NCBI RefSeq assembly: GCF_018224015.1
Contig: NZ_JAGPOT010000011.1
Location: forward strand, 62,001-126,000
Direction: 5' to 3'
DNA: 64,000 nt
From: Pseudarthrobacter albicanus
GTDB lineage: Bacteria > Actinomycetota > Actinomycetes > Actinomycetales > Micrococcaceae
A program made the translations under genes and the position numbers. The notes under the pieces are model-generated. The model saw nothing but the letters and a program-made list of their open reading frames with translations. It was not told where the DNA came from and searched no databases. Shown here piece by piece: positions 1 through 64,000 of this stretch; within the stretch, counting starts at the first letter, position 1; every line of letters starts with the position of its first letter.

Positions 1-49
1 CGGGCCGGGACGCTGCACGGTCTTCGTCCTCAAGACATCCTAGCCGCTG

Positions 50-784
50 CTAAGGGGTGACGACGGTGCCCAGCTCCTCGCCGAGGATGGCCCGAGTGAC
101 GTTGCCTTCGCCTTCCATCCCGAACACGACCATGGTCAGGTTGTTGTCCTTGCACATGGTCATGGCGGTCTGGTCCATCACGCGGATGTCGCGGCGCAGG
201 GCCTCGTCGTAGCTGAGGTGGTGGAGTTTCTCGGCCGAGGGGTCCTTCTTGGGGTCGGCGGTGTAGACGCCGTCGACGCCGCTCTTGGCCATCAGGACGA
301 CGTCGGCGTGGACCTCCAAGGCCCGCTGGGCCGCCACGGTGTCGGTGGAGAAGTACGGCAGGCCGGCCCCGGCGCCGAAGATGACGACGCGGCCCTTTTC
401 CATGTGGCGGATGGCGCGGCGCGGGATGTAGGCCTCGGCGACCTGGCCCATGGTGATGGCGCTCTGCACGCGGGTTTCCACGCCTGCCTGTTCCAGGAAG
501 TCCTGGAGCGCCAGGCAGTTCATGACGGTGCCGAGCATGCCCATGTAGTCGGCGCGTGAGCGGTCCATGCCGCTCTGGGACAGTTCGGCGCCGCGGAAGA
601 AGTTTCCGCCGCCGACGACGATGGCGACCTCGACGTCGGGGACTGCGGCTGCGATCTGCTTGGCCACGCCGCGGACGGTGTCCGGGTCAACGCCGAGCTT
701 GCCGCCGCCGAAGACCTCGCCGGACAGCTTCAAGAGAATGCGGCGCCGGGTCTTTCCTGGCTGGGCTGAAGTGACGGTTTCCAT
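50..784 (-). CDS. pyrH: UMP kinase (uridylate kinase)
   Basis: Phosphorylates UMP to UDP with ATP, the cytosolic entry step to UTP and CTP. The 244-aa product has the amino-acid-kinase fold: LLKLSGE at residues 17-23, the nucleotide loop VGGGNFFRG at 57-65, [13 protein letters not shown] at 137-149 and the late [12 protein letters not shown] at 171-182. This is bacterial PyrH length plus a short basic N-terminal tail. The start ATG is preceded by GGGAAGG. It lies third in rpsB-tsf-pyrH, the usual bacterial order, but a stem-loop followed by T residues separates it from tsf, so it may also have its own promoter. The next expected gene, frr, would lie beyond the left edge. The family is secure. 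Confidence 0.97.
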
Positions 785-845
785 GGTGCCTTCCCGTTGG
801 TGGACTCTGGGCTAGATTATCGTGCTGGGGGGCCGGGGCGTGATT

Positions 846-876
846 CCGCCCGGGCGGACGCATGCCGCCCGGGCGG
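846..876. repeat. Two identical 12-bp perfect palindromes
   Basis: CCGCCCGGGCGG occurs at 846-857 and again at 865-876, seven bases apart, in the pyrH leader region. Each copy is self-complementary, and the two can also pair with each other. The second copy runs into the tandem repeat that starts at 873. This could be an operator pair or an RNA structure in the pyrH 5' leader; function is unknown. Confidence 0.7.
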
Positions 877-942
877 TGCTTGTCTTGCGGTGCTTGTCTT
901 GCGGTGCTTGTCTTGCGGTGCTTGTCTTGCGGTGCTTGTCTG
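873..942. repeat. 14-bp tandem repeat, five units
   Basis: Unit GCGGTGCTTGTCTT is repeated head to tail at 873-886, 887-900, 901-914, 915-928 and 929-942; only the last base of the last copy differs. It lies in the tsf-pyrH gap, about 90-160 nt upstream of the pyrH start. The near-perfect identity suggests recent slippage expansion, so copy number probably varies between strains. No coding role is apparent. Confidence 0.92.
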
Positions 943-993
943 GGCAGTGCTGGTCCAACTGTGCTATCCAGCCGTGGCTGGAGCGGGAGCATG

Positions 994-1028
994 CAAAAGG
1001 GGTGGCCACCACGGTGACCACCCCCTTA
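994..1028 (-). terminator. Stem-loop with T-run between tsf and pyrH
   Basis: Read on the minus strand, a GGGGTGG/CCACCCC stem with inner GGTG/CACC pairs is followed by TTTT. It lies about 40 nt past the tsf stop. It looks like a weak intrinsic terminator or attenuator limiting read-through from rpsB-tsf into pyrH. Confidence 0.7.
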
Positions 1029-1068
1029 GCGTCTGTCTAATGCCTGACTGGTGTCCGGCTGTTCCTGG

Positions 1069-1905
1069 TCAGGAACCGACGCGGAAACGCGCGAAGGCGG
1101 TTCCCTTGACGCCGGCCTCTTCGAGGACCTGTGCGACGGACTTCTTGGCGTCCTTGGCGAACGACTGGTCGAGGAGGACCTCGCCCTTGTAGAAGCCCGT
1201 GACACGGCCTTCCACGATCTTGGTCATTGCCGCCTCGGGCTTGCCTTCAGCCTTGGCGGTTTCGCCTGCGATGCGGCGCTCGGACTCGACGAGCTCGGCC
1301 GGAACATCCTCGCGGGAGAGGTAGTTCGGTGACATCGCGGCGATGTGGACGGCGACGTCGTGGGCTGCCGTAGCGGCCCCTTCGCCTTCGCCGTCAACGG
1401 CGAACAGCACGCCGACCTGTGCCGGGAGGTCCTTGGAGGTCTTGTGCAGGTAAGCGTCGACCGTGGCGCCCTCGATGCGGGAGATCCGGCGGACAACAAC
1501 CTTCTCGCCCAGGACGGCGCCCTCTTCGACGACAACCTCGGACAGCGGCTTGCCGTCGACCTCGGTGGCCAGCAGGGTCTCGAGGTCGGCAGCGCCGGAC
1601 TCGACAGCAACGGCCAGGACCTTGTCGGCGAGCTGGATGAACTTGTCAGCCTTCGCGACGAAGTCGGTCTCGCAGTTGACTTCGATCATCACGCCGACGC
1701 CGCCGTCGACCTTGGCCGCAACCAGGCCTTCCGCGGTGGAGCGGCCTTCGCGCTTGGTAGCGCCCTTCAGGCCTTTGATGCGGATGATTTCGATGGCCTT
1801 CTCGGCGTCGCCGTTGGCTTCGTCAAGAGCCTTCTTGACATCCATCATGCCGGCGCCGGTGCGCTCGCGCAGAGCCTTGATATCAGCGGCAGTGTAGTTC
1901 GCCAT
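1069..1905 (-). CDS. tsf: Translation elongation factor Ts
   Basis: Guanine-nucleotide exchange factor that recycles EF-Tu-GDP to EF-Tu-GTP. The 278-aa protein opens with the UBA-like N domain carrying RTGAGMMDVKKAL (15-27) and has the EF-Tu-contacting TDFVAK motif at 80-85, followed by the core and dimerisation regions of normal length. GAGGGG lies just upstream of the ATG. It follows rpsB by 137 nt, a gap that contains a strong stem-loop, and is probably transcribed from the rpsB promoter. Confidence 0.98.
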   Translation of the reverse strand: MANYTAADIKALRERTGAGMMDVKKALDEANGDAEKAIEIIRIKGLKGATKREGRSTAEGLVAAKVDGGVGVMIEVNCETDFVAKADKFIQLADKVLAVAVESGAADLETLLATEVDGKPLSEVVVEEGAVLGEKVVVRRISRIEGATVDAYLHKTSKDLPAQVGVLFAVDGEGEGAATAAHDVAVHIAAMSPNYLSREDVPAELVESERRIAGETAKAEGKPEAAMTKIVEGRVTGFYKGEVLLDQSFAKDAKKSVAQVLEEAGVKGTAFARFRVGS

Positions 1906-1946
1906 GTGAACCCCTCTGTCTAGAAATTTTATGTGGTGTACGGACC

Positions 1947-1985
1947 GACAGGACGGCTGCCCACCGAGTGAGCGGCCATCCTGTC
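1947..1985 (-). other. Intergenic stem-loop between rpsB and tsf
   Basis: An 11-bp stem (1947-1957 with 1975-1985, one G-T pair) closes a 17-nt loop in the rpsB-tsf gap. On the minus strand no T-run follows directly. It could be a processing site, an mRNA stabiliser or an attenuator tuning tsf against rpsB. Confidence 0.55.
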
Positions 1986-2042
1986 AGTACCCCCTGCACC
2001 GCGGACGGCATGTGGGGGAGATCCGGATTTACTTGTGCTTAG

Positions 2043-2981
2043 TTACTTGGCTTCGCCACTGGCGTCGTCAGCAACTTCGGTTGCCTCGGCAGCTGCCGGG
2101 GCTTCCTCTGCAGCAGCAGCGGGTGCTTCCTCGGCGGGAGCTTCGGGAGCAGCAGTGGCGTCAGCCGCAGCGGGTGCCTCTTCAGCGGCGGCGGGAGCAA
2201 CAGCCGCTTCGGTCTTGCCGCCTTCGAGGAGCTCGCGCTCCCACTCGGCCATCGGCTCTTCCGGAACTTCCGTGGTCCCGGTGGCGCGGTTGTGGCGGGC
2301 GATGAGGCCCTCGGCAACGGCGTCGGCAACAACGCGGGTCAGCAGGTTGACGGAGCGGATGGCGTCGTCGTTTCCCGGGATCGGGAAGTCGACTTCGTCC
2401 GGATCGCAGTTGGTGTCGAGGATGGCAACAACCGGGATGTTCAGCTTCTTGGCTTCGTCGACAGCAAGGTGTTCCTTCTTGGTGTCAACGATCCACAGGG
2501 CGGAGGGCGCCTTCGTGAGGTTGCGGATACCACCGAGGTTGGTGGCCAGCTTGGTGAGTTCGCGGCGAAGGAGCAGCAGTTCCTTCTTGGTGTAAGCGGA
2601 GCCGGCGACGTCGTCGAAGTCGATCTCTTCGAGTTCCTTCATGCGCTGGATCCGCTTGGAGACCGTCTGGAAGTTGGTCAGCATGCCGCCGAGCCAACGC
2701 TGGTTGACGTACGGCTGGCCAACACGGGTGGCCTGCTCGGCGATTGATTCCTGGGCCTGCTTCTTGGTGCCGACGAAGAGCACGGTGCCGCCGTGTGCAA
2801 CGGTGGCCTTCACGAACTCGTAGGCGCGGTCGATGTAGGACAGCGACTGCTGCAGGTCAATGATGTAGATACCGTTGCGCTCCGTGAAGATGAATCGCTT
2901 CATCTTCGGGTTCCAACGGCGGGTCTGGTGTCCAAAGTGGACGCCGCTGTCAAGCAGCTGGCGCATAGTTACGACGGGCAT
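2043..2981 (-). CDS. rpsB: 30S ribosomal protein S2
   Basis: Small-subunit ribosomal protein needed for S1 binding and initiation. The N-terminus has the diagnostic [19 protein letters not shown] (5-23), and the S2 core runs to about residue 245. The protein is 312 aa against about 240-260 usual. The extra C-terminus (about 255-312) is almost entirely Ala, Glu and Pro, an acidic low-complexity tail common in Micrococcaceae S2 proteins. GGAAGGAG lies 7 nt before the ATG. It is the first gene of rpsB-tsf-pyrH and is divergent from an M23-type envelope gene, an order also conserved in mycobacteria. Confidence 0.98.
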
Positions 2982-3438
2982 GCCGGCGCTCCTTCCGGCA
3001 GGTCATTCATGAGAGAGCCCTCAGGCTGTCTTACCCTGCCAATAGTTGACGGTTGTTCAGCAACACCCAGGCGGGCGCTGCTCCTGGCATCCACTGCACT
3101 CCCCATCCGGACCCAGGAGGTCCGGACCGCAGGAAGCGCAGTCCTCCGCACAGTGAAGAGTTGAAGCTTCGAATGAGGAGGGCTGGATACGCGTAGTCAG
3201 CCGCTGCTCCCCCGCACCTCTGAATGAGACGTACCGGCTTGGACAATCTGAATTGAACCTGGATTGAACCTGGATTGAACCTGGATTGAACAAGCATGAG
3301 GGCACAGCAAACTGCTCCATCTAGTGTACTACAGGGGGCCCGCCCGCCGGACCGCTTTCGGCAGGCTCCGGGGTGCCCTTTTCCACATGGCGCGTGCCGC
3401 TGCTTCCGCCGGCAGGCGGCGGGCGGCAGGCTGGCCGG
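2982..3438. other. Divergent intergenic region upstream of rpsB
   Basis: This 457-nt gap holds the rpsB leader on one side and the M23 gene upstream region on the other. The GC content is lower than in the flanking genes. It contains an 11-bp tandem repeat (3252-3291). I could not fix promoter boxes with confidence and see no credible small gene. Confidence 0.6.
3252..3291. repeat. 11-bp tandem repeat, 3.6 units
   Basis: ATTGAACCTGG is repeated exactly at 3252-3262, 3263-3273 and 3274-3284, with a partial fourth copy to 3291. It lies between rpsB and the M23 gene. The 11-bp period is close to one helical turn, so it could present aligned protein-binding sites; function is unknown. Confidence 0.88.
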
Positions 3439-3975
3439 ATGAAGATCCCGGCGCTCCTCGCGGTCCTGTTCCTGGCCCTATCCCCCGTCGCGGCAGGCGC
3501 GGCCGGACCGGCGGGGGCAGCTGTGCCGGCACGGGCGGCAGTTCCCGCCGCGGCGGCATGGAGCTGGCCGCTGGATCCGCGCCCCGCCGTGCTGCGCACT
3601 TTCGATCCACCGCCCAAACCGTGGCTGAGCGGCCACCGGGGCGTGGACCTTCGGGCAGCGCACGACGGCGCCCCCGTCACCTCGCCGGCGGCCGGCACCG
3701 TGAGCTTCGTGGGCGTCGTCGTTGACCGGCCGGTCATCACCATCGATCACGGCAACGGGCTGAGGAGCAGTTTCGAACCCGTCCAGAGCGGACTCCTTCC
3801 CGGCGCGGCCGTCGCGAAGGGCGACATCCTGGGGTCGTCGCGCCCCGGACACTGCGGCCCGATTCCCTGCATCCACTGGGGTGTGCGCCGCGGCGGGGAG
3901 TACCTCAACCCGCTGGCGTTCGTGATGGACCTGCGGCCTTCCGTGCTGCTCCCCCTCGAGCCCGGACCGGGCTGA
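3439..3975 (+). CDS. Secreted M23-family (LytM-like) peptidase domain protein
   Basis: Predicted exported cell-wall protein of 178 aa. A signal peptide (KIPALLAVLFLALSPVAAGA, residues 2-21) precedes an Ala-rich linker and an M23 domain with SGHRGVDLR (65-72: H66, D70), ITIDHGNGL (100-108) and the terminal CIHWGVRRGGEYLNP. M23 enzymes normally use HxxxD and HxH to bind zinc. Here the last motif reads C144-I-H146, so a Cys replaces the first His. Hydrolytic activity is therefore uncertain; it may be degenerate or an amidase-activator type. The start at MKIP is chosen because the signal peptide begins there; an upstream ATG at 3373 is possible. It is divergent from rpsB. Confidence 0.85.
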   Translation: MKIPALLAVLFLALSPVAAGAAGPAGAAVPARAAVPAAAAWSWPLDPRPAVLRTFDPPPKPWLSGHRGVDLRAAHDGAPVTSPAAGTVSFVGVVVDRPVITIDHGNGLRSSFEPVQSGLLPGAAVAKGDILGSSRPGHCGPIPCIHWGVRRGGEYLNPLAFVMDLRPSVLLPLEPGPG

Positions 3976-4042
3976 CAGCGCACCCCCGCAGGCTGGCGCC
4001 TGGGCCTGCGGGCCCCGCCCCCGGAGCGCGGACAGCGGCCCG

Positions 4043-5233
4043 TCAGACGATGGCGGAGATGCCCGTGATGGCCCGTCCGGTGACGAGGGTGTTGATCTCG
4101 TGCGTGCCCTCATAGGAGTAGATGGCTTCCGCGTCGGCGAAGACCTTGGCCATCTCGTAGTCCGTCACGATCCCGTTGCCGCCGAGGATGCCGCGGCCCA
4201 GGGCCACGCTCTCCCGCATCCGGGCGGTGGTGAAGGCCTTGGCCAGGGCGGACTGCTCGTCCCTGGCCTGGCCGGCGTCCTCCAGCTGGGACAGGCGCAC
4301 CATCATGCCCATGGAGCTGACGGCGTTGCCGAGGATCTGCACCAGCTGGTGCTGGACCAGCTGGAAGGAGGCGATGGGGCGTCCGAACTGGCTGCGCTCC
4401 ACGGCGTAGCGGCGGGCGACGTCGAACGCGGCGAGCTGCTGGCCCACGGCCTGCCAGGCGACCGCGAGCCGGGTGACCTTGAGGACCTTGTTGGTGTCCC
4501 GGAAGCTGTTGGCATGGGCGAGCTTGAAGAAGTCCGGCACCACGACGTTTTCCAGCCTGATGTCCGCGTTCTGCACGGTGCGCAGCGAGATCTTGTTCCC
4601 GATCTTCGTGGCGCTGTACCCCTCGGTCCTGGTGTCCACGAGAAAGCCCTTGACCTGGTTGTCGGCCAGGTCCCGGGCGTAGATGACCACCCAGTCGGAG
4701 AAGGTGGCGTTGCCGATCCAGCGCTTGGCGCCGTTGAGGATCCAGTCGCCGCCCTCACGGCGCGCGGTGGTCCGGGTTCCGCCCGCGACATCGGAGCCGC
4801 CGAGGGGTTCGGTCAGGCCGAAGGCGCCGATCTTCTTCAGCGAGTAGATGTCCGGCAGCCAGGCATCCTGCTGCTCCTGGGAGGCGAGGGCCTCGATCGA
4901 GCCCGTGAAGAGTCCGTCGTGGACACCCATGAAGGTGGCGATCGAGGTGTCCGCGCGGGTTGCTTCGGCGTGCAGGATTCCGGCGAAGAGGTTGGAGTAG
5001 CCCTGCCTCCTGACCGGGCTGACCAGATCGATCTCGGCCAGCTTCGGGATGAGCTCCATCGGGAATTCCCCGCGGTTCCAGCAGTCGACGGCGATCGGCT
5101 TGACCTCGCGGGCCAGGAACTCCCGGACTTCCGCCAGACGGTCCTGCTCCTTGCCGCTGAGCAGCTGCTCGAAGGCGAAGAAGTCGCCATCGGCGTACGG
5201 GAGGTTGTTGATGTCGGTTTCAGCTTTGGACAT
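4043..5233 (-). CDS. Acyl-CoA dehydrogenase, glutaryl-CoA-dehydrogenase-like clade
   Basis: FAD enzyme that oxidises an acyl-CoA to the 2-enoyl-CoA. The 396-aa protein has the N-terminal helical domain, FGLTEPLGGSDVAGG in the middle beta-domain and the C-terminal SYEGTHEINTLVTGR with the catalytic-base Glu at about 375, as in glutaryl-CoA dehydrogenases and plant ACX4-type oxidases. In my alignment, the Arg that holds the glutarate carboxylate is replaced by Ala (TSIATFMGVH region), so a straight- or branched-chain monocarboxylic substrate is likelier. It is monocistronic, with a perfect palindrome (5295-5310) upstream suggesting TetR-type repression. Confidence 0.9.
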   Translation of the reverse strand: MSKAETDINNLPYADGDFFAFEQLLSGKEQDRLAEVREFLAREVKPIAVDCWNRGEFPMELIPKLAEIDLVSPVRRQGYSNLFAGILHAEATRADTSIATFMGVHDGLFTGSIEALASQEQQDAWLPDIYSLKKIGAFGLTEPLGGSDVAGGTRTTARREGGDWILNGAKRWIGNATFSDWVVIYARDLADNQVKGFLVDTRTEGYSATKIGNKISLRTVQNADIRLENVVVPDFFKLAHANSFRDTNKVLKVTRLAVAWQAVGQQLAAFDVARRYAVERSQFGRPIASFQLVQHQLVQILGNAVSSMGMMVRLSQLEDAGQARDEQSALAKAFTTARMRESVALGRGILGGNGIVTDYEMAKVFADAEAIYSYEGTHEINTLVTGRAITGISAIV

Positions 5234-5270
5234 GGGATTCCTTCACTCGTGATCAGCGGCGACCAAAAGG

Positions 5271-5310
5271 ACGCCGGCTTCGCGCCGGCGTGATGTTACT
5301 GATCAGTAAC
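5271..5310 (-). promoter_or_regulatory. Palindromic operator and hairpin upstream of the acyl-CoA dehydrogenase
   Basis: GTTACTGATCAGTAAC (5295-5310) is a perfect 16-bp palindrome about 60-75 nt before the start codon, the size and form of TetR-family operators that control acyl-CoA genes. Just downstream in transcript direction, ACGCCGGC/GCCGGCGT (5271-5291) forms an 8-bp hairpin. No TetR gene is adjacent, so the regulator would act in trans. Confidence 0.6.
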
Positions 5311-5414
5311 TTACCGCAGGGTGCTGCGCCCCGCAAGTAATGCCTGGCCGGTGAAGAGACGGGAAGGCACGCAGCAGCAGCTGATCGGGGCGGGAGGGGA
5401 CGGGCAGACAGAAG

Positions 5415-5484
5415 GAGCCGGGCCGACGTCGGACATCGGCCACGGCTCCCGTGGCTGCGGGTCCCGGATCGGGACGTGCCGCAG
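5415..5484 (-). terminator. Tandem hairpins downstream of the CAU tRNA gene
   Basis: Directly after the tRNA 3' end on the minus strand come TTTTT, a stem at 5455-5484 (CTGCGG/CCGCAG outer pairs) and a 12-bp stem at 5415-5448 (GAGCCGGGCCGA with TCGGCC-A-CGGCTC). These probably end the tRNA transcript before the acyl-CoA dehydrogenase promoter. The U-tract precedes rather than follows the stems, so the exact stop point is uncertain. Confidence 0.5.
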
Positions 5485-5491
5485 AAAAAGG

Positions 5492-5565
5492 TAGGGCTAC
5501 TCGGACTTGAACCGAGGACCTTAGGATTATGAGTCCCGCGCTCTAACCAGCTGAGCTATAGCCCC
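5492..5565 (-). tRNA. tRNA with CAU anticodon (Ile2 or elongator Met)
   Basis: A 74-nt cloverleaf: acceptor GGGGCTA/TAGCCCT (one G-U), D-arm GCTC/GAGC, anticodon loop CTCATAA, T-arm CTCGG/CCGAG and discriminator A. CCA is not encoded. The body (GGGGCTATAGCTCAG) resembles actinobacterial tRNA-Ile, favouring lysidine-modified Ile2 reading AUA, but an elongator Met cannot be excluded. The first anticodon-stem pair is C-A. Confidence 0.9.
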
Positions 5566-5726
5566 CCGCGCCCGGAAACCGTTGCGGCCCGTGCGGGGCC
5601 GGACTGCTTCCGGGCAAAAACACTCTAACAATAGTAGTCGTCCATGACGTGCAAGCGGCCGTGCCCCGCGGCTTTACCACGCAGCCTTTACCGCGCGGCT
5701 TGCTACGCAGCCTTGCTGGGCAGGGG

Positions 5727-6923
5727 TCAGACGACGAGGTCGTCGTAGCTGGCGCCGCGGTAGATATCCTCGAAGGTCTGCAGGGTGCGTTCGAGGCTGT
5801 GGCTCTCCACGATGCCCCGGCTTCCCTTGCCCATGGCCTCGAGTTCGCCGGCCGGAAGGGTGAGCACCCGGACCATTTTGGCGGCCAGGTCGTCGCTGTC
5901 GTTGGGGGTGAACAGATAGCCGTTCTCGCCGTCGCGCACCAGATGCGGCAGTGCCATGGCGTCCGCCAGCAGCACCGGCGTGGAGGCGGACATCGCCTCC
6001 AGGGTGACCAGTGACTGGAGTTCGGCCGTGCCGGGCATGCAGAACAGGTCGGCCGCGAGGTAGGCCCTGCGGAGCTCGGCGTCGCTGGCCAGGCCCAGGA
6101 ACTTGATCCGGTCCTGCAGGCCGAGCCGGGCAACCCGCGCCTCGAGGGCAGGCCGGACTTCGCCGCCGCCGATGATCTCGAGGTGGATGTCCAGGTCCGC
6201 GGGGGTCTTGGAGACGGCGTCGATCAGCACGTCGACGTGTTTTTCCTCGGCGAGCCGGCCGACGAACAGCACGGTGGGGCTGGCGTGCCGCTCAACCGTC
6301 TCGCCGGGCCTGGGCTCGTAGGCCGCGGCGTCGATGCCGTTGGAGAGGGGAAGGACCTTTCGCAGGAAGGCGTGCTGGTGCATGGCCTTGGCGGCCAGCG
6401 GCGTGGGGGTGGTCACGACGTCGGCCTGGCCCATGACCTTGCCCATGTCCTTCCAGGAAATGCGGCCCACGATGTCCTTGAACCACTGCGGGAAGGGCAG
6501 GAAGGGGTTCAGGTTCTCCGGCATGAAGTGGTTGGTGGCGACCACCCTGATGCCGCGTTTCACGGCCTCGTACAGGACGTGCTCGCCGATCATGTAGTGG
6601 CTCTGGATGTGCACCACGTCCGGCCGCACCCGGTCGAAGAGCAAGCTGATTTCCTTCTTGATCTCCCACGGAAAAGTGACCCGGAAGTATTCGTGCGTCG
6701 GCACTGAGTGGGAGCGGATCCGGTGCACCGTGGCTTCGTCGCGGAACTCGCTGAAGCTCGGGCCCTTGCTCGGACGGCAGGCCAGGACGTGCACGTCGTG
6801 TCCGCGGGCGGTCATTCCCCCGGCGAGCCGGTAGCCGAACATGGCGGCGCCGTTGAGGTGGGGCGGGTACGTGTCCGCGGCAATCAGGATCGTCAGCGGT
6901 TTCTGGTTGTCAGGCATGGTCAC
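5727..6923 (-). CDS. GT4-family glycosyltransferase
   Basis: Predicted cytosolic or membrane-associated retaining glycosyltransferase of the GT-B fold, 398 aa. The N-terminal Rossmann domain carries the acceptor loop YPPHLNGAAMFGYRLA (about 19-34). The C-terminal domain has LSNGID, VLFVGRLAEEKHVDVLIDA and the EX7E-type region PGTAELQSLVTLEAMSAS. The acceptor is unknown; related actinobacterial enzymes transfer mannose or glucose to lipids or small thiols. The start is a GTG, with AGGAG 8 nt before; an in-frame ATG lies two codons later. It stands alone between the tRNA and a transporter gene. Confidence 0.85.
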   Translation of the reverse strand: MTMPDNQKPLTILIAADTYPPHLNGAAMFGYRLAGGMTARGHDVHVLACRPSKGPSFSEFRDEATVHRIRSHSVPTHEYFRVTFPWEIKKEISLLFDRVRPDVVHIQSHYMIGEHVLYEAVKRGIRVVATNHFMPENLNPFLPFPQWFKDIVGRISWKDMGKVMGQADVVTTPTPLAAKAMHQHAFLRKVLPLSNGIDAAAYEPRPGETVERHASPTVLFVGRLAEEKHVDVLIDAVSKTPADLDIHLEIIGGGEVRPALEARVARLGLQDRIKFLGLASDAELRRAYLAADLFCMPGTAELQSLVTLEAMSASTPVLLADAMALPHLVRDGENGYLFTPNDSDDLAAKMVRVLTLPAGELEAMGKGSRGIVESHSLERTLQTFEDIYRGASYDDLVV

Positions 6924-7035
6924 GTGGGAAGCTCCTGGTAGTCACGATGCGGGCAGCTGGGTCTCTGGTCGCCTGCCGGCCGTCGGCGCAAGGCGCCGGG
7001 CCTGCTGCTGTACTGCTGAAGTCTGAACAGATGCC

Positions 7036-7941
7036 CTAGGTCACCCGGCCCGCGGCCTTCCGGGCGTCCTTCTTTCGCTTGATGACCTCGGGGTGGTGTC
7101 TGGAAAGGGCTATCACTCCCACGATAGCAAGGGTTGCGGCCGTCCCCATCGCAACCGCCGTCACGGCGTGGACGTCGGGACGCAGTTCGCCGAGGATCGT
7201 GATGCCGATCGCGATGCCCACGATCGGGTCAATCACGGTCAGCCCGGCAATCACCAGGTCCGGAGGGCCGCCGGAGTAGGCGCTCTGGACGAACCACGAT
7301 CCGAGTCCGCCCGCGGCCGCGATGGCGACCACCGAATACCACTGAACGTTCAGCAGGCCCAGCCCGTTCGGATCCAGCAGGTGCTTGCCGATAATGCGGG
7401 TCAGGACGGCCACGAAGCCGAACAGCACACCCGCGCCGAGGATGTAGATGAAGGCACTCACGCGGTGCTTGAAGAGCACGGCGAGCGTGCCGAAGAGGCC
7501 GACGGCAAGGGCCAGCAGGAGCACAACGGTCAGCTCGTCCGAGTAGCTGACGTGACGGTTTTCCTGCGTCGCGGTGATGGCCAGCACCACGAACAGCGCG
7601 GATCCGGTGACGCAGGCGGAGATGGCCACGACCGTGGCCCGGTTGATGCTCAGCCCCTGGTCCTTGGCGTTGACGATTGTGGTGATGACGAGCGCGATCG
7701 CCCCGATCGGCTGGACCACGGTGAGCGGCGCCGTGACCAGCGCGACGGCGTTCATCGCCATCCCGGCCGCCAGCAGCAGCAGCCCCAGGACCCAGCGGGG
7801 GTTGCGGACCAGCCGCAGCAGGCCGTGGCTGCTGAGCGCCAGCCCGCCGGTGTCGGCCTTGACGGCGCTGCCCTGGCGCTGGGCTCCGATGGCCAGGAAA
7901 AAGGCGCCAAGGACCGCCAGCAGTACCGCAAGCCAGACCAT
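7036..7941 (-). CDS. DMT-superfamily (EamA/NIPA-like) membrane transporter
   Basis: A 301-aa inner-membrane protein with about nine or ten hydrophobic helices in two homologous halves, including WVLGLLLLAAGMAMNAVALV and the C-terminal IAGLTVIDPIVGIAIGITI. It ends in a basic tail (KRKKDARKAAGR). The fold matches drug/metabolite transporters; the substrate is unknown. Its ATG overlaps the TGA of the upstream phosphatidyltransferase gene by one base (TGATG), so the two are translationally coupled and may be linked to membrane lipid or envelope function. Confidence 0.82.
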   Translation of the reverse strand: MVWLAVLLAVLGAFFLAIGAQRQGSAVKADTGGLALSSHGLLRLVRNPRWVLGLLLLAAGMAMNAVALVTAPLTVVQPIGAIALVITTIVNAKDQGLSINRATVVAISACVTGSALFVVLAITATQENRHVSYSDELTVVLLLALAVGLFGTLAVLFKHRVSAFIYILGAGVLFGFVAVLTRIIGKHLLDPNGLGLLNVQWYSVVAIAAAGGLGSWFVQSAYSGGPPDLVIAGLTVIDPIVGIAIGITILGELRPDVHAVTAVAMGTAATLAIVGVIALSRHHPEVIKRKKDARKAAGRVT

Positions 7942-8597
7942 CAGCCGAGGCCGCCGTCGTCGTCGTCGTCTTCAAGCTTTTCAAGCTGATTGAGCTGATT
8001 GAGCGTTTTGCCTTTGCGGATGATGGCCCGGAAATAGTTGTAGCCCGCGATCCAGTGCCCCACGAGGCCCAGGCCCAGGAAGGTCCAGGCGACCACGACG
8101 TAGGCCTCCGTCCCCGGAACGGGCAGCTTGGACAGCACCAGCAGCGGCGTTCCGACCAGCAGCAGCGCCGTCCGGATCTTGCCGACGCGGCTCACCGGCA
8201 GGTCGGGGTGGCCGCGGAAGTAGTACAGCGACAATGCGAGCAGGATGGCGTCCGGTACCAGCAGCGCGGCCAGGTACCACCACGCGACGACGCCCGCGAT
8301 CACGAGCGTCACGGCGACGGCGATCAGCGAGAGCCGGTCCGCGATCGGATCCATGACCCGGCCGAGGTTGGACATCTGGTTGAAGCGGCGGGCGATGTAG
8401 CCGTCCACCCAGTCGGTGCCCGCCATGATGACCAGGACCAGGGCGCCGTAGCCGTATTCCTTCGGCCCCAGGACGAGCCAGATGAAGAGCGGGACACCGA
8501 GGAAGCGGACCACGGTCAGGATGTTGGGGAGCGTGAAGACCGTGTCGCGGTGCACCAGTGGCTGGCCCGGTCTGGCACCAGCGCCGATGAACTTCAT
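7941..8597 (-). CDS. CDP-alcohol phosphatidyltransferase (PgsA-like)
   Basis: Membrane enzyme that joins a CDP-activated lipid to an alcohol. The signature DG-x2-AR-x8-G-x3-D-x3-D is complete in VDGYIARRFNQ...LGRVMDPIADR near residues 65-90. About five or six helices and an acidic C-terminal tail (LEDDDDDG) follow. The start is placed at MKFIGAG because GAAAGGGGGG lies just before that ATG; an upstream in-frame ATG would add 16 residues without a good ribosome site. The alcohol could be glycerol-phosphate, inositol-phosphate or another; residues alone do not decide. Confidence 0.88.
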   Translation of the reverse strand: MKFIGAGARPGQPLVHRDTVFTLPNILTVVRFLGVPLFIWLVLGPKEYGYGALVLVIMAGTDWVDGYIARRFNQMSNLGRVMDPIADRLSLIAVAVTLVIAGVVAWWYLAALLVPDAILLALSLYYFRGHPDLPVSRVGKIRTALLLVGTPLLVLSKLPVPGTEAYVVVAWTFLGLGLVGHWIAGYNYFRAIIRKGKTLNQLNQLEKLEDDDDDGGLG

Positions 8598-8675
8598 CCG
8601 TTCCCCCCTTTCCATGGCCGGCAACGATTGAGCGCGGGAGTTCACAACGATTGTGCGCGGGAGCTCGGCGGGTGC

Positions 8676-9566
8676 CTAGCCCTTGACCAGCCTGCGCAGC
8701 AGGTACACCAGCGCCGCCGTCGAGGCGGTGAGCGCGGCGAGCGGCTTCCAGCGCCGGCTGAGCTTTTCGGCGATTCCTGCGGGGTTGGCGGTGCTTGCCG
8801 TCCCGGCGGAGCTCCGGGCTTTGCTGGCGGCGGTGCTGCGGAAGCCGGCGACCTTGCCGCTGAGCTGCTCCTTGCCGTCCTCCAGGCGGACCTGGGCTGC
8901 GGCCAGCAGGGCCTGGGCCTGGGGCTTGACGTCGAGCTCCGCATCGAGCTCATCCCGCACCCCGGTGAGGTGGGTGCGGCGCTGATCCAGGCGGCGCCGG
9001 AGTTCGGCTTCGCTCGGCGGCGGCCCGAACTCCGGCCGGGCAGCGGCTTTGGCTGCCTTTTCGGCCTTCGCCTTGGCGGCGGCCTCGGCTTTGGCGGCCT
9101 TGTCGGCCTTGTACTGCGCGGAATCGGGGTCCAGGACCGCGGCGTCGAAGGCGGAACCTTCCTTGACGATGCCAAGGTCGTACTTGAGGCCGCGGAGCGT
9201 CTCCTCGGGGACCAGCGGCATGACCTTCTTGAACTTCCGGTATCCCACGAGGGCGACGATCAGGGCAATGACGAGGAACACGCCGCAGACCAGGAGGGCC
9301 GCGAGCCACGCCGGCATGATCGTGGCCAGACCCATGATGGCGGCAACGATGAGACCGGTCACGAGGAAGGCGATGAACACCAGGGCGACGGCGAAGAAGG
9401 CGGCGGCAACACCGAGCTGGATGCCCTTGCGCTTGATTTCGATCTTGGCGAGGGCAATCTCGTCATTGAGCTGCCGTGGCACCAGCTTGAAGATCAGTTT
9501 CAGGGTCCTGGGCAGCGCGGAAATGCGCGGCCTGCCGTTTGTCCCGCCGCTGTGACGCCCGCTCAT
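8676..9566 (-). CDS. Phage-holin-superfamily-3-like membrane protein with coiled coil
   Basis: A 296-aa protein typical of actinobacterial 'phage holin family' proteins (not phage-borne). It has an amphipathic start (LPRTLKLIFKLVPRQLNDEIALAKIE), two membrane helices at about 50-110, then a long Ala/Lys/Glu coiled coil (about 150-215) and a last hydrophobic segment (ALTASTAALVYLL). It may shape the membrane or anchor envelope complexes; no enzyme motif is present. It lies 78 nt upstream of the phosphatidyltransferase gene and probably shares its transcript. Confidence 0.8.
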   Translation of the reverse strand: MSGRHSGGTNGRPRISALPRTLKLIFKLVPRQLNDEIALAKIEIKRKGIQLGVAAAFFAVALVFIAFLVTGLIVAAIMGLATIMPAWLAALLVCGVFLVIALIVALVGYRKFKKVMPLVPEETLRGLKYDLGIVKEGSAFDAAVLDPDSAQYKADKAAKAEAAAKAKAEKAAKAAARPEFGPPPSEAELRRRLDQRRTHLTGVRDELDAELDVKPQAQALLAAAQVRLEDGKEQLSGKVAGFRSTAASKARSSAGTASTANPAGIAEKLSRRWKPLAALTASTAALVYLLRRLVKG

Positions 9567-9761
9567 CGGTCCCGCCTAACTGGTTCCATCTGTCATTCCG
9601 TGTCCACGGATTGGCCGGGTCTGTGCTGTTTCGCACGCACCTCGGTGTCAAAAGTACCATTCAGGGTCCGGGCCGGGCTTTGGCGGCGGGGTGTGGCGCC
9701 GGCCGGCCCCGGCCCAGCCCCGGCCCGGTGGAGGGGCGGCCTGGCCCTAGGATTGACCTCT

Positions 9762-10985
9762 GTGACCACACCCGCGAATCCCGGCGATTCCCTGAGCCGC
9801 CGCCGCAAGCTCCTGTACATTCTGATGCTCGGCGCCCTGACCGCTCTCGGGCCCTTCACCGTGGACCTCTACCTGCCGGCGTTTCCGGCCCTGGAAGCAA
9901 GCCTCGGCGTCTCTCCGGCGGCCGTGCAGCTCACGCTCACCGGAACCACGCTCGGCTTCGCACTCGGACAGCTCGTGGTGGGCCCGCTGAGCGACAAGTT
10001 CGGCCGGCGGACGCCGCTGATCCTGGCGACGGCGGTGCACATCGCCGCGTCCCTGGGTGCCGCCCTGTCCACGGATATCGCCACGCTGGGCCTGTTCCGG
10101 GTCCTGATGGGCATCGGCGCCGCGGGCGGCGGCGTCGTGGCCATGGCCATGGTCCGGGACCTGTTCAGCGGCTACGCCATGGTGCGGATGTTTTCCAGGA
10201 TGGCCCTGGTGAATGGCCTGGCCCCGATCGTGGCGCCGGTGATCGGCTCCCAGTTGCTCCTGTGGATGGCCTGGCCCGGCATCTTCGTCTTCCTGGCCGG
10301 CTACGGATCGTGCGTCATCATCGCGGCAGTCTTTGTCGTGCGGGAGACCCTGCCGCGGGAACTGCGCGGGAAGACCGGGATGACGGCGCGCCAGCGGTAT
10401 CAGGTGCTGTTTGCCGACAGGATCTTCGTTGGCCTGTTGCTGCTGGGCGGAATGAACTTCGCCGGACTCTTCACCTATCTGTCGGCCTCGCCCTTCCTGT
10501 TCCAGGGCGTCTACGGCTTCACCCCGCAGCAGTACGGCCTGCTCTTCGGCGTCAACTCGCTCGGCATCGTCGCCGGCGTCCAGACCAGTTCCAGGCTCAT
10601 CCGGCGCGTCCCGCCCCAGTGGATCCTGGCCTGCTCCACGGCCTGGATGTTCGTGATGGCCGTACTGATTGTCATCTTCGACCGGCTGGGCTTCGGGCTG
10701 TGGGGGGTGTTGGTGCCGCTCTGGTTCTACATCATGGGCGCCGGCTTCACGTTCCCGACCGTCCAGGTGCTGGCCCTGGCCAAGCACGGCGCCCAGGCCG
10801 GAACCGCGGCCTCCCTGCTCGGCGCCGCGACGTTCCTGATGGCGGGGCTCATCTCGCCCGTGGTCGGCTGGCTCGGCATCGGATCCGCCACGCCCATGGG
10901 CGCCGTCCAGGCCGCCTGCATCCTGGTCGCCGCCGCAGCCCTGTGGCTCATCGTCCGGCCCCGCACCGTCCCCTCGATCCAGTAG
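9762..10985 (+). CDS. Multidrug efflux MFS transporter (Bcr/CflA family)
   Basis: A 407-aa proton-driven exporter with 12 predicted helices. TM1 (LYILMLGALTALGPFTVDLYLPAFP) carries the family's D-x-YLPAFP motif, and the loop 2-3 motif GPLSDKFGRRTP is present. Bcr/CflA proteins export bicyclomycin, chloramphenicol or sulfonamides; the specific drug is not predictable. The start is taken as GTG at 9762 (VTTPANPGD). The same frame stays open far upstream, but that part has no family similarity and overlaps genes on the other strand. It is divergent from the holin-like gene. Confidence 0.9.
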   Translation: MTTPANPGDSLSRRRKLLYILMLGALTALGPFTVDLYLPAFPALEASLGVSPAAVQLTLTGTTLGFALGQLVVGPLSDKFGRRTPLILATAVHIAASLGAALSTDIATLGLFRVLMGIGAAGGGVVAMAMVRDLFSGYAMVRMFSRMALVNGLAPIVAPVIGSQLLLWMAWPGIFVFLAGYGSCVIIAAVFVVRETLPRELRGKTGMTARQRYQVLFADRIFVGLLLLGGMNFAGLFTYLSASPFLFQGVYGFTPQQYGLLFGVNSLGIVAGVQTSSRLIRRVPPQWILACSTAWMFVMAVLIVIFDRLGFGLWGVLVPLWFYIMGAGFTFPTVQVLALAKHGAQAGTAASLLGAATFLMAGLISPVVGWLGIGSATPMGAVQAACILVAAAALWLIVRPRTVPSIQ

Positions 10986-10994
10986 CTGCGCCTC

Positions 10995-11195
10995 GCGCCA
11001 ACCCCGGCGTGGGACATGGCCGGATCCAGGGGCATGTCCGGTGGCTGGGCCGGCGTCTGGCTACTCCCACGGGAGGGCATGTCCCGTCCTCAGGCGCAGG
11101 AACGGGCATGACGGGAATATGTCCACGCGCCAACCCCGGCGATGGGCATGTCCGGCCCGGCGTGGGACATGTCCAGATCCGGGGGATGTCCTGTG
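10995..11195. repeat. Cluster of GGRCATGTCC palindromic motifs
   Basis: At least seven close variants of GGACATGTCC lie in 200 nt: 11011-11021, 11029-11039, 11074-11084, 11103-11113, 11144-11153, 11164-11174 (perfect 10-bp palindrome) and 11183-11191. Two copies sit inside a longer repeat beginning GCGCCAACCCCGGCG (10995 and 11127). The spacing is irregular and no protein is encoded. It could be an operator array or a degenerate intergenic repeat. Confidence 0.75.
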
Positions 11196-11242
11196 GTCCG
11201 GCTGCCCTGTTCCCGATCCACGGCTGGCGATAAAGTTGCTGT

Positions 11243-11650
11243 ATGTCCGCCTGGCGGGACCCTCCACCCCTACCGGCCGCGTGGCAGCGTTACGACTCCG
11301 CGATCCTGCCTCTGTGGTGGGAGCGGTTGTGCAGCCAGACCAGCCCGCAGTCGGCGGCCTTATATGCGGGAGGCCTGTTCACGGAGGACCGGCGCCGTCC
11401 GATCGCCCAGTGGCACAACCGGGCGCACGACTCGGCTCTGCTGGTCGCGCCCGAGACCTCTCCGGAATGGCCGGTCCAGCGGTTCGGCATTTTCTATGCC
11501 CCGCCCGGCGGCGGCTTCACCCGGGTGCATTCGGCTCCGCACGAGTGGCATCCGCGTGAGCCCCGGCAGTCCCCCACCGAGAATGAGGCGTTCCTGGCCG
11601 CCGTGGCCGAGGCCGAGCGCTTCCTCCACGTCGAGATGGACTTCGTCTGA
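11243..11650 (+). CDS. Hypothetical protein
   Basis: A 135-aa soluble protein with no motif I recognise. It is rich in Trp (AWRDPP, LPLWWERL, AQWHNRAHD, PEWPVQ) and Pro, with no signal peptide or membrane segment, and ends in a helix (NEAFLAAVAEAERFLHVEMDFV). Codon use is that of a real high-GC gene. The ATG lies downstream of the CATGTCC motif cluster. Function is unknown. Confidence 0.6.
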   Translation: MSAWRDPPPLPAAWQRYDSAILPLWWERLCSQTSPQSAALYAGGLFTEDRRRPIAQWHNRAHDSALLVAPETSPEWPVQRFGIFYAPPGGGFTRVHSAPHEWHPREPRQSPTENEAFLAAVAEAERFLHVEMDFV

Positions 11651-11727
11651 GGCCTCCGAGCCTGAGGCCCCCTGGACTGAGGAATCCGCACGCGGAAGCT
11701 TCCGCGCACGAAACACGCGAGAGCGCA

Positions 11728-11770
11728 TAAAAAAGGTCCCGCAGCCGGTGAACAACCGGCTGCGGGACCT
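11728..11770 (-). terminator. Rho-independent terminator of tRNA-Asn copy 1
   Basis: A perfect 15-bp stem (11734-11748 with 11756-11770, 7-nt loop) is followed on the minus strand by TTTTTT. It lies 6 nt beyond the tRNA 3' end. Confidence 0.92.
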
Positions 11771-11775
11771 GTCCG

Positions 11776-11848
11776 CTCCTCCTGCTGGACTTGAACCAGC
11801 AACCCTTCGATTAACAGTCGAATGCTCTGCCAATTGAGCTAAGGAGGA
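11776..11848 (-). tRNA. tRNA-Asn (GUU), copy 1
   Basis: A 73-nt cloverleaf with acceptor TCCTCCT/AGGAGGA, D-arm GCTC/GAGC, anticodon stem TTCGA/TCGAA with loop CTGTTAA (anticodon GTT), T-arm TGCTGG/CCAGCA and discriminator G. CCA is not encoded. It is identical to the copy at 11998-12070. Confidence 0.97.
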
Positions 11849-11954
11849 ATGAAGCAGGTATGACCTTAGCAAACGTTTCGCCACATAGGAAATCGGCGGC
11901 CCCCCCGTTCAGGGGGAGTTCAGGCGGAACACAACAGATACCCCCAGAGGGTAT

Positions 11955-11992
11955 GAAAAAAGTCCCCGTCCCGGTGACCCGGAACGGGGACT
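11955..11992 (-). terminator. Rho-independent terminator of tRNA-Asn copy 2
   Basis: Stem AGTCCCCGT/ACGGGGACT with inner CCGG/CCGG pairs, followed on the minus strand by TTTTTT. It starts 5 nt past the tRNA 3' end, so each Asn tRNA is a separate unit. Its stem sequence is unrelated to that of the first terminator. Confidence 0.9.
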
Positions 11993-11997
11993 GCGCG

Positions 11998-12070
11998 CTC
12001 CTCCTGCTGGACTTGAACCAGCAACCCTTCGATTAACAGTCGAATGCTCTGCCAATTGAGCTAAGGAGGA
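11998..12070 (-). tRNA. tRNA-Asn (GUU), copy 2
   Basis: The sequence is identical over all 73 nt to the tRNA-Asn at 11776-11848, including the next bases ATGAAGC on the 5' side. Both share GTTTGCTA about 20 nt upstream of the mature 5' end, part of a duplicated promoter. The 222-nt offset points to a local tandem duplication with diverged spacers. Confidence 0.97.
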
Positions 12071-12136
12071 ATGAAGCGGCTATAAGCCTAGCAAACACCC
12101 GCCCGGGAAGCGAAATTGACCCCCGGAAGCGGATCC

Positions 12137-14017
12137 TCAGGCGTCCGAACGCAGCGCCCGGCGCTCCATCTCCAGCTGCATCAGCTCCCGGTTCAGCCGC
12201 TGGAACTCCTCCGGATCGGCCGAGGCATCCAGCCGCTGCAGCTGGCCCATCTTGTCCGCCTTGACCCTGGTGATCTGCAGCTCGAACAGCCGCGCCAGGA
12301 TGTCCCGGCAGTACCGCAGCACGCCGTCGGCGGTGTTGGCCGGCAGCGGCACGACGGCGAGTTCGGACACGAGCGGCCGCAGCGGCTCGGGGACCTCCTG
12401 CAGGACCTGCTCGACCCAGCCCACCGGATTCCCGGCGAGGCCGAGGCCGGTGGCCCGGATGGCCTCGTGGATGGCGAGGTAGGCCGGCGTCGAGAAGCGC
12501 GCCCCGGAGAAACGCTGCCACGTCTCGCCTTCCAGCAGCGATGGTTCCTGGAGGGCAACCTCGAGCGCCTGGCGCTCCATCGCCGCTACCGGGTCCCGGG
12601 GATCGGGCCGGTTGAAGGACGGCAGGGCGGGCGACGGCGGCAAGGGTGCCACTCCCGGTGCGGATCCCCCGGCGGCTCCCGGCCGGACGGCGCGCTTCGC
12701 GGCCGCGCCGACGGCCCGGCTGACCTCCTCGACGGGCATTCCCAGCCACCCGGCCAGCTCGCGGGCGTAGCCCGGACGGATGCCCGCATCGCGGATCTGC
12801 GCCACGACGGGAGCGGATTCCCGCAGGGCTGCAATCCGGCCCTCGACGGTGTCCAGGTTGTGGCGCTTCAGGGCGGCGCGGATCGCAAATTCAAACAGCG
12901 GGCGGCGGGTGCTGATCAGGTCCCGGACCGCGGAATCGCCCTTGGCCTGGCGGAGGTCGCAGGGGTCGGCACCGTTGGGTTCGACGGCGACGTAGGTCTG
13001 TGCCACGAAGCGCTGGTCCTCCTCGAAGGCGCGCAGCGCCGCCTTCTGGCCGGCGGCGTCGCCGTCGAACGTGAAGATGACCTCTCCGCCGCTGCCGTCG
13101 TCGGACAGCAGCCGGCGGGCGATCTTGATGTGCTCGGTGCCGAAGGCGGTGCCGCAGGTCGCGACCGCCGTCGTGATACCGGCCAGGTGGCAGGCCATGA
13201 CGTCGGTGTAGCCCTCCACCACCACGAGCTGGCGTTCCCTGGCGATGTTCCGCTTGGCGAGATCGATCCCGTACAGGACCTGGGACTTTTTGTAGAGCGC
13301 GGTCTCCGGGGTGTTGAGGTACTTGGGGCCCTGGTCGTCCTCGTAGAGCTTGCGGGCGCCGAAGCCGATCGTGTCCCCGGCGATGTCCCGGATGGGCCAG
13401 ACCAGCCGGCCCCGGAAGCGGTCATAGATCCCACGGCCGCCTTCGGAAAACAGCCCCGTCAGCTTCAGCTCGGGGTCCGTGTAGCCGCGGCCGCGGAGGT
13501 GCTTGAGGAGGGAGTCCCAGCCCTGCGGGGCGTAGCCGACGCCGAACTGTTCGGACGCGGAGCGGTCGAAGCCGCGGCCGTGCAGGAAGTTGCGGCCCTC
13601 CGCGGCCGCCGGGGCCAGCAACTGGGCACGGAAGAATTCGTCGGCCACCTTGTGGGCGTCCAGCAGCCGCTGGCGACGGCCGATCTCGTCCCGGTTGGGG
13701 CCCGAGCCGCCGTCCTCGTAGCGGAGTTCGAAGCCGATCCTGGACGCCAGTTTCTCCACCGCCTCCTGGAACGAGGTGTGGTCCAGTTTCTGCACGAAGG
13801 AGATGACGTCGCCGTCCTCGCCGCAGCCGAAGCAGTGGTACCGGCCCGCCTGCGGGCGGACCGTGAAGGACGGCGAGCGCTCGTCGTGGAAGGGACACAG
13901 GCCCTTGAAGGATCCCAGCCCCGCGCCCTTGAGGGTCACGTAGCCGTCGACGACTTCCTTGATGTCCGTGCGCTGGCGTACTTCGTCGATATCTTCGCGT
14001 TTGATCAGGCCGGCCAC
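12137..14017 (-). CDS. dnaG: DNA primase
   Basis: Makes RNA primers for chromosome replication. The 626-aa protein has the CHC2 zinc finger (C41-x2-H44 and C62-x2-C65), the RNA-polymerase/TOPRIM core with VVVEGYTDVMA (acidic Glu) and FTFDGDAAGQKAA (DGD metal site), and a C-terminal helical helicase-binding domain (about 450-626), separated by a Pro/Gly linker. Full length for the family. It is the last gene of dusB-dgt-dnaG, 52 nt after dgt, an arrangement typical of actinobacteria. Confidence 0.98.
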   Translation of the reverse strand: MAGLIKREDIDEVRQRTDIKEVVDGYVTLKGAGLGSFKGLCPFHDERSPSFTVRPQAGRYHCFGCGEDGDVISFVQKLDHTSFQEAVEKLASRIGFELRYEDGGSGPNRDEIGRRQRLLDAHKVADEFFRAQLLAPAAAEGRNFLHGRGFDRSASEQFGVGYAPQGWDSLLKHLRGRGYTDPELKLTGLFSEGGRGIYDRFRGRLVWPIRDIAGDTIGFGARKLYEDDQGPKYLNTPETALYKKSQVLYGIDLAKRNIARERQLVVVEGYTDVMACHLAGITTAVATCGTAFGTEHIKIARRLLSDDGSGGEVIFTFDGDAAGQKAALRAFEEDQRFVAQTYVAVEPNGADPCDLRQAKGDSAVRDLISTRRPLFEFAIRAALKRHNLDTVEGRIAALRESAPVVAQIRDAGIRPGYARELAGWLGMPVEEVSRAVGAAAKRAVRPGAAGGSAPGVAPLPPSPALPSFNRPDPRDPVAAMERQALEVALQEPSLLEGETWQRFSGARFSTPAYLAIHEAIRATGLGLAGNPVGWVEQVLQEVPEPLRPLVSELAVVPLPANTADGVLRYCRDILARLFELQITRVKADKMGQLQRLDASADPEEFQRLNRELMQLEMERRALRSDA

Positions 14018-14069
14018 AGTGCCATCCTAGTGCCGGGGTACGACGCCGAGGGTCCGGACATGGCGTCGG

Positions 14070-15359
14070 TCACCAGAGCGACGGCAGGCTGCCGACGAGC
14101 CGTTCGTACAGGGCCAGCGCGGAGCCGTCGGTGAGCGAGGCGACCTGGTCGATCACGACGCGCAGCCGCGCGCCGTCGTCCCCGGCGTCCCGCCAGTCCG
14201 CGGCGAACATCGGCTCCAGGTGGCGGTCCCCGGTGGCGTTCAGGGCGGTGACCAGTGCATGCAGGACCTCGCGCTGGCGTTCGTAGATGGGCTGCCGGTG
14301 TTCGGTGGTCATCACGAAGGTGGTGGCCAGGCCCTTCATCACGGCGATTTCCATCACGGTCTCTTCCGGGACGATCAGCTCCGCGTGGTAGCGCGTGAGG
14401 TTCTCCGGTCCGTAGACGGCGCGGGTGGCCTCCAGGGCGCTCTGGCAGAACCGTCCGATGAGCTGGCTGGTCATGTCCTTGAGCGCGGCCATGGACTTGC
14501 GGCTGCCGTCCGCCTCGCGCACCCACACCCTGGTGGCCTCCAGCCGGGCCAGGGCGGCGTCGATCGCGGCGGGATCATGGTGCGGCAGGTACCACTGCTT
14601 GGCGTAGCCCACGACGCGGGCGCGGTGGTCCGGGTTGTCCATCCAGCGCAGCTGGAAGTGGCCGGCGACGATGGCGTCCTCGACGTCGTGCACGGAATAG
14701 GAGATGTCGTCCGCGAGGTCCATGACCTGCGCTTCGAGGCAGGACCGGCGTTCCGGGGCGCCCTCCCGGATCCAGCCGAAGATCGGCAGATCGTCCTCGT
14801 AGGCGCCGAACTTGCTGGTCCGCCGCCCGTTGATGACGGGGGCGTCCTGGGCCGTCCACGGGTACTTCGCGGCGGCGTCGAGGCTGGCGCGGGTCAGGTT
14901 CAGCCCGGCCGGGCGCCCGTCCGGGGCCAGGACCTTGGGTTCGAGCCGGGTGAGCAGGCGCAGGGTCTGGGCGTTGCCTTCGAAGCCGCCGATCGCGTGC
15001 GCGACCTCGTTCAGGGCCGACTCGCCGTTGTGCCCGAAGGGCGGATGGCCGAGGTCATGGCTCAGGCAGGCGGTGTCCACGACGTCGGGGTCGCAGCCCA
15101 GGGCGTGGCCCAGCTCCCGGCCCACCTGCGCCACTTCGAGGCTGTGGGTGAGCCGGGTGCGGACGAAGTCGTCGGTGTCCGGCGCCACCACCTGGGTCTT
15201 GGCCCCGAGCCGGCGCAGGGCCGAGGAGTGCAGAACCCGGGCCCGGTCCCGTTCGAAGTCAGAGCGGTAGGTGGACTTGGGCGGCTCCTCCACCCAGCGG
15301 GCGGAATCGCGTGCCACGTAGCCGTCCAGCACCGGCGCGGTGGTCCTGGTCTCAGCCAC
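14070..15359 (-). CDS. dgt: Deoxyguanosinetriphosphate triphosphohydrolase-like protein
   Basis: HD-domain enzyme that cleaves dNTPs to deoxynucleosides and triphosphate. The 429-aa form starts at GTG (VAETRTTAPV). Metal ligands are seen as H72 in RTRLTHSLEVAQ, H101-D102 in LSHDLGHPPFGH and a later Asp in MDLADDISYSVHDVED. This GTG overlaps the dusB stop by 8 nt, as expected in an operon; a longer in-frame start would lie wholly inside dusB. Neighbouring dnaG suggests control of dNTP pools at replication. Confidence 0.93.
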   Translation of the reverse strand: MAETRTTAPVLDGYVARDSARWVEEPPKSTYRSDFERDRARVLHSSALRRLGAKTQVVAPDTDDFVRTRLTHSLEVAQVGRELGHALGCDPDVVDTACLSHDLGHPPFGHNGESALNEVAHAIGGFEGNAQTLRLLTRLEPKVLAPDGRPAGLNLTRASLDAAAKYPWTAQDAPVINGRRTSKFGAYEDDLPIFGWIREGAPERRSCLEAQVMDLADDISYSVHDVEDAIVAGHFQLRWMDNPDHRARVVGYAKQWYLPHHDPAAIDAALARLEATRVWVREADGSRKSMAALKDMTSQLIGRFCQSALEATRAVYGPENLTRYHAELIVPEETVMEIAVMKGLATTFVMTTEHRQPIYERQREVLHALVTALNATGDRHLEPMFAADWRDAGDDGARLRVVIDQVASLTDGSALALYERLVGSLPSLW

Positions 15360-16530
15360 CGGAAACGTCCAGTTCGGCGTGGCAGATCTCGCGTGACTGC
15401 TCGGCGTCCATCGTGCGGTCCAGCAGCCAGTCCTTGGGCAGCGCGGGCTTCTTGGGCGAGCCGGCCCGGCCCCGGGGGCCCTCGGCGTCGGTCCCGGGAT
15501 ACGGCGAATCCAGGTCCAGCTGGTCCAGCGTCCCGCGCAGCACCTCAAGGCTCGTCACGAGCGCCAGCCTGGTCCGCAGTTCGCTGCCCACGACGTAGCC
15601 CTTGAAGTACCAGGCGATGTGCTTGCGGATCTCGCGCAGGGCCTTGCCCTCGTCGCCGAAGGTTTCGACCATGAGTTCGGCGTGCCGGTAGACGCTCTCG
15701 GCCACCTTGCGGAGGTCCGGCTTGTGCCGGACGTCGCTGCCTTCGAAGGCCGCCATGAGGTCCCCGAACAGCCACGGCCGGCCCTGGCAGCCGCGCCCCA
15801 CCACGACGCCGTCCACCCCGGTTTCGCGGACCATCCGGACCGCGTCCTCCGCGGACCAGATGTCGCCGTTGCCGAGCACCGGGATGTCCGGCAGGGCTTC
15901 GCGCAGCCGGGCGATGGCGGACCAGTCGGCCTGGCCGGAATAGAACTGGGCGGCGGTGCGGCCGTGGAGCGCGACGGCGGCCACGCCGGAGTCGCGGGCG
16001 ATCCGGCCGGCGTCGAGGTACGTCAGGTGGTCCTCGTCGATGCCCTTGCGCATCTTGATGGTCAGCGGGATATTGCCCCGGGAGGCTTCCTTGACCGCGG
16101 TCCGGACGATCGAGGTGAAGAGGTCGGTCTTCCACGGCAGGGCCGAGCCGCCGCCGCGCCGGGTCACCTTGGGAACGGGGCAGCCGAAGTTGAGGTCGAT
16201 GTGGTCCGCACGGTCCTCCTCGACGAGCATCCGCACGGCCGCACCGACGGTCACCGGGTCCACGCCGTAGAGCTGGACGGAGCGGACCTTTTCGTCGTCG
16301 TCGTGCGCGATGATCCGCAGCGATTCCGGCGTGCGTTCCACCAGCGCGCGCGAGGTCACCATCTCCGCGACGTACAGGCCGCCGCCGTATTCGCGGCAGA
16401 GCCTGCGGAAGGCGGAGTTGGTGATGCCCGCCATGGGAGCCAGGATCACGGGGGTGTCCACCGTGAGGGGGCCCAGCTTCAGGGGCGGGAGTTCCAGCTT
16501 GGGGGCGGGAGGCGTTGCTACAACAGTCAC
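15352..16530 (-). CDS. dusB: tRNA-dihydrouridine synthase
   Basis: FMN enzyme that reduces uridines in the tRNA D-loop. The 392-aa protein has the TIM-barrel flavin loop LAPMAGITN (30-38), catalytic C117 in LNFGCPVPKV, KMRKG and the phosphate-binding GNGDIWS and GVVVGRGCQGRPW. A C-terminal tRNA-binding helical domain follows. Start GTG. It is first in the dusB-dgt-dnaG set. The actinobacterial paralog is usually named DusB, although the exact uridine modified is not set by sequence. Confidence 0.95.
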   Translation of the reverse strand: MTVVATPPAPKLELPPLKLGPLTVDTPVILAPMAGITNSAFRRLCREYGGGLYVAEMVTSRALVERTPESLRIIAHDDDEKVRSVQLYGVDPVTVGAAVRMLVEEDRADHIDLNFGCPVPKVTRRGGGSALPWKTDLFTSIVRTAVKEASRGNIPLTIKMRKGIDEDHLTYLDAGRIARDSGVAAVALHGRTAAQFYSGQADWSAIARLREALPDIPVLGNGDIWSAEDAVRMVRETGVDGVVVGRGCQGRPWLFGDLMAAFEGSDVRHKPDLRKVAESVYRHAELMVETFGDEGKALREIRKHIAWYFKGYVVGSELRTRLALVTSLEVLRGTLDQLDLDSPYPGTDAEGPRGRAGSPKKPALPKDWLLDRTMDAEQSREICHAELDVSGG

Positions 16531-16594
16531 CCGACCATTGTCTCAAAGCCGGGCAAATCGGCCGGATCCGGGCCGGCTATGTGGATAAGCGGGC

Positions 16595-18040
16595 TCAGTC
16601 CCGGGCTGCGGCCCGGCGGCCGCGGCGCGTTTCGGGCACCGTTTCGAACTCGCCGACAGGGCCAACCTCGCGGTCGGTGACGCCGACGGCGTCGTCCGGC
16701 GCCTGAGGCGCGACCCGCCCGGCAGCGCCGATGCGGTCGGCTGTGTTAATGCGGGCTCCGACGGTGCCGGCTTTGATCCCGGTGGCCTTGACCACGAGCA
16801 CGGCGATCAGGGTGGTCACGGGGATCGCCAGGACCAGTCCGATGGAGCCGACGAGCGTGCGGATCACTTCCTCGGACAGTTCGGCGCTGGTGAGGGCGTC
16901 GCCCAGGGGCCGCTCGTAAAGCATCACGATGATCAGGACGGGCAGGGCCGCGCCGGCGTAGGCGAAGGCGATGGTGTAGACGGTGGAGGCGATGTGGTCC
17001 CGGCCGATCCGCATGGCGGAGGTGAAGAGCTTGCGGGCGGACGTCTCCGGGGCGAGTTCCCACAGTTCCCAGACGGCGGAGGACTGCGTGATGGTGACGT
17101 CGTTGAGGACACCCAGCCCGGAAATGATGAGCCCGCACAGGATGATGCCGGAGATGGAGATGTGGTCCGAGATGTTGGTGAGCGTGGCGGCGTCGTGGCT
17201 GCCCACCCCGGCGAGATTGGCGGCGTCGGTGGCCCAGGCCGCCAGCAGCGAGGTGATGCCGAGGCCGAACATGGTGCCCAGCAGCGCCGTCGACGTCCTG
17301 GCGGAGAAGCCGTGGGCGAAGTACAGCACCCCGATCATGATCACCGTGGACCCCACGAGCGCCAGGAGCAGCGGCGGTTTCCCTTCGACCAGGCCGGGGA
17401 GCATGAAGGAGACCAGCACGGCGTAGGCCCCCAACAGGCCGATCAGGGCCCGCAGCCCCCGCCAGCGCGCCACCGCGATCACGACGACGGCGTAGAGCAC
17501 CGCCAGGAAGATGATGGGCAGCGTGCGGACGAAATCGACGAAGACGTAGGCGGGTGAACCCTGGGCGGAGGCGCCCTGGACCGCGGAGAGATTCAGGTAG
17601 CGGATGTTGTCGCCGGGCTTGACCCCGTGGGACTTGGCGACGTCGGGGTTGATGACCACCTTGACCGGGTTGCCGCCCTTGTCCGGCTGTGTGTAGGCGA
17701 AGGTGCACTGCGAGCCCTGCGGCGCGGACTGGCCCTCCGGGGCGCCTTGTCCTGAGCCTGGCTGGGAGCCTGGCTGCGGGCCGTCAGTGCAGCTGCCCGC
17801 CACGACCCGCTGGATCTTGCCGGTGTCGAACGTGACCCCGGGAGCCGCCGCGTACGGGCTGGCCAGCGTGATGCCCTCCTTGCTGCCCGAGGGCCACATC
17901 ATGACCATGGCCGCAAGCGTCAGGAGCGCCAGCGGGACCAGGACGGCGGCCAGGATCCAGTTGGCCTTTTTCCGTGCGGCGCGCGCCTGGGGCGTCGGCT
18001 CAGCATGTTCCGTGGGGGCATGTGAATGTCCGGCGCCCAT
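16595..18040 (-). CDS. YibE/F-like multi-pass membrane protein
   Basis: A 481-aa membrane protein. A His-rich start (GAGHSHAPTEHAE) leads into one helix (ILAAVLVPLALLTLAAMVMM), then an extracytoplasmic domain of about 120 residues with a Gly/Gln/Pro-rich stretch and an OB-like segment, then seven or eight helices forming the YibE/F domain (VGSTVIMIGVLYFAHGFSART and LGVLNDVTITQSSAVWEL are typical). The role is unknown; metal or ion transport has been suggested for relatives. Start chosen at MGAGHSH because GAGG lies upstream; the earlier ATG lacks a ribosome site. Confidence 0.88.
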   Translation of the reverse strand: MGAGHSHAPTEHAEPTPQARAARKKANWILAAVLVPLALLTLAAMVMMWPSGSKEGITLASPYAAAPGVTFDTGKIQRVVAGSCTDGPQPGSQPGSGQGAPEGQSAPQGSQCTFAYTQPDKGGNPVKVVINPDVAKSHGVKPGDNIRYLNLSAVQGASAQGSPAYVFVDFVRTLPIIFLAVLYAVVVIAVARWRGLRALIGLLGAYAVLVSFMLPGLVEGKPPLLLALVGSTVIMIGVLYFAHGFSARTSTALLGTMFGLGITSLLAAWATDAANLAGVGSHDAATLTNISDHISISGIILCGLIISGLGVLNDVTITQSSAVWELWELAPETSARKLFTSAMRIGRDHIASTVYTIAFAYAGAALPVLIIVMLYERPLGDALTSAELSEEVIRTLVGSIGLVLAIPVTTLIAVLVVKATGIKAGTVGARINTADRIGAAGRVAPQAPDDAVGVTDREVGPVGEFETVPETRRGRRAAARD

Positions 18041-18271
18041 CAGCAGTTCAACCTCATGCCATGCCACTTTACGGCGTGCGCGGAGTCCTGGCGGACGGAT
18101 GAAGCCCCGCAGCCCGGGGCCATCGGTGCGGCCGTCGGCTCCGAATGGCCAATGGAAGGTCCTTCGGAGCCCGGGGATTATTCCTGCCGCCGGTTCCTGG
18201 ACCCCGTCCGGGCCTTGAACTGTCGGCGCGGCAACCTAGGCTTGGTAATTGACGGATGGGAGGACACCGGC

Positions 18272-19036
18272 GTGGCCATACGCAAACTCGACGACCGCGA
18301 ACATGTTGTGCCCGGGGCGGGGCCGGCGGCGAAGGCCGTGCTGAGCATCGCCGAGGCGGCCGGGGACACCCGCGGCGTCGCCCTGGTCCTGCACGGCGGG
18401 CGGGCGGACAGCTACGATGCGGTCCGCGCCCGGAGCCTGAGTCCGGCCCGGATGTTGCCGTTCGTACAGGCCCTCCGGGATCAGGGCGGCCCTCACGGCC
18501 TGGCCGTATGGAACCTCCGCAACCGGTACCGGGGGTGGAACGGGGAGGACATGTCCCCTGTCCGGGACGCCCGGTGGGCACTCGCGCACATCGGCCGTGA
18601 GCATCCGGGCGTGCCCGTCTATCTCCTCGGCCACTCGATGGGCGGGCTGACGGCCCTGTGCGTCGCGGACCACCCGCAGGTGGAGGCCGTGGTGGCCCTC
18701 GCCCCCTGGCTGAACGGGGCCACCCCGGTGGACCCGGTCGCCGGCCGGCGGATCCTGATCGTGCACGGCACCGAGGACCACTGGACCAGCCCGGCCAATT
18801 CGCTGGCCTACGCCCGGCGGGCAGAAGGCGTCGCCGGATCCGTGGACTATGTCGCGCTCAAGGGTGCCGGTCACTTCATGCTCCGCCGCCTGGGGCTGTG
18901 GAACGCGCTCGCGAACGGATTCATCCTCGATGCCTTCGCGGCCGGCACCGGAACCGGAACCGGGATGGAGCGCAACACCCAGGCCCTCCGCCGGCTCCTT
19001 CCCGCGGCCGGAGCCGGCCTTCCGGTGGTGCTGTGA
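18272..19036 (+). CDS. Alpha/beta hydrolase
   Basis: Soluble serine hydrolase of 254 aa. Triad residues visible are S122 in LLGHSMGGLTA, D169 in VHGTEDHWTS and H201 in KGAGHFMLRR; the oxyanion region is VLHGGRAD (40-47). The small size and plain core suggest an esterase or dienelactone-hydrolase-like enzyme; the substrate is unknown. The start is GTG at 18272 with GGGAGG 8 nt upstream. Its TGA lies inside a tandem repeat that leads into the next gene, so the two are probably co-translated. Confidence 0.85.
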   Translation: MAIRKLDDREHVVPGAGPAAKAVLSIAEAAGDTRGVALVLHGGRADSYDAVRARSLSPARMLPFVQALRDQGGPHGLAVWNLRNRYRGWNGEDMSPVRDARWALAHIGREHPGVPVYLLGHSMGGLTALCVADHPQVEAVVALAPWLNGATPVDPVAGRRILIVHGTEDHWTSPANSLAYARRAEGVAGSVDYVALKGAGHFMLRRLGLWNALANGFILDAFAAGTGTGTGMERNTQALRRLLPAAGAGLPVVL

Positions 19037-19066
19037 TGGTGGTGCTGTGATGGTGGTGCTGTGATG
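19025..19066 (+). repeat. 14-bp tandem repeat joining two genes
   Basis: GTGGTGCTGTGATG is present three times without a gap (19025-19038, 19039-19052, 19053-19066). Each unit contains TGATG, an overlapping stop and start. The hydrolase stops in the first unit and the DUF1295 gene starts in the third. Because 14 is not a multiple of three, each unit offers the ATG in a different frame. Confidence 0.9.
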
Positions 19067-19864
19067 CCGCAATTTCCGCTCGGCGCCTTCCTCGCCAGCC
19101 TTCCCTGGGTGGCCGCGGCGCTCGCGGTCCTGCTGGCGCTGACTTTCGCTGTCGCCGTACGGCGGAGCCGCCATTCGGTGATGGACACGGTGTGGGGGCC
19201 CGGTTTCGTGGTGGTGGCCGCGCTCTCGTGGCTGCTCTCGGCAGGCCACGGCGACGGCGGACGCCGCCTGCTGCTCCTGGCCCTGGTGGCGGTGTGGGGC
19301 CTCCGGCTGGCCGCGCACATCGGGGTCCGGGCACACGGCGGGCACGAGGATCCGCGGTATGTGGACATGCTCTCCGCCGCGCCCGGCTCCCGGAACGTCT
19401 ACGCGCTGCGCCGGGTATACCTGCCGCAGGGCGTGGTCCTGTTCTTCGTCTCGCTCACCGTGCAGGTCGGCATGTTCAGCACCGGGACGCCCGGCTGGCT
19501 GGCGCTGGCCGGGGTCCTGCTGTGGATCCTCGGCTTCGTCTTCGAGACGGCCGGCGACTGGCAGCTGACACGGTTCAAGGCCGACCCGTCCAGGCGCGGG
19601 ACCGTGCTCGACACCGGGCTCTGGCGCTACACCCGCCACCCCAACTACTTCGGCGACGCCGCCGTCTGGGCGGGTCTGTTCCTCGTGGCCGCCGATTCCT
19701 GGCCCGGCGTCCTGACCGTCCTCTCCCCTGCGCTGATGATCTGGACCCTCGCCGGCAAGACCGGGAAACCCCTGGCGGAGCAGGCCATGTCCGCCCGCCC
19801 CGGGTACAAGGAGTACATCGCGGCCACCTCGGGCTTCATCCCGTGGCCGCCCCGCCGCACCTGA
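19064..19864 (+). CDS. DUF1295 membrane protein (steroid-5-alpha-reductase-like)
   Basis: A 266-aa integral membrane protein with about six helices. The C-terminal half has the diagnostic DTGLWRYTRHPNYFGDAAVWAG, a substrate/NADPH-binding motif shared with steroid 5-alpha reductases and isoprenylcysteine methyltransferases, followed by RPGYKEYIAATSGFIPWPPR. It is probably a lipid reductase or methyltransferase. Start taken as ATG at 19064, with a GTG codon directly before. It follows the hydrolase and precedes the acyltransferase gene, all on the plus strand, hinting at a small lipid-metabolism unit. Confidence 0.88.
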   Translation: MPQFPLGAFLASLPWVAAALAVLLALTFAVAVRRSRHSVMDTVWGPGFVVVAALSWLLSAGHGDGGRRLLLLALVAVWGLRLAAHIGVRAHGGHEDPRYVDMLSAAPGSRNVYALRRVYLPQGVVLFFVSLTVQVGMFSTGTPGWLALAGVLLWILGFVFETAGDWQLTRFKADPSRRGTVLDTGLWRYTRHPNYFGDAAVWAGLFLVAADSWPGVLTVLSPALMIWTLAGKTGKPLAEQAMSARPGYKEYIAATSGFIPWPPRRT

Positions 19865-19921
19865 AGGCCGGCACCCGCGGGGCACCCCACTTTTCCAGGT
19901 TCATCCAGCAGGAGGCACACC

Positions 19922-20752
19922 ATGGCCTGGCGGCCCAAGCCCAGCGACTGCTTCTACCGCTTCATCGTCCGCACCGGCCTGGCGCTGCGCTGGCTCCTGG
20001 GCATCCAGATCATCATCACCGGCCGGGAGCATCTCCCGGCGCCGGAACCGCGCCGTGTTTCCCCCGGCGGATCCTCCCGGCGCGTCACCCCGGGAACGGG
20101 GGCGGTCGTGGCGATCACCCACTTCGGTTACTTCGACTTCGCCTTCGGCGAGCTGCTGCTGTGGCGGAACAACCGGGCCCAGTTGCGGTTCCTGATCACC
20201 CAGGGCGCCGCGGACCACTGGTTCGCCGGGCCGGCCATCAGCGCCGCGGGACAGGTGGTGGTGGGGTACGGGTCGGGATCGCACGCGTACGACGAGGCCG
20301 TCGCCAGGCTCCGTGCCGGCGAGTACATCGCCATCCTTCCGGAGGCGGGCGTCAGCCGCAGCTTCCGGGTCCGGGAATGCAAGACCGGCGCCGTGCGGAT
20401 GGCCGCCGAGGCGGGCGTGCCGATCATTCCCGTCTCGGTCTGGGGCGCGCACCGGCTGATGACACGGCACCACGGCTTCTCCCCTCGCCGGGCCTGGCGT
20501 GCCCCGGTCCGGATCCATGTGGGCGAGCCCCTGCTCCCGGATCCGGCCGCGGATGTGCCGGCCGCCGCGGCAAGGCTGCGCGAGGTGCTCCAGGCCGGCA
20601 TCGACGCCGGGATCGCGGACTTCCCCCTCAAGCCGGCCCCCGGCGACTGGTGGATGCCGGCGGACCTCGGCGGCGGGGCACCCACCGAGGAGCAGCGGCG
20701 CAAGCTGGACGAGGCGGAGGGCCCGCGGCGCCCGGGCGGCTGGCGCCGGTAA
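19922..20752 (+). CDS. 1-acyl-sn-glycerol-3-phosphate acyltransferase-like (PlsC family)
   Basis: Membrane-associated acyltransferase of 276 aa. Motif I is HX4D in ITHFGYFDFAF; motif III reads ILPEAGVSRSF, where most relatives have PEGTRS; motif IV is VPIIPVSVWGA. The first helix is FIVRTGLALRWLLGIQIIIT. The C-terminal 60 residues are polar and Pro-rich. It probably acylates lysophosphatidate or a related lipid; the altered motif III leaves the acceptor open. It lies 57 nt after the DUF1295 gene. The gene ends at a 66-nt inverted repeat shared with two other convergent junctions. Confidence 0.85.
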   Translation: MAWRPKPSDCFYRFIVRTGLALRWLLGIQIIITGREHLPAPEPRRVSPGGSSRRVTPGTGAVVAITHFGYFDFAFGELLLWRNNRAQLRFLITQGAADHWFAGPAISAAGQVVVGYGSGSHAYDEAVARLRAGEYIAILPEAGVSRSFRVRECKTGAVRMAAEAGVPIIPVSVWGAHRLMTRHHGFSPRRAWRAPVRIHVGEPLLPDPAADVPAAAARLREVLQAGIDAGIADFPLKPAPGDWWMPADLGGGAPTEEQRRKLDEAEGPRRPGGWRR

Positions 20753-20795
20753 GCCGGAGCCGCCGTCGTCGTCCCGGCACTGGAGGCCCGTTAAG

Positions 20796-20861
20796 CCGAA
20801 CTGACCCGCAGCAGTTGTCGTTTTCAGGCGTGGGAACGACAACTACTGCGAGTCAGTTGGG
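20796..20861. repeat. 66-nt inverted-repeat element, copy A (convergent junction)
   Basis: Arms AACTGAC..GCAG.AGTTGTCGTT and the complement, around a loop at about 20823-20834. The minus-strand reading begins CCCAACTGACTCGCAG and matches copies B (50651) and C (54471) in length and pattern. It lies between the ends of the acyltransferase (+) and GNAT (-) genes and is the likely bidirectional terminator. Confidence 0.85.
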
Positions 20862-20866
20862 GAAGC

Positions 20867-21862
20867 TCAGTCGGAGACGACCAGGGTTTCGGCGCCCTGG
20901 ACATGCGCCCTGCCGCTTTCCAGCAGCGGCTCGACGACGGCACGGAGCGCGGTCATGGAGTCGTCCACTTCCAGCAGGACCGGGTACTGGTACGCGATCA
21001 GCGCCAGCAGGTCCCGGACTGCGGCCTGGGCCTGCTCCGGGCTAAGCTGCGGGTCGTGGCCCAGGAACACGTCCGTCGGCTGGCCGGACGTGGCCTGCGC
21101 CGCGTCCTCCCCCTCGGCCGGGGCAAGCTCCGCGTAGCTGATGGCGAAGGCCTCGAGCCGGCCCTTCCTGCTCGCCGGGACGCCCTGGCCGAAGGCGCTG
21201 GCCTTGGGCGCCCGGAGCACGATCGCGCCGTGGGCCCCGCTCAGCTCGTCCAGGAACAGCCGCTGCACGGTGCCGATGCCCAGTTCCCCGGGGCTGTCCC
21301 ACCCGTGCACTGCCGTGTAGTAGCGGCCCACGACGTCGCTGAGTTCCACCGAACCGGTGGCCAGATCCTCCACCTGGTCGGAGGCCGCGGACTCGGACCC
21401 GTCGCCGAAGACCGGCAGCTTGAGCACCCCCGGCTCCACGACGACGAGGCGGGAGCGCTGGATCGGGGCCAGGCCCGCCGCCTCGGCGAACGCCGCCCCC
21501 GGGGTGCCCGGCTCCACCTTGCAGCGGAGTTTGGAGATGCCCGACGGCGCCCGCTGCGCCTCGTGCCGGAGCATGGTCAGCAGCGTGGAGCCGACGCCGG
21601 CGCGGCGGTGCTGCCGGTCGACCTCGATGTAGGCCCAGAGCCGTTCCGGGTGCAGGGAGGCCTCGTGGACGACCCCGGCGGCGACCGGGATGGCCACGCC
21701 GTCGACGACGTCCTCGGCTACGATGCAGCGCCGCCACGGGGCGTTCCCCGAGGGCGCCAGCGTGCCGCGGAATTGTCCGGCCTGGACCGTTTCCGGTCCG
21801 CCCCAGATTTCCAGCAGCGCGAGGTCGTCGCCCTCGCGCCATTCACGGTATGCGATCGCCAT
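20867..21862 (-). CDS. GNAT-family N-acetyltransferase
   Basis: A 331-aa protein. The first half is a complete GNAT fold with the acetyl-CoA loop VDRQHRRAGVGSTLL (about 77-91). The second half (about 170-331) looks like a second, degenerate GNAT domain, giving the tandem layout of some actinobacterial proteins. The acceptor is unknown. Its ATG lies 2 nt after the glyS stop (TGACCATG), so it is translationally coupled to glycyl-tRNA synthetase, which may hint at a role with aminoacyl or glycyl compounds, though this is only context. Confidence 0.85.
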   Translation of the reverse strand: MAIAYREWREGDDLALLEIWGGPETVQAGQFRGTLAPSGNAPWRRCIVAEDVVDGVAIPVAAGVVHEASLHPERLWAYIEVDRQHRRAGVGSTLLTMLRHEAQRAPSGISKLRCKVEPGTPGAAFAEAAGLAPIQRSRLVVVEPGVLKLPVFGDGSESAASDQVEDLATGSVELSDVVGRYYTAVHGWDSPGELGIGTVQRLFLDELSGAHGAIVLRAPKASAFGQGVPASRKGRLEAFAISYAELAPAEGEDAAQATSGQPTDVFLGHDPQLSPEQAQAAVRDLLALIAYQYPVLLEVDDSMTALRAVVEPLLESGRAHVQGAETLVVSD

Positions 21863-21864
21863 GG

Positions 21865-23250
21865 TCAGGCGCCGATCAGGCGTGCGGCCAGGTAGCCCTC
21901 CACCTTGTCCAGGGAGACCCGGTCCTGGCTCATGGTGTCGCGTTCGCGGATCGTCACGGCCTGGTCGTCGAGGGTTTCGAAGTCCACGGTGATGCAGAAC
22001 GGGGTGCCGATCTCGTCCTGGCGGCGGTAGCGGCGGCCGATGGCGCCGGCGTCGTCGAACTCGATGTTCCAGTTCCTGCGCAACTGGGCGGCGAGGTCCT
22101 TGGCCTTCGGGGACAGGTCCTCGTTGCGGCTCAGCGGCAGCACGGCGGCCTTGACCGGGGCCAGGCGCGGGTCGAGCCTGAGCACGGTGCGGACGTCGAC
22201 GCCGCCCTTGGCGTTGGGTGCCTCGTCCTCGGTGTAGGCGTCGACCAGGAACGCCATGAAGGAGCGGGTGAGGCCGGCAGCGGGTTCGATCACGTACGGG
22301 GTGTAGCGCTCGTTGGTGGCCTGGTTGAAGTAGCTCAGGTCCGTGCCGGAGGCTTTGGAGTGCGTGGAGAGGTCGAAGTCGGTGCGGTTGGCGATTCCCT
22401 CCAGCTCGCCCCACTCCGAGCCCTGGAAACCGAAGCGGTATTCGATGTCCGTGGTGCCCTTGGAGTAGTGGCTGAGCTTGTCCAGCGGGTGCTCGAAGAA
22501 GCGCAGGTTTTCCTCCCGGATGCCCAGGCCGGTGTACCAGGACATGCGCTCCTTCATCCAGTACTGGTGCCAGTGCTCGTCCGTACCGGGCTCGACGAAG
22601 AATTCCATTTCCATCTGCTCGAACTCGCGCGTGCGGAAGATGAAGTTGCCCGGCGTGATCTCGTTGCGGAAGGACTTGCCGATCTGGCCGATGCCGAACG
22701 GCGGCTTCCGGCGGGAGGCGGTGAGGACATTGTTGAAGTTGACGAAGATGCCCTGGGCGGTCTCGGGGCGCAGGTAGTGCAGGCCCTCTTCGCTGGCCAC
22801 CGGCCCGAGGTAGGTCTTGAGCAGGCCGGAGAACTCCTGGGGTTCGGTCCATTCGCCGCGGGTGCCGCAGTTGGCGCAGGCGATGTCCTTCAGGCCGTTC
22901 TCGGCGGGGCGGCCCTTCTTCTCCTCGTATTCCTCCTCGAGGTGGTCCGCACGGTAACGCTTGTGGCAGGAGAGGCACTCCACCAGGGGGTCGGAGAAGA
23001 CGTCGACGTGGCCGGAGGCCTCCCAGACCTGGCGGGGCAGGATGACCGAGGAGTCCAGGCCGACGACGTCCTCGCGGCCGCGGACCACCGACTGCCACCA
23101 CTGGCGCTTGATGTTTTCCTTGAGCTCCGCTCCCAGGGGCCCGTAATCCCAGGCAGAACGTGAGCCACCATAGATTTCACCGGCCTGGAAAACGAAACCC
23201 CGGCGCTTGGCGAGGGAAATGATCTGGTCGAGGACGGATTTTGCTGCCAT
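21865..23250 (-). CDS. glyS: Glycyl-tRNA synthetase (alpha2 type)
   Basis: Class II aminoacyl-tRNA synthetase charging tRNA-Gly. The 461-aa protein has the N-terminal [12 protein letters not shown], a zinc-binding insert (CLSCHKRYR and CANCG), motif 2 in [20 protein letters not shown] and motif 3 in [14 protein letters not shown], then the anticodon-binding domain. This is the single-chain eukaryote/archaeal-like GlyRS used by actinobacteria. The ATG has GGAG upstream. First gene of a two-gene unit with a GNAT protein. Confidence 0.97.
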
Positions 23251-23393
23251 GGGAACTCCAATTTCTACAGGGCCGCTGGGTGCGGTCCGCGGTCTGCGCC
23301 CCGGATCCCCGGCTGGTGCCGGACGGAGCAGTGCGAACGGTGCGGTGCGAACGGTGCGGTGCAGGAAGCTGCGCCTCCTAGCCTACCGGCCTG

Positions 23394-24389
23394 CTACCGC
23401 TTCAGGGCCCCCTTGGGCCAGGGCAGGGTGGCGAGGACTATGGCGGCGAGCGTCAGGATGGTGCCGAGGACCGTGGGCGGCGCCACCACGGTCCCGGGCA
23501 CGGGCAGGACGACGTCGAGCGCCAGGGACCCCAGCAGCTGGCCGGCGATCATCCCCAGGCCCGTGACCAGCACCCCGAGGCTGCGGACCAGCAGGGCGCC
23601 GACGCCGATGAAAATCGCGCCCATCGGGCCGCCGAGGTAGTACCACCACTGGCCCGGGAGGCCGTTGCCCGCACCGGCGACGCCGAGCTTGATCAGCCAG
23701 GCGATCCACAGCAGGGCCGTGCCGGTGACGAAGTTCACCAGCGTGGCGGCGATGGGCGTGCCGTAGTGGACCGTGGCGGTGCCGTTCATGGCCTGCTGGA
23801 AGCTCATCAGGAAGCCGGCCAGCACGGGCAGGAGGATGGTGGCCAGCAGCGCTCCGGTACCGGATCCGCCGTCGTGCCCGCCGCCGGCCGCCGCCGGTCC
23901 GGCGAGGCGCGGGGACACGGCCCAGGCGACGGCGGCGATGGTCAGGAGGCACCCGATGACCCGGATGCCGGTGACGCGCTTCTTGCCGGCGGGCCCGATC
24001 CCGATCCGGTCCACCAGCAGGCCGCTGACGGTCTGGCCGGTCACCGTGGCGACGGTGAACAGGGCGACGCCCAGCAGCCCCACCGTGAAGGACTGCGCAA
24101 AGACGAAGAAAGCCCCGATGCAGCCGGCCAGCACATAGTAGGGCGGAAACCGGCGTTCCCGGACGGCCGGCAGGATCCGGGCCAGCCCCGCCCGGCCCTT
24201 CGGCAGGAGCAGGGAAATGACGATCATCAGGACCAGCCCGGTGGTGAAGCTGACCACTGCGGCTCCGATGCCGTCCGCCAACGCCGCCCCGAGCGCTCCG
24301 TTGATGCGCCCCTGGACGGGGATGAACAGCCCGGCTGCCACGGCCAGGAGCAGGCCCGCGAGCAGCGGGAGGCGTGCAGGATGGGTCAT
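23394..24389 (-). CDS. DMT-family transporter (YdcZ/DUF606 type)
   Basis: A 331-aa membrane protein built from two repeats of about five helices, each starting with the DUF606 pattern: FIPVQGRINGALGAAL in the first half and MSFQQAMNGTATVHYG in the second. Substrate unknown. The start is placed at the ATG at 24389 because AAGGTG lies 8 nt upstream; a GTG three codons earlier is possible. It is divergent from the S4 gene with only about 30 nt between starts, so their promoters overlap. Confidence 0.88.
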   Translation of the reverse strand: MTHPARLPLLAGLLLAVAAGLFIPVQGRINGALGAALADGIGAAVVSFTTGLVLMIVISLLLPKGRAGLARILPAVRERRFPPYYVLAGCIGAFFVFAQSFTVGLLGVALFTVATVTGQTVSGLLVDRIGIGPAGKKRVTGIRVIGCLLTIAAVAWAVSPRLAGPAAAGGGHDGGSGTGALLATILLPVLAGFLMSFQQAMNGTATVHYGTPIAATLVNFVTGTALLWIAWLIKLGVAGAGNGLPGQWWYYLGGPMGAIFIGVGALLVRSLGVLVTGLGMIAGQLLGSLALDVVLPVPGTVVAPPTVLGTILTLAAIVLATLPWPKGALKR

Positions 24390-24421
24390 TCGTGACACCT
24401 TACGTCAGGCATTATTGCTCT

Positions 24422-24658
24422 ATGAGCAACCCGGAAATTGAAGAGGTCCCCATCCGCGACGACATGATCCGCCTGGGCCAGCTGCTGAAGCTTGCCGGCC
24501 TCGTGGAGGACGGTGTGGAGGCGGCGGAGCTGATCAGGAACGGCCTCGTGAAGGTCAACGGCGAGATCGATGACCGCCGCGGCCGCCAGCTCCACGACGG
24601 CGACACCGTCACTGTCAGCGGCCGGACCGTGCGGATCAGCACGCCAGCCGGTTCCTAG
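24422..24658 (+). CDS. S4-domain RNA-binding protein (YbcJ-like)
   Basis: A 78-aa protein made almost only of an S4 fold: IRLGQLLKLAGLVEDGVEA, then the RNA-contact turn AELIRNGLVKVNGEIDDRRGRQL and GDTV. Stand-alone S4 proteins bind structured RNA, often on the ribosome. The ATG at 24422 is close to the divergent transporter start and lacks a clear ribosome site, so the message may be nearly leaderless. Confidence 0.9.
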   Translation: MSNPEIEEVPIRDDMIRLGQLLKLAGLVEDGVEAAELIRNGLVKVNGEIDDRRGRQLHDGDTVTVSGRTVRISTPAGS

Positions 24659-24700
24659 CACTCCGGCGGGCGGAGCCGCGGTGGGGGCGCGGGCGGAGGC

Positions 24701-25351
24701 CTACTTGTTGAGGACCTCGTGGGTGAGGAACTCGGACACATGGCCCATTTCCTGCTGGTTGATGCCGTGCCACATTCCGGAATACAGCACCTTGGTGAGC
24801 TTCACATGCTTGCGGACCCAGCCCATCGTGTACTCGATCTTGTCCGGCGTGATCACCGGGTCCTGCTGGTCCCGGCCCCAGAACAGCGGCACCGTCCCCT
24901 CCAGTTCGTGGTCGCGGAAGCTCGGGTCGTCCCCGGCGTCGACGGCAAACCCTGACAGCCCGACGACGGCGGTGAAGTCCGCCGGGCGCTGCCGCAGCAG
25001 CGTCGTGGCCATGGCCATGCCCATGGAGAAGCCGAGCAGCGTCACCGAGGGGTGGTTGGCCTTGACGGAGTCGATCCAGGCCTGGGCGTACCCGGCGGCT
25101 GCCTTGACGGCGTCGAGCGAGTAGTCAACGGTGCCGGTCAGCGGGAACCAGGTGAAGCCCGCCCCGGAGACCAGGGGCGCACGGACGGAAGCCACCGCGA
25201 ACTCCCCGGGCAGCATGTCCGCCAGGCTGAGCAGGTCCTGCTCGTTGGCGCCGTAGCCGTGCAGCAGGACCAGGAGCGGTTTGCCGGCCCTGGCTTCCTC
25301 GGACTTGGACCACAGGACAACGGGGGCGGGGAAGGCATCGGCAAGAGTCAT
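24701..25351 (-). CDS. Phospholipase/carboxylesterase-family alpha/beta hydrolase
   Basis: A 216-aa serine esterase. Nucleophile S109 sits in LLGFSMGMAMA. The oxyanion strand is LLVLLHGYGANEQDLLSLA (28-46), the acid is in FWGRDQQDPVI and the base His is in YSGMWHGINQQE. It resembles the PF02230 carboxylesterase family. The start at MTLADAFPAP is where family similarity begins; longer forms would run into the divergent SGNH gene upstream region. Confidence 0.87.
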   Translation of the reverse strand: MTLADAFPAPVVLWSKSEEARAGKPLLVLLHGYGANEQDLLSLADMLPGEFAVASVRAPLVSGAGFTWFPLTGTVDYSLDAVKAAAGYAQAWIDSVKANHPSVTLLGFSMGMAMATTLLRQRPADFTAVVGLSGFAVDAGDDPSFRDHELEGTVPLFWGRDQQDPVITPDKIEYTMGWVRKHVKLTKVLYSGMWHGINQQEMGHVSEFLTHEVLNK

Positions 25352-25421
25352 GGAACCATTCTTACAGTTACCCATCGGTAACAAGTTGCGGTGGCGTAGC
25401 TTTGCCTGAAGAGTGCAGGAT

Positions 25422-26297
25422 ATGAAGGTGAGCGAGACCGAAGCCATGGAGAATTCCCCCGGGAGCGTCGTAACCCACCCGTGGACCCGCTATGTGGCCC
25501 TCGGGGATTCCTTCACGGAAGGCATCGGGGACCCGGAGCCGGCCAGCCCGGGCGGGCACCGGGGCTGGGCGGACCGGATGGCTGAGGAACTCAGCCGCGG
25601 CCACAATGACTTCGCCTATGCCAACCTGGCGGTCCGGGGCCGGCTCCTGCAGCAGGTCGTTGACCAGCAGCTGGCCCATTGCCTGTCCCTCAAACCGGAT
25701 CTGATCACCCTCTCGGCCGGCGGGAATGACCTGATCCGTCCCGGTGGCGACCCGGATGCGCTGGCGGAGAAGCTGGACTCGGTGGTGCAGATCCTGGGCC
25801 TGGGCGGTGCCACGGTGGTCCTCTTCAACGGCCCCGACACCGGTTCCACGGTGCTGGGCCGGATCCGCAGCAAGGTGGCCATCTACAACGAGAACCTCCG
25901 CACCATCGCCGCCCGCCATGACGCCGTCATTGCGGACATGTGGTCCCTGCGGCAACTGAACGACCCGCAGATGTGGGATGCGGACCGCCTGCACTTTTCT
26001 CCGCTGGGCCACCACACGATCGCGGCCATGGTGCTGGATTCGCTCAACGTCCAGCACACCCTGGAGCCGCTCTCGCCCAAGCCCCTGCCGCAGCGCAGCT
26101 GGCGCGAAGCCCGGTCCGAGGACCTCGTCTGGGCGAAGGACTACTTCGTCCCCTGGGTGGTCCGCCGGCTGCGGCACCGCTCCACCGGGGACGGCGTCAC
26201 GGCCAAGCGCCCCCTGCCGGGTCCGGTGTTCGGCCCAGGCGTCCCCCTGGGCTCGGGCGAGGGACCCCCGGGCGCCGAGGTGCCCGTGCGGTCCTGA
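25422..26297 (+). CDS. SGNH/GDSL-family hydrolase
   Basis: A 291-aa esterase/lipase-fold protein. Block I is YVALGDSFTEGIGD (nucleophile S30), block II includes the Gly in LAVRGRLLQQ, block III is LSAGGNDL and block V is DADRLHFSPLGH, giving the Asp/His pair. It has no signal peptide. The C-terminal 60 residues are basic then Pro/Gly-rich. The start is uncertain: ATG at 25422 is used; a GTG lies just before it and another ATG nine codons later. It is followed after 48 nt by a SHOCT-like gene. Confidence 0.88.
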   Translation: MKVSETEAMENSPGSVVTHPWTRYVALGDSFTEGIGDPEPASPGGHRGWADRMAEELSRGHNDFAYANLAVRGRLLQQVVDQQLAHCLSLKPDLITLSAGGNDLIRPGGDPDALAEKLDSVVQILGLGGATVVLFNGPDTGSTVLGRIRSKVAIYNENLRTIAARHDAVIADMWSLRQLNDPQMWDADRLHFSPLGHHTIAAMVLDSLNVQHTLEPLSPKPLPQRSWREARSEDLVWAKDYFVPWVVRRLRHRSTGDGVTAKRPLPGPVFGPGVPLGSGEGPPGAEVPVRS

Positions 26298-26345
26298 GCG
26301 GGTCCGGGCATAAGCTGGAGGGAAACACTTGAGAGGCGCGGCACC

Positions 26346-26876
26346 GTGAACAGTCTGTTCTTTTGGATCATCGTCCTGTCCTTCGTGGTACCCACGGCGC
26401 TGCGCCTCTACCGGAAATCGGTCCGCCGCCGCAACCAGGACCGGGGCATGCCCGGCGGGTTTCCGAACGAGCTGGGCGGCGGGTATCCGGGGCAGTTTCC
26501 CGGCGGGTATCCGGGGCAGTTTCCCGGCCAGGACAAGCAGCCGCGGGACGGCTACACCCAGCAGGACTACTTCAGCGGCGGCTTCCGGCAGGCCGGCGGC
26601 CCCGGCCGGCCCGTGACCCCGGACCAGCAGGGCTACGGCGCCCCGGTCCCCTATGAGGACAGCCCCGGGTACCTGAACAGTCCTCCCGTGTCAGGGCAGC
26701 GCCCGGCCGGACAGCCGTCAGCGGGACAGCCGTCAGCGCCCGCGGTTCCTCCGCCGCCGTCGGGCCCGCAGGGGTACCGGGCGCGCAAGCTCGCCGAACT
26801 GGACCAGCGGTACAGCAACGGCGAGCTCGCCATGGAGGATTACATGGCCCAGCGCGCGGAGATCATGAAGGGCTGA
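26346..26876 (+). CDS. Single-pass membrane protein with C-terminal SHOCT-like motif
   Basis: A 176-aa protein. It has one N-terminal helix (LFFWIIVLSFVVPTALRLY), a basic patch, then a long Gly/Pro/Gln/Tyr-rich disordered region with exact repeats of GGYPGQFP and GQPSA, and finally KLAELDQRYSNGELAMEDYMAQRAEIMKG-type SHOCT sequence. SHOCT motifs act as short oligomerisation modules. Two 24-bp DNA units (26477-26500 and 26501-26524) encode the first repeat. Start GTG with GAGAGG upstream. Confidence 0.8.
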   Translation: MNSLFFWIIVLSFVVPTALRLYRKSVRRRNQDRGMPGGFPNELGGGYPGQFPGGYPGQFPGQDKQPRDGYTQQDYFSGGFRQAGGPGRPVTPDQQGYGAPVPYEDSPGYLNSPPVSGQRPAGQPSAGQPSAPAVPPPPSGPQGYRARKLAELDQRYSNGELAMEDYMAQRAEIMKG

Positions 26877-26934
26877 CCCGCCAGCGCAGTTCCGGCGTCC
26901 GGGCCGGAGGCGGCGTCCAGGAGGACGCCCCATG

Positions 26935-28212
26935 TCAGCCGAAGAAGTTCTGCCGGAACTGTTCGCTGAGCTGGCCGATTTCGGTCAGGAAGCCGTCGTG
27001 GCCGATCGGCGCCTCGATCACGTGCAGCGGGACCTCGCCAGGCAGCGCATCGGCGAGTTCGCGGGACTGGGCGGGGAAGTACAGCCGGTCCGAGTCCACC
27101 GCGGCAACCAGGAAGTCGGCCGTGGCCGGCGCCAGGGATGCCGCGAGGGTGCCGCGTCCGCGGCAGACGTCGTGGCTCATGAGGGCCTCGGTGATGGCGA
27201 TGTAGCTGTTGGCGTCGAAGCGCCGGACGAGTTTGTTGCCCTGGTGGTCGAGGTAGCTTTCCACCTGGTAGCGTCCGCGCCCGGCCAGCGACCCGGCTTC
27301 CAGCGGCGCCTCGGCGGCCTGGGCATTACGGCCGAACCGGCCGTCCAGCTCGGCCGCGGAACGGTAGGTGATGTGCGCGATGCGGCGCGCCAGGGCCAGG
27401 CCTGACTCCGGTTCCGGGCCGCCGTAGTAATCGCCGCCGTTGAAGTGGGGGTCCTGGCGGATGGCCAGGGTCTGGGCCTGGGCGAAGGCAATCTGTTCGG
27501 CCGTGCTGCTCGCACCGACTGAAATCACGGCGCAGCGCCGGACCCGGCCCGGGTAGCTGACAGCCCACTCCAGGGCCCGTGCGCCGCCGAGGGAACCGCC
27601 CACCACGGCGTACCAGCTGCGGATGCCCAGGGCGTCGGCAAGCCTGGCCTCGGCCGCGGTGGTGTCCCGCAGGGTGACCAGCGGGAACCGCGAGCCCCAG
27701 GGCCGGCCGTCCGGCGCCGGCGTCGAGGGCCCGGTGGAGCCGTAGCAGCCGCCCAGCATGTTGACGGAAACCACGAAGTACTTGTCCGTGTCCACGGGGG
27801 CGCCTGGTCCCGCGAGCTGCTCCCACCAGCCCGGTTCCTCGCTGGCTCCCCTGGTCACGTGGGTGTCCCCGGTCAGCGCGTGTTCGATCAGCACCGCGTT
27901 GGAGCCGTCCGCGTTGAGCGTCCCCCATGTCTCGTAGCCGAGGACGACATCCGGCAGCCGGGCTCCGGATTCAAGCTCGAGGTCACCGATCGGCAGGAAC
28001 CGGACGGTCCCGTCGGGCACGGTCCCCGATTCCACGGCCTCCGATTCCACCGTCCGGGGATCCAATGTCCGGGGATCCGCCGCCGCGGCTTCACTTGTCG
28101 GGGGGCTGGGCATTTCAGGCGGCACGGGGGAAGTTCTCCCGGCTGTTCTTTCGGCTGCATGCTGGGATGGCCCGGTTCCGGAGGCCCCGCTGCGGGTGAT
28201 GGCAATTGTCAT
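26935..28212 (-). CDS. metX: Homoserine O-acetyltransferase
   Basis: Acetylates homoserine from acetyl-CoA in methionine synthesis, feeding MetY. The alpha/beta-hydrolase fold shows nucleophile S207 in VVGGSLGGARALEW, the Asp in VAAVDSDRLY and the His in IGHDGFLTE. The core starts at about residue 70. The first 70 residues form an unusual Ser/Pro/Glu-rich extension with DPRT and VES repeats. AGGTCC lies 6 nt before the ATG, directly after a SAM-IV riboswitch whose 3' end is about 13 nt from the start, so translation is probably shut off by S-adenosylmethionine. Confidence 0.96.
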   Translation of the reverse strand: MTIAITRSGASGTGPSQHAAERTAGRTSPVPPEMPSPPTSEAAAADPRTLDPRTVESEAVESGTVPDGTVRFLPIGDLELESGARLPDVVLGYETWGTLNADGSNAVLIEHALTGDTHVTRGASEEPGWWEQLAGPGAPVDTDKYFVVSVNMLGGCYGSTGPSTPAPDGRPWGSRFPLVTLRDTTAAEARLADALGIRSWYAVVGGSLGGARALEWAVSYPGRVRRCAVISVGASSTAEQIAFAQAQTLAIRQDPHFNGGDYYGGPEPESGLALARRIAHITYRSAAELDGRFGRNAQAAEAPLEAGSLAGRGRYQVESYLDHQGNKLVRRFDANSYIAITEALMSHDVCRGRGTLAASLAPATADFLVAAVDSDRLYFPAQSRELADALPGEVPLHVIEAPIGHDGFLTEIGQLSEQFRQNFFG

Positions 28213-28225
28213 GTGAGGACCTAAC

Positions 28226-28342
28226 TTCGCGCTTGCCCGCCGGCAGCTGACCGGCAGGCCAGGTCTTCACCCGGGGCACCCCGCCGCAAAAGGAGGGTTG
28301 CCGGCCAGCAAGCCGGGGCTGTCGCTGGCACTCATGACCTTC
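28226..28342 (-). promoter_or_regulatory. SAM-IV riboswitch upstream of metX
   Basis: On the minus strand the conserved segments appear in order: AGGTCATGAGTGCCAGCG, AGCCCCGGCTTGCTGGCC, GGCAACCCTCC, GGGGTGCCCCGGGTGAAGACCT, then a hairpin and GGCAAGCGCG. AGGTC and GACCT close the aptamer. This is the SAM-IV class known in actinobacteria. The short distance to the metX ribosome site suggests translational control. Confidence 0.93.
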
Positions 28343-28411
28343 AACGAGTTTACGAAAGAAGGCGCCTGAATGACGAAGATTGTGACGCCCATGTGACTCC
28401 CGGCGTCCGAT

Positions 28412-28440
28412 GGGGGCGCCGGCGCCCCGCCGGCGCCCCC
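28412..28440 (-). terminator. GC-rich hairpin after metY
   Basis: GGGGGCGCCGGCG (28412-28424) pairs perfectly with 28428-28440 around a 3-nt loop, about 30 nt past the metY stop. No T-run follows. It probably ends or attenuates the metY transcript ahead of the metX riboswitch. Confidence 0.65.
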
Positions 28441-28472
28441 GGGAAGGCAGGGACGCCGGTAACCAACGGACC

Positions 28473-29789
28473 TCAGCCGCTCTTGGCCGCCCGGAATCCG
28501 GCGTCGAGGTCCTCAAGGATGTCGTCGATGTGTTCCAGTCCCACCGAGAGCCGCACGAGCCCCGGCGTCACGCCCGCCACTGCCTGCTGTTCCGGCGACA
28601 GCTGGCTGTGGGTGGTCGACGCCGGATGGATGACCAGGGAGCGCACGTCGCCGATGTTGGCCACGTGCGAGTGCAGCTCGAGCGCGTCGACGAAGCGCTT
28701 GCCCGTCTCCGCTCCGCCGGCGAGGTTGAACGACACGACGGCGCCGGTGCCCTTGGGCCCGTACTTGCGGCCGCGCTCGTACCAGGGGCTGGACGGCAGC
28801 CCCGCATAGGCGACGGATTCGACGTCGTCCCTTGCCTCCAGCCACTCGGCCACCCTGGTGGCGTTGGCGACGTGGCGCTCCACGCGCAGGCTCAGGGTCT
28901 CGATGCCCTGGGCGATGAGGAAGGCGTTGAACGGGGAGACGGCAGAGCCGAGGTCGCGCAGGAGCTGGACGCGGGCCTTGAGGATGTAGGAGAGGTTCGC
29001 GCCCAGGGCGCCGTCCGCCCCGAGGTCCCGGGCGTAGACCAGGCCGTTGTAGGTGGGGTCCGGGGTGTTGAAACCGGGGAACTGTTCCGGGTCCTTGCCG
29101 AAGTCGAAGTTGCCGGAGTCCACGATCACGCCGGCGATCGCGGCGCCGTGGCCGCCGAGGTACTTGGTGGCGGAGTGGACCACGATGTCCGCGCCCCACT
29201 CGATCGGGCGGATCAGGTACGGGGTGGACAGCGTGTTGTCCACGATCAGCGGCACGCCGGCCTCGTGCGCCACCTTCGAGACGCCTTCGATATCCAGCAC
29301 GTCCTGGCGCGGGTTGGACACCACCTCGCCGAAGAACAGCTTGGTGTTGGGCTTCACGGCGTCGCGCCACTGCTCCAGGTTGTCCGGGTCCGCCACGAAG
29401 GTGACCGAGATGCCGAACTTCTTCAGCGTGTGGGCCAGCAGGTTGTAGGTTCCGCCGTAGAGGCTGGGGCTGGCCACGATGTGGTCGCCGGCTTCGGCAA
29501 CGTTGAGGATCGCGAAGGTCTCCGCGGCCTGGCCGGAACTGAGCAGCAGGGCGGCGAGGCCGCCTTCGAGGCTGGCCACGCGCTGCTCCACCGCGTCCTG
29601 GGTCGGGTTCCCGATCCGGGTGTAGATGGGGGCGAGCTCGGCCAGCGCGAAGCGGTTGGCGGCGCTCTCGGCGCTGGGGAAGACGAACGACGTCGTCTGG
29701 TAGATGGGCAGTGACCGCGCGCCGGTGGCGCTGTCCGGCTCCTGGCCGGCGTGGATCTGGCGGGTTTCGAAGGACCAGGCGTTGGACAT
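28473..29789 (-). CDS. metY: O-acetylhomoserine sulfhydrylase (aminocarboxypropyltransferase)
   Basis: PLP enzyme that makes homocysteine from O-acetylhomoserine and sulfide. The 438-aa protein has the Cys/Met-metabolism fold with IYQTTSFVF near the start, SSGQAAETFAIL, VDNTLSTPYLIRPIEWGAD and the PLP Lys209 in SATKYLGGHG. GAGGAG precedes the ATG. It lies upstream of metX on the same strand, but each has its own SAM-IV riboswitch and a hairpin separates them, so they form two co-regulated units rather than one operon. Confidence 0.95.
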   Translation of the reverse strand: MSNAWSFETRQIHAGQEPDSATGARSLPIYQTTSFVFPSAESAANRFALAELAPIYTRIGNPTQDAVEQRVASLEGGLAALLLSSGQAAETFAILNVAEAGDHIVASPSLYGGTYNLLAHTLKKFGISVTFVADPDNLEQWRDAVKPNTKLFFGEVVSNPRQDVLDIEGVSKVAHEAGVPLIVDNTLSTPYLIRPIEWGADIVVHSATKYLGGHGAAIAGVIVDSGNFDFGKDPEQFPGFNTPDPTYNGLVYARDLGADGALGANLSYILKARVQLLRDLGSAVSPFNAFLIAQGIETLSLRVERHVANATRVAEWLEARDDVESVAYAGLPSSPWYERGRKYGPKGTGAVVSFNLAGGAETGKRFVDALELHSHVANIGDVRSLVIHPASTTHSQLSPEQQAVAGVTPGLVRLSVGLEHIDDILEDLDAGFRAAKSG

Positions 29790-29853
29790 CGGAACAGCTC
29801 CTCAGGGGACCGGGCACAGGCCGCCCTGGGCTCATCGCCGGGACGGCAGAGGC

Positions 29854-29968
29854 GCCGCGCTTGCCCTCCGGCGGGCGCCGGACGGCCAGGTCTTCACCCG
29901 GGGCACCCCACCGCGATACGAGGGTTGCCGGCCAGCAAGCCGGGGCTGTGCGCTGGCACTCATGACCT
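29854..29968 (-). promoter_or_regulatory. SAM-IV riboswitch upstream of metY
   Basis: Nearly the same aptamer as before metX: AGGTCATGAGTGCCAGCG, GCCCCGGCTTGCTGGCC, GGCAACCCTC, GGGGTGCCCCGGGTGAAGACCT, a variable hairpin and GGCAAGCGCG. Variable stems carry compensating changes. About 65 nt separate it from the metY start, enough for an extra expression-platform hairpin. Confidence 0.93.
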
Positions 29969-30120
29969 GGCTTCAGTCTAGGAACGCCGCAGCCGCCCTG
30001 GATAGCTTTATGACGAAGATGAAGGCGCTGCGGTTCCCCCAGGAAATCCCAGCAGGACATCCCACCACGGTTAGGGCCCCCTAAGCTGAGAGCCCCATCA
30101 CAAAGTGCCAAGATGATGGC

Positions 30121-30759
30121 ATGCGCATGGATCATGTCTCTTACGCCTGTGAACACGATGGCTTGGCAGCCACCACCGAACGAATTGCGTCCGCCCTCGG
30201 CGTCGAAGCCGTGAAGGGCGGAGTACATCCCCGATTCGGGACCCGCAACATGATTATCCCGCTCGCGGGACACAAGTATCTGGAGGTCGTGGAGGCCCTG
30301 AACCATCCGGCTTCCGACAAGGCCCCCTTTGGCCAGGCAGTCCGCGCCCGCTCGGAAGCGGGCGGCGGCTGGATGGGCTGGTGTGTCGAGGTCGACGACC
30401 TGGCACCCTTCGAGGAACGCCTTGGCCGCGCCGCGGTCAACGGCAACCGGAAGTTCCCGGACGGCCGTGAGCTGGTCTGGAAGCAGATCGGCATCCTGGG
30501 CCTCATCGCGGATCCGCAGGTCCCCTACATGCTCAAGTGGGAAGGCGATCCGGAACTTCACCCGTCCAACGCCTACCCGAGCAACGTCAAGATGTCCGCC
30601 CTCACGATCGCCGGCTCAGCAGAGCGCGTCACCGAGTGGCTGGGTGTGCCGGTGGAGAAGCCGCTGGAAGACGTTGCCGTGAACTGGCTGGCCCCCCGCG
30701 GCACGCCGGGCATCCTGTCCGTCACCTTCGAAACGGCAACCGGAGCCGTCACCATCTGA
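30121..30759 (+). CDS. VOC-family (glyoxalase-like) protein
   Basis: A 212-aa protein with two beta-alpha-beta-beta-beta repeats of the vicinal-oxygen-chelate fold. MRMDHVSYAC at the start and GHKYLEVVEALN give typical metal-site positions (H5, E55), matching glyoxalase-like domain 3 proteins. Reaction unknown. It is divergent from metY with about 330 nt between starts, which holds the riboswitch, and converges on the CPBP gene at a strong bidirectional terminator. Confidence 0.85.
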   Translation: MRMDHVSYACEHDGLAATTERIASALGVEAVKGGVHPRFGTRNMIIPLAGHKYLEVVEALNHPASDKAPFGQAVRARSEAGGGWMGWCVEVDDLAPFEERLGRAAVNGNRKFPDGRELVWKQIGILGLIADPQVPYMLKWEGDPELHPSNAYPSNVKMSALTIAGSAERVTEWLGVPVEKPLEDVAVNWLAPRGTPGILSVTFETATGAVTI

Positions 30760-30778
30760 CGCTCCCGCCGCCCAACCC

Positions 30779-30837
30779 TTCGGCCGCCATCAGCGGGTGC
30801 CACTGACGCCACCCACTGATGGCGGCCGAATTCTTTT
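30779..30837. terminator. Bidirectional terminator hairpin
   Basis: TTCGGCCGCCATCAG-C-GGGTG (30779-30799) pairs with 30810-30830 with one mismatch around a 10-nt loop, followed by TTCTTTT on the plus strand. It lies between the converging VOC and CPBP genes. Confidence 0.88.
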
Positions 30838-30873
30838 AATGCCTCCTTCGCGGCCCGCCCCTCAGCCCCCTCC

Positions 30874-31653
30874 TCAGCCCAAGCCGATCGCCTTCCCGAA
30901 GAGGCTGAATCCGACGAAGGCCACGGTGTCCAGGATGGCGTGCGCGATGACCAGCGGCATCACCCGCCGGGTCCGCGTGTAGACCAGGGCAAAGACCACT
31001 CCCATCACCGCGTTGCCGATGAAGGGCCCGAAGCCCTGGTACAGGTGGTAGCTGCCGCGCAGCATGGAACTGACGAAGATCGCCGCGGGCATGCTCCAGC
31101 CGAATTTGCGGAGCCGGTCCAGCAGGTAGCCCACGACGATCACCTCCTCCACGATCCCGTGCCGGACCGCGGACAGCACCAGCACCGGGACAGTCCACCA
31201 ATAGGAGTCCAGCGCGCTGGGGATGATCGCCGTCGTGATGCCGAGGGCGCGGCCGGCGGCGTACAGGCCCAGGGACGGAATCCCGATCAGGGCGGCCAGC
31301 CCCAGCCCCTGCAGCGCGTCCTTGCCGGGCCTGGCGAAATCCAGGCCCAGCTTCCGGAACGCCGTGGCGCCGTGACGGCTGCTTCCGGGCAGGCCGGCCC
31401 GGTGTTCGCTGAGGAAATAGATCACCAGGACCACCGGGACCAGGGCGAAGACGATGTCCAGCAGCTGGTACGTGAGGTCGAAGTACTCACGGCTGCTCTG
31501 CGAGCGGTTCAGCGTGGACGTCCCCTGCGCCAGCGGCGCCTTGGTCAGCTTGTCCAGCAACTGGACCACCGAGTACACCGCCGACTGCCCCAGCGACAGC
31601 CCCAGCACAATCCATACTTCTAGCCGCAGCCGACGGCGGGAGGGAACCAACAT
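30874..31653 (-). CDS. CPBP-family intramembrane metalloprotease-like protein
   Basis: A 259-aa protein with about seven or eight membrane helices. The ABI/CPBP region is at the C-terminal half: motif 1 is VRHGIVEEVIVVGYLL, motif 2 is SMLRGSYHLYQG and motif 3 is LVIAHAILDTVAF. Family members normally have EExxxR in motif 1; here Val occupies the Arg position, so proteolytic activity may be lost or altered. Start MLVPSRRR is chosen at the family N-terminus, close to the divergent phosphatase gene. Confidence 0.85.
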   Translation of the reverse strand: MLVPSRRRLRLEVWIVLGLSLGQSAVYSVVQLLDKLTKAPLAQGTSTLNRSQSSREYFDLTYQLLDIVFALVPVVLVIYFLSEHRAGLPGSSRHGATAFRKLGLDFARPGKDALQGLGLAALIGIPSLGLYAAGRALGITTAIIPSALDSYWWTVPVLVLSAVRHGIVEEVIVVGYLLDRLRKFGWSMPAAIFVSSMLRGSYHLYQGFGPFIGNAVMGVVFALVYTRTRRVMPLVIAHAILDTVAFVGFSLFGKAIGLG

Positions 31654-31741
31654 GTTCCCATCTTGCCCGCACTTGCCGGTAGTTGCCTGATCCCCGGCTC
31701 TTCCGGGGCTGGCGCCCCGGCCGGCCCTATGCTTGGAGCTT

Positions 31742-32422
31742 ATGAGTGCGCCCGGGAAAATCATCATGATCCGGCATGGCCAGTCCGCCGCCAACGCCGA
31801 CACCTCGATCTACAACCGGGTGCCGGATTACCGGATCCCCCTGACTCCGCTCGGCGTCGAACAGGCCACGGCGGCCGGCGAGCAGGTCCGCCTGCAACTG
31901 GACGGGCGCCAGGTGTGCGTCTATGTCTCCCCGTACCTCCGGGCCTACCAGACCCTCGAGGCCCTCAACCTGGGGCCCCTGATCGAGCGCGTCATCGAAG
32001 AGCCCCGACTGCGGGAACAGGACTGGGCCAACTTCCAGATCGCCGACGACATCGAGGACCAGAAGGAGCTCCGCAACGCCTACGGCCACTTCTTCTACCG
32101 CTTCCGCGAAGGCGAGTCCGGCTCCGATGTCTACGACAGGATTTCCTCGTTCATGGAGACCCTGCACCGGCACTGGTCCAAACCCGGCTATGCCCCGAAC
32201 GCGCTGTTCGTGACGCACGGACTGACCATGCGGCTGTTCTGCATGCGCTGGTTCCACTGGTCCGTGGAGTATTTCGAGTCCCTGAACAACCCCGACAATG
32301 CCGAGGTCCGGACCCTGCTGCGCACCGCCCGCGGCAAGTACGAGCTCGACAAGCCGTTCAGCCAGTGGGAGGACCGCCGCGTGGACGAGACCGTCCTGGA
32401 CGCCCCGCCGATGTTTTTCTAA
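31742..32422 (+). CDS. Histidine phosphatase family protein
   Basis: A 226-aa phosphoglycerate-mutase-fold protein. The phosphohistidine loop is IIMIRHGQSAAN, R in YLRAYQTLEAL, acid in REQDWANFQ and the second His in FVTHGLTMRLF. The REQDWANFQ pattern is typical of bacterial histidine phosphatases of unknown substrate. Start ATG at 31742 with GGAG close upstream. Confidence 0.9.
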   Translation: MSAPGKIIMIRHGQSAANADTSIYNRVPDYRIPLTPLGVEQATAAGEQVRLQLDGRQVCVYVSPYLRAYQTLEALNLGPLIERVIEEPRLREQDWANFQIADDIEDQKELRNAYGHFFYRFREGESGSDVYDRISSFMETLHRHWSKPGYAPNALFVTHGLTMRLFCMRWFHWSVEYFESLNNPDNAEVRTLLRTARGKYELDKPFSQWEDRRVDETVLDAPPMFF

Positions 32423-32510
32423 GGGTTCGCGGCAAGGACCGGGCGCGCGCCCCCGGCGGGTACGCTGGGTCCGACGGCTACATTGGAGGCCTTGGCCCAA
32501 GGAGGAACGC

Positions 32511-33911
32511 ATGGAGATTGAGGACGTTGACCTGCTCGTCGTCGGCGGAGGGAAGGCCGGAAAGACCGTCGCGATGGACCTGGCCAGGGCCGGCAGGACC
32601 GTAGCCATGATCGAACGCTCGATGATCGGGGGCACCTGCATCAACGTGGCGTGCATCCCCACCAAGACCCTCATCAACAGCGGCCGGGTCCTGGACACGA
32701 TCCGCCGGGCCGGAGAATTCGGCATTTCCGGGGCCGAGGACCCGCGGATGGACCTCACACTGCTGCGCCACCGCAAGGAGGACGTCGTCGAGACCATGGT
32801 CAGGGGCCAGTTCTCCGCCTTCACCGGCTCCGGCATGGACTTCATCCAGGGTGAGGCGAAGTTCACCGGACCCCGGACGGTCGAGGTGACCGTGAACGAC
32901 GGCGGCGTGCGCACCCTGCGCGGCACCGACGTCGTACTGAACCTGGGCACCGAACCGCTGCTGCCGCCCATCGACGGCCTGGCGGAGTCCGGCGTGCAGA
33001 CCAGCAACACCCTGCTGGAGCTGGAATCCCTGCCGGGGAGCATCATCATTCTCGGCGGCGGATACGTCGGCTGCGAATTCGCGGACCTGCTCAACACCAT
33101 CGGCGTAAAAGTCACCATCGTCCAGGGCGGCGGCCAGCTGCTCGCCCGCGAGGACAAGGACATCGCGGCCGCCATCGAGCAGAACTTCACGGACGCCGGC
33201 ATCACCCTGCGGCTGGGGGCCAGGGCACAATCGATCGCCCGCGCCGCCGACGGAACCGTCACGCTCACGCTCTCCTCCGGTGACACCGTGACCGCCGATG
33301 ACATTCTGGTGGCGGTGGGCCGTAAGCCCATGACCGAGGGCATAAACCTCGAAGCTGCCGGCGTGGAACGTGACGACCGGGGCTTCATCAGGGTCGACGA
33401 ATACCTTCACACCACCGCCGACGGCGTGTGGGCCGCCGGGGACGCCGCCGGCACCGCCCAGTTCACCCATGCCTCCTACGACGACTACCGCGTGCTGCAG
33501 ACCAACCTGGCGGCGAAGAACGGCACCGGGCAGCCGCGCAGCACCGTCGGCCGGCTGATTCCGTACAGTGTTTTCACCACCCCGGAACTCGGCCGCGTGG
33601 GCCTGGGCGAGCGGCAGGCCCGGGACGCCGGCCACAACGTCCGCATCGCGAAAATGCCGGTCACGGCCATCCCCCGGGCCCGGACCGTGGGCCATCTGGA
33701 AGGGGCCTGGAAGGCGGTCATCGACCGGGACACCAACAAGATCCTCGGCGCGGCCCTGCTGGGCACCGAAGCCAGCGAAACCATTGCCGTGGTGCAGATG
33801 GCGATGCTGGCCGGGCTGGAATACACCGCCGTGCGCGACGCCATCATCACCCACCCGACCATGGCCGAGGGCCTGACCCTGCTGTTCACGCCCGCCTACC
33901 TCGAAGACTGA
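32511..33911 (+). CDS. Class I pyridine nucleotide-disulfide oxidoreductase (mercuric-reductase-like)
   Basis: A 466-aa FAD/NAD(P) enzyme. It has FAD loop VVGGGKAGKTVAMDLARAG, redox pair C43/C48 in GGTCINVACIPTKTL, NAD(P) loop ILGGGYVGCEFA, second FAD motif GVWAAGDAAG and dimer-interface acid-base pair in ITHPTMAEGL. The partner disulfide substrate is unknown; no mercury or lipoamide genes are near and no C-terminal CC pair is present, so mercuric reduction is not supported. AAGGAGG lies 5 nt before the ATG. Confidence 0.9.
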   Translation: MEIEDVDLLVVGGGKAGKTVAMDLARAGRTVAMIERSMIGGTCINVACIPTKTLINSGRVLDTIRRAGEFGISGAEDPRMDLTLLRHRKEDVVETMVRGQFSAFTGSGMDFIQGEAKFTGPRTVEVTVNDGGVRTLRGTDVVLNLGTEPLLPPIDGLAESGVQTSNTLLELESLPGSIIILGGGYVGCEFADLLNTIGVKVTIVQGGGQLLAREDKDIAAAIEQNFTDAGITLRLGARAQSIARAADGTVTLTLSSGDTVTADDILVAVGRKPMTEGINLEAAGVERDDRGFIRVDEYLHTTADGVWAAGDAAGTAQFTHASYDDYRVLQTNLAAKNGTGQPRSTVGRLIPYSVFTTPELGRVGLGERQARDAGHNVRIAKMPVTAIPRARTVGHLEGAWKAVIDRDTNKILGAALLGTEASETIAVVQMAMLAGLEYTAVRDAIITHPTMAEGLTLLFTPAYLED

Positions 33912-33981
33912 GGGAGCGGCCGCCGCCGGGATGCCCCCGCACCAGGCCCGCGGCTTCCGGGACATTCACGGCCCTTCAGCC

Positions 33982-34296
33982 CTAATGAATGGCCTTGAGC
34001 CCCACGACGCCGCCGACGATCATTGCCAGAAACAGGACCTTCAGCGCCGAGACGGGCTCCGCACCGGTAACCATCGCATACACGACGGTGAGCACAGCGC
34101 CGATTCCCACCCATACGGCGTACGACGTCCCCAGGGGAAGCTCCCGCATGGCATACGCCAACCCCAGCATGCTTGCCGTCAGGGCCACGATGAACACCGC
34201 AGAGGGAACAGGCCGGCTGAATCCCTCGGATTTACCCAGGGCCGTAGCCCACACCGCTTCGAGAACGCCGGAAAACACCAAAACAACCCATGACAT
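33982..34296 (-). CDS. SMR-family guanidinium/H+ exporter (Gdx/SugE subtype)
   Basis: Four-helix dual-topology exporter of 104 aa. Residues that define the guanidinium-exporter subtype in Gdx-Clo are all at the same numbers here: E13, W16, S42, Y59 and W62. SugE-type signatures ELPLGTSYAVWVGIGAV and IVGGVVGLK are present, unlike drug-exporting EmrE types. AGGAG lies just before the ATG and immediately after a guanidine-III riboswitch, so expression should rise when guanidine is present. Only one SMR gene is present, consistent with a homodimer. Confidence 0.94.
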   Translation of the reverse strand: MSWVVLVFSGVLEAVWATALGKSEGFSRPVPSAVFIVALTASMLGLAYAMRELPLGTSYAVWVGIGAVLTVVYAMVTGAEPVSALKVLFLAMIVGGVVGLKAIH

Positions 34297-34307
34297 TACG
34301 TCTCCTA

Positions 34308-34350
34308 CGGGCCGTCTTGTCGCACACCGGGTACGGCACCCATCGTCCGG
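34308..34350 (-). promoter_or_regulatory. Guanidine-III riboswitch
   Basis: On the minus strand CCGGACGA, GCCGTACCCGGT and GACAAGACGGC appear in order, matching the Thermobifida fusca guanidine-III (ykkC-III) aptamer as I remember it. GCCGT and ACGGC can form the pseudoknot. The aptamer ends 1-2 nt before the AGGAG of the SMR gene, the usual layout for translational control. Confidence 0.92.
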
Positions 34351-34414
34351 GAAACCCTGTCCGGGTCCCCCTCCAAGTTCGCACGTCTGCCTGCGGCCTG
34401 GCAACTTCGCGTCG

Positions 34415-34450
34415 CGGCCCGGTGCCCTTCGCGTGAAGGGTGCCGGGCCG
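34415..34450 (-). terminator. Hairpin downstream of the beta-helix-like gene
   Basis: A 16-bp stem (34415-34430 with 34435-34450; two G-T pairs, 4-nt loop) lies 20 nt past the stop codon and upstream of the guanidine riboswitch. No T-run is present. It probably insulates the SMR unit from upstream transcription. Confidence 0.65.
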
Positions 34451-34470
34451 CCGTCGTTTAGTTCCGGTGT

Positions 34471-35676
34471 CTATCCGGCGGCCAGGGGTTGGCCGTTGGG
34501 GGCCTCCAGTGTCAGGCCGTCCAGGCTGGGCCCCGCCACGCCGGCGATCCGCACGGCCGTGGCGCCGGCGCCGTTGGCGATGATCTTCCCGCCCACGGCC
34601 AGTGATCCGACGGGCCCTTCCAGGTCCACGGTGGCCAGGCTGTCGCCGTCGGTGGAGATGTCCGCCCCGATGTCCACGGAGCCGATCCGCCCGGTGGGCT
34701 TCACGCTCAGGGCGATGGCCGCCAGAGGCATCAGGACGCCCTTGACCAGGCTTTCGCCGGTGCCGCCGGAGGTGGACAGGCTGCCCTTGATGGTCAGCCT
34801 GGGCAGCTCGCGGCTGACCTGCACCCCCACGGACCCGTCGCCGCGGGTGGTGATCGAGTCGAACACGGCCTCGCTCAGGGAGCCGTCGTAGACGTTGAAG
34901 CCGCGGGCGCCCAGGCCGGTGGTTTCGATGGGCGCCTCAACCGTGAGCACGCCGATGTCGCCGAAGTTGACGAAGCCGATGCCGCTGGGGCCGTGCGAGG
35001 TGACCTTGGCCTTGGCCGTCCAGTTCTCCACCGCACCCCAGTTATCCAGCACCATGTCGTTCTGGCCGTACGTGGTGGTGGTGCCGAGATTCAGCACGTC
35101 CGCGGCATGGGCGCCGCTGATGATGAAGACACCGCCGCTGATCAGGTCCGGGGTGCCCGGGGCGATGCCGCCGTCGGAGTAGACGTCCCCGGTGGAGAGC
35201 AGCTCCAGCGTGACGGCGCCGCCGTCGGCCGTGCCCGCCCTGTCCCCGTGCCCGCCGACGAACACGCCGCCGCCGCGCACCGGGGCCCCCGCGCTGCCCG
35301 CGGAGATGTTCTCCAGCCGTGCGGTGAGCACGACGGCGGCGTCCGGCTGCCGGTTCCAGAGGGTGAAGGCGCCCTGCAGCGCCTCGACGCCGAACCCGGT
35401 GGGCCGGTCCGCCCGGCCGCGCGTGTCCGCCTCGGCCACGTGCACGCCGTCGGCCTCGATCCGGCCGGCACGGACGCTGCCCTCCGCGCTGAGGTAGACC
35501 TGCCCGTGGCTGGTGACGTTCGCCAGCCGCAGCGTGCCCAGGTCCTCCACGGTGTGGTCGTTGTAGATGGCGAGCTCGTGCGCCGAGGTGCGCACCGTGA
35601 TGTTCCCGACCGTGTTGTCGCTGGTCAGCCGCAGGCCCTTGGCCCCGAAGACCAGCTCCCCGCCGCGCAGGGCCAC
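34471..35676 (-). CDS. Beta-helix-like repeat protein (5' end frameshifted)
   Basis: A 401-residue open frame of short beta-strand repeats (patterns such as GSLAVGGKIIANGAG, LTIKGSLSTSGG, GVLTVEAPIETTGLGARG), rich in Gly, Thr, Val and Asp, with few Cys and no membrane segment. It resembles right-handed parallel beta-helix or adhesin-like proteins. No catalytic residues are recognisable. The frame opens at GTG (V-A-L-R-G-G-E-L). The preceding codons in another frame read on smoothly into it (see the fragment at 35677-35795), so this is probably the larger part of a gene broken by a one-base loss or a sequencing error. Confidence 0.7.
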   Translation of the reverse strand: MALRGGELVFGAKGLRLTSDNTVGNITVRTSAHELAIYNDHTVEDLGTLRLANVTSHGQVYLSAEGSVRAGRIEADGVHVAEADTRGRADRPTGFGVEALQGAFTLWNRQPDAAVVLTARLENISAGSAGAPVRGGGVFVGGHGDRAGTADGGAVTLELLSTGDVYSDGGIAPGTPDLISGGVFIISGAHAADVLNLGTTTTYGQNDMVLDNWGAVENWTAKAKVTSHGPSGIGFVNFGDIGVLTVEAPIETTGLGARGFNVYDGSLSEAVFDSITTRGDGSVGVQVSRELPRLTIKGSLSTSGGTGESLVKGVLMPLAAIALSVKPTGRIGSVDIGADISTDGDSLATVDLEGPVGSLAVGGKIIANGAGATAVRIAGVAGPSLDGLTLEAPNGQPLAAG

Positions 35677-35795
35677 CCGGGCGGCAGGGTCACCGAGGGC
35701 ATCCCCTTCAACGTTCCGGAGATTTCAATCTCCTTGGCGCCCGAGGCCAGGGCCTCATTGAGCTGCGCAACGTCCGATACCTGGGTCCAGGACAC
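35677..35795 (-). pseudogene. 5' fragment of the beta-helix-like gene, out of frame
   Basis: From GTG at 35795 one frame reads VSWTQVSDVAQLNEALASG, then AKEIEISGTLKGMPSVTLPPG, typical of the first coil of a beta-helix protein. At CCCGGGTGG (about 35674-35681) it slips: adding one G would give LPPGVALRGGELVF and join it to the downstream frame. An in-frame TGA lies just upstream of this stretch. Confidence 0.6.
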
Positions 35796-36048
35796 AACAC
35801 CACCACCGTTCTGCGGATCGGAACCTCAAGGCGGCAGCCTTCATTGGCGCCGCCCCTCGCATGATACTCCGGCGGCTTGGAGGCAAGGGTGTACCCGGAA
35901 CGACGAATTCTGTGGTTCGATCTTGGAAGGCCGCAAGGGGTGGGCCTGCAGTAGCATGACCGGCAGAGTGTGACACCAGCGCTACGGACGGGACGGCCCG
36001 TTCGTTTCGATCGATGTGGGGACGGCCCCGTGAAATGGGGTTCAACCC

Positions 36049-37209
36049 GTGTTTTCCTCTACTGCGCGATCCATTGTCACGCCCATCGCCATTGTGCGCC
36101 TCGTGGTCGGCTGGGGCGCCGTCCTCGGATTGGTGTTTGCCCACCCCCTCCTTGCGCCACCCGTCCCCGCCTGGCTGCTGGTCACCGGCCTGGTGTTCAT
36201 CGTCGGCGTCGTTCTGGTCTGCGCCTTCGGGGTGGTCCATGAGGCCGAACATCTCGCCCACCGGCTTGGTGATCCCTACGGCTCCCTGGTCCTCACCCTC
36301 TCGATCGTGCTGATCGAGGTGGTGCTCATTTCCGCCGTCATGCTGGGGCCCGGGGAGCACACCACCATCGCCCGGGACTCGGTGATGGCCGTATCGATGA
36401 TTATTCTCAATGCGGTGATCGGGCTCTGTCTTCTCGTCGGGGCGATCAAGCACGGCAATCTGGGCCACAACCGCACCGGCACCTCCGCCTATCTGGCCCT
36501 GCTCGTCGTTCTCGCCTCGCTGGCCTTTGCCCTGCCGGCCCTGATCGGGCGTGACGGCTCCTACAGGCCGGGGCAGGCGATCCCCATCATCGTGCTGACC
36601 CTCGCCCTGTATGCCTTCTTCCTCTACCGGCAGATGGGCAGGCAAGCCGACGACTTCCGGGAAGTCGATCCACGCTTCGCCGCCGGTCCGGGCGCACGTG
36701 GCAGCGTCGCCTCCGAGCAGGGCCGCCGCAGCATCACCCAGGTCATCGCCGAGCATCGTTCCGAGGTATTGCTGCGGATTGCGTTGCTGATCGTGACGGT
36801 CTTGCCCATCGTGCTGCTCTCGCACGACATGGCCACGCTCCTGGACGACGGGCTCGGGCGCGTCGGTGCGCCGGTGGCGCTTTCCGGCATTCTGATCGCC
36901 ATGATTGTTTTCCTGCCCGAGTCGATCACGTCAGTCCGCGCAGCGCTGCAGGGCGAGATCCAGCGTGTCAGCAATCTATGCCATGGCGCCCTGGTCTCCA
37001 CGGTTGGCCTGACCATTCCCGCCGTCCTCATCACCGGCAGCCTTACCGGTCAGGCCGTCGTGCTAGCGGAGTCCCCGGCCGACCTGCTACTCCTCGGCGT
37101 CACGTTGATGCTTTCGGTGACAACGCTTGCTTCCAAGAAGGTGACAGCGATGCACGGCGCCGCCCATCTCGTGGTCTTCGCGGTCTACGGCATCGCCGTA
37201 TTCTCCTGA
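36049..37209 (+). CDS. ChaA-like Ca2+(Na+)/H+ antiporter
   Basis: A 386-aa member of the CaCA superfamily with about 11 helices in two halves. Alpha-repeat 1 is VVHEAEHLAHRLGDPYGSLVLTL with IVLIEVVLISAVM; alpha-repeat 2 is GILIAMIVFLPESITSVRAALQ. A charged cytoplasmic loop (about 200-235) separates them. E. coli ChaA exports Ca2+, Na+ or K+ at alkaline pH. Start GTG at 36049. It appears monocistronic; the 250 nt upstream hold no recognised riboswitch. Confidence 0.9.
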   Translation: MFSSTARSIVTPIAIVRLVVGWGAVLGLVFAHPLLAPPVPAWLLVTGLVFIVGVVLVCAFGVVHEAEHLAHRLGDPYGSLVLTLSIVLIEVVLISAVMLGPGEHTTIARDSVMAVSMIILNAVIGLCLLVGAIKHGNLGHNRTGTSAYLALLVVLASLAFALPALIGRDGSYRPGQAIPIIVLTLALYAFFLYRQMGRQADDFREVDPRFAAGPGARGSVASEQGRRSITQVIAEHRSEVLLRIALLIVTVLPIVLLSHDMATLLDDGLGRVGAPVALSGILIAMIVFLPESITSVRAALQGEIQRVSNLCHGALVSTVGLTIPAVLITGSLTGQAVVLAESPADLLLLGVTLMLSVTTLASKKVTAMHGAAHLVVFAVYGIAVFS

Positions 37210-37228
37210 GCCGCGGCCCGTCAAGGCG

Positions 37229-38248
37229 TCAATCCCATCCCAGGGCGGGGCGGAGGTCGCGGGAAATCGACTCGAGCAGACGGACGTTGAAGTCCACGCC
37301 GAGCTGGTTCGGGACGGTGACGAGCAAGGTGTCCGCCGCGGCCACGGCCGCGTCCCGGGCGAGCTCCTCAACCAGGCGGCCGGGTTCACCGAGGTAGCTG
37401 CGCCCGAAACGGGCCAGCCCGCCGTCGAGGTATCCCACCTGGTCCCGGGCATCGGCCTGCGCACGCAGCCCGAAGTACCGCCGCGATTCGTCGTCGATCA
37501 GCGGAATGATGCTCCGCGATACGGACACCCGCGGCGTGCGCGGGTGGCCGGCGGCTGCCCAGGCCTCCCGGAAGCCGGCGATCTGCTCCGCCTGCAACTG
37601 GTCGAAGGGAACCCCGGTGTCCTCCGTCAGCAGGGTCGAGGACATGAGGTTCATGCCCTGCTGCCCGGCCCAGCGGGCACTGGCACGGTTTCCCGCACCC
37701 CAACAGATCCGCTCGGGGAGCGTCGGTGACAGCGGCTGAAGCGGGACCAGCCCGCTATGCCCGCTGACCTGCGGATTGGCCCTGGCAATGCCCGCTCCGG
37801 AGATGGCGTCCCGGAAGCGCTGCGTGTGCCGGCGCGCCATGTCGGCGTCGGACTCGCTCCCGGCAGGGAGATGCCCGAAGGCCTCGTAGCCGGCCAGCAC
37901 TGTTTCGGGCGAACCGCGGCTGACCCCCAGCTGCAGCCGGCCTCCGCTGATGAGGTCGACGGCGGCGGCCTCCTCAGCCATGTAGAGGGGGTTCTCGTAT
38001 CGCATGTCAATGACCCCGGTGCCAATCTCGATCCGGGAAGTGCGGGCGGCAATCGCGCCGAGCAGGGGGAACGGCGAGGCCTGCTGCTCGGCGAAGTGAT
38101 GGACGCGGAAGTACGCTCCGTCGATGCCGACTTCCTCCGCGGCCACGGCCAGCTCGATCGCCTGCAGGAGGGAGTCCCGGGCGGAACGAACGTGCGAACC
38201 GGGGACGTCACGCCAGTGGCCGAAGGACAGAAATCCGATCCGTTTCAT
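37229..38248 (-). CDS. LLM-class flavin-dependent oxidoreductase
   Basis: A 339-aa TIM-barrel enzyme of the bacterial-luciferase-like group using reduced FMN or F420. Typical elements are DGAYFRVHHFAEQQASPFPLLGAIAART and LQLGVSRGSPETV. The substrate is unknown; relatives act on alkanesulfonates, nitriloacetate or aldehydes. It lies 85 nt downstream of hutI on the same strand and converges on chaA with a 19-nt gap. Confidence 0.88.
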   Translation of the reverse strand: MKRIGFLSFGHWRDVPGSHVRSARDSLLQAIELAVAAEEVGIDGAYFRVHHFAEQQASPFPLLGAIAARTSRIEIGTGVIDMRYENPLYMAEEAAAVDLISGGRLQLGVSRGSPETVLAGYEAFGHLPAGSESDADMARRHTQRFRDAISGAGIARANPQVSGHSGLVPLQPLSPTLPERICWGAGNRASARWAGQQGMNLMSSTLLTEDTGVPFDQLQAEQIAGFREAWAAAGHPRTPRVSVSRSIIPLIDDESRRYFGLRAQADARDQVGYLDGGLARFGRSYLGEPGRLVEELARDAAVAAADTLLVTVPNQLGVDFNVRLLESISRDLRPALGWD

Positions 38249-38333
38249 ATTAAGACTCCCACCCTTTCACAAGGACTTGCGCTTCCGGAAATGGGGCGGC
38301 GGGACCGGTCCCGCCGCGGCGGGATGGAAGGGG

Positions 38334-39563
38334 TCAGCGGGCGCGGACGCCGGCCCGCCAGACGGCGTGGGTCAGCGGGATGCCGGGCCGGTAGGCCAGA
38401 TGGGTGGCGGAGGGCGCGTTGAGCAGGTGCAGGTCCGCGCGGTGCCCGACGGCGATCGAGCCCACGGCACGTTCGCCGTCGACGTCGTTCCCGGACTCCC
38501 GGCGCAGCGCCAGCGCGCCGCCGTACGTCGCGGCGCGGACGGCCTCGTGGACGCTGAGGCGCATCTGGAGCACGGCGGTGGTGACGCAGAACGCCATCGA
38601 GCTCGTGTAGGAGGTGCCGGGGTTGCAGTTGGACGCCAGTGCCAGCTGCACGCCGGCGTCGAGCAGCGCCCGGCCGGGAGCCAGCGGCTGGCGGGTGGAG
38701 AGGTCGCAGGCCGGCAGGCACGTGGCGACGGTTCCCCGCCCGCCGGGACCCGCGGAGCCGCCCGTGCCCGAAGCCGGGTCCCAGCCGGCCCAGCTGCCCG
38801 CCAGGGCGTCGATGTCCGCGGCGGCGAGGTAGTTCACGTGGTCCACGCTCGCGGCGCCGAATTCGACCGCGAGCTGCACGCCGGGACCCTCGCCGAGCTG
38901 GTTGCCGTGCACGCGCAGCCCGAGCCCGGCATCCGTGCAGGCCTGGAGCACGCGGCGGGACTGGTCTTCGTTGAAGGCGCCCCGCTCGCAGAAGACATCC
39001 GCCCAATGGACGTAGGGTCGGACGGCGGCGAGCATGGGCCCGCACACCAGCGACGTGTATTCCTCGGCGTCCATCCCGGCGGGCACCAGGTGCGCGCCCA
39101 GATAGGTCACCTCATCCACCACGGTGGAGGCGATGCGGGCGCTGCGGGCCTCGTTCTCCACGTCCAGGCCGTACCCGGTCTTGGTCTCCAGGTAGGTGGT
39201 GCCCTGCGAGACGGCCTCGGCCACGCGGCCCATGGCGAGCCGGGTGAGGTCGAAATCCCCGGTGCTGCGGGTGGCGCCGGTGGTCACGGCGATACCGCCG
39301 GCGCTGTAGCCCTCTCCCGCCATCCGGGCCTCGAACTCGGCCGTGCGGTCCCCGGCGAAGATCAGGTGGGTGTGCGAATCGACCCAGCCCGGCAGGAGGG
39401 CGCGGCCGCCCGCGTCCACGGCCTCATCGGCGGCGGGCGCCTCCGCCGCCGCCCCGAGCCAGGAAATCCGCTCGCCCTCGATCACCACCGCCGCGTCACG
39501 GAGGACGCGGCGGTCCGCGTCCTGGGTCATCAGTTCGGCGATGTTGGTGATCAGGGTACTCAT
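38334..39563 (-). CDS. hutI: Imidazolonepropionase
   Basis: Zinc amidohydrolase hydrolysing imidazolone-5-propionate to formiminoglutamate in histidine breakdown. The 409-aa protein has the HxH metal site in WVDSHTHLIFAGDRT, GGIAVTTGATRS, the H in LRVHGNQLGEG, the substrate loop SVDHVNYL and D in ALASNCNPGTSYT. Start MSTLITNIAEL. It lies 11 nt after the FAD oxidase gene and is presumably co-transcribed with it. hutU and hutH are not in this window. Confidence 0.94.
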   Translation of the reverse strand: MSTLITNIAELMTQDADRRVLRDAAVVIEGERISWLGAAAEAPAADEAVDAGGRALLPGWVDSHTHLIFAGDRTAEFEARMAGEGYSAGGIAVTTGATRSTGDFDLTRLAMGRVAEAVSQGTTYLETKTGYGLDVENEARSARIASTVVDEVTYLGAHLVPAGMDAEEYTSLVCGPMLAAVRPYVHWADVFCERGAFNEDQSRRVLQACTDAGLGLRVHGNQLGEGPGVQLAVEFGAASVDHVNYLAAADIDALAGSWAGWDPASGTGGSAGPGGRGTVATCLPACDLSTRQPLAPGRALLDAGVQLALASNCNPGTSYTSSMAFCVTTAVLQMRLSVHEAVRAATYGGALALRRESGNDVDGERAVGSIAVGHRADLHLLNAPSATHLAYRPGIPLTHAVWRAGVRAR

Positions 39564-39574
39564 GGGTCCATTCT

Positions 39575-40699
39575 TCAGCGCCGGATGGACCACCGGGTCG
39601 CGGCCAGCGCCTCCGCCGTCCGGGATGCCGGACCGCGCGCCTGGGCGGCTCCCGCCGGGGGCGCAGCGCCCTGCCCGGCGAGGATCATCCCGGCGGCGAG
39701 CTCGGCGAGGGCGGAGGACGTCTGGAACCCGTAACCGCCCTGGCCGGCCAGCCAGAAGAACCCGGTGGCTTCGGCGTCGAACCCCACGACGGGCAGGCCG
39801 TCGGCGGCTTGGGTCCGCAGGCCCGTCCACGCCTTGTGGACGCCGCGGATCCCGAGCGTGGTCAGGGTGTTGAGCCGTGCGATCAGCGCCTCGACGTCGC
39901 CCGGGTACGGCTGGGCGTCTTCGGGGCCGCTGGGCACGGACTCCGAGGGCGAGATCAGGACCCGTGCGCCGTCGCGCCGGAAATAGAAACTGTCGTCGGC
40001 GGCCGCCACCATGGGGGTGGCCGCGGGGAGGGGACGGTCGACGTCGGCGGTGGCCGCCGTCCGCCGGTACGGCTGGAGCCCGAGCTTCTCCACCCCGCTG
40101 AGGACGGCCAGCTGGTCAGCCCAGGCGCCGGCCGCATTGACCACGGTGCCGGCCTGGAAGCCTTCCTGGCCGGCACCGAGCTCCCAGCCGGAGCCGAGGC
40201 GCTGGGCCGAGTGGACCCCGGCGCCGGTGATGATGTCCACGCCGCCGGCCTCGGCGCGCTCGCGGTGGTCCTCCAGCAGCTGGGGCGCGTCGCAGGCATA
40301 GGAGCCGGTGTCCAGGCCCGCCGCGCTGAAGGCGTCCGGATTCAGCACCGGGCACAGCTCCATGGCCCGGGCGTGGGTGATCGGGTGCATGTGGCCGCTG
40401 GCCCGCTCGCGGACGGAGTCGTCGTCGCCGATCAGCATGAAGCTGCGCGGGGAGAGCACCGGTTCCGGCCGGGTGCCGTCCAGGGCGGCGATCAGTTCGA
40501 GCGTGCGCAGCGTCAGCTCCTGGACCAGGGGAGGCCCGTAGCTGGGAATCAGCTGCCGGGCCGAGCGCCCGGAGCTGTGGTACCCGAGCGTCTGCTCGGC
40601 TTCCACCAGCGCGACGCTGCATTGACCGGCCAGCGCCGAGGCGAGGGACAGGCCGGCGATACCGCCGCCGACAATCACGACATCGTAAGTAGCTGACAT
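39575..40699 (-). CDS. DAO-family FAD-dependent oxidoreductase
   Basis: A 374-aa enzyme with an N-terminal Rossmann FAD motif VVIVGGGIAGLSLASAL (about 7-23), GRSARQLIPSYG, VVNAAGAWADQLAVL and the C-terminal GLPVVGFDAEATGFFWLAGQGGYG. This is the pattern of D-amino-acid or glycine oxidases and dehydrogenases. Tight linkage to hutI suggests an amine or amino-acid substrate; the true substrate is unknown. AAGGAT lies before the ATG at 40699. Confidence 0.87.
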   Translation of the reverse strand: MSATYDVVIVGGGIAGLSLASALAGQCSVALVEAEQTLGYHSSGRSARQLIPSYGPPLVQELTLRTLELIAALDGTRPEPVLSPRSFMLIGDDDSVRERASGHMHPITHARAMELCPVLNPDAFSAAGLDTGSYACDAPQLLEDHRERAEAGGVDIITGAGVHSAQRLGSGWELGAGQEGFQAGTVVNAAGAWADQLAVLSGVEKLGLQPYRRTAATADVDRPLPAATPMVAAADDSFYFRRDGARVLISPSESVPSGPEDAQPYPGDVEALIARLNTLTTLGIRGVHKAWTGLRTQAADGLPVVGFDAEATGFFWLAGQGGYGFQTSSALAELAAGMILAGQGAAPPAGAAQARGPASRTAEALAATRWSIRR

Positions 40700-40884
40700 G
40701 ATTCCATCCTTGCAGACGCAGGCGCTGGCGGCGCCGTTTTGGGGTGCGGTACCTAGGTCAGGGGTATCTACATGGAAACCCAATTCGCGGAATTTGCGCA
40801 TGGTACGTGCGGCCGCGATGATCCGGCCGGGCAGTGTCGTGAGGCGGACTGAGCCAGCAGTTCCGGTGTCGGAGCGGGTCCGGG

Positions 40885-41541
40885 TCAGTGAACGAGGCCG
40901 GAGACGAGGTTGATGACGGTAGCGAGCACCATGGCGCCCAGGACGTAGGAGAGCAGGGCCTGGCGGAGTGCGGTGTACCGGATGGCGTCGGTGGTCAGGT
41001 CCGTGTCGGAGACCTGGAAGGTCATGCCGATGGTGAAGGCGAGGTATGCGAAGTCCGCGTACCGTGGCGGCTTCTTTTCGTTGAAGTCCACTCCGCCGTG
41101 TTCCCCGTAGTAGATGGTGGCGTACCGGAGCGTGAAAACGGTATGCACCAGGAGCCAGGACAGGGTGACGCTGCCGAGAGCCAGGGCGATGATGGCCGCT
41201 TTCAGTCCGCCTTGGGCCGAACCCGCCTCCAACAGGATCAATGCGACGCCGCCGAAGCTGCCCATGGTCGCCGCGAGCACCAGCACATCCGACACGACCC
41301 GGCCGGGATCCTCACCGCGGGCTTGGGCGTGGGCGGCCGTGCCGGCGGCGTCCAGGCGCCCGACGACGGACCACACCCAGATCAGATAGGTCAGGGACGC
41401 GGCGGCCCACCCCAGGGCCGGGGCATAGGCCCAGGACCCGAAAATCCCGACCAGCAGGGCGACGGCCAGTCCAACAACGACCATCACGGCCAGGCGCACG
41501 CCGGAACGGTGGACGGGGGTCTTGTAAGTAGAGATGCTCAT
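40885..41541 (-). CDS. DUF1345 membrane protein
   Basis: A 218-aa protein with five or six helices. Family hallmarks are HTVFTLRYATIYYGEHGGVDFNEKKPPRYADFAYLAFTIGMTFQVSDTDL-like sequence (pieces HTVFTLRYA, YADFAYLAF, GMTFQVSDTD). Function is not known; some relatives sit near stress or ion genes. The start at MSISTYKTPV is used. It ends 185 nt before the oxidase start. Confidence 0.9.
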   Translation of the reverse strand: MSISTYKTPVHRSGVRLAVMVVVGLAVALLVGIFGSWAYAPALGWAAASLTYLIWVWSVVGRLDAAGTAAHAQARGEDPGRVVSDVLVLAATMGSFGGVALILLEAGSAQGGLKAAIIALALGSVTLSWLLVHTVFTLRYATIYYGEHGGVDFNEKKPPRYADFAYLAFTIGMTFQVSDTDLTTDAIRYTALRQALLSYVLGAMVLATVINLVSGLVH

Positions 41542-42030
41542 CCCCCGATCATGGCATTGCAGCCCGCCGAAGCCTGCGCCCACGCAGTGTGTCGCAGCCA
41601 GGCTCCGCGAAGTGCCAGGCAGCCCCGATTGCCTGCAAGGTCCGCCTCACGTCCTCAGTTGCCGCCGGGCACCGCTCTGGTTCAAGATCGTCAGCGCCGC
41701 CGTCGCCGTAGTTTTCCTGGCCGTCCTTGCTTTCGGCGGTTACTGGGCGTGGCGGCTGCAGTCGAACATCACCACCTCTGTACGGGACGAACGGCTCACC
41801 AAGGCGTGACACGCAGCGCAGGCTAAATTCCGGGCGCTTGTTGGAGGGAAGACGACCCCCTATTCAAGGTTCCTGGGCACCGGTATCATTCGGTGGATTG
41901 GACGGGTCCGCGCTCGTAGGGAACGGATGTGGACGGCCGGCCAAGACACCACCGGACGATTCCACGACCGCCGTTTCTTCTGTGACAACAAACCGCCCTT
42001 CCAATGGCCGTTGATTCTGAAGGAGGACCG
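41542..42030. other. Intergenic region before the GH16 gene, with a relic
   Basis: This 489-nt gap between DUF1345 and the GH16 gene holds a short relic that looks like the start of an envelope protein (41663-41809). The next 200 nt should carry the GH16 promoter. I see no RNA gene or clear palindrome. Confidence 0.55.
41663..41809 (+). pseudogene. N-terminal fragment resembling an LCP (LytR-CpsA-Psr) or similar anchored protein
   Basis: The frame reads RRAPLWFKIVSAAVAVV, then a membrane helix ending FGGYWAWRLQSNITTS before stopping at RDERLTKA. A basic flank, one helix and a following LQSNITTS are typical of the beginning of LytR-CpsA-Psr wall-polymer ligases in this group, but the catalytic domain is absent. 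No start codon with a ribosome site is seen. Probably a truncated gene; identity is tentative. Confidence 0.35.
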
Positions 42031-43071
42031 ATGCCTCCACTGTTCCTGCACCACATCACACGGCGAAGCCGTGGCAGACACCGCACGCGCATGCTCATGA
42101 CGCTCGCCTGTGTCATCGCCTTGGCCGTCCCGGTTGCGAGCTGTGATGCGGGCACTGCCGGGGCCGGAGGCGTCTCGTCGGGCCCGACTCCCGCAGTGCC
42201 GTCCGCCCCGGGGCCCGCCGCGTCGGCCTCGCCGGGTGCCACGGCGACGACGGCTCCTGGTCCTGCAACGACCGCCGATCCGACACCCGCGAACCCCGCG
42301 GCTCCCGGCCGAGACAGCGGCCCCCTGCCCGAGGAGCGAATGCCCGTAGGAGATCTGCCCGGGTGGCGGCAGGTCTTCGCCGGGGACTTCACACACGGCG
42401 ATGTCCCCGTCGGGGCATTCCCCGGGCCGGCCTACAGCGCGAAATGGAGCCCGGGCTATGGCGACGGAACGCCCGATACGGCCGGACAGGTGAGCGGCGG
42501 CAAATCCGGTTACTACCCCTCGAAGGTCCTCAGCGTGAAGAACGGCGTTCTGGACTGGTATCTCCACTCCGAAAACGGCATCTCGATGGGTGCCGCCCCG
42601 GCCCCAATTATCGCGAATACAAGCGCGGGCCCGCATCGTCCCAACAGCCAGCTGTACGGGCGGTACTCCGTGCGCTTCAAAGCCGACTCGCTCAAGGGGT
42701 TCAAGACAGCGTGGCTGATGTGGCCCGATAGCGGTGTGTGGCCAATGGATGGAGAGCTTGATTACCCTGAAGGCGACCTCGCCGGAACATTCTTTGGTGC
42801 AGTGCATCGGAGCGGGTCGACCCAGAACGTCTTTGATGTCGTCCAGTCGAACGCGCTCTTTGCGTCGTGGCATACGGCCACCACGGAATGGACTGCGGGA
42901 CGGGTCGTGTTCTTCCTCGATGGGACCTCGATCGGATCCGTCACTACCGGCACGCCGGTCAAGCCCATGCATTACATCCTGCAGACCGAATCATGCCTGC
43001 CAGACTGCCCCCTGCCGACGGCGGCCGGCCACGTACAGGTAGCCTGGGTCGCCGTCTGGTCAAAGGTCTAG
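42031..43071 (+). CDS. Secreted lipoprotein glycoside hydrolase, family 16
   Basis: A 346-aa predicted lipoprotein. The signal peptide has lipobox VASC (C38), a Pro/Ala/Thr-rich linker (39-100), then a GH16 jelly-roll domain. The catalytic motif GELDYPEGD gives nucleophile E242, helper D244 and acid/base E247 in the ExDxxE pattern. FKTAWLMWP and ILQTES fit the same fold. GH16 enzymes cut beta-1,3/1,4-glucans, laminarin or galactans; the exact glucan is open. AAGGAGG lies 4-5 nt before the ATG at 42031. Confidence 0.9.
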   Translation: MPPLFLHHITRRSRGRHRTRMLMTLACVIALAVPVASCDAGTAGAGGVSSGPTPAVPSAPGPAASASPGATATTAPGPATTADPTPANPAAPGRDSGPLPEERMPVGDLPGWRQVFAGDFTHGDVPVGAFPGPAYSAKWSPGYGDGTPDTAGQVSGGKSGYYPSKVLSVKNGVLDWYLHSENGISMGAAPAPIIANTSAGPHRPNSQLYGRYSVRFKADSLKGFKTAWLMWPDSGVWPMDGELDYPEGDLAGTFFGAVHRSGSTQNVFDVVQSNALFASWHTATTEWTAGRVVFFLDGTSIGSVTTGTPVKPMHYILQTESCLPDCPLPTAAGHVQVAWVAVWSKV

Positions 43072-43162
43072 GGCAGGTCCAGGTCAGGCGCCGCCCTCGT
43101 TGCCAATTCTGCAGAGGCCCGCGAATGTCAACAGGAACGGCGTCCCTCTCTGACGGGCTGGC

Positions 43163-43858
43163 TCAGGGTGTGAGTGGGCCTTGCAGGACGCGGAGTGCAA
43201 GGCCGGCGTCACCTTCGATGACTGCGGTGTCGACGAGGTTGGAGCGGCCCCATAGGCCCAGGTACATTCCGTGCAATGGGGCGGTAATCGATGCCGTCGC
43301 TGGCCCGTGGCCAAGTGTCCAGCTGGTGGCCCCGGGTACGTGGAAGGTCACGGCCCCTTGTGGGCGCGGCATCCGCTCCAGCCGCAGCTGGCGTGGGGCG
43401 AATATTGCCAGGACCTCGTCGATTCCGTCGAGCAGGAAGTCCTCTCCGGGAGCGGGGGCCTCCAGATCTGATGCTTGGCAGGCATCGACGAGGTGGATGG
43501 CGTGTTCGTGTGCCTGGCGCCGAAGCCAGAACCCGGCTTTGCGCGGGGGCGGCCCAAAGTTCCAGCACTGTGTCTCGGGATCAAGCGCAGCCATTGTCCC
43601 GAGGAAGGTGTTCACGCCGTCGAGGAACCATGCCGTGGCGCCCTTGGCCGGCGGGGCCGGTTCCTCGACGAACTTCCCCTCAAGAACCACTTTGGCTGCC
43701 CACCGTTCGATGGAACCGAGGTGCCCGAAAAGCCCATCGAGTGTCCAGCCCGGGCAAGCCGGAACAGAACGGCTCAGTATTTCGTCTTGCTGGCGCGCCA
43801 GCGTGCTGAGACGGTCGAGGCTGGTGGCCAGCTCGGCAAGGTAGCGATCGGGGGACAT
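43163..43858 (-). CDS. Maleylpyruvate isomerase family, mycothiol-dependent-type protein
   Basis: A 231-aa DinB/YfiT-fold protein of the TIGR03083 group found in mycothiol-making actinobacteria. The metal-site histidines are in LFGHLGSIERWA and RRQAHEHAIHLVDA. CPGWTLDGLFGHL is the typical entry. Reaction unknown; relatives isomerise maleylpyruvate or handle thiol adducts. Start ATG at 43858 with little leader; a GTG 21 nt upstream is possible. It converges on the GH16 gene. Confidence 0.85.
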   Translation of the reverse strand: MSPDRYLAELATSLDRLSTLARQQDEILSRSVPACPGWTLDGLFGHLGSIERWAAKVVLEGKFVEEPAPPAKGATAWFLDGVNTFLGTMAALDPETQCWNFGPPPRKAGFWLRRQAHEHAIHLVDACQASDLEAPAPGEDFLLDGIDEVLAIFAPRQLRLERMPRPQGAVTFHVPGATSWTLGHGPATASITAPLHGMYLGLWGRSNLVDTAVIEGDAGLALRVLQGPLTP

Positions 43859-43978
43859 TAGTTGAGAATAGCGGGCCACCGTGGGAGTTGCAGCTCTAGT
43901 TCCCGGCGACGCAGGCGACGTGGCCGGGTGGATCCGGACGAGCAGTCCATGGTCCGCGCGGCTTCTGCGGTGCCTGGA

Positions 43979-45079
43979 CTAGAACTCGACCAGCCGCCGC
44001 CGGAGCGACACGACGCCCAAAACGAGGCCGCCGGCGGCTGTCAGCAGCAGCACCGCCACGTCTCGGCCCAGGTTGTCTGTCGACTGGTAGAAGATCGCCG
44101 CCTCCAGCGCATCCACCCCGTAGAAGGTCGGCGTGAAGTGCGCAAGCGTCTGGATCCACCCGGGCAGGAACGCCGCGACGCTGATTCCCCCGCTCAGGAA
44201 GAACAGGTAGATCGCCACGTTGATCCCGGCCGCCGACACCGCTGAGAATCGGCGCAAGGCGCCTCCAAGGGCGGCCCCGAGACCGGCCGCCGCCAGGGCG
44301 ATCAGCCCGATCACCGCCAACGCCGGCAGCCAGTACCACCCCGCCGGCCGCAGAACGCCGGTGACCGCCGACAGGACCAGCACCACCGCTGCCACCAGCA
44401 TGGTGGTCACCCAGCACGCCAGGATTTTGCCGGCGATCAGGGTCCCGCGGCCGATCGGCGAGAGCAGCAGCGCCTTGATCGTCAGCTCCTCGAACTCCCG
44501 GGCGGTGGCCAGGCCGCCGTTGACGACGCCCATGAGCGTGATAAGCAGCACCAGGATGGGCACCAGCTCGAACTGCACAAGGTCGACGTCGTGGGGCCTC
44601 AGATCCGACTCGGCGACGCCCACCATGATCGGGTTGTCCGGCTGGCTCGCGTAAAAGCGGGTGATCGCCGTCGGCAGCGATCGTCGCAGGTCGTTGGTGA
44701 AGTCCAGGTTCAGATTGTTGATCCGGATCTGCACCGGGTCAGGCCGGTGCATCCGGTAGTCGTCGTCGAAGGAGGCGGGGATGGTGATGACGGCAGCGAC
44801 CTGGAGCGTGTCCAGCAGGTGCGCGGCCTCAACCGGGGTTGCGGGCTGGACGCGGAACGCGTCCGAGTCATTGAGAATTGACACGAGGCGCTGAGCCTGC
44901 GGCCCGTTGTTCTCGACCACCACTGCCACCGGGTTGCGGCCGGTTGCCCCGGCCACGATGAAGATGATCAGTAAGAAGGCGATCGGCGGCAGCAGGCTGA
45001 CCGCGATCGCCGAGGGTGTGCGCGCCCACGTCAATATGTCTTTGGCCGCGATTGCAAGCACCGCCCGGAGCGCCCCCAT
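43979..45079 (-). CDS. ABC-2-type transporter permease
   Basis: A 366-aa membrane protein with one helix near the N-terminus (AIAVSLLPPIAFLLIIFIVA), a large extracytoplasmic domain (about 45-175) and five C-terminal helices, the layout of ABC-2 exporters of the YhhJ/DrrB kind. It starts at the last base of the preceding permease stop (TGATG overlap). It is the third gene of the set ATPase-permease-permease and would pair with the other permease as a heterodimer. Cargo unknown. Confidence 0.9.
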   Translation of the reverse strand: MGALRAVLAIAAKDILTWARTPSAIAVSLLPPIAFLLIIFIVAGATGRNPVAVVVENNGPQAQRLVSILNDSDAFRVQPATPVEAAHLLDTLQVAAVITIPASFDDDYRMHRPDPVQIRINNLNLDFTNDLRRSLPTAITRFYASQPDNPIMVGVAESDLRPHDVDLVQFELVPILVLLITLMGVVNGGLATAREFEELTIKALLLSPIGRGTLIAGKILACWVTTMLVAAVVLVLSAVTGVLRPAGWYWLPALAVIGLIALAAAGLGAALGGALRRFSAVSAAGINVAIYLFFLSGGISVAAFLPGWIQTLAHFTPTFYGVDALEAAIFYQSTDNLGRDVAVLLLTAAGGLVLGVVSLRRRLVEF

Positions 45080-46188
45080 CAGTGCGAGACCCCCCGGCGG
45101 CCGTACACCAATGCCGTGAGCGCGACCGCCCCGAGGGCGAACCCGGCCAGCACCATCGTGTCGACGGTCAGGTCCTGGGTGGCCGTCTGGTATCCGTGGA
45201 AGGCATGCTGGAAGGCGGCGATCGCATAGGTGAGCGGGGACACAGCGGCGATCGCACCGGGAATTGCGCCCAGCCAGGTCGCCGGGCCGAACGGACCGCT
45301 CAGAAAGAACAGCGGCAGGACGCTGGCGATGGCGAGCGGGATCGCCTGCTGCCGTCGGCGAACCAGCGTCCCGGCGAGAACGCCGAGGGCAAGAAAGGCT
45401 GCGATCATCAGCAGACCGAACCCGAGCACCTCCAGGGGATGGAGCGGGTGCACCCCGATCAGCAGGATCACGACGCCCAGCACCAGAAGTGCGGACGCGA
45501 CCGTGAGCGCGGCCGAGCCGAGCATCTTGCCCAGCCCGATCGCAAGCCGGCTCACCGGCGCCAGTGCCAGCTCCTTGATGGTTCCCAGCTCGTAGTCCCG
45601 CGCGGCGTTGACACTGCCCTGCAAGAGCGAGGCGAGCATCAGGCCGGCCACGACGATGCTGACGGCGAGGTAGGGGATGTAGCCGGTGTCGTGCTGCTGG
45701 ACGTCGGCCTCGAGCGCCCTCACGACCACCTGTTCAGGGAACGCGTCGGCGTAGAAGGATGTTATCGAGAGCGGCACTGCCCGCCGGATGTCGTTGGTGA
45801 AGTCGACGTTGAGATTGTTGACCTCGACCGGGATGTCGACTCTTGTCCTGGCGTTTAGCGCGGCATCGAAGTCCTGCGGCACCGTCACCACGGCGACGAT
45901 GCTGCCCGCCCGGATCTCGCGCTCAGCGTCGGCGGAGGAGGCCGTATGGATGACAAACGAATGCGAGTTGTCCATGCCCTGGACGAAGCGTTCGGCCAGC
46001 GGCCCCCGGTCATTCATCACCACAGCGATCGGCGCCTGCCCCCCGCTGATCGCGAAGAGAAGGAAGAGCAGCAAAAAGTTGATCGGGATAACGACGCCGA
46101 TGATCACGAACAGCGGCTCGCGGAGGGCGAGGCGGATATCCGCCGCTGCCACCGCCCGGACCACACGCAGATCGTGTCGTAGGCTCAT
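45079..46188 (-). CDS. ABC-2-type transporter permease
   Basis: A 369-aa permease with the same plan as its downstream partner: an N-terminal helix (LFVIIGVVIPINFLLLFLLF), an outer domain with MNDRGPLAERFVQGMDNS, then five helices and a basic end. Sequence similarity to the partner shows these are paralogs (both contain NLNVDFTND or NLNLDFTND followed by RRA/S-P). The start overlaps the ATPase stop by 4 nt. Function probably export of a lipid, drug or peptide. Confidence 0.9.
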   Translation of the reverse strand: MSLRHDLRVVRAVAAADIRLALREPLFVIIGVVIPINFLLLFLLFAISGGQAPIAVVMNDRGPLAERFVQGMDNSHSFVIHTASSADAEREIRAGSIVAVVTVPQDFDAALNARTRVDIPVEVNNLNVDFTNDIRRAVPLSITSFYADAFPEQVVVRALEADVQQHDTGYIPYLAVSIVVAGLMLASLLQGSVNAARDYELGTIKELALAPVSRLAIGLGKMLGSAALTVASALLVLGVVILLIGVHPLHPLEVLGFGLLMIAAFLALGVLAGTLVRRRQQAIPLAIASVLPLFFLSGPFGPATWLGAIPGAIAAVSPLTYAIAAFQHAFHGYQTATQDLTVDTMVLAGFALGAVALTALVYGRRGVSH

Positions 46189-47123
46189 TCCCGGAGCTCC
46201 TTGCCTGTCAGGCCCAGGAAGACCTCGTCCAGGCTCGGCTCGCGGCTCTGGATCTCCTCGAGGCTCGTGGATTCGACCACCGCCGTCACGACCTTGCCGG
46301 TGACGGCGGCACCGCCTTCCACTGTGACCTTCAGCGAATCGCCGGACGCGATCGCGGAGACGACGCCGGGCAGCGCGCGGACTTTCCGAACGATGTCCTC
46401 CGCGGGCGCCGGCCGGGTGCGCATCTCGAGTACGGTGTCACCGAAGCTGCGGCGTAAGTTGGACGGCGAGTCGAGCGCCACCAGCCGTCCGCGATCGATG
46501 ATGCCCAGCCGGTCGCAGAGGACGTTCGCCTCCTCGAGGTAGTTGGTGGTGATGAGCACCGTCGTACCGCGCTCCTTGAGCTCGAGGATCCGGTCCCAGA
46601 GCGCGCGCCGGCTCTGCACGTCGACCCCGAGGGCGGGCTCGTCGAAGTAGAGCAGCTCGGGGTCGTGGAGCAGCGCCCGGACCAGGGCCAGGCGTCGTTT
46701 CATGCCGCCGGAGAAGGTGGAGACGCGGCTCTTCCGCCGCTCCTCCAGCTGCGCCAGCTCGAGCAGCGAGGTGATCCGCTCGTCGAGACCCTGCCGGGGC
46801 ACGTCGAAGAGATCGGCGTGAAACCGGAGGTTGGCTTCCGCCGTGAGCTCCTCGTAAAGGGCGTTCTCCTGCGGTACTGTCCCCAGCGAGCGTCGGATCC
46901 TGCGTGGATCCGCCAGCAGGTCGATGCCGAGAACCCTGACCCCGCCGGAGGACGGGCGGCTCAGCCCGCTGATCATGTTGATGATGGTCGTCTTGCCCGA
47001 CCCGTTGGGCCCGAGCAAGCCGAAGATCTCCCCGCGCTCGACCCGCAGGCTGAGGTCGTCGACGGCGGTGAAGGAGCCGAATCGCTTGGTGACGCCTATG
47101 AGCTCGATGGCCGTTTCGGTCAT
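46185..47123 (-). CDS. ABC transporter ATP-binding protein
   Basis: A 312-aa ATPase. Walker A is GPNGSGKTT (38-46), the signature is FSGGMKRRLALVRALL, Walker B is LLYFDEPALGVD and the switch His is replaced by Asn in LITTNYLEEAN. It belongs to the DrrA/CcmA-like drug or lipid exporter class with a C-terminal domain of about 90 residues. It is first in a tightly overlapping three-gene operon. The H-loop Asn is unusual but known in this subgroup. Confidence 0.92.
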   Translation of the reverse strand: MTETAIELIGVTKRFGSFTAVDDLSLRVERGEIFGLLGPNGSGKTTIINMISGLSRPSSGGVRVLGIDLLADPRRIRRSLGTVPQENALYEELTAEANLRFHADLFDVPRQGLDERITSLLELAQLEERRKSRVSTFSGGMKRRLALVRALLHDPELLYFDEPALGVDVQSRRALWDRILELKERGTTVLITTNYLEEANVLCDRLGIIDRGRLVALDSPSNLRRSFGDTVLEMRTRPAPAEDIVRKVRALPGVVSAIASGDSLKVTVEGGAAVTGKVVTAVVESTSLEEIQSREPSLDEVFLGLTGKELRE

Positions 47124-47289
47124 GCCCTTTCCTCCCTGAACAGCGGGCGCAGGATCGCCGCCGGCATACGGTCGGGAACGCGGTCACGATTCGGCCGGCA
47201 GTCTCATTTGGCGGCGTCACGGCTCCATGATGGGACGGTGCCGAACAAAATACAAGCGGTCGCGATGACTCATCAAAGTCTCCTCAACC

Positions 47290-48504
47290 TCACTGGTCCG
47301 CGGCCACCGCCGCGCGGCTGCGGACGAAGGCCTGGACGCAGGTTTCCACGTCCGCCGCGCTGTGGGCGGCGGAGAGCTGGACACGGATCCGCGCGGCGCC
47401 CTTGGGCACCACAGGGTAGCTGAACGCGGTCACGAAGACGCCCTCGTGCAGCATCGCGTCCGCCACCCTGGCCGCCAGGACGGCGTCGCCGAACATGACC
47501 GGGACAATGGCGTGTTCGCCAGGGAGCAGCTCGAAGCCTTCCTCCGTCATGCGGTTGCGGAAGAGCTCGGCGTTGGCGAAGAGCCTGCCGCGCAGCTCGC
47601 CGGAGTTCTCGACCAGGTCCAGGGCCTTCAGCGTGGCCGCCACGATCGCCGGGGCCAGCGAGTTGGAGAACAGGTACGGGCGGGCCTTCTGCCGCAGCAT
47701 GGAGACGACCTCGCGCCGGCCCGAGGCGTACCCGCCGGAGGCTCCGCCGAGGGCCTTGCCGAAGGTGCCGGTGTAGATGTCCACCCGGTCCGCGACGCCG
47801 GCGTGTTCCGGGGTCCCCGCGCCGGTGGGGCCCATGAAGCCCACGGCGTGGGAGTCGTCCACCATGACCAGGGCGTCGTACTTTTCGGCGAGGTCGCAGA
47901 TCGCTTCGAGCGGCGCGAGGAAGCCGTCCATCGAGAAGACGCCGTCGGTGACGATGATCTTGCGGCGCGCCGGGTTCTCCTGCGTGGTGGCCTCGATCAG
48001 CTTCGATTCCAGGTCCGCCATGTCCTGGTTGGCGTAGCGGAAGCGCTGGGCCTTGCAGAGCCGGATGCCGTCGATGATGGAGGCGTGGTTCAGCGCATCG
48101 GAGATGACGGCGTCTTCCGGGCCGAAGAGGGACTCGAACACGCCCCCGTTGGCGTCGAAGCAGCTGGAGAACAGGATGGTGTCCTCGGTGCCGAGGAATT
48201 TCGAGACGCGGGCTTCCAGGGCCAGGTGCAGGTCCTGGGTGCCGCAGATGAACCGCACGCTGGCCATGCCGAAGCCGCGCTCGGCCATGGCGGCCTTCGC
48301 GGCGGCGATGATGTCCGGGTGGTCCGCGAGGCCCAGGTAGTTGTTGGCGCAGAAGTTCAGGACGTCCGTGCTTGCCCCGCCGATCTGCCCTGCCCTGATG
48401 TGGCTGGCCTGGGGCGAATCAATGGGCCGCTCGGTCTTGAACAGGCCGGCGCTGCGGATCTCCTCCAGCTCGCGCTGCAACTGGTCCTTGATGGCTGAAT
48501 ACAT
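47290..48504 (-). CDS. kbl: Glycine C-acetyltransferase (2-amino-3-ketobutyrate CoA ligase)
   Basis: PLP enzyme that splits 2-amino-3-ketobutyrate with CoA to glycine and acetyl-CoA, the second step of threonine degradation. The 404-aa protein has [37 protein letters not shown] and the PLP Lys in [22 protein letters not shown] lies before the ATG. It is 51 nt downstream of tdh and is transcribed with it. Confidence 0.96.
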
Positions 48505-48555
48505 GGGTTGTGCTCCTCGGCTTGTTGGAAAGTGTGTTCCGAAACGGAACGGGGC

Positions 48556-49602
48556 CTAGAATCCGGTCCAGTCCAGGACCACCTTGCCGCCCACGCCGGC
48601 GCGGGCGATCTCGAAGCCCTTCTCCCAGTCCGTGGCGGGCAGCGTGTCCGTGACGACGGCCGAGATGTTGGCATGCAGCACCGGGTTGGAGGACAGCATG
48701 GCGCTCATGGCGTACCAGGTCTCGAACATTTCGCGGCCGTAGATGCCCTTCAGGGTCAGCATATGCGTGACCACCTTGCCCCAGTCGATGTCGATGGACT
48801 GGCTGGGCAGTCCCAGCATCGCGATCCGGCCGCCGTGGTTCATGTTCTCGATCATCTCAGGCAGCGCCGTAGGGTGCCCGGACATTTCCAGGCCGATGTC
48901 GAAGCCTTCGCGCATGCCCAGTTCGCGCTGGGCTTCCTTGACGCGCATCCGGGAGACATCGATCGCGAGGTCGACGCCGAGCTGACGGGCCAGGTCCAGC
49001 CGCGGGGCGGAGACGTCGGTGATGGCGATCTTGCGGGCGCCGGCGTGGCGGGCGACGGCGATGGCCATCAGCCCGATCGGCCCGGCACCGGTGATCAGCA
49101 CGTCCTCGCCGACCAGGGGGAAGCTCAGCGCAGTGTGCACGGCGTTGCCGAAAGGGTCGAAGATGGCGCCGAGTTCGGGCGTCACGGAGGGGTCCTGGTG
49201 CACCCAGACGTTGGTCTCGGGGATCACGACATACTCGGCGAACGCGCCGTCGCGCTGGACACCGACGCTGACGGTGTTGATGCACATCTGCTTGCGGCCG
49301 GCCCGGCAGTTGCGGCAGATGCCGCAGACGATGTGGCCTTCGCCGGAGACGCGGTCCCCGACCTTGACGTCCCGCACGTCCTCGCCGGTTTCCACGACCT
49401 CGCCATAGAACTCGTGGCCGGCGATCAGCGGGGCGTTGATGATGCCGCGGGCCCAGGCGTCCCAGGACTGGATGTGCAGGTCGGTGCCGCAGATTCCGGT
49501 GGTCAGTACACGGATCTTGACGTCCGCCGGGCCGGCTTGCGGCTCCGGGCGGTCGACCAGCTCAAATCCCGCGTGGGCGCCGGACTTGTAGAGAGCCTTC
49601 AT
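48556..49602 (-). CDS. tdh: L-threonine 3-dehydrogenase
   Basis: NAD+ and zinc medium-chain dehydrogenase that oxidises threonine to 2-amino-3-ketobutyrate. The 348-aa protein has the catalytic-zinc Cys in [11 protein letters not shown], the His-Glu pair in [12 protein letters not shown], the structural zinc site [15 protein letters not shown] and the NAD motif [20 protein letters not shown]. Start at MKALYKS with AGGAAGG upstream. It is the first gene of tdh-kbl, divergent from a LysR regulator. Confidence 0.95.
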
Positions 49603-49633
49603 GGGCCTTCCTAACTGTTCTTTTGAAAGACAT

Positions 49634-49650
49634 GGGTGGTTCAACCCACC
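49634..49650. promoter_or_regulatory. Inverted repeat between tdh and the LysR gene
   Basis: GGGTGGTTCAACCCACC contains arms GGTGG/CCACC around TTCAAC, 30-50 nt from the tdh start in the divergent promoter region. It could be a LysR-type binding site controlling both genes. The 131-nt gap has no other clear palindrome. Confidence 0.4.
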
Positions 49651-49734
49651 TCATTAGACCGGCTCAAAAGCATTAGCACAACAGGATTTTTCTCAATCGA
49701 CGGTGTAGCTTTTTCTTCCGCATAGAATGGGAGC

Positions 49735-50640
49735 ATGGAAATCCACCAGCTGGAAATGCTCCGGGAACTCGGGGCGTTGGGCAGCGTGAAAGCCGTCGCC
49801 GAGACCCTGCGCGTCACGCCCTCCGCGGTCTCCCAGCATCTGGCCGCCCTGCAAAAGACCGTGGAGGTCCCGCTGACGCGCAAGGAGGGCCGCAACCTGG
49901 TCCTCACCGGGGCCGGCCAGGTGCTCGCGGACGCCGGGGCCGCCGTCGTGAGTGCCATGGCGGACGCCAATATGGCGATCGGCGCGTACCACGGTTCCCC
50001 GGTGGCGCCGGTGACGCTCTGCGGTTTCCACAGCGTGGGGCAGGCGCTGTTCGCGCCGCTCGCCCGGCTGCTGGCCGCCCCCGGGCAGCCGCGGATCCTG
50101 CTCTCGGACGAGGACGTGGCGCAGCAGGACTTCCCGGCCCTGACGGCCCGCTATGACCTGGTGCTGGCGCACCGGATGGACCACAGCCCGGGCTGGCCGG
50201 AGGAACGCGTCGCGGTGATCCCGCTCGCGCACGAGCCGCTGGATGTGGCGCTGCCGGCCGGGCACCGGCTGGCCGGCCAGCGCGCGGTGACGGCGGACGA
50301 CGTCGTCGGCGAACCCTGGGTGAGCAGCCGCACCGGCTACTCCCCCGCGGACGTGCTCGCCGCCGTCGCGGCCGTCTCCAGCCGGGAACTGAACATTGTC
50401 CACCGGATCAACGACTACTCCACGGTGGCGGCGCTCGTGGCGACCGGGAGCGTGATCGGCCTGCTCCCGCGGCACACGGCCCGGCCGGTGCTGAACCCGG
50501 GGATCGTGCTGCGGCCGCTGGAGGGCATCAGCACCCGGCGGCGGATCGACCTCCTGGCCCGGCCGGAAAACATGAAACGCAAATCGGTCATGATGGTCTG
50601 CGACGCGCTGCAGGCCATCATGACCGATCTGGTCTCCTGA
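49735..50640 (+). CDS. LysR-family transcriptional regulator
   Basis: A 301-aa regulator. The winged helix-turn-helix is at residues 4-60 (EMLRELGALGSVKAVAETLR, PSAVSQHLAALQK). The rest is the effector-binding periplasmic-protein-like domain. It is divergent from tdh-kbl, the classic LysR layout, so it probably senses threonine, glycine or an intermediate. It ends at the 66-nt inverted repeat copy B. Confidence 0.92.
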   Translation: MEIHQLEMLRELGALGSVKAVAETLRVTPSAVSQHLAALQKTVEVPLTRKEGRNLVLTGAGQVLADAGAAVVSAMADANMAIGAYHGSPVAPVTLCGFHSVGQALFAPLARLLAAPGQPRILLSDEDVAQQDFPALTARYDLVLAHRMDHSPGWPEERVAVIPLAHEPLDVALPAGHRLAGQRAVTADDVVGEPWVSSRTGYSPADVLAAVAAVSSRELNIVHRINDYSTVAALVATGSVIGLLPRHTARPVLNPGIVLRPLEGISTRRRIDLLARPENMKRKSVMMVCDALQAIMTDLVS

Positions 50641-50650
50641 CCCCTCCTGA

Positions 50651-50716
50651 CCCAAGTAGCTCGCAGTTGTTGCCGTTCTGAGCGCTCAAAACGGCACCAA
50701 CTGCGAGCCAGTTGGG
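50651..50716. repeat. 66-nt inverted-repeat element, copy B (convergent junction)
   Basis: CCCAAGTAGCTCGCAGTTG opens and CAACTGCGAGCCAGTTGGG closes a long imperfect palindrome centred on GAGCGCTC. Aligned with the reverse of copy C it has equal length and about 80-85% identity by eye, with paired changes in the stem. It lies between the ends of the LysR (+) and Lrp-like (-) genes. Confidence 0.88.
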
Positions 50717-50726
50717 CGGGGGCCCG

Positions 50727-51761
50727 TTACGCCGTCGGCGCCAGCTCGGCAGCGGGTACGACGACGGCGCCGGTCGCCGTCGAATCCGGGTTCAGCATCC
50801 AGCCGACGCGCTTGGCGGCGCTGAGAACCACGACGCTCTCCACGAGTTCGATGCCCGGGATCCTCTGCTGCAGGGCCAGCTCGGCATCCATGACATCGGC
50901 CAGGGACTGCAGCCACATCAGGATCACAAAGTTGGTGCGTCCCGTGGTGGAGGCACTGAGCCTGATGTTGCGGAAGGTGCGCAGCTCGGCAGCAGCGGCC
51001 TCATGCTGGCCGGGCGGCACGTTGGCCAGCCACTGGCAGGTGACCGGATAGCCCGAGTATTTCTGCGCGATTTCGCAGCGGAAAGAGAGCATCTGGCTGG
51101 CCAGCACCCGATTCAGCTGCCGCTGGACCGTGGCCGGGTTGCGGCCCAATGCGCGGGCAATGTCCGCGGCCGTCGCCCGTCCGTCCTTTGCGAGGAACGG
51201 GATCAGCTCCAGATGGCTCTGCGGCAGCTGCGCGCCTGGGGTCCGGGGCGGCGCTGAGCCGGACGCCTCCGGCCCGGCCAGCGCCTTGAGGGCAGCCTGC
51301 TGCGACTTGCCCAGGACATTGAGCCGCCACGCGTAGCCGCCGGAGTGCAGACGGGTGCACAGCGACGTCCGGTACTTGATGAGGCCGTGGATCTCCTTGA
51401 GCTGCGGCACCACCGTTTCACTGAACTGGTCGAGGGTGGGCGTGATGACCGTCAGCATGAGGTCACGGTTGCTGGCAGCCTCCTCCACCGTGACCACTTC
51501 CGGGATGGCGGCCAGCGCGGCCGTGACTTCGGCACGCAGCCGCATCTCGCAGTCCACATCCACCAGCGCCAGGCACATCTGCTGGGGATCGCCCATCCAG
51601 TGGGCCGTGGTCCAGGCAGCGCCGGACGCCTTCAGCCGCTCCCAGCGTGCGGCCAGGGTAGTGGCGTGGACGCCGAGGATGCCGGCGGCGTCGGACCAGC
51701 TGATCCGCGGCGCGATCTGCAGCGCATTGATCAGCTCAAAATCGTCCTCGCTGAGCTCCAT
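50727..51761 (-). CDS. Lrp/AsnC-family regulator with two tandem Lrp units
   Basis: A 344-aa protein, about twice the usual Lrp length of 150-160. Two helix-turn-helix segments are visible (ISWSDAAGILGVHATTLAARWERL and ATAADIARALGRNPATVQRQLNRV), each followed by a ligand-binding RAM-like half. It is divergent from the M20 amidohydrolase and MHS transporter genes, so it most likely controls them in response to an amino acid or acyl-amino acid. It converges on the LysR gene. Confidence 0.9.
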   Translation of the reverse strand: MELSEDDFELINALQIAPRISWSDAAGILGVHATTLAARWERLKASGAAWTTAHWMGDPQQMCLALVDVDCEMRLRAEVTAALAAIPEVVTVEEAASNRDLMLTVITPTLDQFSETVVPQLKEIHGLIKYRTSLCTRLHSGGYAWRLNVLGKSQQAALKALAGPEASGSAPPRTPGAQLPQSHLELIPFLAKDGRATAADIARALGRNPATVQRQLNRVLASQMLSFRCEIAQKYSGYPVTCQWLANVPPGQHEAAAAELRTFRNIRLSASTTGRTNFVILMWLQSLADVMDAELALQQRIPGIELVESVVVLSAAKRVGWMLNPDSTATGAVVVPAAELAPTA

Positions 51762-51906
51762 CTGCCACCACCCTCAATCCACCGCGTGAATCCTGCAAGA
51801 ACCATCATACTTTTGATTTTTTCCAGCCATTTCCGCCGCTGTGAACCGAGTCACTCCACAATAGGTAGTAGGTCACATACCGATCGTTCGATAAATAGGA
51901 GAGCTG

Positions 51907-53130
51907 ATGTCGATTACCGCCGATGCCAAGGAACTGCAGGGCGATATCGCCCGGTTCCGGCACGAGCTGCATCAGGAGCCGGAGATCGGCCTGGACCTCC
52001 CCCGGACCCAGGAAAAAGTCCTCAAGGCGCTCGAGGGCCTGCCTTTTGAGATCACCCTCGGGAAAAGCACGACGTCGGTCACCGCAGTCCTGCGCGGCGG
52101 CGCGCCGCACGCAACGGCCGCGAAGCCCGTTGTCCTGCTGCGCGCGGACATGGACGGCCTCCCCGTCCAGGAACGCACCGGCGTCGGGTTCTCCTCCAGG
52201 ATCGACGGCGCCATGCACGCCTGCGGCCACGACCTCCACACCTCGATGCTGGCCGGAGCCGCCACCCTGCTGGCCGAACGCCGGGAGCAGCTCGCCGGCG
52301 ACGTCGTCCTGATGTTCCAGCCGGGCGAGGAAGGTTTCGACGGCGCGGGCCACATGATCCGCGAAGGCGTCCTGGACGCAGCCGGCCGCCGGGCTGACGC
52401 CGCCTACGGCATGCACGTGTTCTCCGCCCTGGAACCCCATGCCCAGTTCTGCACCAAGCCGGGCGTCATCATGAGCGCCTCGGACGGGCTCTTCGTCACG
52501 GTCCTGGGCGCCGGCGGCCACGGCTCCGCCCCGCACTCCGCCAAGGACCCCGTCACGGCCGTCGCCGAAATGGTGACGGCCCTGCAGGTGATGATCACGC
52601 GCCAGTTCAACATGTTCGATCCCGTGGTGCTCACCGTCGGCCTCCTGCAGGCCGGCACCAAGCGCAACGTCATCCCCGAATCCGCGCGCTTCGAAGCCAC
52701 CATCCGCACCTTCTCGGACGCATCCCGGGAACGGATGATGACCGCCATTCCGGTCCTCCTCAAGGGCATCGCCGCCGCCCACGGCCTGGAGGTGGACGTA
52801 GACTACCGCGGCGAATACCCCCTCAGCGTCACGGATGAAGACGAGACGCGCACGGCCGAGAAGACCATCGCGAACCTGTTCGGCGAATCCCGCCTCACCC
52901 GCTGGGCCACCCCGCTCAGCGGCTCGGAGGACTTCTCCCGGGTGATGGCGGAGGTGCCCGGCACCTTCATCGGGCTCAGTGCCGTCGCCCCCGGCGCGGA
53001 CCACACTGCCACACCGTTCAACCACTCCCCCTACGCCACCTTTGACGACGGCGTCCTGTCCGACGGCGCGGCGCTCTACGCAGAGCTCGCAATCTCCCGC
53101 ATCGCGGCCCTTGCCGCCGCCGGCAACTGA
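51907..53130 (+). CDS. M20-family amidohydrolase
   Basis: A 407-aa zinc or manganese amidohydrolase of the IAA-amino-acid hydrolase/hippuricase type. Metal ligands are in MHACGHDLHTSML and QPGEEGFDGAGHMI, and GGHGSAPHSAKDPV is the dimerisation-domain His region; the last ligand lies in TPFNHSPYATFDD. It probably removes an acyl group from an N-acyl amino acid. AGGAG precedes the ATG. The MHS transporter follows after 28 nt, giving an uptake-and-hydrolysis pair. Confidence 0.93.
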   Translation: MSITADAKELQGDIARFRHELHQEPEIGLDLPRTQEKVLKALEGLPFEITLGKSTTSVTAVLRGGAPHATAAKPVVLLRADMDGLPVQERTGVGFSSRIDGAMHACGHDLHTSMLAGAATLLAERREQLAGDVVLMFQPGEEGFDGAGHMIREGVLDAAGRRADAAYGMHVFSALEPHAQFCTKPGVIMSASDGLFVTVLGAGGHGSAPHSAKDPVTAVAEMVTALQVMITRQFNMFDPVVLTVGLLQAGTKRNVIPESARFEATIRTFSDASRERMMTAIPVLLKGIAAAHGLEVDVDYRGEYPLSVTDEDETRTAEKTIANLFGESRLTRWATPLSGSEDFSRVMAEVPGTFIGLSAVAPGADHTATPFNHSPYATFDDGVLSDGAALYAELAISRIAALAAAGN

Positions 53131-53158
53131 CCATTCCCACCACCACTTGGAGCACGAC

Positions 53159-54451
53159 ATGACCGCCACCGTAGGCCCTTCGGCCACAGTCCAGGTTCAC
53201 AAGTCCCACCTGCGCACACTCATCGGCACCGGCATCGGCAACGCCGTTGAATGGTACGACTGGGCCATCTACGCCACGTTCTCGCCCTTCATTGCCGGCG
53301 CCCTGTTCAGCAACGCGGACCCGACGTCGGCCGTCCTCTCCACGCTGGCGATCTTCGCCGTCGGCTTCGTCGCCCGTCCCTTCGGCGGCTTCGTCTTCGG
53401 CTGGATCGGCGACCGGATCGGCCGCAAGACGTCCATGACCTTCGCCGTCGGCCTCGCGGCCCTCGGCAGCCTGCTCATCGGGATCGCACCGACCTTCGCG
53501 TCCGTCGGCGCCTTCGCCTCCGTGATGCTGCTGGTGGCCCGCCTCATCCAGGGCCTGGCCCACGGCGGCGAGCTGCCGTCATCGCAGACGTACTTGTCCG
53601 AGATGGCCCCGAAGGAAAAGCGCGGCTTCTGGGCGACGCTCATCTACACCTCCGGCACCGCAGGAATCCTCGCCGGAACGCTGCTGGGCGCCATCCTCAC
53701 CGGGGTCCTCAGCAAGACGGACATGAACGCCTGGGGCTGGCGCATCCCGTTCCTGATCGGCGGGGCCCTGGGCGTCTACGCCCTGGTCATGCGTGCCCGC
53801 ATGAAGGAATCCGAGACCTTCGAGGCCGAGACGCCGGACGAGAAGCACGAGCCGATGTGGCCGCAGATCTTCCGGTACCGCAAGCAGGCCCTGCAGGTCA
53901 TCGGCCTGACCGTCGGTCTCACGGTGTCCTACTACATCTGGGGCGTTGTGGCTCCGAGCTACGCCGCCAGCACGCTCAAGATGGACCGTGGAGAGGCCCT
54001 GTGGGCCGGTGTGATCGGCAATGTCGTCTTCATCGCCGCCCTGCCGTTCTGGGGCAAGCTGTCCGACCGCATCGGCCGCAAGCCCGTGCTGATCATGAGC
54101 TCTGCCGGGGCCGCGCTGCTGCTTTTCCCGATGACCTGGCTCCTGAAGGACTCCCCTTGGCAGCTGGCCGTGAGCATGTCCGTGATGCTGTTCTTCATCG
54201 CGGGCAGTGCGGCGATCGTCCCGGCCGTCTACGCCGAGCTCTTCCCCACCAAGATCCGCACCATCGGCGTCGGCATCCCGTACTCTATCTGCGTGGCGGT
54301 CTTCGGCGGCACGGCCCCGTACCTGCAGACCTGGCTCGGCACCATCGGCCAGGCCAGCCTGTTCAACGTCTACGCGGTGGTCCTGCTGCTGATCGGCATC
54401 GCCTTCGCCTTCACCATCCCGGAGACCAAGGGCAAGGACCTGACGCTCTAA
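53159..54451 (+). CDS. MFS transporter, metabolite:H+ symporter (MHS) family
   Basis: A 430-aa 12-helix symporter. The MHS signature GNAVEWYDWAIYATFSPF lies in TM1, GWIGDRIGRKTSM and WGKLSDRIGRKPV are the two MFS loop motifs, and RLIQGLAHGGELPSSQTYLSE is typical. Relatives import dicarboxylates, betaines or aromatic acids. TTGGAG lies before the ATG. Being downstream of the M20 hydrolase, it probably imports that enzyme's acyl-amino-acid substrate. Confidence 0.93.
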   Translation: MTATVGPSATVQVHKSHLRTLIGTGIGNAVEWYDWAIYATFSPFIAGALFSNADPTSAVLSTLAIFAVGFVARPFGGFVFGWIGDRIGRKTSMTFAVGLAALGSLLIGIAPTFASVGAFASVMLLVARLIQGLAHGGELPSSQTYLSEMAPKEKRGFWATLIYTSGTAGILAGTLLGAILTGVLSKTDMNAWGWRIPFLIGGALGVYALVMRARMKESETFEAETPDEKHEPMWPQIFRYRKQALQVIGLTVGLTVSYYIWGVVAPSYAASTLKMDRGEALWAGVIGNVVFIAALPFWGKLSDRIGRKPVLIMSSAGAALLLFPMTWLLKDSPWQLAVSMSVMLFFIAGSAAIVPAVYAELFPTKIRTIGVGIPYSICVAVFGGTAPYLQTWLGTIGQASLFNVYAVVLLLIGIAFAFTIPETKGKDLTL

Positions 54452-54470
54452 GCCCCTCGCCCCGGCCCCG

Positions 54471-54536
54471 CCCAACTGGCTGGCATTCGTTGTCGTTTTG
54501 AGGGCTCAAAACGACAACGAATGCGAGTTACTTGGG
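54471..54536. repeat. 66-nt inverted-repeat element, copy C (convergent junction)
   Basis: CCCAACTGGCTGGCATTCG to CGAATGCGAGTTACTTGGG. The inner stem GCATTCGTTGTCGTTTTGAG is perfectly matched over 20 bp around GG. It lies between the ends of the MHS transporter (+) and gatB (-). The T-rich and A-rich inner stem would give a U-tract at the base of neither arm, so the stop mechanism is unclear. Confidence 0.9.
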
Positions 54537-54578
54537 CGGGGACGGGGCCTTTTCGACGGAGCTGCGTCAGCCCTCCAC

Positions 54579-56087
54579 TCAGCCCTCGACGCCGAGCCGC
54601 TCCAGGATCAGCTCGCGCACGCGGCCGGCGTCGGCCTGCCCGCGGGTGGCCTTCATGACGGCGCCGACGATCGCGCCGACGGCCTGGACCTTGCCGCCGC
54701 GGATCTTGTCCGCGACGCCGGGCTGCGCGGCGAGGGCCGCGTCGATGGCCTCGAGCAGGGGGCCGTCGTCGGAGACCACGGCGAGGCCGCGCTTTTCCAC
54801 GATTTCCGCCGGGGTGCCCTCGCCGGCGAGCACGCCGTCGAGGACCTCGGTGGCCATCTTGTTATTGATCCTGCCGTCCTCGACCATCTTGTTCAGCTCG
54901 ACGATGGTGGCGGGGTCGACGCCGAGCTGGCCCGGGTCGACGTCGGCGTTCTTGGCGCGTCCGACGATCTCGCCCATCCACCACTTGCGCGCCACCGTGG
55001 GGGTGGCGCCGGCGGCGATGGTCTCCTCGATCTCGTCCATCACGCCAGCGTTGACGACGTCGCGGAACTCCAGGTCGGAGTAGCCCCAGCCGGCCTGCAG
55101 CCGCTTGCGGCGGGCGGCCGGCGGCTCGGGCAGCGTGGCGCGCAGTTCCTCGACCCATTCCCGGGAAGCCACGATGGGCACCAGGTCAGGTTCCGGGAAG
55201 TAGCGGTAGTCGTCGGCGTCGGACTTGGCCCGGCCGGACGTCGTGGTGCGCGTGTCCTCGTGCCAGTGCCGGGTTTCCTGGATGACCGGCTCGCCGGAGT
55301 CCAGGACGGCGCCGTGCCGCTGGATCTCGTAGCGGACGGCGTGTTCGACGGCGCGCAGCGAGTTCACGTTCTTCGTCTCGGAGCGGATGCCGAAGCGTTC
55401 GCGGCCGTGCGGGCGCAGCGAGACGTTGGCGTCGCAGCGGACATTGCCGCGTTCCATCTTCGCGTCCGAGACGCCGAGGTTCTTGACGATCTCGCGGACG
55501 GCGGCCACGTAGGCCTTCGCCAGTTCCGGTGCGCGGCTGCCGGCGCCCTCGATCGGCTTGGTGACGATCTCGACGAGCGGCACGCCGGAGCGGTTGTAGT
55601 CCACGAGGGAGTAGTCCGCGCCCTGGATCCGGCCGGTGGCGCCGCCCATGTGGGTCAGCTTGCCGGCGTCCTCCTCCATGTGCGCGCGTTCGATCTCGAC
55701 GCGGAAGATGGTCCCGTCCGAGAGCTCGATGTCCAGGTGGCCGTCGTAGGCGATCGGGTCCTCGTACTGTGACGTCTGGAAGTTTTTGGGGGTGTCCGGA
55801 TAGAAGTACTGCTTCCGGGCAAACGTGCAGGATTCAGCAATCTTGCAGTTCAGTGCCAGGCCGATCTTGATCGAGGACTCGATCGCGGTCCTGTTCACCA
55901 CGGGCAGCACGCCGGGCATGCCGAGGTCCACCTCGTTGACGTTGGTGTTCGGCTCGTCGCCGAAGACGTTGGGCGCGGAGGAGAACATCTTCGTTTTGGT
56001 GTTGAGCTCCACGTGGACCTCGAACCCCAGGACGGGATCGTACTTCTCCATGGCCTCGTCGAAGCTGATGGTTGCGTCAGCGCTCAT
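54579..56087 (-). CDS. gatB: Asp-tRNA(Asn)/Glu-tRNA(Gln) amidotransferase subunit B
   Basis: Kinase subunit that phosphorylates the misacylated Glu-tRNA(Gln) or Asp-tRNA(Asn) before amidation. The 502-aa protein has VLGFEVHVELNTKTKMFS, the catalytic groove segments DYNRSGVPLVEIVT and MERGNVRCDANVSL, and the C-terminal YqeY-like tail. Its ATG shares one base with the gatA stop (TAATG). It is last in gatC-gatA-gatB. It ends at the copy C inverted repeat. Confidence 0.97.
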   Translation of the reverse strand: MSADATISFDEAMEKYDPVLGFEVHVELNTKTKMFSSAPNVFGDEPNTNVNEVDLGMPGVLPVVNRTAIESSIKIGLALNCKIAESCTFARKQYFYPDTPKNFQTSQYEDPIAYDGHLDIELSDGTIFRVEIERAHMEEDAGKLTHMGGATGRIQGADYSLVDYNRSGVPLVEIVTKPIEGAGSRAPELAKAYVAAVREIVKNLGVSDAKMERGNVRCDANVSLRPHGRERFGIRSETKNVNSLRAVEHAVRYEIQRHGAVLDSGEPVIQETRHWHEDTRTTTSGRAKSDADDYRYFPEPDLVPIVASREWVEELRATLPEPPAARRKRLQAGWGYSDLEFRDVVNAGVMDEIEETIAAGATPTVARKWWMGEIVGRAKNADVDPGQLGVDPATIVELNKMVEDGRINNKMATEVLDGVLAGEGTPAEIVEKRGLAVVSDDGPLLEAIDAALAAQPGVADKIRGGKVQAVGAIVGAVMKATRGQADAGRVRELILERLGVEG

Positions 56088-57670
56088 TATTTTGCCTCCT
56101 TGGTTCCGACAAGGGTCTCGACAGGCTCGACCACCGGGGTTTCGACAAGCTCAACCAACGAAGGGGCACGGTCCAGCAGCGGGCCGCCCCACTGCGCCTC
56201 GAGCAGGGATTCGAGGACGGCGCCGACGCGGTACAGCCGGGCGTCCTTCCGGGCCGGTGCCAGCAGCTGGATGCCGACCGGCAGCCCGTCCTCGTCGGCC
56301 AGGCCGCCGGGCAGGGACAGCCCGGGGATCCCGGCCATGTTGGCCGGGATGGTGGCGACGTCGTTGAGGTACATGGCCAGCGGGTCGTTGAGCTTCTCGC
56401 CGAGCTTGAAGGCCGTGGTGGGGGCCGTCGGGGAGATCAGGACGTCGGCCTTGCCGAACGCGGCGGCGAAGTCGCGCTGGATCAGGGTGCGCACCTTCTG
56501 GGCCGAGCCGTAGTAGGCGTCGTAGTAGCCGGCGCTCAGCGCGTAGGTGCCCAGGATGATGCGGCGCTTGACCTCGTCGCCGAAGCCGGCGGCGCGGGTG
56601 GCAGCCATGACCCGCTCGATCGTCATCGGTCCGTCTTCGGGCAGGACCCGCAGGCCGTACCGGACGCCGTCGAACTTGGCGAGGTTCGAGGAGGCCTCGG
56701 ACGGCATGATCAGGTAGTAGGCGCCCAGCGCGTACTTGAAGTGGGGGCAGGAGACCTCGACGATCTCGGCGCCCGCGGCCTTGAGCAGCTCGAGCGACTC
56801 GTTGAAACGGGTCTCGACGCCGGCCTGGTAGCCCTCGCCGTGGAGTTCCTTGATGATGCCGATCTTCATGCCGTCCACGTTGCCGGTCCGGGCGGCGGCG
56901 ACGAGGTCCTCCAGCGGGTCCGGCAGCGAGGTGGAGTCACGCGGATCGTGCCCGCCGATGACCTGGTGCAGCAGGGCCGAGTCCAGCACGGTGCGGGAGA
57001 CCGGCCCGATCTGGTCCAGCGAGGACGCCATCGCGATCGCGCCGTAGCGGGAGACCCCGCCGTAGGTGGGCTTCACGCCGACGGTGCCGGTGACGGCGCC
57101 GGGCTGGCGGATCGAGCCGCCGGTGTCCGTGCCGAGGGCCAGCGGCGCTTCGAAGGCCGCGACGGCGGCGGCGGAACCGCCGCCGGAGCCGCCGGGAATG
57201 CGGTCCAGGTCCCACGGGTTGTGGGTGGGCCCGAACGCGGAGTGCTCGGTGGAGGAGCCCATCGCGAACTCGTCCAGGTTGGTCTTGCCCAGGATCGGCA
57301 TCTTGGCCGCGCGCAGGCGCTCGACGACGGTGGCGTCGTAGGGGCTGTGCCAGCCCTCAAGGATCTTCGAGCCCGCCGTGGTGGGCTGGCCGACCGTGAC
57401 GATGAGGTCCTTGACCGCGATCGGCACACCGGCCAGGGCGTGGAGCTCCGCGGCGGCGGCACCACCGGCGGCGCGGATGGCGTCCACCTCGGCGGCGACG
57501 GCGAGCGCCTCGTCCGTGTTGACGTGCAGGAAGGCGTGGATCTTGCCGTCGACGGCGGCGATGCGGTCCAGGTGCGCCTGGGTGACCTCGACGGCGGACA
57601 CTTCGCGGGCGGCGAGCCTGTCGGCGAGCGCGGCGGCGGAGGAGCGGATCAGTTCGGTGCTGTCAGTCAT
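56087..57670 (-). CDS. gatA: Asp-tRNA(Asn)/Glu-tRNA(Gln) amidotransferase subunit A
   Basis: Amidase subunit that releases ammonia from glutamine. The 527-aa protein has the Ser-cisSer-Lys triad: Lys in [10 protein letters not shown], cis-Ser in [14 protein letters not shown] and nucleophile Ser in [13 protein letters not shown]. The start is [10 protein letters not shown] with GAGGG upstream. The last 20 or so residues ([18 protein letters not shown]) lie outside the family core and are coded by two copies of a DNA repeat (56115-56161), so a repeat has been absorbed into the gene end. Confidence 0.96.
56115..56161 (-). repeat. Tandem dispersed-type repeat inside the gatA 3' end
   Basis: Two 23-bp units, GTCTCGACAGGCTCGACCACC at 56115 and GTTTCGACAAGCTCAACCAAC at 56139 (plus strand), lie in the coding region. 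The sequence TTTCGACAAGCTCAACC is a well known intergenic repeat of Arthrobacter and relatives. Both units are in frame and read VELVET/VEPVET. Confidence 0.75.
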
Positions 57671-57674
57671 GTTC

Positions 57675-57971
57675 TTAGCCCTCATCCAGGATTGCCGGGA
57701 CCTTGAAGCGGCCTTCGTACGCGTCCGGGGCGCCGGAGAGTGCCTGCTCGGCGGTGAAAGTGTGGCCCACGACGTCCTCGCGGAAGACGTTGGTCAACGG
57801 GAGCGGGTGGGACGTGGCCGGGACATCATCACCGGCGGCTTCGCTGACGGATTTCACCGATTCGACGATGACGGCGAGTTCGCCGGCCATCCTGTCCAGC
57901 TCTTCAGCACTCATCTCGATGTGCGCGAGTTGCGCAAGATGCGCGACGTCGTCGCGGTTGATCGCAGCCAT
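57675..57971 (-). CDS. gatC: Asp-tRNA(Asn)/Glu-tRNA(Gln) amidotransferase subunit C
   Basis: Small 98-aa subunit that wraps GatA and GatB. The typical start [21 protein letters not shown] and the end [11 protein letters not shown] match the family. GGGGAG lies before the ATG at 57971. It is first in gatCAB, with 4 nt to gatA. Confidence 0.96.
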
Positions 57972-58017
57972 GGATCTCCCCTGCAAGTTCGGATTATTTT
58001 CGGTCCCAGTCTACTAA

Positions 58018-58088
58018 CAAGCAACGCGGGGTCACTTACGGCCCATCCGGAGGACCGGAATGGGCGGTAAGTGACCCCGCGTTGCTTG
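58018..58088 (-). terminator. Long perfect palindrome downstream of the citrate transporter gene
   Basis: Arms of 22 nt (58018-58039 and 58067-58088) are perfectly complementary, with an additional GCCCAT/ATGGGC inner stem. It begins about 20 nt past the citM stop on the minus strand and lies upstream of gatC. It probably ends the transporter message and insulates gatCAB. The sequence AGCAACGCGGGGTCACTTA looks like another dispersed Arthrobacter element. Confidence 0.85.
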
Positions 58089-58106
58089 GTGCTGTTGTTT
58101 GGGTTG

Positions 58107-59567
58107 TCAGCCGATGCCGATGGCTCCGGTTGCCACTCCTACTCCGAGCATGACCAGGGAGATGACGGCGGTGCGCCAGAGGACCTTCTTGTGGTGGTCA
58201 CCCAGCTCCACCTTGGCGAGGGAGACGAGCAGCAGGATCGCGGGGACCAGGGGGCTCTGCAGGTGGAAGGGCTGGCCGGTGATGGAGGCGCGGGCCATGT
58301 CGGCGGCGCTGACGCCGTAGTGGGCTGCCGTCTCGCTGAGGACCGGCAGGACGCCGAAGTAGAACGCGTCATTGCTCATGAAGAACGTCATCGGGATGCT
58401 CAGGACGCCGGTGATGACAGCCATGAACGGACCCATGTCCGCCGGGATGATCTGGACGAGCCATTCCGACATTGCCTTGACCATGCCCGTGCCGTTGAGG
58501 ACACCGGTGAGGACTGCGGCCGCCATGACCATGCTGACCACGGCGACGATCGACGGGGCGTGGGCGATCAGCTGGGCACCCTGCTCCTTGACCTTGGGGA
58601 AGTTGACCAGCAGGGCGATGGCGGAACCCACCATGAAGACGAACGGGAGCGGAATGACGTTGGCGACAAGGGTCACCATGACTGCGACCGTCAGGCCGAG
58701 GTTGAACCAGAACAGCTTGGGACGCAGGGTGGTGCGGTTGGGGTCCAGTGCGGTGTCCGCCATGGCGGAATCGCGGGCCGTGTCGGTGTCTGCGACGAGG
58801 ACTTCAGTGCGCTCCAAGACTGCGACGCCGGCGCCTCCCCCGGTGCCCGGCTTACGTGCGGCGCGGGTCGAGCCCGAGCCGCCCTTGCCGGAACCGCCGC
58901 GGCCGGTGCCGCCGTCGAACTCGACACCCTCGGCCCAGATCTCCGGTGCCAGGGCGCGGAGACGGTTGCGTTCCTGCAGGCCGAGCAGCCAGGAGAAGAC
59001 GAAGACGACCACGAGGCCGGCAATGAGGGACGGGACCATGGGAACGAAGACGTCGTTGACGTCGAGCTTCAGCGCGGTTGCGGCGCGGGCGGTGGGGCCG
59101 CCCCAGGGCAGGATGTTCATGGTGCCGTTGGCCAGGCCGGCCACGCAGGTCAGGACCACGGGGCTCATCTTCAGCCGCAGGTAGACCGGCAGCATCGCGG
59201 CGGTGGTCAGGATGAAGGTGGTGGAACCGTCACCGTCCAGGGAGACTGCGGCGGCGAGGATGGCCGTGCCGAGGACCACCTTGGCGGGGTCGTTGCCGAG
59301 CTTGCGCAGGCTGAACCGGACCAGCGGGTCGAAGAGCCCGACGTCGATCATCAGGCCGAAGTAGATGATGGCGAACATCAACAGCGCGGCGGTGGAGGTC
59401 ATGGACTTCATCGAGTCGAGCACCATGGGGCCGATGCCCAGGCCAGCGCCGGCGAAGAGTCCGAAGACTGTGGGGACGATGATGAGCGCCAGCACCGGCG
59501 TCAACTTCTTCGTCATGATCAACACCATGAATACCGCGATCATGGCGAATCCAAGTAATACCAGCAC
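58107..59567 (-). CDS. CitMHS-family citrate-metal/H+ symporter
   Basis: A 486-aa transporter with about 12 helices, importing citrate bound to Mg2+, Ca2+ or similar. Family motifs are SLDGDGSTTFILTTAAMLPVY and TMNILPWGGPTARAATAL in the first half and FFMSNDAFYFGVLPVLSETA in the second. A Gly/Ala/Ser-rich cytoplasmic loop (about 220-275) separates the halves. Start GTG with GAAGGAG upstream. It is divergent from a CitA/CitB-type sensor pair that probably switches it on. Confidence 0.93.
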   Translation of the reverse strand: MLVLLGFAMIAVFMVLIMTKKLTPVLALIIVPTVFGLFAGAGLGIGPMVLDSMKSMTSTAALLMFAIIYFGLMIDVGLFDPLVRFSLRKLGNDPAKVVLGTAILAAAVSLDGDGSTTFILTTAAMLPVYLRLKMSPVVLTCVAGLANGTMNILPWGGPTARAATALKLDVNDVFVPMVPSLIAGLVVVFVFSWLLGLQERNRLRALAPEIWAEGVEFDGGTGRGGSGKGGSGSTRAARKPGTGGGAGVAVLERTEVLVADTDTARDSAMADTALDPNRTTLRPKLFWFNLGLTVAVMVTLVANVIPLPFVFMVGSAIALLVNFPKVKEQGAQLIAHAPSIVAVVSMVMAAAVLTGVLNGTGMVKAMSEWLVQIIPADMGPFMAVITGVLSIPMTFFMSNDAFYFGVLPVLSETAAHYGVSAADMARASITGQPFHLQSPLVPAILLLVSLAKVELGDHHKKVLWRTAVISLVMLGVGVATGAIGIG

Positions 59568-59698
59568 GGCCGGCTCCTTCTTGTGAACGGCACCACTCCG
59601 CTGTGATGCGCACTACAGACATTAGAGTGGCGCCAATCACGGCTGGGTCTTTGCCTCAATTGATTGGCATACTGCTTATTGGACGCATTTAGCTCATT

Positions 59699-61474
59699 TT
59701 GCTCACCGGTTTTTTCGACTACGTTTTAGACCCTGGAAGGAGGGCCGCCATCAACCCGCTCAAAGGCCGCACGGCCCTGCGCTTTTCCACCCAGACACTC
59801 CTGCTGCAGTTGGCGGTCGTGGCGCTCGTGGCGCTCCTCAGCGGCGCCGTCCATGCCTGGCTGACCTACGACCGGCTGGGACGCGAGGCGGAAAACCAGG
59901 CCCTCACCCTGGCCCGGACCGTGGCCTCGGATCCGTCGGTGCGGGCGGCGGTGCAGTCCATCAGCGCGCTGCCCGGCACTCCCCCGGCCTCCGAGCTGCT
60001 GGTCGGACCGCTGATGGCCGTCGCCGAGGGCGCCCGGGCCCGCACCGGCGCCCTGTTCGTCGTGATCACGGATGAGGCGGGCCTGCGGCTGGCGCACCCT
60101 GACGCCGAGCGGCTGGGCGAGAAGGTGAGCACCGACCCCTCCGAGGCGCTGTCCGGCAGGGAAGTCACCACCCGCAACACCGGCACGCTGGGCCCGTCCG
60201 CCGGCGCCAAGGTTCCCGTGTTCGCCCCGGGCTCCGCCACCGTGGTGGGCGAGGTAAGCGTGGGCTACTCCACGGAAACGATCGGGCAGAGCCTCGCCCG
60301 GGACATCGATCCGATCGCCCTGACGGCCGCCGGGGCCCTGCTCGTCGGGATCCTGGCGTCCTTCCTGCTGCGACGGCGGCTGCAGCGGCTGACCCTGGGG
60401 CTGGAACCGGAGGAAATCAGCACCCTGGTCCACGACCAGGTTGCCGTGCTCCAGGGTGTGGACGACGGCGTGATCGGCGTCTCCGCGGACGGCCGGATCA
60501 GCGTCTTCAACGCCGCGGCCCGGCGGCTCCTCGGCGGCCCCGACCTGGCCGGAAAACCGTGGGCCGAGGCTCCCGTGCCCGCCCGGCTGTTGGCGCTGAC
60601 CAGGGCTGACGCGGCGGAAGGCGACGCGGTGGAGCTCGTTGCCGGCGGCAGGGTGCTGGTGGCGAGCGCCCGCAAGGCCCTGCACGGAAGGGAGGACCTG
60701 GGCTGGGTGGTCATGCTGCGGGACCGCACCGAGCTCCAGCAGCTGACCCGCCAGCTCGACGCCGTCGGCACCATGTCCACGGCCCTCCGCGCCCAGCGGC
60801 ACGAGTTCGCCAACCAGCTGCACACGATCGCCGGCTTCATGAGCATGGGGCAGCACCAGCAGGCCCGGGACTATCTGGCAGGGCTGGCGGCCACCGGCCC
60901 GCTGAAGTTCCCCGTGGACCAGGCCGAGCTGCTCCAGGACCCCTACCTCCAGGCTTTCCTCGGGGCCAAGGGCGTGGAAGCCGACGAGCGCGGCGTCACG
61001 TTGCGGCTCGGGCCGGAAACCCTGGTCCGCGGCCGCGTCACCGAACCCCAGGAGGTCACCACGGTCCTGGGCAACCTGATCGACAATGCCGTCAATGCCG
61101 CCGTCGCCGGCGCAGCAACCGAACGCTGGGTGGAGGTCGAGATCCTCGACGAACCGGGCGTGGGAACGGGCGGAGCCGGCGCGGGGACGCTGCACATCGT
61201 CGTCGGCGATTCCGGCGACGGGCTGCCCGCCGCCGCAGGGACTGCAGCGGACCCGGACGCCGTGTTCGCGGAGGGATTCACGACGTCGGAACGGCCCGCC
61301 CGTGCCGGCGCCGGCCAGGGGTTGGGGCTCGCACTGGCGCGCCAGCTCGCGCGCCGCCGCGGCGGCGACGTGCGGCTGCTGGACCCGGGCTCCCCCGGCG
61401 GGCCGGGCGCGGTGTTCGTCGCCACCCTGCCGGGGACGACGTCGGATTCAATCCGAAGGGACGACAATGCCTGA
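59699..61474 (+). CDS. CitA/DcuS-type sensor histidine kinase
   Basis: A 591-residue membrane kinase (from the TTG at 59699). It has a first helix (LLLQLAVVALVALLSGAVHAW), an extracytoplasmic PASp sensor (about 60-190), a second helix (ALTAAGALLVGILASFLL), a cytoplasmic PAS, then the H-box in QRHEFANQLHTIAGFMSMG, N-box NLIDNAVNAA, and GAGQGLGLALARQLA. It should sense citrate. The start is unsettled: an ideal AAGGAGG stands 6 nt before an ATC (59750) in the same frame, while the TTG has no ribosome site. It overlaps the regulator gene by 8 nt. Confidence 0.92.
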   Translation: MLTGFFDYVLDPGRRAAINPLKGRTALRFSTQTLLLQLAVVALVALLSGAVHAWLTYDRLGREAENQALTLARTVASDPSVRAAVQSISALPGTPPASELLVGPLMAVAEGARARTGALFVVITDEAGLRLAHPDAERLGEKVSTDPSEALSGREVTTRNTGTLGPSAGAKVPVFAPGSATVVGEVSVGYSTETIGQSLARDIDPIALTAAGALLVGILASFLLRRRLQRLTLGLEPEEISTLVHDQVAVLQGVDDGVIGVSADGRISVFNAAARRLLGGPDLAGKPWAEAPVPARLLALTRADAAEGDAVELVAGGRVLVASARKALHGREDLGWVVMLRDRTELQQLTRQLDAVGTMSTALRAQRHEFANQLHTIAGFMSMGQHQQARDYLAGLAATGPLKFPVDQAELLQDPYLQAFLGAKGVEADERGVTLRLGPETLVRGRVTEPQEVTTVLGNLIDNAVNAAVAGAATERWVEVEILDEPGVGTGGAGAGTLHIVVGDSGDGLPAAAGTAADPDAVFAEGFTTSERPARAGAGQGLGLALARQLARRRGGDVRLLDPGSPGGPGAVFVATLPGTTSDSIRRDDNA

Positions 61475-62141
61475 GGATTTCAGGGTGCTGATTGTGGATG
61501 ACGACTTCCACGTCGCCAAGCTGCATGCGGCCTATGTGGATTCGGTGGCAGGGTTCCTGGCCCTGCCGCCGGCCGGCTCGGCGTCGCAGGCGCTGCAGGC
61601 CATCCACAGTCTCCGCCCGGATCTGGTGCTGCTGGATGTCTACCTGCCGGATGCCTCGGGGCTGGATCTGCTCGGCCAGCTGGACGTGGACACCGTGATC
61701 CTCAGCGCGGCCTCGGACACGGCGTCCCTCCGCTCCGCGTTCCGGCGCGGGGCGCTGGGCTACCTGCTCAAGCCCTTCACGGCGGAGGCCCTCTCCCAGC
61801 AGCTGCGCTCCTATGCCCGGTACCGGCGCATCCTCGCCCAGCCGGGGGCGGCGGACCAGGACACGGTGGAACGCGCGAAGCGTGCCCTGATCCCCGGTGA
61901 CGTCGCGGCGTCGGCCAGGCCCCGGTCCGCCACCGAGGCCGCGGTGCTGGAATCCCTCGTGCCGGGCGAGCAGTATTCGGCAGCGGAGGTCGCCGCGCGG
62001 GTGGGGGTCTCCCGGGCCACCGCGCAGCGGTACCTGTCCTCGCTGGCCGACGACGGCGCCGTCGACATCCAGCTTCGCTACGGCACCACCGGGCGGCCGG
62101 AACACCGCTACGGGCTGCCGGCACGGACCGGCGGGCGGTAG
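61467..62141 (+). CDS. CitB/DpiA-type response regulator
   Basis: A 224-aa regulator with an N-terminal receiver domain (acidic pocket D11-D12, phosphoacceptor D57 in VLLDVYLPDASG, KPF at the end) and a C-terminal winged helix (YSAAEVAARVGVSRATAQRYLSSL). This is the DpiA/CitB arrangement. GAAGGG lies before the ATG, which overlaps the kinase stop by 8 nt. It is the partner of the kinase and the likely activator of the divergent CitMHS gene. Confidence 0.93.
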   Translation: MPEDFRVLIVDDDFHVAKLHAAYVDSVAGFLALPPAGSASQALQAIHSLRPDLVLLDVYLPDASGLDLLGQLDVDTVILSAASDTASLRSAFRRGALGYLLKPFTAEALSQQLRSYARYRRILAQPGAADQDTVERAKRALIPGDVAASARPRSATEAAVLESLVPGEQYSAAEVAARVGVSRATAQRYLSSLADDGAVDIQLRYGTTGRPEHRYGLPARTGGR

Positions 62142-62308
62142 AACCGCCAGGGCGACCATTCGATTCAACGAGCATTCGGCGCAGACCCCGGAGGAGACAA
62201 AGGTCCCTTGGCCCGCACCCCCGAGGGGGCCGACGGCGCCCGCGCGGGACGCCGCCGAAGAACTTTGATTGTTGGTCATGGTGTCCTCATAATCAGCCGC
62301 ACACGTTT

Positions 62309-63217
62309 CTACTGGATCGGCTCGCTGGCCAATGTGGTCAGTGTCCCGAGCAATGGGGCGCGTACGCCCGCAATCTCACCGAGGCGCACAATGGCCCCAC
62401 CGATGTAGTCAGCCTCGGTTCGTCGTCCTGCCTCCCGGTCCTGGAGCATGGAGGTCTTGTGCTCCCCCGCGTGTTTGTAGGCGTTTCTCAGTGCGGCTTC
62501 AATCCGATCCCTGGAGACCCGGACATCCTGGCTGTCCGCAACGAGAACAGTCTCGTCCACGACTCGCGCCACAAGTTCCTTTGCCGGACCGCTGGCTCCG
62601 ATTTGTCCCACAGTTTGCCCGGTGACGGCGCTGAGGGTGTTGAGGGCCGCGTTGAAAGCCAGTTTTTCCCAGATGTGCGTCTGGATGTCGTCTTCCGCGG
62701 ACGCGTTGAGCCCGGCCTCATTCAGCTTGTCGACGAGCAGACGGAGAAACGCACGCGATCCGTCGGTGAACGTGCCGACCCGGACCTTGCCCCCGGGTCC
62801 GGTGGTGATGAGGCCCGGTCGCTCCAGGTCGGCAGGAAAGTCGGTGATGCCGACCAGGGTATGTTCGGGACCGAAACTGCGTGCCAGCGCATCCGCATTG
62901 CCCAGGCCGTTCTGCAGCGTCAAACCGAAGGTCCGAGTCGAAATCAGATGCCCAACGGATGCCACGGCGGCTTCGGTGTGAAAGCTCTTGGTGAAGACGA
63001 TGATGAGTTCAAGAGTTTCGTTGAAATCTGATGCCGTTCCGGCTCTGACGGGCGTGTGGCTCTCCTGTCCTTCCGACCTGACCGTGATGCCCTGGGCGTT
63101 GAGGGCCTCAATGGTCGAGGGGGCCGCGTCGATGAAGACGACATCGTTTCCCGCCATCTGGAGCCTGCCCCCGAAGAGCTGCCCCATGGCACCTGCGCCG
63201 AGAATGCCTATTTTCAT
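62309..63217 (-). CDS. 2-dehydropantoate 2-reductase-like protein (ketopantoate reductase family)
   Basis: A 302-aa NADPH enzyme. It has the Rossmann motif GILGAGAMGQLFGG (4-17), the catalytic Lys in WEKLAFNAALNTLSAVTG and the Glu in REAGRRTEADYIGG. Many genomes hold paralogs not used for pantothenate; the position beside an aldehyde dehydrogenase gene suggests a catabolic role instead. GGAAGAC lies before the ATG at 63217. Confidence 0.88.
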   Translation of the reverse strand: MKIGILGAGAMGQLFGGRLQMAGNDVVFIDAAPSTIEALNAQGITVRSEGQESHTPVRAGTASDFNETLELIIVFTKSFHTEAAVASVGHLISTRTFGLTLQNGLGNADALARSFGPEHTLVGITDFPADLERPGLITTGPGGKVRVGTFTDGSRAFLRLLVDKLNEAGLNASAEDDIQTHIWEKLAFNAALNTLSAVTGQTVGQIGASGPAKELVARVVDETVLVADSQDVRVSRDRIEAALRNAYKHAGEHKTSMLQDREAGRRTEADYIGGAIVRLGEIAGVRAPLLGTLTTLASEPIQ

Positions 63218-63331
63218 GGGTCTTCCTGCCTGAACTTTCTGTCTCTCGATTGAATGTGCCGTGTGCCGTCCACTTCCATGGACTTGTTCACTTCGGCAAA
63301 GGCTGATTTCTGGCCGCAAGCAGCCCGATTC

Positions 63332-64000
63332 TCAGAAGGGGTAGCGGGCTGCCTCCTGCTGGAGGGTGACCCACTGAATGTCCGTAAAGGACTCGATGTT
63401 GGCTTCGGCTCCTCCGATGCGGCTTCCGTTTCCTGAGTTCCCTACGCCGCCGAAAGGAATGTGGGCTTCATCGGCGACCGTCTGGTCGTTGATGTGCACA
63501 AGCCCTGAGGGGATCTGGCGGGCCACATTCCAGGCGTTCATCGCGTTGCCGCTCATCACGCTCAGGGACAGGCCGTACTCGGTGTCCTTCGCCAGGTCGA
63601 TGGCTTCCTCGATGGTCCGGAAACGGATGACGGGAGCCACAGGGCCGAACACTTCCTGGCAGTAAGCCGGAGTATCCGGACGCACGTCGTCGAGGACAGT
63701 GGGCCGGTAGTACAGACCGTCGAATTCTCCGCCGGCTGCCAGCGTGGCGCCGCTGGCGACGCTGTCGGTTACGAGCCGGTGAATGTTCTCAAGCTGCCGT
63801 TTGTCGATGATCGGCCCGAGTGCGACCTCACCCGTTGCAGGATTGCCGACGGGCAGGTTCCTGGCCTTTTCGGCGAGTTTTGCCACATACTCATCCGCGA
63901 CCGATTCGTGGACGATGTGGCGGCCGGCCGTCATGCAGATTTGCCCCTGGTGCAGGAAAGATCCCCATGCGCCCGCCGCAGCGGCAAGATCAATGTCGGC
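63332..64000 (-). CDS. Aldehyde dehydrogenase, 3' part (window edge)
   Basis: The C-terminal 222 residues of an NAD(P) aldehyde dehydrogenase; the gene continues past the right edge. The catalytic Cys is in HQGQICMTAGRH, with EVFGPVAPVIRF and PFGGVGNSGNGSRIGG. The last motif and QWVTLQQ fit the benzaldehyde/vanillin dehydrogenase subgroup. It precedes the ketopantoate-reductase-like gene by 114 nt on the same strand. Confidence 0.92.
   Translation of the reverse strand, partial: ADIDLAAAAGAWGSFLHQGQICMTAGRHIVHESVADEYVAKLAEKARNLPVGNPATGEVALGPIIDKRQLENIHRLVTDSVASGATLAAGGEFDGLYYRPTVLDDVRPDTPAYCQEVFGPVAPVIRFRTIEEAIDLAKDTEYGLSLSVMSGNAMNAWNVARQIPSGLVHINDQTVADEAHIPFGGVGNSGNGSRIGGAEANIESFTDIQWVTLQQEAARYPF

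Follow-up and report, generated by a model that had tools for sequence, protein, structure and literature searches.

Two divergent guanidine riboswitch units in Pseudarthrobacter albicanus point to a ChaA-like antiporter subfamily as a likely second type of guanidinium exporter

The stretch of Pseudarthrobacter albicanus DNA analysed here (64,000 nucleotides; the window) carries two divergently oriented guanidine units that lie 1.6 kb apart. On the minus strand, a Guanidine-III (ykkC-III) riboswitch aptamer (34306-34372) forms the leader of a gene for a Gdx-type SMR transporter of 104 aa (P0001, 33982-34296), together referred to as unit 1. On the plus strand, a Guanidine-II (mini-ykkC) aptamer (35985-36029) precedes the gene for a ChaA-like cation/proton antiporter of the CaCA fold (386 aa, GTG start, 36049-37209), together referred to as unit 2. 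An earlier note on this region had described unit 1 correctly and had overlooked the second riboswitch and its antiporter. Between the two units, the minus strand encodes a hypothetical protein of 401 aa (34471-35676, start unsure), which matched no Pfam or NCBIfam model and which we do not count as belonging to the guanidine system. A G+C-rich inverted repeat seen by eye between this gene and the SMR leader (34415-34450, minus strand) has no T run and was not reported by the terminator scan; it is perhaps a candidate terminator of the upstream gene.

Elsewhere in the window, two SAM-IV riboswitches on the minus strand (28224-28339, 112 bits, and 29852-29967, 106.8 bits), 1.5 kb apart, head adjacent genes for an alpha/beta hydrolase, which we read as MetX-like, and a Cys/Met-metabolism PLP enzyme, an arrangement that is ordinary for Actinomycetota. 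Two minus-strand tRNA genes (11776-11848 and 11998-12070) are separated by 149 bases, share their scores and sequences, and by their anticodon loop are probably both tRNA-Asn genes.

The Rfam model RF01763 scored 63.9 bits (gathering score 36) at positions 34372-34306 of the minus strand, covering all 67 model positions (1-67) with E-values of 7.2e-11 in the 64-kb window and 4.5e-12 in 4 kb, and this was the sole match at E <= 0.001 across the whole genome. A score this far above the cutoff rules out a chance match, and the covariance-model search that the earlier note had named as a check was thereby passed by a wide margin. Both parts of what that note claimed, a Guanidine-III riboswitch and a Gdx-type SMR exporter behind it, were borne out, and the three sequence blocks that it quoted for the leader are all present. 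Its 43-nt leader (34308-34350) does belong to the Guanidine-III aptamer and comprises only the 3' two thirds of it, the 5' hairpin extending to 34372. The aptamer was also correctly said to end at the ribosome site: its last base, 34306, doubles as the opening base of AGGAG, the Shine-Dalgarno sequence of the SMR gene (34302-34306, minus strand), five bases before the ATG at 34296.

Guanidine-III was found in 84 of 149 genomes of the same family, at 87 places (genome counts here and below refer to drawn samples, some of them incomplete). Because an SMR gene lies directly downstream at all 30 of those 87 places that were fetched, the pairing is conserved in the family. The literature describes Guanidine-III in Actinobacteria in front of SMR genes of the emrE/sugE type (PMC2864571 and PMC12186494, excerpts), so that motif, position, gene class and phylum all match, and nothing of note distinguishes unit 1 from the described units. 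The pairing of Guanidine-III with Gdx is already known, and unit 1 is a conserved and ordinary example of it.

The SMR protein matched Pfam PF00893 with 78.4 bits (cutoff 23.7). Its nearest solved chain is 6wk5 (E 1.5e-23), while the first chain named EmrE followed at 8.8e-8. The 6wk5 entry, which bears the name 'Multidrug resistance protein, SMR family', is Gdx-Clo (PMC9574504, excerpt), for which E13, W16, S42 and W62 are given as site residues in the same source. The two proteins aligned without gaps over residues 1-102, and counting residues recovered all five positions named in the earlier note (E13, W16, S42, Y59 and W62). The SMR protein therefore resembles Gdx-Clo in length, gap-free alignment and these five residues, and is predicted to transport the same substrate. 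A multidrug-style label had likewise been anticipated for the gene, and its best NCBIfam model is indeed the SugE 'quaternary ammonium compound efflux' model, which it matched below the cutoff (98.4 versus 126 bits). Judged by this score, the protein is not a SugE equivalog in NCBI's sense; in our reading, the SugE model does not span the full breadth of Gdx.

All seven other sampled genomes of the window's genus have two SMR genes each, which in the compared congeners form a tandem pair beside Guanidine-III (for example, G009 and G039). The window's genome holds a further SMR pair on another contig (G000:C37:1393-2039; loci L258 and L263), with no Guanidine-III match there, and the single SMR gene of the window has its best match, at 82%, in another genus (G131). 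From these sequence relationships, unit 1 (33982-34372) may have been acquired horizontally.

In unit 2, RF01068 matched positions 35985-36029 of the plus strand with 35.1 bits (gathering score 32) over model positions 1-48, leaving 19 bases between the match and the GTG that starts the antiporter gene. It was the sole Guanidine-II copy found in the genome, and the Guanidine-I motif was not found in the genome. The aptamer consists of two hairpins, P1 and P2, both capped by ACGG loops. Among 61 aligned leaders, ACG is invariant in both loops, although this set was picked by the Rfam cutoff, which favours invariance. Pairing in the stems was compared between these 61 leaders and shuffled counterparts, uncorrected for relatedness. 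The fifth P1 pair from the loop was formed in 85% of 53 distinct P1 sequences by six pair types, compared to 39% after shuffling; P1 pair 4 was formed in 100% versus 80%, and P2 pair 3 in 100% of 39 sequences versus 85%. The outer P1 pairs 9-10 and the P2 pairs 6-8 were little better than shuffled. The leader thus shares with Guanidine-II two ACGR-loop hairpins, with stems supported by covariation, directly before a ribosome-binding site. Guanidine-II has been described as mostly proteobacterial and as preceding genes for efflux or for guanidine, urea or agmatine utilisation (PMC12186494 and PMC3766115, excerpts), whereas the copy in the window heads a ChaA-like gene in the Actinomycetota.

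The protein encoded by this gene matched PF01699 (Na_Ca_ex) with 72.9 bits (cutoff 24.9) and the ChaA model NF007895 with 147.6 bits, and it also stayed under the caca2 cutoff. Since NF007895 matches the antiporter yet remains below its cutoff of 505, we refer to it as ChaA-like and not as ChaA; the same model matched all 26 scanned subfamily members (best E 1e-53). Sequence search of solved structures returned none that matches the antiporter. An AlphaFold2 model of middling confidence (mean pLDDT 73.7) matched the Ca2+/H+ exchangers VCX1, CAX1, YfkE and CAX with Z scores of 26-29, followed by Na+/Ca2+ exchangers (Z 18-24) and by unrelated proteins from 8.6. Inorganic cations are the known substrates of the CaCA family, and one relative of the antiporter is annotated 'calcium:proton antiporter'. 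The antiporter shares with ChaA and CaCA proteins (CAX, YfkE, VCX1) the fold, the PF01699 domain and the site residues E90, E291, R109, D110, N141 and N309 of generic ChaA. It differs from them in forming a separate clade, in scoring below the family cutoffs, in residues found only in its subfamily (including T83, S85, S317, T318, C311 and H312) and in the guanidine riboswitch in front of its gene.

The association of Guanidine-II with this gene recurs across genomes. In the family, Guanidine-II was matched in 26 of 149 genomes (26 places), and a ChaA homologue with 58-100% identity lies directly downstream at 25 of these places. Among named genomes, 216 relatives of the antiporter were found, the best 80 of which were retained, all with actinobacterial names; 60 of these best 80 (11 + 19 + 16 + 14) have Guanidine-II just upstream by the Rfam cutoff, which is the strict count of the motif. 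A survey of 394 genomes of the class found a CaCA relative in 89 of them, seven at 62-100% identity and the other 82 at most 47%. The motif precedes all seven of the former and none of the 23 fetched of the latter kind. In the same survey, Guanidine-II was matched at E <= 0.001 in 25 genomes at 26 places, 20 of which are not before the ChaA-like gene. According to the lists of open reading frames, many of these 20 lie inside long reading frames or are plain G+C-rich hairpins, and no downstream gene recurs; they look like chance and were rejected as evidence, and single weak Guanidine-II matches are therefore not to be trusted alone.

A tree of 137 distinct proteins, built by a quick method after merging identical protein rows, placed 110 of them in one branch (SH-aLRT 100). 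The motif precedes 99 of these 110 by a lenient pattern (loop GGAC[GA]), which also passes a few leaders with altered loops such as L114 and L122, and none of 25 generic ChaA genes. Among the 11 clade members that lack it, L109, L110, L111, L232 and L233 form a paralogue clade with 53-56% identity to the antiporter of the window. One hairpin is damaged in L083 and L115, L117 and L119 have none, L154 is cut by a contig end, and L230 lacks the motif and carries an insertion in its protein. The motif-less members may be paralogues with another substrate. The paralogue clade belongs to genus g21, where two genomes (G049 and G125) also hold a motif-bearing copy and so offer a natural comparison of substrate specificity.

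In three Arthrobacter relatives (L083, L113 and L115), one Guanidine-II hairpin has lost its ACGR loop, the gene itself being intact, at 88% identity; these leaders are apparent cases of riboswitch decay. L083 belongs to G086, a congener of the window that also has Guanidine-III and SMR genes, and the loss of its hairpin loop next to an intact antiporter gene thus fits redundancy between the two exporters.

Outside the Actinomycetota, a protein encoded on the Aminobacter niigataensis plasmid paAMD1 (45-48% identity) adjoins the clade in the tree. By pattern and by eye, both paAMD1 and pUSP1 of Aminobacter sp. MSH1 (L192 and L235) carry a two-hairpin leader before a ChaA-like gene, which in pUSP1 is unannotated and was matched in two pieces. 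Because these plasmid leaders have the two-hairpin form seen in the clade, the association seems to cross phyla. No motif was found before a relative with 43% identity on a Methylobacterium plasmid (L193).

Two Microbacterium loci differ from all others searched: in M. oxydans BEL163 and M. maritypicum MF109, an extra Guanidine-II (L146:2518-2561 and L175:2520-2563) heads a gene for a protein of 94 residues, after which another Guanidine-II precedes the ChaA-like gene. The 94-residue protein is apparently membrane-spanning, has no Pfam match and is 77% identical between the two loci; it is possibly another small guanidine-related membrane protein. In L146, a Guanidine-III match of 42.7 bits (2372-2436, minus strand) lies back to back with the extra Guanidine-II, and the next gene on its strand, about 170 bases on, encodes cytochrome b, an unusual neighbour.

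The distribution of the two exporters across genomes is, in our assessment, the strongest functional clue to the role of the antiporter. Counting as Gdx-like any SMR protein with E <= 1e-15 to that of the window, we found one in 97 of the 149 family genomes, namely in 7 of the 25 genomes with a Guanidine-II/ChaA unit compared to 90 of the 124 others (Fisher p ~5e-5, uncorrected for relatedness). The SMR proteins of the remaining 18 unit-bearing genomes are at best 35% identical. Likewise uncorrected, a Gdx-like SMR occurs in 8 of 32 genomes with any member of the ChaA subfamily versus 89 of 117 without, and Guanidine-III in 5 of 25 unit-bearing genomes versus 79 of 124 others. Before counting co-occurrence, we set aside G116, whose motif lies inside a coding region (L010); G009 (34% identity) was likewise left out of the ChaA-subfamily counts. 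These counts on 149 genomes replaced a control of seven congeners without ChaA, all of which have Gdx, since that control was biased by having been picked as Guanidine-III positive. In the other genomes of the class that carry the unit, a Gdx-like SMR was found in none of six (best identity 34%), and none of the six is among the 175 with Guanidine-III.

Absence of Gdx alone does not call for a stand-in, because both exporters occur together in 7 of the 25 unit-bearing family genomes, that of the window included, and both are absent from 34 of the 124 others. As the tables moreover ignore relatedness, exchanges within a genus are the better argument. Indeed, each of the six genera g5, g6, g20, g22, g23 and g24 contains at least one genome with the unit and no Gdx-like SMR and at least one congener with the SMR and no antiporter; g22 has three further genomes with both (G050, G094 and G111), and one genome of g6 (G036) has neither. 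In the window's own genome, which is assembled in 241 contigs and 94.8% complete, the exporters would be partly redundant, as both units and the further SMR pair are present.

We next consider how the two leaders might act. According to a review (PMC12186494, excerpt), Guanidine-II switches translation by favouring its initiation, and Guanidine-III affects both translation and the stability of the RNA. In unit 1, binding of guanidinium would free the ribosome-binding site and turn on export via proton antiport, expected of a Gdx at two H+ per guanidinium. In unit 2, Guanidine-II would act at the ribosome-binding site of the CaCA-fold antiporter, with P1 and P2 expected to kiss when guanidinium binds, and without ligand the 3' arm of P2 would mask the Shine-Dalgarno sequence. 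In the predicted folds, a Shine-Dalgarno-like AUGGGG precedes the ChaA-like gene (36035-36040, plus strand). The ligand-free minimum-energy fold retains P1 but engages the 3' arm of P2 with the Shine-Dalgarno region (mean pairing probability 0.94), an interaction that is mutually exclusive with P2. Forcing P1 and P2 to form raised the accessibility of the site only from 0.05 to 0.19; the gain is small because a small downstream hairpin remains. The fold of this leader is not unusually stable (z -0.85).

Folding was scored for 58 of the 61 leaders, L139, L165 and L168 being left out for repeated sequence or want of a suitable start codon. The pairing between the P2 arm and the Shine-Dalgarno region exceeded 0.3 in 12 of these 58 distinct leaders, and forcing P1 and P2 increased accessibility of the site in 34 of them with a median gain of 0.01. 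A general P2/Shine-Dalgarno switch, although predicted in the window, thus fails across the relatives, and since the pairing is not general, the mechanism proposed for unit 2 is a prediction for the leader of the window alone. A promoter scan found nothing, and a terminator scan nothing above chance.

Taken together, we consider it likely that the locus holds two separate guanidine-response units, one in which Guanidine-III controls a Gdx-type SMR exporter and one in which Guanidine-II controls a ChaA-like protein that would be a second, unrelated guanidinium/H+ exporter and a stand-in for Gdx in many Actinomycetota. We infer that both RNAs bind the ligand and act as ON switches and that each of the two proteins transports guanidinium. 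Beyond the locus, the broader reading, which we hold a little less firmly, is that the ChaA-like CaCA subfamily is probably a guanidinium/H+ exporter unrelated to Gdx that is controlled by Guanidine-II across the Actinomycetota, reaches into the Alphaproteobacteria and has repeatedly replaced the SMR exporter. Given the complementarity with Gdx-like SMR proteins, exchange of guanidinium for protons is the simplest account of the antiporter.

The strongest competitor of this account is an ordinary role in Ca2+, Na+ or K+/H+ exchange, with guanidine inducing the antiporter through ion or pH stress and the SMR protein as the sole guanidinium exporter. The CaCA fold and the ChaA-like sequence would fit such a role, and the acidic and polar site residues held in common with generic ChaA leave room for an inorganic substrate; moreover, Cs+/H+ antiport by Gdx has been reported, so that transport of guanidinium and of alkali cations can overlap (PMC13064478, excerpt). 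An ordinary antiporter, however, leaves unexplained why a Gdx-like SMR is missing from 18 of 25 family genomes and from all six other class genomes that carry the unit, and it would leave the guanidine sensor in those genomes without a known exporter. Nor does the riboswitch stand before generic ChaA genes (none of the 25 in the tree), and we regard this explanation as unlikely.

More doubtful still is that the Guanidine-II-like leaders of the clade bind a substituted guanidine such as methylguanidine or guanylurea, which the antiporter would then export. For Guanidine-IV, a variant has been reported with evidence that its ligand has changed (PMC9788692, excerpt), and the Aminobacter carrier strain MD1 grows on metformin and makes and releases guanylurea (PMC9699525, excerpt). 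On the other hand, the ACG trimers are important for the binding pocket (PMC7736828, excerpt), and it is these that do not vary in the 61 leaders, allowing for the selection by the Rfam cutoff that favours such constancy.

That the SMR protein of unit 1 is instead a drug or quaternary-ammonium exporter of the Qac type, and not a Gdx, appears highly improbable: it matches many Qac models weakly, yet all far under their cutoffs, 6wk5 is preferred over EmrE as its relative by a margin of about 50 bits, and its gene is placed behind a guanidine riboswitch. A chance pair of G+C-rich hairpins at the Guanidine-II position, for which the narrow excess over the Rfam cutoff and the many chance-like single matches in high-G+C genomes might speak, was rejected and has next to no likelihood, given that most members of the clade have the motif at this place ahead of the antiporter gene and that P1 shows compensatory changes, as in pair 5.

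A guanidinium exporter in the ChaA-like subfamily would not be the first proposed outside the SMR family. PnuC and MATE proteins have been put forward as guanidine exporters on the basis of their association with Guanidine-IV alone (PMC7736828, excerpt), a precedent that differs from unit 2 in both the riboswitch class and the transporter families. Nothing in the literature searched connected ChaA or CaCA proteins with guanidine, a search that excluded the 2017 validation papers on Guanidine-II and -III, the 2018 paper on Gdx and the gene associations in Additional file 8 of PMC2864571, where an earlier mention may exist. We take the gene at the mini-ykkC match of Corynebacterium glutamicum to be a chaA homologue. 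Support for this assumption was not found in the literature searched, where the match is listed with no gene given (PMC3890552, excerpt).

If guanidinium/H+ exchange by the ChaA-like subfamily holds true, a conserved transporter group, one relative of which bears a calcium:proton antiporter annotation, would move into guanidine biology. Guanidinium export would then have arisen in a second, unrelated antiporter fold, adding a CaCA transporter for an organic cation, and selectivity for a planar organic cation could be compared between the two folds. It would also explain how many Actinomycetota that possess a guanidine sensor cope without Gdx.
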